Positions 1 to 35,670 of a stretch of 35,670 nt of DNA are shown here, one piece after another. This DNA is from Chrysophaeum taylorii (lineage: Eukaryota; Sar; Pelagophyceae; Pelagomonadales; Pelagomonadaceae). A program made the position numbers and the translations under genes. The stretch spans positions 1-35,670 of the forward strand of contig JAQMWT010000286.1 of assembly GCA_029834535.1 (NCBI GenBank), written 5' to 3'. The notes below the pieces were generated by a model. The model saw nothing but the letters and a program-made list of their open reading frames with translations. It was not told the DNA's origin and searched no databases. Within the stretch, counting starts at the first letter, position 1. Each line of letters opens with the position of its first letter.

Positions 1-107
1 TGACGTAAGAAAAATCCAACCATACGTAAGCAGAAGTTTTTGCTTGTTCTCGGTTAGCGCAAAGAAGAAAAGTCTGTCGAATCTGTCGAATGCACGGTAG
101 CACAATG

Positions 108-512
108 ATGCGTTCGGTGTTGATGATGGTGTTGGTCCAGGGCGTCGCAGCCCAATCCTGCTGTCGCACGGGGACGAGCTGCGCGGAGTGCGGCGACATC
201 GCGCCGTTATGCGAGTGGTATGCACCGAACGAGGTGGACTGCGAGATGATGGGGTTCCTGTGGTGCGACGACATCGAGATACCCGAGCCGACCGGAGATT
301 GCTGCGAAATCATGGTCGATGGAGCGTGCGGAAGTTTTGTTGCCGGCGGCTTCTGCACCTATTCGCACAAATGCTGCGAGGTGGACTGCGCGTTGACTTG
401 GTTCCCTGACGACGGCACGATTCCCGTCGCGCCGAAGAAGACGCTGAGAGGGAAAGCGACCTCACCAACAAAGATAATGCATAGCTCTGTCTTCGACAGA
501 GATTCTAGGTAG
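108..512 (+). CDS. Small secreted cysteine-rich protein, copy 1
   Basis: The 134-residue protein begins with a short hydrophobic signal peptide (MRSVLMMVLVQGVAA), followed by a compact domain with 14 cysteines. The domain includes three CC pairs, an ECGDI motif and an EPTG motif before the second CC pair. In-frame ATGs also lie at 90 and 105. I chose 108 because the paralogue at 5319-5708 starts with the same MRSV. The two proteins share all 14 cysteine positions and the motifs C-C-R-T-G, E-C-G-D-I-A, L-W-C and E-P-T-G, so this is a real gene family. The tail after the last cysteine is not conserved. The cysteines suggest a disulfide-bonded extracellular or wall protein. I recognise no named family and assign no function. 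Confidence 0.75.
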   Translation: MRSVLMMVLVQGVAAQSCCRTGTSCAECGDIAPLCEWYAPNEVDCEMMGFLWCDDIEIPEPTGDCCEIMVDGACGSFVAGGFCTYSHKCCEVDCALTWFPDDGTIPVAPKKTLRGKATSPTKIMHSSVFDRDSR

Positions 513-1279
513 AATGAGAATCGCGCCGCGCTTGCCTACCACCCTCTCATCTGCCAGCGGGTGGCGTTGTATTCTGTGAGACCACGAGAGTATGCTTGCT
601 TTTGTTGGTTTTTGTGTTGTGCTGTCGAGCGCTATCGTCCTGCTAGCTCTCTCCTCGAAGTCCAGCTAGACCGCCAGCATCTTGGGCCTGGAGGAATCTT
701 TATGATGTCTGCTGTAAGTCTATATAGCTTAAATGAAATCGACGCCCAACGAGCCTACCTAGATACCAAACTATTTAATGAACGACCATAGGTGACGGCA
801 CAGACGGGACGCAGGCGATCTGAGAACAGCACAATACCGAGAGAACGAACGAACGTGTGTACGTACTATCTAACACTTAACTGATTATACCTGGTCATGG
901 ACACCGGCGGGAAGTCCCAGCATCTTCTTTCCAGTTCGTCCTTCCCCTATTCCCCCGCCTCATCTGCGATATGGTGACGCCGCGGATACCCAGCCTCTTG
1001 CTCCTATTTCCAATTTTCTTTTTAACCTTCATTCTGGCTTTCAGCTTGGAGGCTGCTTGCCATAATAAAAATGGCTGGTACCTTTCTCTCCCGGGGCTCC
1101 TAGCTTCTGCCGTCCCTCTGTGTCCTTTTTTGCCTCTTCTTGAAGACGCCGTCCTCTCTGGTCTTTTCTTCTTTGATTCTTTTCCTCTGCGTTAAACCAA
1201 TTTGGCTCTTTGCGCCTGGGAATGGCTTACCATGATTAGTGGCCGGAGCGGCAGGGCCTTCGGTTGAAAGTATATAAGA
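513..1279. other. Intergenic, no gene seen
   Basis: No coding signal is convincing on either strand. Positions 960-1195 are strongly pyrimidine-rich on the plus strand, like the stretch at 4200-4910, and the open frame there is a by-product of that composition. Confidence 0.5.
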
Positions 1280-1333
1280 AACTATGTAACACAGCGTTCA
1301 AGTCAGAACTATATAACGCAGCGTTCAAGTCAG
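1280..1333 (+). repeat. 27-bp tandem duplication (two copies)
   Basis: Units 1280-1306 and 1307-1333 read AACTAT(G/A)TAAC(A/G)CAGCGTTCAAGTCAG and differ at two bases. It lies about 360 bp before the Helitron array. Confidence 0.8.
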
Positions 1334-1690
1334 AAGCGCTTCGAGATCAAGGTTCGCGTGCGCGGGCGACGACGCCTTCGGCGTGGCTGAGCGCAAGCGG
1401 GACGGCGAGGCGCGAGTTCGGGTCGGCGATGGGCTGCGAGTGGTCTCCCGCCTCGCTGACCGCCTTACGATTTGTCTCGTCATCCCGAGCCGCGTGGCGG
1501 TCCGCCGTCGCTCGCCACAGAGGCGCGAGCCACGACGCGCTTTACCGCGAGAAAAACCGGAAGACGTACGGAGCAGTCTTGCGTCCTATAGGTAATTTCT
1601 CTTTCGATCAAGTAAAGAGAATATACGGAAGACCAACAGGACAGACAGACGCATTGAACTTTCCGTTTTCGCGATCCGTTTAGTATCCTA
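1334..1690. other. GC-rich spacer, coding status unclear
   Basis: Two overlapping plus-strand frames and one minus-strand frame are open here, but the translations are Arg/Ala/Ser-rich and low in complexity, with no recognisable motif. I treat them as chance open frames. The Helitron unit begins directly after this stretch. Confidence 0.4.
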
Positions 1691-2726
1691 CAAGTGCAGG
1701 CCAGTAAGTTCACCTAGCCCCAATCTCTAACCCCAGCATTTTCACCCCATTAAGTTCACCTAGTCCCAATCTCTAACCCCAGTAAATTCGGCGTAAGCCC
1801 ACTCGTGCTCACACCCACTCACCCCACTCTCCTTCGAGCTCGTCGCTCTCACCTCGGCCAATCTAAGCTGCTTTTATCCGCACACGCCGCTAGCCTTTGC
1901 GTTCACTCTAAAAACCCCAGTAAGTTCACTTGGTCCCAGTAAGTTCACCTGGTCACTAAGTTCACCTAGCCCCAATCTCAAACCCCAGTAAGTTCACCTG
2001 GTCCCAGTAAGTTCACCTACAGTGCGCGTGTAGACGCCGGGAGGGGGATTATCGGTATTGCGCAGCACGTGTGGGGTAGGGTGGAGTCGTCGACTCAGAA
2101 GAGGATATCCTCGGGGTTGCCGATCGACAGAGAGCCACGTAGAGCTGGACGTGGCAGAAGACGGGCTTCGCCAAGAGGACGCCGACCTCGCGGGGCGTCT
2201 GGCCCTGGCTCTTGGTGATCGTTTGGCGTCGGCGGGCCTTACGGGATACAGGTTGGAGGAGCCTCGGTGACAACGACACGATCGATCATGTATCTGGTAC
2301 CGTTGCAGTGGCCGTGCGACGGGTCGAGGTTGCGAAGACATTAAGCTCGCGATCAAAGTCAGCATGCCGTTGGTTGTCAGGGAGTTGAAAACTCTACTGT
2401 AAAGAGCGAGGCGTCGTCTTCCGACCCAGCCTAGTCAGCCGAAAAGAACTCCGACGCCTCGTCTCCGGGAAAAAAGGCCGCGGTCATGCGCGCGTTGTCA
2501 GCATCGACAACATCGTTTCGACGGGGCGTGAGAATGGCGCGCTGAAAGAGCCGCCGCGGGTCGTGGAAATAGTCTGCGAGGTCGCCGTAGACGGTTTGGA
2601 GGATCACTGTCTGGCTCTCGCGCCTACCTGATCCTTACTCTCGCGCCTAACTGATCCTTACCCTAAATCGAGGGACAAACAGACAGACAAACAGACAGAC
2701 AAACATCTGTCGATTAGTAGTTAGGA
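1691..2726 (-). mobile_element. Helitron remnant, copy A of a head-to-tail pair
   Basis: The unit begins with CAAGTGCAGGCCAGTAAG and ends near CGATTAGTAGTTAGGA, where copy B starts with the same words. From left to right it holds a block of imperfect repeats built on AGTAAGTTCACCTGGTCCC (about 1700-2020), then C-terminal pieces of a PIF1-like Helitron helicase on the minus strand (2095-2640), then a GACA/AAAC simple repeat (about 2673-2705). The Rep nuclease and the helicase N-terminus are absent, so it cannot move by itself. The Helitron assignment rests on the helicase motifs; I could not fix the 5'-TC and CTRR termini or a terminal hairpin. The repeat block would lie at the 3' end of the element as read on the minus strand. 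Confidence 0.7.
2095..2640 (-). pseudogene. Helitron/PIF1-like helicase C-terminal fragment (copy A)
   Basis: Read on the minus strand, the conserved helicase blocks come in the right order but in different frames. First is RAILTPRRNDVVDADNARM (about 2490-2546). Next is LRNLDPSHGHCNGTRYMI (about 2288-2340), matching the family's LLRNLDPxxGLCNGTR. Last is KSQGQTPREVGVLLAKPVF with QLYVALCR (about 2110-2215), matching KSQGQTLxxVGxxLxxPVFSHGQLYVALSR, helicase motif VI. The frame changes between blocks and the departures from consensus (the SHGQ position reads CHVQ, and SR reads CR) mark it as a dead copy. In the family this domain unwinds DNA during rolling-circle transposition. Confidence 0.75.
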
Positions 2727-3147
2727 CAAGTGCAGGCCAGTAAGTTCGCCAGTAAGTTCACCTGGTCCCAATCTCTAACTCCAGTAAGTTCACCTGGTCC
2801 CAGTAAGTTCACCTAGTCCCAATCTCTAACCCCAGTAAGTTCGGCGTAAGCCCACTCGTGCTCACATCCACTCACCCCACTCTCCTTCGAGCTCGTCGCT
2901 CTCACCTCCGCCAATCTAAGCTGCTTTGATCCGTACACGCCGCTAGCCTTTGCGTTCACTCTAAAAACCCCAGTAAGTTCACTTGGTCCCATTAAGCTCA
3001 CCTGGTCACTAAGTTCACCTAGTCCCAATCTCAAACTCCAGTAAGTTCACCTGGTCCCAGTAAGTTCACCTACAGTGCGCGTGTAGACGCCGGGAGGGGG
3101 ATTATCGGTATTGCGCAGCACGTGTGGGGTAGGGTGGAGTCGTCGAC

Positions 3148-3690
3148 TCAGAAGAGGATATCCTCGGGGTTGCCGATCGACAGAGAGCCACGTAGAGCTG
3201 GACGTGGCAGAAGACGGGCTTCGCCAAGAGGACGCCGACCTCGCGGGGCGTCTGGCCCTGGCTCTTGGTGATCGTTTGGCGTCGGCGGGCCTTACGGGAT
3301 ACAGGTTGGAGGAGCCTCGGTGACACGCGATCGATCATGTATCTGGTACCGTTGCAGAGGCCGTGCGACGGGTCGAGGTTGCGAAGACTTTAACCTCGCG
3401 ATCAAAGTCAGCATGCCGTTGGTTGTCAGGGAGTCGAAAACTCGACTATAAAGAGCGAGGCGTCGTCTTCCGACCCAACCTAGTCGGCCGAAAAGAACTC
3501 CGACGCCTCGTCTCCGGGAAAAAGGCCGCGGTCATGCGCGCGTTGTCAGCATCGACAACATCGTTTCGACGGGGCGTGAGAATGGCGCGCTGAAAGAGCC
3601 GCCGCGGGTCGTGGAAATAGTCTGCGAGGTCGCCGTAGACGGCTTGGAGGATCACTGTCTGGCTCTCGCGCCTACCTGATCCTTACTCTC
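3148..3690 (-). pseudogene. Helitron/PIF1-like helicase C-terminal fragment (copy B)
   Basis: It has the same blocks as copy A. The stretch 3446-3655 stays open through VYGDLADYFHDPRRLFQ and RAILTPRRNDVVDAD. The KSQGQT...QLYVALCR block lies at about 3163-3270. An A-tract at 3520 is one base shorter than in copy A, and bases have been lost near 3324, so the two copies carry independent indels. It is not translatable as one protein. Confidence 0.75.
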
Positions 3691-3757
3691 GCGCCTACCT
3701 GATCCTTACCCTACCTAAATCGAGGGACAAACAAACAAACAAACAGACAGACAAACA

Positions 3758-3818
3758 CCCACCCACATCCTTCATGTTCCCCACACACACCCCCCCCTCT
3801 TACCAGTCGACATTTAAA
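3758..3818 (+). mobile_element. 61-bp mini insertion element, copy 1
   Basis: In copy A the simple repeat runs straight into CATCTGTCGATTAG (empty site 2698-2705). In copy B the same place holds 61 extra bases between two GACAAACA octamers (3750-3757 and 3819-3826). The insert runs from a C-rich start through ACATCCTTCATG, CACACACACCCCCCC and CTCTTACCAGTCGAC to ATTTAAA. A closely similar copy lies inverted at 11049-11108. It has no coding capacity and no clear terminal inverted repeats. Because GACAAACA also belongs to the local simple repeat, the target-site duplication is suggestive, not proven. Confidence 0.6.
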
Positions 3819-3938
3819 GACAAACATCTGTCGATTAGTAGTTAATAAGACATCCAGAAAAACTGAGCTGGCGACGACGGTTTCGCGAACACGGGAGAAG
3901 CTTTCCAAAAAATTAAAAATTACTTTTTGTATAAATGA

Positions 3939-3959
3939 ATATATATATATATATATATA
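3939..3959. repeat. (AT)n microsatellite
   Basis: An uninterrupted AT run about 90 bp after the Helitron array. Confidence 0.95.
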
Positions 3960-4130
3960 ATAGTAGTAGTTGCACTTCTTTTCACATACCCTCCCTTAAC
4001 TAATGCCGCTTTGCACTTTTCTTGCTTCATATTCGCTCGCCCTCTCGTCTTTCGTATTTGTTCCACTCTGCGCTCGTCCACTCTGCGCTCATCCATCCTG
4101 CCTGAGGTTGATAACCTTACCATAAATTAG

Positions 4131-4150
4131 CAACAACAACAACAACAACA
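4131..4150. repeat. (CAA)n microsatellite
   Basis: Nearly seven CAA units in non-coding sequence. Confidence 0.95.
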
Positions 4151-4854
4151 ATAATCATATTAACGAGTCTTGCCTGTGCAGCTAATACTCACTTCTTTTC
4201 GCTTTACTTCATACTTCCTCGCCTCGTCTCTCCTTTTCGCCCACCCTTCTCCCACAACATGCTCTCTGAGTCGCTAACACTGCTTTCTGCATAATGGAGC
4301 AGACGAAGGCTCACTAAATCAACAAGACTATTAGTGCTTTGAGTTCTTTTGCATATAGGCCCTCTTCTTCTTTTTTCTTCGCTCTGCCCTTTTACCTATC
4401 TCAAAAAAATGCGTGCTGCGTCGAGGATCGCATCTAACTATCGAGCCAGCTGCGGCCGCTGCATAGCGCAGCCTTACCTACCGTGTCTCACTTTATAAAG
4501 TAGTCTGCGCCCGTCTTTCTTTGCTTTTTGTTTTCGTCACTCTACGTATCTCCTGCTTCTTTCTTCATCTGCCCCTTCGCCGACCTTTGTGCTCTTCTTG
4601 AGTCGCCCTTTCCGCTCCTCTGCTTGCGCATTTCGCTCCCCGTTCTACTCCAGCCCCTCCAATTGATTTGCTTTATTATATCTTCTTTTTTTGCCATCTT
4701 CGCACTTTCTTCCGTCTGTTCATCTTACACCTTTCCATTTGCGCCCTGCATCTACCTCCAACTTTGCGCTTTCTTGATTCTAATCTCGGAGTCCCCTCAG
4801 TTTTATTTCCCACTTCGTCGCTCAGTATTTCGTTTTCTAATTTCTTCTTGCTAT

Positions 4855-4866
4855 TCTCTCTCTCTC

Positions 4867-4905
<39 letters not shown>
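4855..4905. repeat. (TC)n microsatellite
   Basis: About 25 TC units with one interruption (CCC) near 4876, within a long polypyrimidine region. Confidence 0.95.
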
Positions 4906-4910
<5 letters not shown>

Positions 4911-5318
4911 GCTATCTCCGTTTTTGCTTTTTGGGTCTAGGAGTTGCTTCCCATGAAAGCAAATAGTGCTAGCTTTTACCTTCGCCACAACATGCTTTGG
5001 GCGTGGTGAGTCACACCTAGCTTCCTGAAGTGCCTTTATCTGAAAACACAAAACTAAGGTAGTCGGCTTTCGGCCGCAGGTATGCCGGGCAAGGCAGAAG
5101 AAACCCCGTACGCTTTTTGTCGGGCGAAAAAACTTGCCGTTAAAAAGAGTTTCGTTTGAAATGGAACGTTCCGCAAAAAGGCAACAATTCAATGGGAAGG
5201 CAAGAATTATGGAATTCTCTCTCTTTAGTTGACAAAAATATTCGGAATTCTTTAGTCTTCAAGTACGTTTCAAAAAAATAGTTCCCCTTACTAAGGACCC
5301 CGGAAACGAAAAGAAAAG

Positions 5319-5708
5319 ATGCGATCCGTGGCAGTGATCTTGGTGATGATGATGGAGGGCGTCGCGGCCCAAGCGTGCTGCAGGACGGGGATGGACTGCG
5401 ACGAGTGCGGGGACATCGCGGCGTTGTGCGTGTGGTATTCGGATAACGCGACGAGTTGCGTGCAAGAGGGTTATTTGTGGTGCGAGGACGTGATGGTGCC
5501 AGAGCCGACCGGACAGTGCTGCGAATTCTTGGATGAAGGGGGTGACTACTGCGTTAATTATTTGCCGTCGGAGTCGTTTTGTGGCTATAGCCAGGATTGC
5601 TGCGAGCAGAACTGCAATAAGACGTGGTTTTCATTCGACAACTCATTCGTGAACCCGACAATGAGCCCGACGTTCATGGAGGGGAACTCCTCGACATTCG
5701 ACGGTTGA
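5319..5708 (+). CDS. Small secreted cysteine-rich protein, copy 2
   Basis: This 129-residue paralogue of the gene at 108-512 starts with a signal peptide (MRSVAVILVMMMEGVAA) followed by ACCRTG. The same 14 cysteines follow in the same order, with ECGDIAALC, GYLWCED and VPEPTGQCCE. The C-terminal tail (NPTMSPTFMEGNSS) is Ser/Thr/Pro-rich and differs from copy 1. It holds possible N-glycosylation sites, as does the domain itself (NAT, NKT). The ATG at 5319 matches the N-terminus of the paralogue, which supports both starts. The protein is probably extracellular or wall-bound; the family is not recognised. The Helitron pair lies between the two copies in an otherwise gene-free interval. Confidence 0.8.
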   Translation: MRSVAVILVMMMEGVAAQACCRTGMDCDECGDIAALCVWYSDNATSCVQEGYLWCEDVMVPEPTGQCCEFLDEGGDYCVNYLPSESFCGYSQDCCEQNCNKTWFSFDNSFVNPTMSPTFMEGNSSTFDG

Positions 5709-6675
5709 ACCTCCCACCAACGTACCCCATAGTTGGTTTGACAACACCACCCTCCGTGGAATGAAGCTATGACCATGCCCCATCGTCGGCTCCTCCTCAC
5801 TTTGCAGAACCTCACTGGGTGTCGGCCCTTGTTTTCACACAACAGACACAACACCAACTGTGGCGTTCCCCTCTCTACTAAAGTATGCGTGTACCCGTGC
5901 TGCGCTTGCGCCTGTAGACGCTGTCAGCGTCGCGCTCTTGACGACGCCGGTTAGTTGGTAGCCTAGTGGAGCGATGGCTCCCACGGGCCTCGGGTATACT
6001 GATGTCGAAAACGTGTGGTTCTCCTCTGGGCACGTTTCTGGGAATTCCTTGATGGAGTAGTACGGATACAAGTTGTACAATTTGTATAATAAATTTTGAA
6101 CTTGGGCACCAAGTCAAAATGATTTATGTCGAGTCAAAGATTTTGACGTCGTCGTTTACGTCGAGGAGACTGACGTGGCGACGGCGATAACTTGTTTGAA
6201 TCGACGTTCATCACGCTCGTTGCTGGCGTGCGCGACGAGGCTCGTGTCGACGAAGATTGCGTTGGGACCCTCGGATGGCCTTTACCGAGGCGAGGTCGAC
6301 GAGTGCCGTTTGTTGAGCTGGGATGGGTCTGATGGATATCGCGGGAGCGAGGCGCGGCGGCGAGATCTAGCTGGCCCGCCTGGATACCGCGAGTTTCTCC
6401 GGATCCTGTTGTAGCGGGCGACCACGTCATATCTGCGACCGGAGAAGGAGGAGTATGAAGCGGCGCCGCTTGCGTTTCGGGTCACCGCCCGCCGCCCTTT
6501 CCTCGCGCAAGATTATCGCGTCCCGCCGCGAGGACGACGACGCTAAATAATAATGAACACGATCCCGCACCACGAGGGGATCTTCTCTCTCTTCTTCTTC
6601 TCTCTTCTGGAGAGATAGTCGGAGAAAGCAAGCGCGCCCTACATTCTTCCATTCGTGCGGTTCTCGTCGGGACCA
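5709..6675. other. Intergenic, no supported gene
   Basis: Short open frames exist on both strands, for example plus-strand 6100-6414 and minus-strand 6134-6430, but none has a recognisable domain or a good start. A real exon cannot be excluded in 6100-6414, which reads with less biased composition than the others. TCTTC-rich sequence lies at 6580-6615. Confidence 0.4.
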
Positions 6676-7485
6676 TCACGCCGCCGCCGCCGCCGGCGGA
6701 ACGGCGCGGACGGTGGTCGCCAGGTCCCCAGGGTGGAGGACTGGCTCCCAGTGGACGAGGGGCTCGTTGAGGAAACTGGTGTTGTGGTTAGCATCGGTAA
6801 GACAGATCATGAGGTCGGGTCGACGTCGCGCGAGGGTCGCGCAGGCCTCTCTAGCGGCGTAACCGATGTTTCCGCAGGCTTCGCACTTGACGCGCGTGGT
6901 CGCGAAGCCCCCGGGATCGGCGAGGTAGAGGGCCTTGAGGGAGTGCGCGTGGACGAGGGTCCGAATAAAATCGCGGAGACCGTCTCTACGATTGCCGCCA
7001 ATTCTGAGTTCGGCGAGGGAGGGGCGCGTCGCGAGGGCGGCGGAAAGGGCGCGGTAGCCGCAGCCGCCGCCGTTGCTCCCGATCGCGTTGAGCTGGAGGC
7101 ACAAAATTTCGAGGGTGTGGTTTCGGGCGACGGCGGCGGCGACGTTTACGGCGGCGTAGTCGTCGATCGAGTTCCCGGTCGCGTCGAGCACGCGCACCGT
7201 CCTATTCTCGCCGAGGCCCTCGCTGAAGGCTCGGAGCTTGTCGGCGCCGACGAGCCCGCCGCACTTGCGGAGGACCAATGTCTCGACGCGACAGCTCTCT
7301 TTCTTGAGCGCAGCCCCGAGGGCGGCGGCGGCCGAGGCCCCTCGCCTCATCCGAACCAAGCTCAGGTCGACTTCCGCGGACTCGAGGACCTTTTTTGCCG
7401 CCGACACCGAGCCCTTGGCGAGCGACGAGGTGCCGCAGCAGCAGATCTTTCTCCTCGCGAAAAGGACGACGCGAGACGCCGGCAC
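6676..7485 (-). CDS. Leucine-rich-repeat protein (ribonuclease-inhibitor type)
   Basis: The frame encodes up to 269 residues. Between about residues 40 and 190 it repeats the RNI-type pattern of a beta strand (VETLVLRKC, VRVLDATGN, LEILCLQLN, LAELRIGGN, LKALYLAD), each followed by an alanine-rich helix. This is a typical protein-binding solenoid. A CEACGN segment follows near residue 201, and the tail is Pro/Ala-rich. The frame opens with GTG at 7485 and has no in-frame ATG before an upstream stop; the first in-frame ATG is at 7350. Translation therefore starts there, or a short 5' exon has been spliced in. A longer plus-strand open frame over the same bases (6655-7548) is Arg/Glu/Gly-rich without domains, so I treat it as a shadow. 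Partners are unknown. Confidence 0.65.
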   Translation of the reverse strand: MPASRVVLFARRKICCCGTSSLAKGSVSAAKKVLESAEVDLSLVRMRRGASAAAALGAALKKESCRVETLVLRKCGGLVGADKLRAFSEGLGENRTVRVLDATGNSIDDYAAVNVAAAVARNHTLEILCLQLNAIGSNGGGCGYRALSAALATRPSLAELRIGGNRRDGLRDFIRTLVHAHSLKALYLADPGGFATTRVKCEACGNIGYAAREACATLARRRPDLMICLTDANHNTSFLNEPLVHWEPVLHPGDLATTVRAVPPAAAAA

Positions 7486-7544
7486 CCATCTTCTGTCTGT
7501 GACGAGGTGGTCACCACGTCAGAAAGCAGCACGCATGCTCAAGC
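7486..7544. promoter_or_regulatory. Short divergent promoter region
   Basis: Only 59 bp separates the LRR open frame (-) from the ATG of the DUF547 protein (+); the gap is 194 bp if the LRR gene starts at 7350. Both must be transcribed from this small interval or from within each other's 5' region. No TATA box is seen. Confidence 0.4.
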
Positions 7545-10001
7545 ATGACGCTGCATTGCGAGTGTTTCGCCGACGGAAAATGGAGTTGGTTCGAGCCAAA
7601 CGGCGCGCCGGTCCGCGTCGCGAGCGAGTGGTTCGAGGGCATGGCGCTGCTCGTCATCAAGACCGCGGAGCCCAACAACAACAACAACAACAACGCGTGC
7701 CAGGCGCGCGTGCTGGGGTCCTCAAAGCGGCTCCTCGAGCTCCAGATCCAGGGTCGGATTCGAAAACGGCCCACGGGCGTGCTGTACCTGGGGGGCGAGC
7801 TCTCGAGCGAGAAGATGCAGGTCTCCGCCCTGACGCGCCTCGCCGCGCGCGGCGCGCTTGGTTTTCTGAGGTCTTCCGGCGGCCAGGGCCTCCACTACAG
7901 CTTTGGCGACGGCGTCGAACCTCCCCACATCGCGACGCCGCTCTGGTCATCGATGCCCTGGATTCGGGTAGGCGCCTTCGAGCTCGGAACCTCTAGCGCC
8001 GGGATCGAGGCGGCCGCTTCGAAGAAGACGCGACGCGCGGGCGAGACGCGCGAGCTCGAGGCTCTGGCGTTGGAGGGTCGGGATCCGACGACCTGGGTCC
8101 TCGAGGCGGGCTCGATGGTCGTCGCGGGGGACTGGAAAGTCAAGCTCCCGGGCCTGCCGTCGCTAGATCTGCACCGCCTCTGGGGCTCGGCCTCCCTCGT
8201 CGTCGGCGCCTACTTCCTCGACGGGGTTACGGCGTTCGACGATACTCCCCACGACGCTCGCCGCAAAACCTTTCTCTTCAAGTTTCGCCTCACCCACGGC
8301 GCCAAGCTCGTGGAGGAGGACGAGCTTTTTTTCGACGCCTCCGTCGAGCCCGACAGCGACGAGTCCTTCGCGACCGCGCGCCAAGAAGACGACGAAGAAG
8401 ACGTTGTGGCGCCACTGCCAAAGTCGGTCGGGGACGCGGTGGCCGAGGCGGCCGGGCGCGGGTTGCGGATCGAGGACGGCGCAGCGCGGTGCCTTGGCCG
8501 CCTCGCGGGCGCGAAGTCGCTCTTTATCGTGACGGTCGGCGCCGAGGCGCTTCTCGCGCGTCGAGCGCCGCTGCCGTCGGCCAAAGCCGTAGCTCGGTGG
8601 ACGGGTGACGTCGGCGGCATCTCGCGCCTCGCAAAATCCGAACGGCGACGCCGGCTCCTCGACGCCGCGGTTTCGGCCCTCGCGATGACCGGCGGCCTCG
8701 ACGCCGTGCGCGCGTGGCTCCCGCGAAACGCCGCGCCCGTCGCTTCTCGATTGACCTCGGACGCGGCGGTATTGCGCGCGGCCACGACGCGCGTCTGGTA
8801 CGAAGAGCGCTGGGCTCTCACCGAATCAGGCCTCTCGTTCTTCGTGGGACAAAAGCAGACATTTTACGTCGACCTCGCCGACGTCGTCGAGGCGCGGCGC
8901 GTCGATCCGCGAAGGCGGGGTCGGCGTCGCCGGTCGCCCTTCGAAGCGACCCTCGCCTCGCTCGAGGTCGTGTGCGTCGAGCGCGTCCTGCGGCTCGTCG
9001 TGCGCGACGGACCGACGAGAGACGCCTGGGTCGCAAAAGTCGCCAAGGCAAAAAAGGCCAGGCCCGAGCCGCTCCCGTCCTCGATTTCCGAGACGCGCGT
9101 CCGCGAGGCTCTCGCCGCGCCTGGTACCGACTGGCTCCCCAAGGGCAGGTGCGTGCTCAACGCGCGGCGCCTCTTCGACGACGACGACGACGACGGCATT
9201 GTTGAAGCCGTCGTCGAGGACGCGCCGCTCCTGGCCGAGCGCCTCGTGCGCCTCTGCGGCGAAATCGACGACGACCAACGCCTCGACGACTGTTGGAGCG
9301 AGTTCCTCGACCTCGCCGGCCGCCTCCGCGACGTTTCGCCGCAGCAACCCTTGGCCTTTTGGCTCAACGTCTACCACGCGATGCTCGCGCACGCCGCGAG
9401 ACTTTTTGGCTCGCCGACCACCGCCTCGCAGTGGGCGCGCTACTTTGGGACCATGTCCTACGAGTGCGCGGGCGACGTCTTCAGCGTCGCCGAGCTCGAG
9501 CACAACATCGTTAGAAGCAACATGTCCAACCCGCGCCTCCAGTTCCGCGATCTCAAGGACCTCACTCTCGACTTTGATCTGCTCCGGGTCGCCTCCGCGA
9601 CAACGATCGCCAGTCCCTACGCTTCCGCGCTCCGCGTTAACGACGTTCGCCTCGTCTTCGCGCTCAACCCCGGCAGCATCTCGGACTCGCCGCCCGTCGT
9701 CGCCGTCTACGACCACCGCCGCCGCTTGGATGCCCAGCTCGACGCCGCCTCCAAGCGCGCGCTTTCCAACGTCAAGCTCGAAGACGACGGCAGGAAGCTC
9801 CTCGTGCCGCGTCTCTGCGCCTGGCACGCTCTCTCCGTCGCCGACGTCAAGCCCTATCTCCCGGACTCCATCAGGACCCGCCTCGCGCCCGCGTGCCGCC
9901 TCGCCTACGCAAAGTTCGACTTCGCCTGCCGTATACCCCGGGTTCTTTCTCTCGCCGAGGAACAAACAGACGACGACGACGACAACGCCGCCGCGGTTTA
10001 G
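7545..10001 (+). CDS. Large PH-like plus DUF547 protein
   Basis: This single-exon gene encodes 818 residues. Residues 585-745 match DUF547: AFWLNVYHAMLAHA (604-617), YFGTMSYECAGDVFSVAELEHNIVRS (about 633-658, split by a variable stretch in other members), VRLVFALNPGS and VVAVYDHRRLDA-like blocks. Residues about 416-505 look like a PH domain (YEERWALTESGLSFFVG at the start, TRDAWVAKVAKAKKA as the closing helix), suggesting membrane-lipid binding. The N-terminal 25-150 (MALLVIKT, KRLLELQIQGRIRKRPTGVL, TPLWSSMPWIRVG) resembles DUF1769, tentatively. Low-complexity tracts include seven Asn from (AAC)7 at 7674-7694, DDDDDD near 545 and an acidic tail. The biochemical role of DUF547 is unknown. The stop lies 80 bp from the convergent octanoyltransferase gene. 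Confidence 0.85.
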   Translation: MTLHCECFADGKWSWFEPNGAPVRVASEWFEGMALLVIKTAEPNNNNNNNACQARVLGSSKRLLELQIQGRIRKRPTGVLYLGGELSSEKMQVSALTRLAARGALGFLRSSGGQGLHYSFGDGVEPPHIATPLWSSMPWIRVGAFELGTSSAGIEAAASKKTRRAGETRELEALALEGRDPTTWVLEAGSMVVAGDWKVKLPGLPSLDLHRLWGSASLVVGAYFLDGVTAFDDTPHDARRKTFLFKFRLTHGAKLVEEDELFFDASVEPDSDESFATARQEDDEEDVVAPLPKSVGDAVAEAAGRGLRIEDGAARCLGRLAGAKSLFIVTVGAEALLARRAPLPSAKAVARWTGDVGGISRLAKSERRRRLLDAAVSALAMTGGLDAVRAWLPRNAAPVASRLTSDAAVLRAATTRVWYEERWALTESGLSFFVGQKQTFYVDLADVVEARRVDPRRRGRRRRSPFEATLASLEVVCVERVLRLVVRDGPTRDAWVAKVAKAKKARPEPLPSSISETRVREALAAPGTDWLPKGRCVLNARRLFDDDDDDGIVEAVVEDAPLLAERLVRLCGEIDDDQRLDDCWSEFLDLAGRLRDVSPQQPLAFWLNVYHAMLAHAARLFGSPTTASQWARYFGTMSYECAGDVFSVAELEHNIVRSNMSNPRLQFRDLKDLTLDFDLLRVASATTIASPYASALRVNDVRLVFALNPGSISDSPPVVAVYDHRRRLDAQLDAASKRALSNVKLEDDGRKLLVPRLCAWHALSVADVKPYLPDSIRTRLAPACRLAYAKFDFACRIPRVLSLAEEQTDDDDDNAAAV

Positions 10002-10081
10002 TTTCTTATTCTATAATAACGAGTGAGGTCGTTCGAGAACGTCGACGGCTCGTTCGTTCGTTCGTTCTAATAAGGGCGTCG

Positions 10082-11029
10082 TCATCGTCCTCGCTGGTCG
10101 AAGACGAATGCGTCCGGCGGCGGCGACCGTCGCTCTTTTTTCCGATTTTCCGAGACGAGCCGAGCCTGCGCGCGACGACGGCGGCGGCCGCGATAGGGTC
10201 CTCGAGGTAAAGACGAGTTCTCGCGGCGCACCTCGAAAACGGCAGCGAAGTGGTCCAGGAAGACGGGAAGCTGCGCCGCACGATTCTCTACTGTACTCGT
10301 CAGAAAAGGAGGACTCACGACGTCCTGGATACCGACGGCGCGGTCGAGGATTTGGACGAGTGAACCCACGGGCTCCTCGCGGAGGCCGCAAGGGACGATA
10401 CGGTCGAAGGCCCCCATGTCGGTATCAACATTGAGCGAGACGCCGTGGTACGTGACCCATTTGCGAAGCGCGACGCCGACGGCGGCGACTTTGCGGCCTC
10501 CAATCCAGACGCCAGAGTGTTCGTCGTGGCGCCTCGCTTCGGCACCAAACTCGCCGCACGTCCGGATGACGACCTCCTCGAGGGCCCGCAAGTACCAGTG
10601 CGAATCGCGCTTGTAGTCCGCGAGCTGCAGGACGGGGTACGCGACGAGCTGTCCCGGACCGTGGTACGTGACGTCGCCGCCCCGCTCGGCTCGCACGAGC
10701 GACGGCGCGTCCTCGGCGCCAGAGTCGAAAAGAACGTGTTCCTCTGTCGCGCCGCGACCCAGCGTGTAGACGGACTCGTGCTCGACCACCATCAACGCGT
10801 CCGTCGAGCGGTTCCCAACGCGCTCCTCCACGAGTCGTCGCTGCAGCGCCATCGTCGCCTCGTAGTTCGCAGGTCCCGAGGGCGTGAGGTCTACAACCGA
10901 CACGGCGGGCCCACCCACTCCGCGCCCCAGCACCTCCCACGTCCCCTGGGCCTGCTTCGAAAGGACCGCCAACCGCCGCCGCGCACCCAAAGCGCACCCA
11001 GCCGTGAGGGCCAAGGTCGAGTACCGCAT
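10082..11029 (-). CDS. LIPT2: Octanoyl-[carrier protein] : protein octanoyltransferase (LipB/LIPT2)
   Basis: This enzyme moves the octanoyl group from acyl carrier protein to lipoyl domains of the 2-oxoacid dehydrogenases and of glycine-cleavage H protein, the first step of lipoate synthesis in mitochondria or plastids. Counting from the ATG at 11029, the family blocks RGGDVTYHGPGQL (116-128), GRKVAAVGVALRKW with catalytic Lys180, and FDRIVPCGL with catalytic Cys214 are all present. The N-terminus (MRYSTLALTAGCALGARRRL) is hydrophobic then basic, as in an organelle-targeting leader. The frame stays open upstream to 11167, but that part lies in a repeat, so 11029 is preferred. Near the C-terminus the homology is interrupted by 48 nt that look like an intron (10271-10318). 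After it comes LPVFLDHFAAVFEV, the usual end of the family; the basic tail beyond is unexplained. Confidence 0.88.
   Translation of the reverse strand: MRYSTLALTAGCALGARRRLAVLSKQAQGTWEVLGRGVGGPAVSVVDLTPSGPANYEATMALQRRLVEERVGNRSTDALMVVEHESVYTLGRGATEEHVLFDSGAEDAPSLVRAERGGDVTYHGPGQLVAYPVLQLADYKRDSHWYLRALEEVVIRTCGEFGAEARRHDEHSGVWIGGRKVAAVGVALRKWVTYHGVSLNVDTDMGAFDRIVPCGLREEPVGSLVQILDRAVGIQDVVSPPFLTSTVENRAAQLPVFLDHFAAVFEVRRENSSLPRGPYRGRRRRRAQARLVSENRKKERRSPPPDAFVFDQRGR
10271..10318 (-). other. Candidate 48-nt in-frame intron in LIPT2
   Basis: On the minus strand the segment starts GTGAGT and ends GCGGCGCAG, with a CTGAC branch-like word in between. Removing it joins GIQDV to LPVFLDHFAAVFEV, which restores the family pattern DVxPxFxxHFxxVFxV. 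Leaving it in adds 16 residues with no family counterpart. It is a multiple of three with no stop, so a retained form would still be translated. Confidence 0.65.
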
Positions 11030-11048
11030 ATGGGCTGTGGTGTGTGGC

Positions 11049-11108
11049 TTTAAATGTCGACTGCTAAGAGGGGGGTGTGTGTGAGGAGCATGAAGGATGT
11101 GGCTGTGG
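11049..11108 (-). mobile_element. Mini insertion element, copy 2 (inverted)
   Basis: It reads TTTAAATGTCGACTGCTAAG, then a G-run and GTGTGTGTG, then CATGAAGGATGTGG. This is the reverse complement of the 61-bp insert at 3758-3818 with a few substitutions and a one-base change in the G-run. It is flanked by TGTGTGGC (11041-11048) and TGTGTGTC (11109-11116), an imperfect 8-bp repeat. A perfect 14-bp repeat GGCTGTGGTGTGTG also lies at 11033-11046 and 11101-11114. It sits about 20 bp upstream of the LIPT2 start codon. Confidence 0.55.
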
Positions 11109-11678
11109 TGTGTGTCCCGCCCCGAGGCCTTGTCGGGGGAATCGCCGAGCCGCGGGGCGGGCGACAAGAATACCGCATCCAGTTGATAAGCAGGGGTGCC
11201 GATTGTCGCGGCCTCTTCTCACACGACATGAGGGGGGATGTGCCTGGTTAAAAATAATAAATAAACCCGACGAGGCCACGCGCATAAATCAAAACGAGCG
11301 CGTGACGTGACGTGACACCCACGGCATCATCGTGACGATGCTGAGGTGTGCGTGTGTGTGCTTCCTGTGTGGATGGGATAATGTGCGGCAACAACAGCCG
11401 CAGCACGCGCCACTCAGCACACACTTGATCATGGTACATCGTCGTCCTCGCCGCAAAAGAAGGCGGCGGTGACGTCCTCGCCGCAGGAGAAGGCGGCGAT
11501 GGCGACCGCACTGCGGATGTCGCGCGCGGTTGGTGCGGATGTACGGCAGTGCGGAAAGGCAAATAAATAAAAGGGGAGTAATAAATGGGGAGTGTTGTTG
11601 AGCATGGAAGGGTTTGCTCGGCGGATACTGATGGAACAAGCATAGCAAGTCACGTTTGGGATAGTCGGAGCGCGGCGG
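11109..11678. other. Intergenic with a GC hairpin, no gene seen
   Basis: A 9-bp perfect inverted repeat, CCCGCCCCG (11116-11124) and CGGGGCGGG (11153-11161), could form a stem with a 28-nt loop. Two tandem words of about 27 bp built on GTCCTCGCCGCAGGAGAAGGCGGCG lie at 11446-11505. No coding signal is convincing. The interval holds the 5' side of LIPT2 and the 3' side of the GT8 fusion gene. Confidence 0.45.
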
Positions 11679-14600
11679 TTAAACAAGCGAAGTAGGTTTG
11701 GGCGTGTCCATATCGTGCTTCGGCGTCGGAGACGGCGTCGGCTTTGGACCCGGCGCAACAGGACGCGCCACCGGCGCCGGCGTTGGCGTTACAGGAACTG
11801 GATCTGGAACCGGACGTGGCTCTGGCGCTGGAATGGGAGGCAGCGTCGCGGGGATTGGGGCAGGAATCGGCGCCGGAATCGGCGCCGGAGTCGGAGCCGG
11901 CGTCGGAGGGAGCGGCGTCGCCGGGAGCAGCGGTGGCGTCTGAGACGATGTCTGAGACGATGTCGGATGCGATATCGGGAACGATGTCGGCACTACTAGA
12001 GTGTACGGCTCCTGCAGGACGCGGCGCGTATCAGACATGTCTGAAAGTTCGAAGTCAAGAGGCGCATATTGTTTCCAGATGTGGCCGTAAGGCGACCAAA
12101 TGTCCCACGGTTTCACTTCGCCATTGAAGTGGAGGGCGTAGGCCGCTCCCGTCGAAAGGTTCGCCGCCGCCAGATCTTGAGGCAGGATATACCCCAGCCC
12201 TTGCAACACATCAATGTGGGGCTCGTCTGCGTCAAAGGACTCCCAGCACTTGACTTGATCCTCGAGAGACAGGTATGCGAGCCCCAGGCCGTGCGCGAGA
12301 GAACCCGCCGGAAATAACCCGCGGCTTACGGCTGCATCCGTCCAGGCATGGTAGATTTGCGTCAGATTTCCCTCACGCCAAGCTGCAAGATTGATCGACA
12401 CGAGGCCAAAGTTCCACGCAGTCTGGGCTACCAGACCGCGAACTATAGCGTCATCCTGGGCGTCTTCTGGGCACGAACTCGTTGCTTGGCAGCGAACATC
12501 TTTCCAGGCGCCAGAGAGCGACGCCAAGAAAGTCGAAGGCATGCAGTCATAGTCGGCATCATTGTCGCACAACGCGTCGCTCAACTCTCCACCGGGCTGG
12601 ATGCGACGGAAGCCAAAGTGTGGTGTCTCGAAAACTCGAAGAAAGTTATTCGGTGACATGCGAAGAGTTCCGTCGTCGTTGACGCCGTTGGTGCTGATCC
12701 AGTTCTGGCACCCCGCGAACACGGCCGCGTCTTCGTCTGCAAACGAAATTTGCGCGAGGGCGATGTCGCCTTGCACGATGACGTCGTCGTCGAGCAGTAC
12801 GAGCCGACGCACGTCCTCGTACTCTTTAAGGATAGGGACGTAGAAACGGGCCAGGTTGAAGGGCGACGTGTGTTTTAAGGACCGGTCGCGCGCGTACTTA
12901 GGCGCCTCCACATCGCGCATCGCAGTGTCAGACCACGACATCCAAACGGGCTGCATGCCGTAGCGGTCTCGTAGTTCGCGCTCGATGCTCGCGATGGATC
13001 GGGCTTCGAATTTGGCACCGCGACACGCATCGACGTCGTCCTTGATTTCCCAAGTCGCATCCGTCGAGTCATCAGGCAACACGAGATGAATAACAAGATT
13101 CGCAACGCTGGATGCCGTTGAACACATGGACGCCAACGTCGCCGCCAAGGCGGGGGCTCGATCCGACATGACGAGAACGTGGACATCCTCGATCGTCTCG
13201 AACTGTGCTGCCTCCTCGAGAGCAGTCTCCTCCACCACAGCCTCGTTTCCAAAGGTAGACGCGTAGGTTGCGACAGCGCTGTGGTCCTCAAGCGTCAGGT
13301 AGTGCTCCAAGCCGACGGCCGCGAGTGCCTTCGCAACTTCGTCAATATTCACGACGCGCTCGGAAGCTGATCGGGTGTCGAGCGATATCGCGTCCGAAGC
13401 ACCAGCCAAGAGGTCGTCTATCACGCGCGCATCGTTCTCGACCTCAAGAAACTCAAGCACCTCTTGGAAGCACGCTGTCTGATTTGCCACGCAGGATTCG
13501 TATTGCACGTGCAGCACCTCAAAATTCGTGCCCGCCAGGAGGTCATCGCGCGCCTCGCGCTGCCGCTTCGTGTGCTGTACGAACTGTAGGAGCCCGTCGA
13601 CGTCGACATTTACGCGTCCTTCGTGACGACACGAGCTTCCCCGACAGTGGAATCTCCGAGTATCTCCGGCGACACGTAGGCTCACATAGCTCGCGAAGAT
13701 ATCCTCGCGATCGAGGACGATGATCTTCGAGCCAAGCTCCTCGAGGACACCCGTAAAATGGAGCGAATCGTACTTTTTGTTGATGTTGGAGACCCCGGTG
13801 GAGACGCGATCGTTCTTAAGCCAGCCACTCATCACTTTTGTCCCGGAAATCTTCGTGCTGGACGGGCAGGCGCAGGGTACCTGAAGCGGGGTGGTGCCCG
13901 AGAGGGCGCGACCCGTCCAGTCCGTCGCGTCGCGGGAGCTGAAATGGAGAGATGGCCGAGCCCCCCCGAGGACCTCCCCGACAAATACGCGGAAAGATTC
14001 GTGCATCACCTGGGTAACCCAAGACTCACGCGTACCGCCGACGACGTCGATCGTAGCCGCGGTGGCCGGCACGGAGCGCTCGAGAATGGCGCACAAAGTT
14101 CCGAGGTGACTTCCGTAATAGTCGTGCTCACGCGTGCGGACTATCGAGGGCGAGTCGCAAACAGACGGAATCCTGAGATCGTCCCCAGCTTCAAGAAGAA
14201 GGGTCTCAAGCAAGCGCGAGGCAACCGCCCAGTGACAGATCGCTTTGGGCTGGCAGACATCCACGTCGTCGGCGAGCAAGTGCGACGGAAGCAGGGACTC
14301 GCGCGGCCAGCCACGCCCGCTGCTCTGTTGTTCGCCAGAGGCGCAAACGTTCTCGTGCTGGTCTATGACGTTCATAAACCACTCAGATCCACTTCGTGGT
14401 GCCGTCAAGACAACAAACGACTTTGAGCTGTCGCCGACGGCGGCGAGCTCGCGGCGAGCTTTGTCGGATTCGGTCTTCTTGAGTTCGGGCGAGTGCGCGA
14501 GAAAGTAGTCCGCGTACTCAGGAATCGCATCCTTCCACGAGTACGGCTTGCGATCACCGTTCCAATGCAGCGCATAGAATGCGTCTATGGAGTCTAGCGC

Positions 14601-15728
14601 GACACCGCTGAACTCCATGTCGTCGGGCTCGACAAAGCCGAGGCCGTGAAGTACGGGCATGCCGACGTCGTCCATGCAACCAACCTCGTCGGCGAGCGTC
14701 AGAAAGGGAATGCCGAGGCCGTAGGCGAGACTCGTCGTTGGAAACCATCCAGACTCCTTGTTTGCCATGATCCAGGCGATGTACCGTTCAGTGACGTTGT
14801 CGGCGCGCCACGCTGTCATGTTGAACTTGTTGAGCCCGAAGTTCCAGGCGCGCTTGTTGCGCAGCTCGTCGATATCGAGGCGGTAGCCCTGAATCGCCTC
14901 CGAGGCTTCGGCCAGCGACTCAAAGAAACCGACCGGTGCGCATTCCTTCTGGTCGTCCGACATGCACGTGAGATCCGCGATCGAGCCCTTGGCGCCGTGC
15001 GGCAGAGCTCCGAATCCCAGGTAAGGTACGTCGACGTACGAGAACGTAGAGGAGGCCACCATGCGACCACACGGGGTCCAGATCCAATTGAGACATCCAG
15101 CAGCCAGTGGCTTGCCAAGGGGGAGTTCCCAGAGATGCGCGATGTCTCCCTGGACGATAACGTCATCGTCGAGAAAGATGATGGATTCGAGATCGGCAAA
15201 CTCGGGTAGGCGAGGTAAGTAGAACCGGAGGCAGTTGAATACTGAATGGTGCTTCGACGCGCGGTCCCACGTCGGCACGTGGACGCTTAGGTTCGTCAGT
15301 GGCACCTCGACTTCCCACGTCACAGTCAGCCCGCTATCCCGGATGCTTTGCACGACCTCGCTCTCCACGAGCAGCCGCCACTCGGCGCCTGCACACTGGG
15401 GTGGAATCACGTTGCCGCGCGCTTCGTCCAGCGCCGAGTCCGGCACGACGAGGTGAAAGCGCAGCGGCGCTGCAGTGTTAACGCACACCGATGCCAGGAC
15501 CGCGGACAAGGGTGTGATACGGTCCGTTAGCGAGATGATGTCGATCACGTTGTTGATGTCGTAGTTGCTGGGGCTATTGCCGACTTCTTGGGAGCCGCCA
15601 TTTGGCATTCCACCGACGCTCGAGCAATCGCCCGTACGACACGGCACGGATGGTACCGAGTCCACATAGCTCGCCAAGATCGTCAGCACGGCGAAGCGCA
15701 TCTTCCAGTTTAGAATGCTGTGATGCAT
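11679..15728 (-). CDS. Secreted GT8 - sulfotransferase - GT8 fusion protein
   Basis: One uninterrupted frame encodes 1349 residues. After a signal peptide or anchor (FAVLTILASYVDSV, about 12-25; a second ATG at 15701 is also possible) come three catalytic modules. GT8 module 1 spans 60-400, with the metal-binding FLDDDVIVQGD (185-195), WNFGLNKFNMTAW (295-307) and the family motif HWNGDRKP (388-395). A PAPS-dependent sulfotransferase-like module spans 437-780, with the P-loop-like TAPRSGSEWF (442-451) and the 3'-phosphate block VLDREDIFASYVSL (671-684). GT8 module 2 spans 846-1220, with LLDDDVIVQGD (978-988), WNFGLVSINLAAW (1105-1117) and HFNGEVKPWD (1200-1209). A Pro/Thr/Ala-rich tail (1247-1349) follows. 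GT8 enzymes are retaining sugar transferases, including galacturonosyltransferases. The likely role is making a sulfated glycan in the Golgi; the sugars are unknown. Confidence 0.9.
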   Translation of the reverse strand: MHHSILNWKMRFAVLTILASYVDSVPSVPCRTGDCSSVGGMPNGGSQEVGNSPSNYDINNVIDIISLTDRITPLSAVLASVCVNTAAPLRFHLVVPDSALDEARGNVIPPQCAGAEWRLLVESEVVQSIRDSGLTVTWEVEVPLTNLSVHVPTWDRASKHHSVFNCLRFYLPRLPEFADLESIIFLDDDVIVQGDIAHLWELPLGKPLAAGCLNWIWTPCGRMVASSTFSYVDVPYLGFGALPHGAKGSIADLTCMSDDQKECAPVGFFESLAEASEAIQGYRLDIDELRNKRAWNFGLNKFNMTAWRADNVTERYIAWIMANKESGWFPTTSLAYGLGIPFLTLADEVGCMDDVGMPVLHGLGFVEPDDMEFSGVALDSIDAFYALHWNGDRKPYSWKDAIPEYADYFLAHSPELKKTESDKARRELAAVGDSSKSFVVLTAPRSGSEWFMNVIDQHENVCASGEQQSSGRGWPRESLLPSHLLADDVDVCQPKAICHWAVASRLLETLLLEAGDDLRIPSVCDSPSIVRTREHDYYGSHLGTLCAILERSVPATAATIDVVGGTRESWVTQVMHESFRVFVGEVLGGARPSLHFSSRDATDWTGRALSGTTPLQVPCACPSSTKISGTKVMSGWLKNDRVSTGVSNINKKYDSLHFTGVLEELGSKIIVLDREDIFASYVSLRVAGDTRRFHCRGSSCRHEGRVNVDVDGLLQFVQHTKRQREARDDLLAGTNFEVLHVQYESCVANQTACFQEVLEFLEVENDARVIDDLLAGASDAISLDTRSASERVVNIDEVAKALAAVGLEHYLTLEDHSAVATYASTFGNEAVVEETALEEAAQFETIEDVHVLVMSDRAPALAATLASMCSTASSVANLVIHLVLPDDSTDATWEIKDDVDACRGAKFEARSIASIERELRDRYGMQPVWMSWSDTAMRDVEAPKYARDRSLKHTSPFNLARFYVPILKEYEDVRRLVLLDDDVIVQGDIALAQISFADEDAAVFAGCQNWISTNGVNDDGTLRMSPNNFLRVFETPHFGFRRIQPGGELSDALCDNDADYDCMPSTFLASLSGAWKDVRCQATSSCPEDAQDDAIVRGLVAQTAWNFGLVSINLAAWREGNLTQIYHAWTDAAVSRGLFPAGSLAHGLGLAYLSLEDQVKCWESFDADEPHIDVLQGLGYILPQDLAAANLSTGAAYALHFNGEVKPWDIWSPYGHIWKQYAPLDFELSDMSDTRRVLQEPYTLVVPTSFPISHPTSSQTSSQTPPLLPATPLPPTPAPTPAPIPAPIPAPIPATLPPIPAPEPRPVPDPVPVTPTPAPVARPVAPGPKPTPSPTPKHDMDTPKPTSLV

Positions 15729-16435
15729 GACAGAAAAAATTTTAGAGAGTCAATTGCGTTTTCGAGTCGCGGTATATTCTTTAGTAGTTTCGAGAAGGTG
15801 CGAAACCGCAATTTGTTTTCTAATGTATCTCTGTTGTGATAGACGGTGCCGTGCATTGTGAAGTGTGACCTAAATAATTCGGATGCACAGATGTATGAAG
15901 ATTATGTTATCGTAATCGAGCTGGGCAGTTTGTGATTTTGTTCGCCCAACTACCGCTCGTACCCATCGCACCGAACATTACTCAATGTTCTTGTTTTGCC
16001 GCGCTTTTGGTGCCAAGGCCCTTGTTTTCTTCATCAACAGTGCGCAACCTCAAGACTTTTATTAGTGTGCGACCGCAACTCACTTTGCTCACTATAACAT
16101 CATCTCGAGGTTTGCCGTCACGTGGTGGGGGCGGACGTGCGAGATCTGGCACGCGTGAGGGCGCACCACCCGAAGGACTTGGTCGACACAACGGCACTCG
16201 CAGTTCCCCCAAAAAAAAATGCTATATCCCGTCTAGTATGGTGGAACCGCCTTCCATTCTCATCTCTCTCTGTCTACTACGCCTTCGCTGTCGTCGACTC
16301 GCCTGCCGGCATCCTCCTCTGTGTCCTGGGCACTTATCAGGAGCGAGCTACGAACTCGAACGCTGATTAGCTCGTTTAGCCTGCTACACATCAGCAGCCA
16401 CGTACGCGCAGCCTTTGATAAAGTCGGGTTTCAGC
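15729..16435. other. Intergenic, no gene seen
   Basis: This is the 5' flank of the GT8 fusion gene. It is AT-richer near 15730-15930. An open frame at 15932-16366 shows no domain or codon-like regularity. Confidence 0.45.
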
Positions 16436-17170
16436 AGATTAAAGTCAAAGGTTAAAGGGCAGAGCGGGCGCTGATAAAAGGAGCTCAGATTGGCGGGGGT
16501 CCGAGCGTCGAGCGGTTGGAAGAGCTGGGTGGGTGGGAGGAAGGACGTTGACGCAAGCCGATTGTAGATCGGCTTAAGAGCAAATTCAAAGGCTAACGGG
16601 TATAGCGGGCGCAGAAAAAAGGAGCTCAGATTGGCGTGGGTCCGAGCGTCGCGCGGAAGGGAGAGCTGGGGTGAGTGGGAGGAAGGACGTTAGCGCAAGC
16701 CGATTGTAGGGGGCGGCCAGGCGCGAGCCTAACTGTCCGGGCGCAGCCAGGGACCCGGCGGCCAAAGGTTTAGGAGTAAACTCGAAGGTTAAAGGGCGGA
16801 GCGTGCGCTGATCAAAGCAGATTAGATTGGCCGGCCAAAGGTTTAGGAGTAAAGTCAAAGGCTAAGGGCGGAGCGTGCGCTGATTAAAGCAGCTTAGATT
16901 GGCGGGGATGAGAGCGTCGAGCCGAAAAGAGAGTGGGGTGAGTGGGAGGAAGGACGTGGCCAAAGGTTTAGGAGTAAACTCAAAGGCTAGAGGGCGGAGC
17001 GTGCGCTGATCAAAGCAGCTTAGATCGGCGGGGGTGAGAGCGTCGAGCTGAAAGGAGAGTGGGGTGAGTGGGAGGAAGGACGTTGACGCAAGCCGATTAT
17101 AGGGGACGGCCAGGCGCTAGCCAGGCGCTAGCCTAACCGTCCGGACCCGGCGGCCGAGAGACGTAGGGGC
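16436..17170 (-). repeat. Five-unit tandem repeat related to the Helitron repeat block
   Basis: Units start near 16436, 16580, 16776, 16848 and 16973. Each runs through TCAAAGGCTAAGGGCGGAGC, GCTGATCAAAGCAGCTTAG, ATTGGCGGGG, GAGAGCGTCGAGC and GGGGTGAGTGGGAGGAAGGA, with indels; the third unit is cut short. The core is the reverse complement of the Helitron segment CTCACCCCACTCTCCTTCGA...GCCAATCTAAGCTGCTTT (about 1816-1872 and 2871-2929). The first, second and fifth units carry CGCAAGCCGATTGTAG-like extensions. There is no coding capacity. Confidence 0.75.
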
Positions 17171-18555
17171 CGTTGGCGTTTCTGTAAGCGTCTGAAGTGC
17201 CCCTGTGCGTAATGCCGTTAATGTCGCAGGCCAAGTACCAAAGGTTAGGGAGAGCAAGCGTGATCAGACTGGAAGGTCAGATGGCGTTCAGCAAGGCGAG
17301 AGCAGAGCTGGGTGAGGGATGGGGGGGAACAAGAAGAGTGAGTCTCGACACTGACAAGCAGCGGGTGTCAACACGGGAGCTCATCGGCACCCGCGGGCGC
17401 ATCGCCGGCGCCGAACGGAGGCCGGAATAGGCTGCGGGCGCTCAGGCACGATGGCGAGGGAGTCGGGGTAGCTCGCTGCACGTTGGGGCCGTGCGATGTC
17501 ACCTTAGGCACAGATTGGATCGACGAACGCGCGGAGGAGCCACGGATGGTCGAAGACAGGCGGACGCCGCCGGGAAGCAACGGACGTTGTATGAGGAGGA
17601 AACGACCACAAGGCGATACCGTACCCGACGGACGCACCGTGTTGGCGACGATGACGGAGAGCGCGATGTTTTCGATGACGAGAAGATACTTGACGCAGAG
17701 CCACCCGTGGGCGAGCGGAGCCCTGCTGGATTGACGTCAACCATGGTGGGGGTGCCACTGACACATGCGGCTTCGACGCCTTCGACACACGTGAATACAC
17801 AGCTCTAACATTGGGTTTCGTACCGACGGGATTCGATCGTGAAGGCGTTATCCCGGGCGAGTTCTCGCGCGGATAGAAGATCATGCATTGGTCAGCTGAC
17901 GGCGGCCATGCCAGCTTGTGGTGTCAGCGAAATGATATTGGTCCTGCGGGCGACGCTCCAAGCCCACCTTTGGGTTCCCGATCGCGAAGACAACACTACT
18001 TTTCTCGTGCCAGCTCTTCCTTGGCCTCTCGTCCGAATTCAGTTGTCGAGCAACCAGCTCCCGAAGCTTCAGTGAGCGGCGAACAAAAGGCACGCAGTAC
18101 TCTTGGTAGGCGACGATGTCGATCAGAGTTGAGTGCCTTTCCTTCGTTAATGCCTGCTACTCTAGGCCCGCTGTTCCGGCACGCGCGCTGCACCCTCGTT
18201 CCCAATTTCCAGCTCTTCCGAGCCTCGATTGTAGACACGGCGCTCCAGCCGACTCCGACTCGGGTAGACGCGCGACCGCCGCCCCGTCGTCCTGACCAGG
18301 TAAACGCCAGCACGAAGGAAGATCCTCGTTGTCGCCGTTGAGGTCGTTAGAATAGAGAGACCCGGTCGCCGCTGGCGGGTAAGCACGGAAAGCGCAATGT
18401 CATTAGGATTTCGGCCACACTACGGTTGGATGGGCCAATCTCAAGATGACTAGACTAGCCGAAGCCTGGTTACTCCTCGATATTGCTTGGTTTTGCCCTT
18501 GCGCTTTTCGCGTCGAATACGGGTGGAGAGGGTACGGGAGATCGTCCAAGACCCG

Positions 18556-18589
<34 letters not shown>

Positions 18590-18941
18590 CAATGATATTG
18601 TGCAGGTGACCGAGAGGGCGACACTAAGTCCGAATACAGCCGATCCTCCTCGATGAGTGAGTAGGCGCCATGGGAACGACGCCACGCGGCACTCCGCGCC
18701 CCCTACAAGCTCCGCGCCGCCGCCCGCCCCGCGTGGCTCGCAAAGCCGAGTCCGAGCGAGTGATGCGGGCGGGTCACATACCATCCTGAATCTGGGCCTT
18801 TGGCGCAGTGGAGGGAGGTCATCGTAAATGCGGGCGGGCTTACAAAGTAGTAGTATGACGACGACGGGCGCGATCGGTCGCGAGCGCGCGCTAATCAGGT
18901 CAAGGGTGTAAAGCGAAGAAGCTTGGTGGGGAGTCGGAAAG
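17171..18941. other. Long stretch without a supported gene
   Basis: Several mid-length open frames overlap on both strands (for example 17491-17808 +, 17504-17884 -, 17883-18341 +, 17881-18093 -), but no domain, targeting signal or consistent frame is seen. A plus-strand word CDVTLGTDWI near 17490-17520 faintly recalls a retroelement protease end. The minus-strand stretch 17881-18150 has a protein-like composition. Both could be decayed transposon pieces, at low confidence. Confidence 0.35.
18557..18580. repeat. (CAG)8 trinucleotide repeat
   Basis: Eight CAG units followed by CAACAG. On the minus strand this gives a poly-Leu frame that I do not regard as a gene. Confidence 0.95.
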
Positions 18942-19454
18942 TCAAGCAGCGAAGTCTTTCAAGAACTCTTCGGCTACAATGCGGGCGCGGGCGTTGAGGG
19001 CGATGCGCATCGCTGAGATCTCCTTGTTGATGTCTTCCATGAAGGTGATGATGAAGTCGACGAGCTTGGCCTTCCACATCTTCTCGAGGTGTGTGTGTGT
19101 GATGAGGAAGGAGATGGAGTAGCCGTCGGCGGGCTTTCGCCGCATAATAACAAACTGGTCCGAGCGCTGCATCAAGAAGCGCGTGAATTTGTGGCACAAG
19201 ATCCGTTCAATCTCGTCGGCCTGCTTGATGGCGAAGCTGACGCGGACCGAGTTGACCGAGCCCTCGATGAGACATTTTTCTTGTTCGGTCCGCGCGATGG
19301 TGATGGGGTTGAGCAGGAGCTCCTTGGATCCCCGCACTTCGACTTCGGGTTTGTTGTGGCGCTCGACGACTTGAGAGGGAAAGTTCCGCAGACACAACGC
19401 GGCCGTGAGCGTCGACCGCACGCACTTGAGGTATGGCTGATAGGTGGCGCTCAT
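18942..19454 (-). CDS. ARPC4: Actin-related protein 2/3 complex subunit 4 (ARPC4)
   Basis: The gene encodes 170 residues against 168 in animals, with near full-length similarity that I recognise directly. It starts [16 protein letters not shown], continues through [19 protein letters not shown] sequence (here [15 protein letters not shown]), [43 protein letters not shown], and ends [21 protein letters not shown]4 forms the structural core of the Arp2/3 complex with ARPC2 and drives branched actin nucleation in the cytoplasm. The frame extends upstream to 19625, but that part is low complexity and the conserved start is the ATG at 19454. No intron is needed. The gene is divergent from the kinase at 19544. 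Confidence 0.97.
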
Positions 19455-19543
19455 CACGGACACAGAGTTTTTGCGATCAACGGCTTTAACAACGGACCTA
19501 AACGCTCCCAGAGACGTGGGGCGGATCCCTTGGAAGTAGAAGC
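19455..19543. promoter_or_regulatory. 89-bp divergent intergenic region, ARPC4 / kinase
   Basis: The two start codons are only 89 bp apart on opposite strands, so both genes share a very short bidirectional promoter or overlapping 5' leaders. No TATA box is evident. Confidence 0.45.
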
Positions 19544-21319
19544 ATGGGGGTGGCGCGGAAGGAGGAGGTATTGTTGTCGCGGTGCTCGGTGTCGTGCCTG
19601 CTGACGTTCCTGTCGTGCGCCACAAAGGCGACGGGCGAGAGTACGTACACTTTGAACCAACATCAGACTCGGGGTTTGGCGTCGATCATCGAACTCGCGG
19701 GCGAGTCGGACGAGGAGGAGGCGGCGGGGGAGCACAGCCAGAGCCAGAGCCAGAGGCAGAGCGAGCGGCGGCGATGTATCGAGACTTTGGTGCGCGCCGC
19801 CGACGCGGCGTTCACGGCGGAGGCGAGCTCGGAGGAGCGTTCTAAGATGTGGAACGTCGACGAGGGTATCGACGCCGAGGCGGCGTCTTCGTTGCGACGG
19901 CGCGTCGCCGCGCGGCTCCGCGGGGAGGCGATGTGTGCGGACTTGATGTTGTTGTATCCCGAGGCCCACGCGTTGCGGCGCGCGGCGCACGCGTTGGTGA
20001 ACTCGTGTTTGGCGGGCCGGTCGGCGCACTTCAAGACGGAACAAAGCGTCGCCGATCAATTTCTCGCCCTCGTCGGTCCGGGCAAGTTCTGGATGACGGT
20101 CGTGGCCGTGCTCGCTCTCGCCGTCGGCGGGGCCTGCGCCTTTGTCGACTGGCTCGTCGTCGAGAACGTGTTGGGTCCGCGCGTCGACGTCCGGCCGTGC
20201 GAGTGTCGCCTTTGCGAGCGCCGAATAGAGCTCGGTCCCAAGGTCGGCGCGGGCGGGTTCGGCGCCGTCTGGCGGTGCAAGGACCCCCTCGAGGGCGTCG
20301 TGGTGAAATTGGTCAAGGTCGACCTCGAGCGCGACGTCAACGCGCTCCGCCTCGCGCTCGACGAGGCGAAGCATCTTCTCGAACTCAAGCATCCGCACGT
20401 CGTCGCTTACTACGACATGTGGGTCCACCGGGACCTGCGGGACCTCGTCGACGCAGAGACCTCCGCATCGCAGCAGAAGCGCACTTTTTTTGACTATTTT
20501 TGCATCGCGATGGAGGATTGCCAGGGCGGGACCTTGCTCGACCACGTCGCGAGCGGCATCCCCTTCCCGCTCGAGGTCGTCGCGCGCGTCACCATCCAGT
20601 GCGCGGCCGCGTTGGATTACGTCCACGCGCGGGGCATCGTCCACCGCGACGTTAAGCTCGAAAACATCTTCGTCAAGCTCGGCCCCCCGGTCATTAAAAT
20701 CGGTGATTTCGGCCTCGCCGTCCGGAACGACGACGCGCTCTTCCGCGCCGGAACCAAGGCGTCGCCCGCCTCGGCCGCGGGAGGAACCGAGGCCTACCAG
20801 GCCCCCGAGTGCTTCGAGGAGACGGACGACTCGCCGACGGGCCCCGCGGTCGACGCCTGGGCCCTCGGCTGCGCCTTGTACGAGATGACAACCTGCGTCA
20901 GCCTCCCGACCGAGCCGCCCTTCCTCGGACAGCTCGACGCCGACGCCGTCCGAGAACTGGCCGCTCGTTTCGACGACGCTCTCGAGGTTTCCGCCGCCGC
21001 CCACGCTGCGGGCCGAGACGAGACGCCCCTCAAGCGCCTCCGCCGCGACAAGGCCGTCGCTTCCCTGCGCACCTTATTTCGCGACTTGCTCCAGTTCAAG
21101 GCCGACGACAGACCGACCATGCGCGACGTCGCCACCAGGCGAGACCTCGAGCCCTACGCCGACGCCTCCCTCGACTTTTTCGCCTATTCAACGCACGGCT
21201 GCGTCCCGCTCAACGGGGCGGCAAGCAGCAGAGCGCTCAGAGCCAAGTCCATGGCCCAACACCGGTTCATCTCCGCGACGCCCCAACCCCAAAGACCCAA
21301 GTCCGCCTCGACGCCCTGA
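19544..21319 (+). CDS. Single-pass membrane protein kinase
   Basis: The protein has 591 residues. A hydrophobic N-terminal stretch (about 9-29) may be a signal peptide. Residues 31-182 form a Ser/Gln/Glu-rich then helical domain. A transmembrane segment follows at about 183-206 ([20 protein letters not shown]), then a kinase domain at 228-535. The kinase has every key motif: glycine loop GAGGFG (235-240), Lys255, alpha-C Glu274, HRDVKLEN (367-374), DFG (388-390), APE (420-422), DAWALG (437-442) and the closing Arg523. An insert at about 296-315 between strands, as in GCN2/PERK-type kinases, and the topology together recall PERK, but the lumenal part shows no recognisable sensor domain. It could equally be a receptor-like kinase at the cell surface. 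It is catalytically competent by sequence; the ligand is unknown. The C-terminus is basic and Pro/Ser-rich. Confidence 0.85.
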
Positions 21320-21936
21320 TGTCGCACTTCCTTCCAGGTATATGTGTTATGTGTTGTGTCCCCGCGAGACGCTTCTAAACATCATCATCATCATCATCAT
21401 CATCATCTTCGCCATGACGAGCCCCGAGGTTCCAACTCCCACCGAAACATTAACAACAAACTGGAGGTTCTTCTTTTGATAGACCCCCCTCTCCATGGCT
21501 CTGCTTCTCAGAACTCCTCCGCCAATGCCAGCTGCCCTGCCTCAAAACGAGGGATGATGAGCCTATTCTTATCCTACTAGTCCCCGGCTATGTTGCTTTG
21601 GTTTTCTTATTCCAGCTGGTTCCTCGTGTTCAAATTGTCTAGCTCACTTTCCCACCTCCTCCTCGGATCTCGTTAGCAACAGTCCTTTTCGAGTGCAAGA
21701 CTGAATGAACAGTGTGTCACTCACTTTCATCAGAAGGAAAAAAAGATGGTGTAGCCCGCAGTTTGTCAGCAGTCGACTTTATCATTGGAAACGGATATTA
21801 TTCCAGAGAGCTTGGTGGTTGATGTCGCCCTGACCAGTGAGAATGGACGAGCGAAGGCACACAGCCCACAAGTTTGTGGTGGGCCTCGCCGCCTCACTCA
21901 CGTGCGACGGGGAGATTGATCTGATCGGACGCGCAC
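21320..21936. other. Intergenic, holds (CAT)9, no gene seen
   Basis: This is the convergent gap between the kinase and the type II membrane protein gene. A perfect CAT repeat spans 21380-21406. Open frames at 21344-21580 and 21837-22124 look like chance. Confidence 0.5.
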
Positions 21937-22593
21937 TCATGAACTATTCTTCTCTTCTCGCATTGCAATTCCCTCGCACACCGAGGAGATGTTGGATAGG
22001 ATGCGCATCGCGTGGGGCCCGACATTGTAAAAGCTGTTGTCAGCACCGTAGGAGTACTCGTACAAGAGGTGCCTGCACGAAGTGCCGCACCAGCGGCAAT
22101 AGACGTGATGGTCGCAAGCCTTAGCACCCGTAGTGTCCGTCGCGCCCGTGCCGTAGGGGTCCATACCCAAGGAATCGTGGAGAGAGAATTCGGGCTTCAT
22201 GTGCCAGTCGATGCTGTTGCAGAGGTGAGTGATGTTGTTGAGGCGCTCGACGGCGCAGATCGCTCCGGCGCCGTTCCAACACGCGTCCTGACAGAGCTCG
22301 AGGCACCATCCGTCCGCGCAGTGGAGATTGCACGACGACACATCGAACAAGCGACACTTCTCCTCGGTGAAGGTGTTGTCGTCGTCGAAGTCGCTGCACT
22401 TCAAGCTCGAAGTGTCGTCGTTAACATTCGCGGACGCCGCGACCTCCTCCACACCAATTGTCCGAGCGGCTTCCCGCCGGAGGATGGCCGCCGCCGCCAA
22501 GGCACCGCACACAGTCACGAGAACCACCAGCCGACGGCGCCACGGTCTCGCTTCGATCTCCTCGTAGGCAGGAGAAGAAGAGAGTCTCAACAT
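21937..22593 (-). CDS. Cys-rich type II membrane protein, hypothetical
   Basis: The 218-residue protein has a short cytoplasmic N-terminus, one transmembrane segment at about 24-39 (VVLVTVCGALAAAAIL after RPWRRR) and a lumenal or extracellular domain with 14 cysteines. These include the cluster CNLHCADGWCLELCQDAC (17 to 20 residues apart at most) and CDHHVYCRWCGTSC. Possible N-glycosylation sites are present (NIT, NIS). The positive residues before the membrane segment support the N-in orientation. I recognise no family. Its cysteine spacing differs from the two secreted proteins at the left end, so it is not a member of that family. It is divergent from the gene at 22735. Confidence 0.65.
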   Translation of the reverse strand: MLRLSSSPAYEEIEARPWRRRLVVLVTVCGALAAAAILRREAARTIGVEEVAASANVNDDTSSLKCSDFDDDNTFTEEKCRLFDVSSCNLHCADGWCLELCQDACWNGAGAICAVERLNNITHLCNSIDWHMKPEFSLHDSLGMDPYGTGATDTTGAKACDHHVYCRWCGTSCRHLLYEYSYGADNSFYNVGPHAMRILSNISSVCEGIAMREEKNSS

Positions 22594-22734
22594 CGTTGCT
22601 ACGCGCGGGAGGCGTCACCCAATACCCGACTAGTGGTGAAAACGGCTCACCTCTGCGCCTGAACATTCCTGGAGTAATATAAGTAATGACGCGACACCAG
22701 AGAGCTGCCTGCTGACAAGTATGGCACAAAATAG
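22594..22734. promoter_or_regulatory. 141-bp divergent intergenic region
   Basis: It separates the start codons of the membrane protein gene (-) and the small secreted protein gene (+). AGTAATATAAGTAATGA at about 22673-22689 is an AT-rich patch; no clear promoter element is seen. Confidence 0.35.
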
Positions 22735-23142
22735 ATGTTTCATCTGATCATCGGTGTTGCGGCCTTAAGCGCGCCGCGACTCCACACCGGCGGTCGCGGA
22801 TACGACCACATCACGGCAACGCTCGAAGAAGGCGACCTGATTCTGTACCGTGACGGGAGCTGGCTCGTCGACGAGGTACCGGTCGGCGACGACGAGCCGA
22901 CGCTCCGGTTCGCTTCGGTCAACCTGGTCCAGCTCGTCTGGACGCACAATTGCGAGCACGGCTGGGTTTACGGGATGTCCGCAGATGTGGACGACCATTT
23001 TCGAGTGAGCGTCGACGAGTCAAACGAGGTCCAGGTGGGCCCCGAACAGGTCGTTGCTCGTCTGTTCACGTCCGACGACGAGCTCGACGACGAGAGTCGT
23101 AGACTCGTCGACGCGGCGAGGGCCGCACTCCTCGTAGAGTAG
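22735..23142 (+). CDS. Small secreted or organelle-targeted protein, hypothetical
   Basis: The 135-residue protein starts MFHLIIGVAALSAPRL, a probable signal peptide. It continues with an acidic domain: GYDHITATLEEGDLILYRDG, then SWLVDEVPVGDDEPTLRF, then a tail rich in Asp and Glu. The GDLILYRDGSW stretch looks like a small beta fold, but I do not recognise the family. The composition is protein-like and GC-rich as in neighbouring genes, which supports a real gene. Function is not assigned. Confidence 0.55.
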   Translation: MFHLIIGVAALSAPRLHTGGRGYDHITATLEEGDLILYRDGSWLVDEVPVGDDEPTLRFASVNLVQLVWTHNCEHGWVYGMSADVDDHFRVSVDESNEVQVGPEQVVARLFTSDDELDDESRRLVDAARAALLVE

Positions 23143-23485
23143 CCCCGTGTTTTACCTTGGTGCTTTTTTTTTGTACGAGATAATCGCAGCATAAGAGCAA
23201 AGACGTGCATCCCCAGTGTGCATAAGGAACGTGGCACAGTCCCTAAGGTTAATCGCAGCCCCCTAGACACAAATGGCGGGCCGAACTGTGGGGTGCCGTC
23301 GTCGGGCGAGCAACATCCTCGGCGGATACTCCGCCGGGATTGGGGGGCAAACGTGGCGCGCTAATTGAACAGAACAAGAACAGCAAGGCGGCGCGCAAAA
23401 AACAGAAAGAGAGGCTTCGCCCTCGATGAGGAGGCGGGGCCGGCGGCGGGCGAGGTGTATACGGTCGCGCGCTAATTTGGATGGT
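23143..23485. other. Convergent 3' intergenic region, no gene seen
   Basis: It lies between the stops of two convergent genes. It holds a T8 tract (23165) and two GCGCGCTAATT words (about 23353 and 23466); a similar GCGCGCTAAT lies just downstream of ARPC4 near 18886. Confidence 0.5.
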
Positions 23486-24802
23486 TTATTCTGGACCACA
23501 TGGCGGCGGGAGGTCGACCCTGACTGTACCAGAGCGGTTGAAGCGTGCGGAGACGTTGAACTCTCGGATGAGAGTGGCGGCTAGATCAGCGATCGCGCGG
23601 CACTCGGCTGGCGTGAAGCCCGCGTCCCCGTGGCAGATGATGAGGGGGCTCATGACCGCGAAGAGGTCATCAGTGTACTGGGAGATTTCGTGTCGGAATT
23701 TTTTTGCGATGAAATCGTACTTGTAGGTGAAGGATGATTCAACGAGGGCGGCTTTTTTGAGGTCGCGAGCGCCGATAGCGAGCTGCAAGGTACGGTGATC
23801 GTAGAAGTAGTGGACGCGTCTACCGACGCATTTCCACTCGAGAAGGAGATGGGTGTTGTAGAGGGTGTACTCGGTGAATTCGGTCGTCGCAAGGACGTCG
23901 GCGTAGGATTTCTGGTGATGATCCTCGAGTTTGTCGAGGAGGCGCCGCACCATGTATGTCGACAATACCTGCGGGGTGATGGCGAGGTAGCCAGCGTCAT
24001 CGAACGAGACGGCCGAGTCTGGGTCGGCGCCCAACAGTCTAAGCTCCCTCTCGTAGAGGCCTTCCCACGTTGTCGTGAGGCCGAGCGAGCCGATGCGCGT
24101 GCCATTTTTGACGCGGCCAAACATGGTTGGGCGCGACCTGCCGTCGGGCAGGAGGAGAGTTCGTGCCGAGACCTCGGTGACGGCAATGATGTCCGCGTCG
24201 AGGACCAACGTGTGCGGCGAGGTGATCCACCGCGAGATCCCGAGCTTGATGATTTGCTGGACCTTCCACCCCGGGACGTGCGCGTCTCGCGGAAAGCAGC
24301 CTCGCACCTTGTTGCACGCGATAACGTCGTCGCACGTGTGTCTAAGTTTCGCCTTTGGCAGCCAACTAAAGACCTGGTCGCAGCCCCCCGACGAAGTCAA
24401 AAGGTCGATCCGCCCCCCGTTGGCGTGGAGCTCGGCGAGGATCTCCCACTTGTCAAACTTGGGCAGCCCATCGTCGCCGAGAGATTGTGTGCGGTTCAGC
24501 AGCCAGTTCGGCATCCTGTGCCGCGTGACGAGCGCGCAGTCCGCCGCAGCGTTGACGAGCTCCTCGGTCATGCAGGGCGAGACGAGGTGGAAGACGTCGA
24601 GGTCGTCAACCACTAAATGTCGCCGGAGCGACTTGACACTCCCCCGCAGCTCGATCGCCTGCGCTGGGTGAAACGGTAGCACCACGCTCAGCGAATGCCC
24701 CCGTAGCGTTGGTTCTAGGTCGACTACGGCGCGGTGCGACGCGGAGATGTGCCAGATACTGGCGACGCACGTCAGCTTGAGCACCGTCGTCGTGAAAGCC
24801 AT
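23486..24802 (-). CDS. Secretory-pathway glycosyltransferase, DUF6492-like
   Basis: The 438-residue protein has a hydrophobic N-terminus (TTVLKLTCVASIWHISA) that acts as signal or anchor. The catalytic region starts at about 38 (LSVVLPFHPAQAIELRGSVKSL in pieces) and includes GWKVQQIIKLGIS (178-190), followed by the DxD metal site TLVLDADIIAV (198-208). This order (GWxxQQxxKL, then LVLDADI) is typical of DUF6492 proteins, which have a GT-A glycosyltransferase fold. Several cysteines and N-glycosylation sites fit a Golgi location. Donor and acceptor are unknown. With the GT8 fusion gene, it is the second glycan-synthesis gene in the window. The plus-strand frame over the same bases (23795-24616) is a shadow. 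Confidence 0.75.
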   Translation of the reverse strand: MAFTTTVLKLTCVASIWHISASHRAVVDLEPTLRGHSLSVVLPFHPAQAIELRGSVKSLRRHLVVDDLDVFHLVSPCMTEELVNAAADCALVTRHRMPNWLLNRTQSLGDDGLPKFDKWEILAELHANGGRIDLLTSSGGCDQVFSWLPKAKLRHTCDDVIACNKVRGCFPRDAHVPGWKVQQIIKLGISRWITSPHTLVLDADIIAVTEVSARTLLLPDGRSRPTMFGRVKNGTRIGSLGLTTTWEGLYERELRLLGADPDSAVSFDDAGYLAITPQVLSTYMVRRLLDKLEDHHQKSYADVLATTEFTEYTLYNTHLLLEWKCVGRRVHYFYDHRTLQLAIGARDLKKAALVESSFTYKYDFIAKKFRHEISQYTDDLFAVMSPLIICHGDAGFTPAECRAIADLAATLIREFNVSARFNRSGTVRVDLPPPCGPE

Positions 24803-25075
24803 TCCACCAGGTATCTCTCGGCCAGGCGAAGGTAATTTAAATTTAATTCCCTAAAGGAGCATACAACGTTGCCCCAAATTGAAGTCGTCTAGAAGAGCGC
24901 TCCCTGAGCTCTAGGTGCTTCGACGTGGTTTTATTGCATATTGACGTGGCTTTTAGCATCGGGCACAAAAGACACTTCAATGTGTTCTTAATAATATGAT
25001 ATATTATTATGGTTAGGAATATCCTTAACATTGCGTGTTGCCTCAATTAATCTGGATTATCCTTTAGTTGAAAAA

Positions 25076-25545
25076 CAAGTGCAGGCCAGTAAGTTCACCT
25101 AGTAACAATCTCTAACCCCAGTAAGTTCACCTGGTCCCAGTAAGTTCACGTGGTCAGTAAGTTCACCTAGTTCCAATCTCTAACCCCAGTAAGTTCGGCG
25201 TAAACCCACTCGTGCCCCTCACCCCACTTTCCTTTGAGCTCGTCGCTCTCACCCCCGCCAATCTAAGCTGCTTTGATTGGCCGAAAAGAACTCCGACGCC
25301 ACGTCTCAGGGAAAAAAATGGCCGCGGTCATGCGCGCGTTGTCTGCATCGACAACATCTTTTCGACGGGGCGTGAGAATGGCGCGCTGAAAGAGCCGCCG
25401 CGGGTCGTGGAAACAGTCTGCGAGGTCGCCGTAGACGGCGTGGAGGATCACTGTCTGGCTCGCGCACCTACCTGATCCTTGCCCTGAATCGGGGGACAAA
25501 CAGACAGACAGACAGACAGACAAACACTTGCCGATTAGTAGTAAG
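25076..25545 (-). mobile_element. Helitron remnant, copy C, internally deleted
   Basis: It starts CAAGTGCAGGCCAGTAAG like copies A and B, follows the repeat block to GCCAATCTAAGCTGCTTTGAT, then jumps to TGGCCGAAAAGAACTCCGAC. This loses the part that holds motif VI and the CNGTR block in the other copies. It ends in the GACA repeat and CCGATTAGTAGTAAG, where a Ty3 LTR begins. Confidence 0.75.
25280..25470 (-). pseudogene. Helitron helicase fragment (copy C)
   Basis: Only the RAILTPRRKDVVDADNARM block and the preceding VYGDLADCFHDPRRLFQ remain. An extra A in the A-tract near 25313 shifts the reading, as in copies A and B. Confidence 0.7.
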
Positions 25546-25869
25546 TGTGGCGGCAACTCCTGACCGCTAAGGCTTACCCTCCCTTTCTCGAGGCTTGATA
25601 CCCGTTCAACGGGACGCATTTCCCTACCTTCCTAGTGACATCATACCTCTCTCTTGTGAGAAGCATTCTTGCAGTATTCTTGTAGCGGTCTTGCTATCCT
25701 ATACCATCTCTCCGTCTTGTTGAGAGGCTTGGTGAGCGTGAGCAAGGTGTGTGGCGAGCATACCCGACCCTGAGTCCGTGTTTTCCTCGTTCAGTGAGGT
25801 CTAGGACGAGTCGGTGAGTACCCCCCTTGTCACCCGGGGGTCGGGAGTGTTTTTTTCAGTGCCGCCATA
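25546..25869 (+). repeat. Probable 5' LTR of the Ty3/gypsy element (324 bp)
   Basis: It starts TGTGGCGGCA and ends TGCCGCCATA, inverted termini with one mismatch. It is followed two bases later by TGGTGGAGGATACTC (from 25872), which could be a tRNA primer-binding site. No second LTR is seen downstream, so the call rests on these termini and the position ahead of pol. Confidence 0.55.
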
Positions 25870-25920
25870 CGTGGTGGAGGATACTCATTCCCGGCGACTT
25901 CCCTAATTCGATCTTCCATT

Positions 25921-27454
25921 GGCATGAGCAACTATTGCCGCCGATATGTGAAGAATTATTCGAAGATTGTGGAGCCGCTTGGGCGATTGTGTCTTGAAGG
26001 AGTTAAGTTTGAGTGGACGCCTGAGTGCCAAAAGGCATGGGACACGATCATCGAAGCTTTGGTGGACTCTCGCGGAGTTATCATCCTGACTACGATCTTC
26101 CTTTTCAGATCCGCTCGGATGCTTCCAAGGATGGTCTGGGCGCGTATCTTTTTCAGCTCGTGGAAGTTAAAGACGAAACCGGCAAGGTGACACGAGAGGA
26201 ACGAGTAATTGAGTATTGGAGCCGAGCTGTGCCGAAAGAGATGCGGAACTATGAGCCTCGCCGGCTAGAGCTACTGGCAGTTATTCTTTCTCTTGAGCAT
26301 TTCCGCTCTTATATCGAAGGTCACACGACGATCCTTGAAACGGATCATCGCAACTTGACGTTTTTACGAAAGGCGAAGCACTCGTCTGGGCAGTTGGCTC
26401 GATGGGCGATGCGGCTCGCCAACTTTGATCCTGAATTGCGTTACAAACCAGGGAAGTCGCCGGGAATGAGTATCCTGACTGTCTCTCTCGCAATCCTATA
26501 GATCATGTCATCTATACGGACGAGTTTGGTGAACCCTTGAACCACGCGTATCTGATGTGCCAAGAACTCCCTCGCTCTGTCGATGATGAAGGAGTACCTT
26601 TACCTGGGTGCCATGTCATTCTGTCGTTTGTTACGACTGAGTTGCCTGTGAAGAAAGAGGAAGACGACCTCGATGATCCGATGCAATTGGTCACGTCTCA
26701 TGCTACAAAACAACGTCAGAAGCAACGTCTGCAGACCCAGCATAGTATTTTCCGTGATGCCGATGATTATCAAGAATACATCGACAAGATTCCGGATAAT
26801 TTGACTTTGGAAGAGATAGCCAAAGAGCAGATCACTGATGCTACATGCGAGGACATTCGTTATCGCATGGCTCAGGGCCATTCTCTTCGTCGGTACGGAG
26901 CCAATTATCGCTATCAAGTGGTGAAAGGAGTTCTCTACCGTGCCGCACCTGACTTGCACCCGATGATAGTCGCACCCCGAACTTTACGGGCGCGCATCAT
27001 CCGATTGTACCATGACACACCTCTCAATGGTGGTCAAATGGGTCGTCAAAGTACAGAGCAGTCGATGCTTGAACGTTTTTGGTGGCCCCGCATGTCCTAT
27101 GAGGTGGGTGCTTACATTGCTGGTTGCATAGTGTGCAAGAAAGCTCGTACGCCTGAACCAAAGAGAGCAGGTCTGCTTCAGCAACCGGTGTATGATGGTG
27201 ATTGCGCCGTCCATTGTATGGATTTGTTTGGACCTTTGCCCAGTGCTGGTCCCGAGACATATCTAATCATCTTTTTTGATCCATTTTCTCATTTCTTGAT
27301 TCTTGACGTACTACACCATAAGACTGCTGAGTCAATCCTCGAGTCTTTTGTCGCGAATATATTACTCAAAGGTTATCTACATCAGAGGATTCGTACCGAC
27401 AATGTGCAGAGAAATCTGCTGCCTCTTACCCTTATCCGTCCGTTGAGAACGTGA
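25921..27454 (+). pseudogene. Ty3/gypsy pol fragment: RT end, RNase H, partial integrase
   Basis: It begins at MSNYCRRYVKNYSKIVEPL, the segment after the RT thumb. Near 26085 the frame shifts and RNase H follows: IRSDASKDGLGAYLFQ, YEPRRLELLAVILSLEHF, TDHRNLTFL. A second shift near 26465 leads into the integrase. The zinc finger reads YHDTPLNGGQMG...CIVCKK; the second His of the HHCC finger is Gln (codon 27035-27037). The catalytic core shows MDLFGPLPSAG and RIRTDN, then breaks off before the third catalytic residue. Two frameshifts, a lost ligand and both truncations make it inactive. Confidence 0.85.
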
Positions 27455-28240
27455 TCTCTTCCTTACCCTTCTTCTTCCTTTCTACACAATCAAATAGTCC
27501 TCTGATTTGTGTTTAAAAGCTCATCATCATGGTCTAGCGCGTCCCGAGGTATGTAGCACTATACACTTTACCTTCTTTCGTGTAGTTCTAGATGCCGCCT
27601 CTCGTGTTCTGAGGATATAGGGAACATACCTTTTCATTCCCCGAATTAAATACTTCCAGACGTTCATGATGAGACGGGGTGGTTTCCCAGATGACTTACC
27701 ACTGCTTGCTAAATGCTCTGCAGGTTATGGGTCCAGGCGGGTTCCTGAGAAATCATGTGTCAACATGCACGTAAACTATGGGTATTGGGCTGTTACCGCG
27801 CCGGCCCAGCCTCGCCACGTAAACACGCTTGTCAATACAACGCCATTACCATTGGGCTGTATATAACATTTTTTGCACGCGTGATCGTGTAACCTTGTGT
27901 GCACCTGTTCATAGTATCGTATTGTCATGTCAATGTTGATGTGTGTGTAATTGGCTAACCTGTACTCTTGCACACATGTTATGGAATATTTTGGGTACGT
28001 CCACTCGTACATTCCATGGCAATGCACTTAACAAGCTCCTTGAGAGCACCAAAACTAACCAGCTGCCTGAGTTACTACGCTTAGCGACACTACTCTGGAC
28101 TCACAGCTTGCACAGTCGTCAAATAGACACCTTTCCATCGAAAACGATGAGTGTACATAGACGCCGATAGACAGACCCCCTTAGAATGTCTAGACAGTGT
28201 CAACTGCGTGACTGAACCCACAGGTTCCCCGTCAACCGCT
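27455..28240. other. Spacer, possibly with the Copia 5' LTR and leader
   Basis: No gene. A TATA-like TATATAA at 27860-27866 precedes the gag start by about 380 bp and would fit a promoter in the LTR of the Copia element. LTR boundaries cannot be set because the 3' LTR lies beyond the window. The left part (27455-27750) may be Ty3 debris. Confidence 0.4.
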
Positions 28241-29554
28241 ATGGCAGAACACGCAGCACGAGCCGCACCCAAGGCGATCACAGGTGCGGATATATTGAAG
28301 CTCGAAACTCCTGTAGTTGAGTTTCTTAACGATGGAAATCGATTTCGACTTCAGACTCGCAAGGTATCCTTGCAAATCAAGCACATTAAGCAATTGTTAC
28401 GGTCCTGTCATGCCGATGCCTTCCTCGAGTACGACTCGTACGAAGCATATACTCGGTCATGCAAGGACTACGAGATCCTCCGGAATCAAATTCTCGATCG
28501 TGTTTTCCTGGAATGGAAGACCGATAGGGCTGCTGATCTCCGTTTAGCTGTTGACGAATTGCCCCCTGAGTATCAGGAATGGCATTTCACCAACGAAGCT
28601 TTTCCCAACTTACTTGATGCAGAAGTAGCTCAGCTAGCTACTGTCTGTTACGACTATGAAGTCAAGGCATTACGTCCTGAAATCAATGCCCGTTTCTTAG
28701 AAGAGGAACGAATCTTAAATCGCGCGCACCCGAAGGCATTCGCTTTCGACACCCGTGTTCGTGCCCCTGTTACTATGTTTTCGTTAACTGCTGCTGACTG
28801 GCACACTTATCAGAACACGTATGCTACATTCTTGCATACTTACTTCAATCTTGAAAGTGTTGGAAAACCAGCACTTGCGGCCTGGCCCGCCATCAATGAG
28901 GTATATAGCAAAAGTTATTTACCCAACAAGGCTCGAGCCATTATGCTCATCGCCTTTAGTCACTACGAGTCTGTTACGACTACTGATGTGTCCTACTTGA
29001 AACAGCAGTTTAACTCTGTTGTTTATAATCCTAACTGGTATGTCCATGTATTTATCGAAGCTGTCCTAGCATTTAGGCAAATCTCTTACCAACTTAACCA
29101 GGAAGAGACTGACCTTCAGTTCGACTTTGGTACTCTCTGTAGAAAAATTTATGAAGAGATACATCGGCATTATGCCGATAATACCAGCAACAATCGTTAC
29201 GATCGTGGTTGGGTAGATTGGTGTTATATTTATGAAAACCGATCTTCATCTCGGCCTGTGCCAGAAGCTGAACGATTGTGTCACCCTACCAACCCTAGCT
29301 ATATTTTAGAATACGCATTAGACTTATATAATGTAGTATCAAATGGGTCGAACAAAAGACGCTTAGAACGCCCTGTTTCTTGGCAACCCTATGTCGAAGG
29401 ATTATCCTCTCAACCAAAGCCAAAGTTACTACTTACAAACACGCTGGATTTAGCAGACAAAAGTCTGACTCAAACTGCTAACACACTCGCCTTCATTACT
29501 GCGTCTCAACCAGCCTTTCTCTCGCAGCGATTTGTCATATTATCGTTCTGGTGA
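28241..29554 (+). CDS. Gag-like protein of the Copia element
   Basis: The 437-residue product starts MAEHAARAAPKAITGADILK at the ATG at 28241. The open frame continues upstream to 28151 but without an ATG. The protein is helical, with aromatic and charged residues throughout, and holds segments such as FLEYDSYEAYTRSCKDYEIL and NQILDRVFLEWK that suit a capsid. No CCHC zinc knuckle is seen. The last 20 or so codons overlap the next frame (+1), which carries the continuation. Assignment to gag is by position and general character, not by a diagnostic motif. Confidence 0.6.
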   Translation: MAEHAARAAPKAITGADILKLETPVVEFLNDGNRFRLQTRKVSLQIKHIKQLLRSCHADAFLEYDSYEAYTRSCKDYEILRNQILDRVFLEWKTDRAADLRLAVDELPPEYQEWHFTNEAFPNLLDAEVAQLATVCYDYEVKALRPEINARFLEEERILNRAHPKAFAFDTRVRAPVTMFSLTAADWHTYQNTYATFLHTYFNLESVGKPALAAWPAINEVYSKSYLPNKARAIMLIAFSHYESVTTTDVSYLKQQFNSVVYNPNWYVHVFIEAVLAFRQISYQLNQEETDLQFDFGTLCRKIYEEIHRHYADNTSNNRYDRGWVDWCYIYENRSSSRPVPEAERLCHPTNPSYILEYALDLYNVVSNGSNKRRLERPVSWQPYVEGLSSQPKPKLLLTNTLDLADKSLTQTANTLAFITASQPAFLSQRFVILSFW

Positions 29555-30560
29555 TTCTTATGTCACCAAGAAAACTACAGGACAGTCCCATGATCGCCCA
29601 ATTTACCCCCGCACTTTTGACAGGTCCTCTCGATCTAACATGAAATTATTAGATCGAACAAATCACACGTTAAACACACTGCGAGAGCAGTGTAGCGAAC
29701 GTACGAAGCATGTGACAGATAATGATACCATGGTTCAGCTACAACTGAATATCAACAAGTTAATTGAGACTCTATTGAAATCAGCTGACATTCTGTCAAC
29801 GACATCTACTGAGGACAACAGTAACTTACTTCGTCTAAACGAACAACTCATGTTCGCAGAAGACATCATTTGTGATGTAGACGTTCATCTATCCTCGACC
29901 GAAAAGTCGTTAAACTACGTGGAGCCACAACATCATACTGTTGCTACTGCTCCCACCCCAAAGGCAACTCCTCCTACTACAGACACCAAGAATGCCCCCA
30001 ACACACAGGGAACCCTCCAATACTGTGCCTAACTTCTCTACTGCTTCCGCCATCTCGGCTTTACCACCAGCGTTACTGTCCTCGCTATCTTCACAGGTCC
30101 AATCTGCCCTCAACCAACCACCACTAGCCGAAACCAAAAGGGATGCCGATCAGACTTCGCTTTATGTCTTCAGCCAGTGCACGACCGACATCTCGCTATC
30201 CTGAGCATGCTCGAGTGGAACCAGACGAACCTGACCACTGTGTTCAATGATCGATCTGAGCCAAAGCTCAGCGCTGTCACGAGCCGCATAGACAAAGACG
30301 TACGTATTCCCATACACTACATAGCAGCGAATTTACCTGCTCTCCCTTGTCTCACCTACAACATCGCTCGCGACAAAAAACTCGAACTTCGCTCCCTCGC
30401 ATTTCCGCTCAAGCGATACCACGAAAACAGGGATCTACTGGCATATTACAATTATCTACTCACAAGAGTTTTACCAGATCGCCCGTGGATTCGTCCTTTG
30501 GTTCTCAATCTTCGGAAACAGAACAAGTTTGTCCAGCAAAACACACCGCCATTAACCTGA
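29532..30560 (+). pseudogene. Copia element: region between gag and methyltransferase, frameshifted
   Basis: Three open pieces follow each other in different frames. The first (29532-30032) starts SYYRSGDSYVTKK and is Gln/Asn/Thr-rich. The second (about 30025-30204) contains FSTASAISALPPALLSSL. The third (30177-30560) contains EWNQTNLTTVFNDRSEPKL and FPLKRYHENRDLLAYYNYLL, and ends at a TGA whose next codon is the ATG at 30561. Copia elements usually carry an aspartic protease here, but I see no D(S/T)G motif, so protease is either absent, diverged or lost. Confidence 0.5.
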
Positions 30561-32130
30561 ATGCTATCGCGCCCAGTGTTTCTCTCACAAGAGCCCAATC
30601 TTCGCAAACCCTCTGTCATGTTACTTTGTTCTGGTTTGTCAACTCCAGCGTTCCTGTCTCAAGCCACTAATGACTTAGGCTTAAATATCAATGTAAAAGT
30701 TGTTGTTGAGTCTGATGATACGCTTGTTCGTATGTTACGCCACGGTTTCCCTACAGTATTATTATTTGAATCTCTCCCCGCCTTTATTAACCATCTTCAC
30801 CTAATTTCACCAGAGGAAAGGCGCAAATTCTATTGTGATATAATTGAGATTACTCCTCCCTGCACGAACAGGAATCTACTAAAGCAGCATAAGACCGAAG
30901 ACTTACACAGCCTGCTGGACGATTCTCTTTTCGACAGCATGCTGTCTGTCATCAAGCTACTCCAGCCCTTGGTACTACTGGCTGAGATGACGCCTCCGCA
31001 CAAGTACTGTCATCAAGACCACATAACTGTGGCCAATCTCATCCATACTACACTCGATTACTGTGTCGATGTTGTTGATAGGTTCCCGACCTACCTCTGT
31101 GGCGACTACCAATCTAGAGAAAGATGGATATGCATCGCACGCAGGTTCTGTTCAGCTTACTATGGCTGACCTTGAATCACTCAATATGTTACTGCTTCGC
31201 CTTCACTCACAACAGGCTCACGAGCAACGTACTCACTCTGTTCAATCCGAGTGTACTTATCATCAGCTGTGCTTTAAACGCTCCTCCATGGAGCCGCTAC
31301 CTCATGCAACCTATTCTATACACGTCAAGGTTTTTACAATCCTCTATAACTTGTTTGCCAGATTACACACTAACTCACCCACTCCTGTGTCCTATTACAT
31401 AACCGTTTTCGAAACTGACCAACCGTCACACAGGTTACTACTTACAACCTCATCAACATCACACAACTCCCACTTCTTAACTGGTGGCCACCACTCTGAC
31501 GGCAACCTCACCATAGAGAACGCCACCACCAAATATCATGCTTCCATTGACGCGTTTGGAAGCACGTATACGTTCACTGCTTCCGACACCCCCCCCCCGA
31601 CCGGGACAGGTCCATATATTTGGAGCCGTTTATGGGTGTGGATAGTTCAAGCCCTTCCTCAAGTTGGCTCCGCTGCCACCCATGGCACCACCATACAAAA
31701 GCTCTTGTCCAGATGCTCTCTTGTGATGCCTGGCTGCCTTACCTACAAGGCCACCGACAACTCTTTCGACTACAAGGACTCTCATTTTGCTCTGGAAGAT
31801 CACCACTTATCTCATAGTCGCTATATAGGGTACCTTCGTGGAAGTGACCGCAAACTCGGCTCTAAAATCCACTCAATGCCTGCTCCATTGCCAACCGTCC
31901 GAGGGTATGCCAATATTATTTTACTTGACCCTCGCAACGGAAAATTACGCTACCCCTCTCGACCGGAGTTGATTTGTGCTAACAACCACACCAAACAACA
32001 GGAATCCTTCCGATTGTCTCTACGTTATGATCTTTGCTGTGATATGCTCAGCAATGCTCTGCCTGCCGGTACGTACAGCACTCTGTACAAGCACCTTTCG
32101 CTCCTCGTTGCCGATATTAAATCCCTTATG
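30561..32130 (+). pseudogene. C5-cytosine DNA methyltransferase-like domain inside the Copia element
   Basis: The family methylates cytosine in DNA using S-adenosylmethionine. In the frame from 30561 the motifs appear in order. Motif I: VMLLCSGLSTPAFLSQ (SAM site), then VVVESDD for the acidic strand end. Motif IV: CDIIEITPPC, with the catalytic Cys at codon 30861-30863. A motif VI-like segment: PLVLLAEMTPP. Motif VIII: GDYQSRERWICIAR. A frameshift near 31140 moves on to the second frame, where a 250-residue variable target-recognition stretch leads to PTVRG, LLDPRNGKLRYPSRPEL (motif IX side) and MLSNALPAGTYSTLYKHL, matching motif X (GNAVPP). Motif IV lacks the usual Gln after PC, and motif VI reads AEM where ENV is usual. 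Placement between gag and integrase is conserved within the element. Confidence 0.75.
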
Positions 32131-32459
32131 TTGGACCCTACCTTTCAACATACTGCTGCAGTGACTAAGAAATCCTATGTTTCCAATTTCATGACCATTA
32201 ATCAAGCTTCCACCACGTGCAGCACAGATACCTTGTCTTTAGCACAAGCTTTTATGATGTCTATTTCCAGCAACTGCTTGACCGAAATGTCGTTAAACTA
32301 TATATCTTCGTCCTACGAAGATACTCTCGTTACTCGTGATGATGAGGATGCACCTCCAAGTGACCCTGCTGCGCACCAGGATGACGATACACCGCCTTCC
32401 CCTGCCTTAGACACCGAACTCAAGTTCGATTTTCGGCGCAAACGGCACATTCCCGCTCA

Positions 32460-33365
32460 TCCTATTCCTCGCAAGTCCTTCGCACACGGATCTACCGAAT
32501 ATCTCAACGCCAAAGAACGTGCCAGTCGCTTCCACCGGGTGCACCACTGCCCCGACAACGTCGCTGCCAAGGCCCCCAACGTACTGGCTCGCCCTGGATT
32601 CTCTGCCTCTGACATACCGTATCGCGACTTATGCACCGACTGCATCGCACACAACAATCGCCACCCGCACAAGCACTTCAATGCGACCAAGCCCTCTTTT
32701 GAGCAAACTCACAAAGCCGGCGAAGTCTGGGCGTGCGACGGCGGCTATGTGACCATCCCATCCGAATGGGGAGGCTTCACACATATCATCGTCTTCAAGG
32801 AACTCATTTCGAAATTCCTCTTGGTGTACTTTACACGCACCACCAACGCCACGGAGTTCACTCAAGCTCTGGATTTTGTGTATGACTTTTGTCGTACACA
32901 ACTCAACGTGCACATGCGCACCCTCTACTCCGATGCCTTCAAGCCCTACTTTAGCCAGCACATTACCTCCCCGTACCGCGTCGATAAGGGCATTCAGCTC
33001 ATCGCTTTCCCGCCGTACATGCACCACTTTAACTTTGAAGTTGAGTCCGCCATCGGTTTCATCGCCTCCGCCTCCTCAACTCGCCTTCGTTCTCTCCTTA
33101 ATGCTCACTATCGTGGCTCCAAGATCGTGGAACCAGCCATCATGTTTCCTGGGCGGTGATACACACCGTCCAAAGCTACAACCTTCTCCCGAACGCCACG
33201 CTCGAGCGCATTCACCATGCTATCCTGAGTCCGCAACAGCTACTCTACAACCAACTCAACACTCCCCAACATGACATGCTCAAGATCTTCGGCGCTGAAT
33301 GCTACCTTCTATTGGAGCCCCACGAACACCACAAGTGGGAACCGTGCCGCCGCAAATACTTATAG
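32460..33365 (+). pseudogene. Copia integrase
   Basis: A zinc-binding segment has FHRVHHC followed by the CTDC pair (32632-32643), the HHCC finger. The catalytic core has GEVWACDGGYVTI (Asp codon 32737-32739), RTLYSDAFKPYF (second Asp) and PPYMHHFNFEVESAIGF, where Glu at the ESA position is the likely third residue, 36 residues after the second Asp. The frame then stops at 33159. The adjacent frame continues with a typical Copia integrase tail (LLPNATLERIHHAIL, LKIFGAECYLLLEPHEHH) up to the stop at 33363. The integrase joins the cDNA to host DNA. Confidence 0.85.
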
Positions 33366-33393
33366 TGGGAACCGTGCCGCCGCAAATACTTAT
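33334..33393 (+). repeat. Perfect 30-bp tandem duplication within Copia pol
   Basis: Units 33334-33363 and 33364-33393 are identical. The duplication keeps the frame, but the junction creates a TAG at 33363-33365. Without one unit the frame would run on to 34043. Confidence 0.95.
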
Positions 33394-34043
33394 ATCTCTG
33401 TTGCGCCAACGCGCAAAACCCGCTCGTCTCCCCACGCGTCGACCATATCGCTGACGTCGTCCTCAACCCTGAAAACGGACAAATTCGTGTTTCGTCCAAG
33501 CTGCAATTCCTCTACATGCTCCAGCATCCTACTCCTGATCCTGAACTTGCTCCTCCGCCTCACGCTCCTCCCGCGCCTTTCTCGCTCACACCCCACGCCG
33601 CTATCCAAGACCATGTCATTCAGAGGGGGGCACGGACTCCTCATCCTCAGAGGGGGCACTCTCCACCTCCTTCAGCTCCTTCTTCGTCCCCTGCTCCTGC
33701 CTCTTCTCCCTCTTCTGACGCTCTCGCCGACGATTCTGGCTCTATGTCACCGCCGCCCTTGCTTCCTTCTTACAAAGACCTTTTTGCACAAGATGACCTC
33801 ATTCTTGTCCCAGGTTCCAAACAACCTAACACCCGCAAGGCAACTTCCATGACAAATATCCAAGCCCGGCTGCAAGCGTCTACTATTGGTGCTTACAAAG
33901 CCGCTGGTGGCAAACTCGCCGATTTCCGCTGGGTTCTTCGCCACCACTTTCTTACGTTCAAGTCTCCCGCCCTCTCCGCCCTTCATATCAATGGTGGTAT
34001 CCTCTGGTCTGCTCTCTGCTCAGAGGGGAACATGCGTTGTTAG
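33366..34043 (+). pseudogene. Copia element: linker between integrase and reverse transcriptase
   Basis: It continues the integrase frame after the duplication stop, through NPENGQIRVSSKLQFLYML, then a Pro/Ser/Ala-rich stretch (HPTPDPELAPPPHAPPAP) and a globular-looking piece (PNTRKATSMTNIQARLQAST). It ends at a TAG just after the next frame opens. The family linker has no enzymatic role. Confidence 0.6.
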
Positions 34044-35653
34044 CTCGTCTTCTTCTCCCGTTGCGCACTGACTTACTTGCCCGCTACCCGCACGTCGATG
34101 GTTACTTCGCCCACGCCAAGTGCGCATCCAGCATCCCAGCTGCAACCTTTCTAACTGCTGATGGTTCACCTACGTGCCCCATTCCTCAGCCCCTTTTATC
34201 TGCGTTCACTGAGCACGCTGCTGCCTTTGGCACTTCTTCCTTACAATATGCACTTACGTACCTGGCGCCGACCAGCTTTATTGATCACAACTCCTCCGAG
34301 TTTGGCGCTAATTCTGCATCTCTGGCTGACTTGGAGGAATACCTTCTGGTCTCTACAGAGTATATCACCCAGGTCTTACATACCGACCCTACTATCCATA
34401 TTCAACTGGAATCTGCTTCTCCTACTCCTACTGACGCTGTTTCCGCTTATTCCGAAGTTGCGCACACTGCCTCGACCGCAACGTCGTTAAACTATCATTC
34501 ACCAGCCACTGTTGGTCCTGACGAATATAAGGTCCAAGAAGCGGACGTTTCCATTGACGAATATAAACTCAAGTGCCTCCACGGTATGTCGCCTGAAAAC
34601 AGGCACGCCTACCTCAAGGCCATCGCCAAGGAACTCCACGACATTATCCGCTTTGGCTGCTTCAAACTTTCCTTACCCGACGGTGTCTCTCGTCCTATTG
34701 ACAGCAGGATGGTGCTGAAGATTAAAACAGACTCTGCAGGCAAATACGTTAAGCACAAGGCTCGCCTCGTGCTACGTGGCTTCCTAGCATCTCTTGGCGC
34801 CGATTTCTTTGGCACCTTCAGCCCCATGGCCACAATGACCGCAATCCGGGTACTACTGGCTATTGCAGCATACAAGCAATTGCCTGTCTACCATGCAGAC
34901 GTCCCGAACGCCTTCGTTCAGTCTGACATTGATGCCAACGTCTATGTTCAGTTACCAGACGGCATCAAGCTTATCGACCCCGATGACGCTAAGTACAAGG
35001 GCCGACGCCTACCGAAACTGCTGAAGTCACTTTATGGACTTCGGCAATCACCATCTCTTTGGAACAAAGAGATAGACGGCTCCTTCCGCTACAAGCGCCT
35101 GCATCCGGACTCTTGCCTATATGCTCGAGTATCCGCACATGCCAAGTTCGTCGTATGTAGTCTGTCTGTAGACGACATTGTTATTGTATCCAATGACGAC
35201 CCTCTTCGTACTGAGTTACAGGATGCCCTTCACAAACGGTATGCTGTAGAGCACTTTGAACCTGTCCATACCCTTCTAGGTATGCGTGTGTGTCGTACAT
35301 CTGATGGATCCATTTCTCTGGATGTGCAAGCCAAGCTGGATGAACTCTTCGCTGATCACCCTGTCTTGCAGCAACTGACCCCGCTCAAATATCCTATGTC
35401 ATCGTCCTTCAAGTATAAAGATGACACTCCCAGCTCTGAAACAGAGTTGTACATCAATTCGCACTTTGCCACCCTCCTTGGCAAGCTGGTGTTCATGCAA
35501 GTGGCCTGCAGACCTGACTTCTCGCAGGCCTTGGGCAGATGTTCGCGTGGTATGCATGCACCTACGTATGTTCACGTCCAAATGCTAGAGCATTTGCTTC
35601 GCTACCTCAAGAAGCCGGAAAACCGCTCACTTCGCCTCCTGGCAATAATGTAA
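34037..35653 (+). pseudogene. Copia reverse transcriptase (RVT_2), C-terminus disrupted
   Basis: After about 190 residues of linker, the RT domain starts near NRHAYLKAIAKELHDIIRFG. It contains PIDSRMVLKIKTD, KHKARLVLRGF, TFSPMATMTAIRVLLAIAA, YHADVPNAFVQSDIDANVYV, the PKLLKSLYGLRQSPSLWN block and the catalytic SLSVDDIVIVS (usually YVDD). It ends FMQVACRPDFSQALGRCS, HAPTYVHVQMLEHLLRYLKK and then a stop at 35653, where RNase H would be expected to continue; a frameshift or stop at the edge is likely. It makes cDNA from the element's RNA. Confidence 0.88.
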
Positions 35654-35670
35654 CTGAACGAAGTACAACA

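Follow-up and report, generated by a model that had tools for sequence, protein, structure and literature searches.

Among the retrotransposons described as carrying a DNA methyltransferase (DNMT), the available text of de Mendoza et al. (2018, PMC5890265) covers dinoflagellate LINE and DIRS elements as well as a Gypsy element of one charophyte. SymbioDIRS-Dnmt3 and SymbioLINE-Dnmt of Symbiodinium are described there as retrotransposons of high copy number whose coding region includes a DNMT domain under purifying selection, and the two SymbioDIRS-Dnmt3 domains that were tested methylate CG de novo in yeast, while Copia elements of Symbiodinium are presented without any DNMT domain. High copy number, a DNMT-type domain in the coding region and purifying selection are common to those elements and to families W and B of this study, but the Symbiodinium carriers are DIRS and LINE elements, with DNMT3 domains in SymbioDIRS, whereas the carrier here is a Copia element. 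KnitGypsy-Dnmt3 of Klebsormidium nitens, which according to the same text is less numerous than the Symbiodinium elements, is like ours an LTR retrotransposon with the DNMT inside its Pol polyprotein, but it is a Gypsy element and its domain is a DNMT3. The Ectocarpus Sola1 ParB-methyltransferase (PMC12477816, available passages) is likewise a transposon-borne DNA methyltransferase in an alga, but the carrier is a DNA transposon and the enzyme is predicted to make N4mC or N6mA and not C5-methylcytosine.

The sole printed mention of Copia that we found in the literature searched is in PMC12344493, where the passage at hand places some DNMT3 members in 'LTR Copia and DIRS' elements and cites the 2018 paper; we read this as a slip, since the carriers described in the cited paper are LINE, DIRS and Gypsy elements. 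That literature, whose coverage leaves out bioRxiv and most subscription journals, yielded no clear case of a C5-methyltransferase in a Copia element, nor is there one in the available portions of PMC9998398, PMC11244446, PMC4522978 and PMC12210899. As far as the searched literature goes, Copia is a new superfamily for DNMT-bearing retrotransposons.

The window, meaning the whole stretch of DNA that was analysed, is the entire contig C286 (35,670 bp) of a 70.8-Mb assembly with 697 contigs and eukaryotic content. Its final 8.3 kb hold a degenerate Copia LTR retrotransposon of which only the 5' part is present: it begins at 27405 and is cut off where contig and window end. The 3' LTR would fall past that end, and the window copy keeps only the 5' LTR and the primer-binding site (PBS). 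We refer to the window's own Copia family as W and use as its reference copy L062 (contig C42), in which both LTRs are present (92.7% identity over 317 bp) and from which the LTR boundaries were defined. The element and its immediate surroundings are made up as follows.

25798..27404, forward strand: fragment of a Gypsy-like element, outside the Copia element (Integrase_H2C2, 2.9e-14; presumed class)
27405..27722, forward strand: 5' LTR of 318 bp, TG...CA, matching both LTRs of L062 with the same boundaries
27723..27737, forward strand: primer-binding site GGTTATGGGTCCAGG, one change from the complement of the presumed initiator tRNA-Met anticodon stem-loop
28151..29554, forward strand: gag-like ORF of 467 aa, assigned by position
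29469..30560, forward strand: second gag/protease-region ORFs in two frames (29469-30032 and 30033-30560), a single 504-aa frame in L062
32533..32643, forward strand: HHCC zinc-binding motif of the integrase, read from the translation
32710..32958, forward strand: integrase core, rve (PF00665, E=0.0027, 18.4 bits, under the curated cut-off of 32.6)
34673..35329, forward strand: Copia-type reverse transcriptase, RVT_2 (PF07727, E=5.6e-39)

The Copia element is inserted into the integrase ORF of the Gypsy-like fragment, within which the LTR start at 27405 falls. The PBS that directly follows the LTR of L062 is perfectly complementary to CTGGGCCCATAACC, part of the 17-mer CTGGGCCCATAACCCAG, which occurs seven times in the genome and can be read as the initiator tRNA-Met anticodon stem-loop; the seven sites are presumably tRNA genes. 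Half-tRNA priming of a similar kind is known from Drosophila copia. L062 also has a G-rich purine run ahead of its 3' LTR, and the flanks of this one copy, checked for a target-site duplication, read GATAA and GATAG and agree in 4 of 5 bases. The gag-like ORF has no Pfam match, and an aspartic protease motif, present as DGGAS in family B, was looked for in family W and not found. Integrase lies before reverse transcriptase in the polyprotein, which is the Copia order: L062 has its HHCC motif at 725, rve at 784-866 (below the cut-off) and RVT_2 at 1431-1651 in one frame, and PF07727 also matches L062 (7.7e-42) and family B (1.6e-38). The element is a Ty1/copia-type LTR retrotransposon. Elsewhere in the window, a short unit around CCAGTAAGTTCACCTGGTC is interspersed at 1700-3075 and 25085-25223 (a 71-nt family of 10 members).

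Between gag and integrase, the element codes for the C5-cytosine methyltransferase motifs I, IV, VI-like, VIII, IX and X, in that order, by the textbook definitions of these motifs. In the features below, residues were counted over 38 aligned rows, which are 37 distinct copies (L062 stands twice) taken as the best-scoring matches plus chosen divergent ones.

30561..31157, forward strand: C5-methyltransferase-like domain, motifs I to VIII (ORF frame 30561-31169), from motif order, row conservation and alignment to family B
30615..30653, forward strand: motif I-like VMLLCSGLSTPAF; S-G-L-S-T-P-A-F each kept in 37 or 38 of 38 rows
30855..30863, forward strand: motif IV TPPC/PPC with the candidate catalytic Cys at 30861-30863; Cys in 38 of 38 rows, pairing with the corresponding Cys (motif IV) in family B
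30981..30989, forward strand: motif VI-like AEM; Glu in 37 of 38 rows, pairing with the Glu of family B VENV
31110..31124, forward strand: motif VIII QSRER; Q, R and R each in 38 of 38 rows
31135..32280, forward strand: C-terminal part, a variable stretch like a target-recognition domain (TRD) and then motifs IX and X, in another frame (31027-33159) than motifs I to VIII
31945..31971, forward strand: motif IX-like LRYPSRPEL; counterpart RHYSTRELA in family C
32050..32064, forward strand: motif X SNALP; counterparts ANAIP in family C and ANAVP in family B

The initial annotation had reported motifs I, IV, VI-like, VIII and X between gag and integrase in canonical order, and they lie where it placed them, with the putative catalytic residues kept in 37 or 38 of the 38 rows; such row counts are not counts of independent events, because the copies were best-scoring or chosen and because L062, like several family B places, entered twice. 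The window copy itself is broken by frameshifts, and relative to L062 about 58 codons (about 174 nt) are missing just past motif VIII, near 31158. Its motif VI does not keep the canonical ENV (the Asn is absent) and its motif I is without the usual glycine pattern. AlphaFold2, run on the single sequence of the window copy, gave a mean pLDDT of 39.

A match to the cytosine methyltransferase profile PF00145 was among the checks that the initial annotation proposed, and the outcome differs between families. PF00145 matches neither the window copy nor any of five long W copies, and none of its 57 matches in the genome (123 of 474 candidates scored) lies in W; 55 of the 57 overlap a sister Copia family, B, which exceeds the curated cut-off (1.1e-7, 32.1 bits against 22) and has PF00145, rve and RVT_2 in a single 1952-aa frame, with the methyltransferase domain in the same slot as in W. 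Family B gave 152 matches from 150 scored candidates (576 at first look), and its motifs read AGGLHQEGF, LPCQHLS, VENVPP, ISKTR and ANAVP. Motif IV of DNMT3 is PCN, whereas that of family B is PCQ. Compared with profiles of solved structures, family B has two weak matches, to an uncharacterised protein (0.044, via its tag) and to a cytosine methyltransferase (0.058). The domain of family B is almost certainly homologous to C5-methyltransferases.

A third family, C, was picked for its different RVT_2 match range (11-230 as against 8-220) and is represented by the single locus L087 (G000:C483:22100-24300), about 4.5 to 2.3 kb upstream of its RVT_2 match. There the domain is present from just before motif IV onward and continues into integrase, the RVT_2 match following 2.3 kb further on, with the motifs SPCTNRN, MEMTPP, QARER, TIRG...STRELARANNF and ANAIP and 44-50% identity to W across two aligned stretches. 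Pfam, PF00145 included, and PHROGs do not recognise the family C domain. Motifs IX (STRELARANNF) and X (ANAIP) of L087 look canonical despite the Pfam miss. Since families B and C have the domain too, it is no private accident of one copy, and it is old enough within this genome for three or more Copia families to have diverged with it.

To what extent W is related to the family B domain can be judged from profile alignments, which disagree according to their mode. The local W-B alignment scores 43.3 against a shuffle maximum of 33.1 (0/800 as high; Gumbel p 2.4e-5), and with shuffles of 6-column blocks 0/300 are as high (p 2.8e-6); it pairs W C101, E142, R186 and R188 with B C92, E132, K174 and R176, unprompted. 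The part with motifs IX and X, aligned locally, gives p 0.005 (1/500 shuffles as high). Scored by itself with the B profile, the window ORF reaches 37.6, where the best of 52 decoys reaches 31.7. Among PHROGs, the L062 domain matches a single entry up to E 10, a DNA methyltransferase (0.06), over roughly the profile positions that B matches. On the negative side, none of the Pfam models, NCBIfam models and PDB chain profiles recognises the W domain, hhalign of W against B returns E 0.02-0.03 at a probability of about 2% (E 0.83 in global mode), and with HMMER 1/2000 shuffles score above W while the reverse search leaves B no higher than its shuffles. Aligned end to end, shuffles reach the W-B score in 133/150 cases for the whole domain, 95/150 for the C-terminal part and 7/300 for the N-terminal part; the TRDs of W and B do not align (18/300 as high). 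The W profile scores the DNMT5 and DNMT2 genes of the host at 38.9 and 31.3, the best of 52 decoys reaching 39.8. When family C is added, the local W-B score falls to 34.5 (0/1000; p 9.6e-4) and the path through IX and X ends ahead of motif X (6/1000 as high).

These mixed scores bear on the reading that there is no homology at all and that the motifs are chance matches within an unrelated linker domain of Copia. The failure of database profiles to recognise W, the weak hhalign result and an end-to-end W-B alignment equal to shuffles would all fit it. The unprompted pairing of the catalytic columns, the order and spacing of the motifs, the contrast in conservation between core and TRD, and the position of W in the slot that holds a PF00145-positive domain in family B speak against it, and we consider it highly unlikely. 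The W domain of the window is very probably homologous to C5-METHYLTRANSFERASE, as judged from these sequence comparisons. The claim of the initial annotation that a Copia element carries a C5-methyltransferase-type domain is supported outright for family B and, for W, by way of residues, conservation and position, while general profile searches of W are marginal or negative; made from the sequence alone, the annotation is essentially right.

As to the source of the domain, scans of viral contigs with the two domain alignments produced 154 and 97 pattern matches, of which none was confirmed, and a phage search with family B produced 18 records (best 5e-6) and no clear donor. The initial annotation had foreseen an independent capture or a lineage wider than thought; the latter fits the searched literature, in which LINE, DIRS and Gypsy are the only clear carriers, and the former may hold as well.

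Copies of W are abundant. With the N-terminal piece (a 202-aa query), all 150 scored places match (915 candidates at first look), with identities of 78-100% among those listed, the window included, and with the C-terminal piece of L062 all 150 scored places match as well (863 candidates), so that W occupies at least 150 places in the 70.8-Mb genome, of which some, for example those on C10 and C297, may be allelic duplicates in the assembly. Of the 150 N-terminal matches, 90 have a C-terminal match 1.0-2.1 kb downstream. On the same strand, 45 of the 150 have one of the best 150 RVT_2 matches 3.2-6.3 kb downstream, clustered at 4.2-4.3 kb, and the controls on the opposite strand and on the upstream side, with the same 150 RVT_2 matches, give 0 and 0. 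Seen from the reverse transcriptase, a W part lies upstream of 69 of the best 150 RVT_2 matches, and the one examined among the other 81 is family C. In 31 W copies compared, the closest pair has 99.0% identity over 1.9 kb and the median pair 93.6%. In L062, the complete domain, integrase and reverse transcriptase share one 1691-aa frame. Copy number, conservation and the aligned catalytic residues led us to reject chance or a frame artefact, notwithstanding the negative profile tests.

Conservation is uneven along the domain. Against the divergent relatives L079-L081, W has 78-79% identity in the core from I to VIII and 44-54% in the TRD (3/3), and 78-79% again over IX and X in 2/3, L079 being disrupted there (41%). 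Against family C, the values are 56% for I to VIII, 54% for IX and X and 39-44% for the post-VIII stretch and TRD, and the core (54-56%) is as well conserved as the start of integrase (53% over its first 98 aa). Between W and L079-L081, dS is saturated in the core, where dN is 0.12-0.16. For L080/L081, dN/dS is 0.08 (core) and 0.18 (TRD), and for L080/L079 0.12 and 0.44; in the core of family B it is 0.08-0.28 where defined, some of the partners being decayed. Both halves of the core are more conserved than the target-recognition stretch, which is the pattern expected of a working C5-methyltransferase.

The same data can be set against the idea of a retired methyltransferase, which would have kept the fold and some motifs, lost catalysis and taken on a structural or nucleic-acid-binding role in the particle or in integrase targeting. 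W escapes PF00145, its motifs I and VI are altered, and family B has ISKTR in place of QxRxR, as such a history would have it, but the Cys (38/38 rows), the Glu (37/38) and the Arg pair of motif VIII (38/38) are retained in W, and the catalytic residues are retained in family C too, where only about half of the residues are common with W. We regard retirement as unlikely, because mere binding needs no nucleophile and yet the Cys is kept.

The sequences show the class of the element, where the domain sits, its conserved motifs, constraint on the core across divergent subfamilies and, in family B, a second Copia family of the same layout; in family C, the domain precedes integrase at one locus. 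Our preferred reading, somewhat better than even, is that this decayed copy stands for an abundant Ty1/copia element in which a C5-methyltransferase-type domain, encoded after gag/protease and before integrase, would act on the element's own cDNA. By its position in Pol, the domain would be translated within Gag-Pol, alongside integrase and reverse transcriptase. The element's protease would probably release it, at repeated TxxSLNY linkers that stand at the methyltransferase/integrase and integrase/RT boundaries, and it would then be packaged with reverse transcriptase in the virus-like particle. There it could methylate fresh element cDNA ahead of integration, a substrate like that proposed for SymbioDIRS in the accessible text of PMC5890265, so that new copies would reach the genome pre-marked, and a DNMT5-like enzyme of the host could maintain the mark, which might keep the cDNA from being sensed as foreign or hold the element and its damage in check. 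For this sequence of release, packaging and methylation before integration, we see the chances as evenly balanced.

The linkers are marked in the DNA by a repeat, found in a repeat scan of the window at three places.

29897..29917, forward strand: copy of GACCGNAANGTCGTTAAACTA in the second gag-region ORF
32280..32300, forward strand: 21-nt repeat GACCGNAANGTCGTTAAACTA, coding for TEMSLNY, at the methyltransferase/integrase boundary
34474..34494, forward strand: copy of GACCGNAANGTCGTTAAACTA before the reverse transcriptase

Other copies of the repeat are at 2342, 5324, 7496 and 9404 on the reverse strand of L062, at 551 on the reverse strand of L084 and at 2893, 6019 and 8193 of L063, and it was not found in the scanned loci of families B and C (L061 and L087). 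SLNY occurs three times in the 2596 aa of L062, and 0/5000 shuffles have as many. The TxxSLNY sites may be protease sites that free the methyltransferase; a site of HIV protease is SQNY/P. The repeat is mostly in frame as TxxSLNY, and it also occurs in the 3' region of W and close to the end of RNase H. At the DNA level, its conservation (a CGAC/GTCG inverted pair) seems to go beyond the needs of the peptide.

The substrate may also have been RNA, with the domain a cytosine methyltransferase of the element's RNA or of its tRNA primer. The PBS is complementary to the presumed tRNAiMet anticodon stem-loop, the primer fragment apparently ending in the anticodon stem, and DNMT2 modifies, in other tRNAs, the loop adjoining that stem. 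RNA methylation is itself proposed for the SymbioLINE DNMT in the available text of PMC5890265. We nonetheless think an RNA target quite improbable, given that motifs VIII and IX are separated by a long, variable, TRD-like stretch, which differs between families and resembles DNA sequence recognition, and that no DNMT2-specific feature was seen in the domain.

If the domain methylates DNA at CpG, a trace might be sought in the mutation spectrum of the copies, and no clear methylation scar was found there in W or B, CpG not decaying clearly faster than other C sites; the spectrum is compatible both with heritable CpG methylation and with its absence. Over all aligned positions, C/T differences at CpG are below those at other C sites (0.050 vs 0.090 in W; 0.095 vs 0.132 in B, where several places were fetched and thus counted twice). 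At silent third positions, W has 0.167 for CG vs 0.141-0.154 and 0.231 for G/A at NCG vs 0.057-0.162, and B, with the same double counting, 0.240 for CG vs 0.111-0.257 and 0.156 for NCG vs 0.078-0.271. For CpG, the observed/expected ratio is 0.93 in the window element and 1.05 in the Gypsy-like fragment; three host stretches have 1.32-1.42.

The two PF00145 matches outside family B are host genes, one DNMT2-like (G000:C634, L001; PDB 1g55 DNMT2, 3.9e-39) and one DNMT5-like (G000:C621, L002; PDB chain 7r76 'Rad8', which we take to be DNMT5, 3e-143). DNMT5 of Cryptococcus, in the portion of PMC9246332 available, maintains methylation and does not initiate it. One could then imagine that the Copia-borne domains, hundreds of them in at least three families with differing recognition stretches, alone supply the genome with new DNA methylation, the elements writing and the host copying. 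The basis for a sole source is that these two genes are the only non-element PF00145 matches (2/57, with 123/474 candidates scored and introns ignored), and we hold this extension to be rather doubtful.

DNMT-bearing retrotransposons are a paradox, in that they carry the tool commonly used for silencing them. The presence of the domain in the same slot of divergent Copia families would mean, if true, that it was captured in yet another class of element and has lasted for long. W is too diverged for PF00145, and similar domains may therefore escape standard annotation elsewhere. Because this genome is compact (71 Mb) and has a DNMT5-like gene, the question of who initiates methylation is directly testable.
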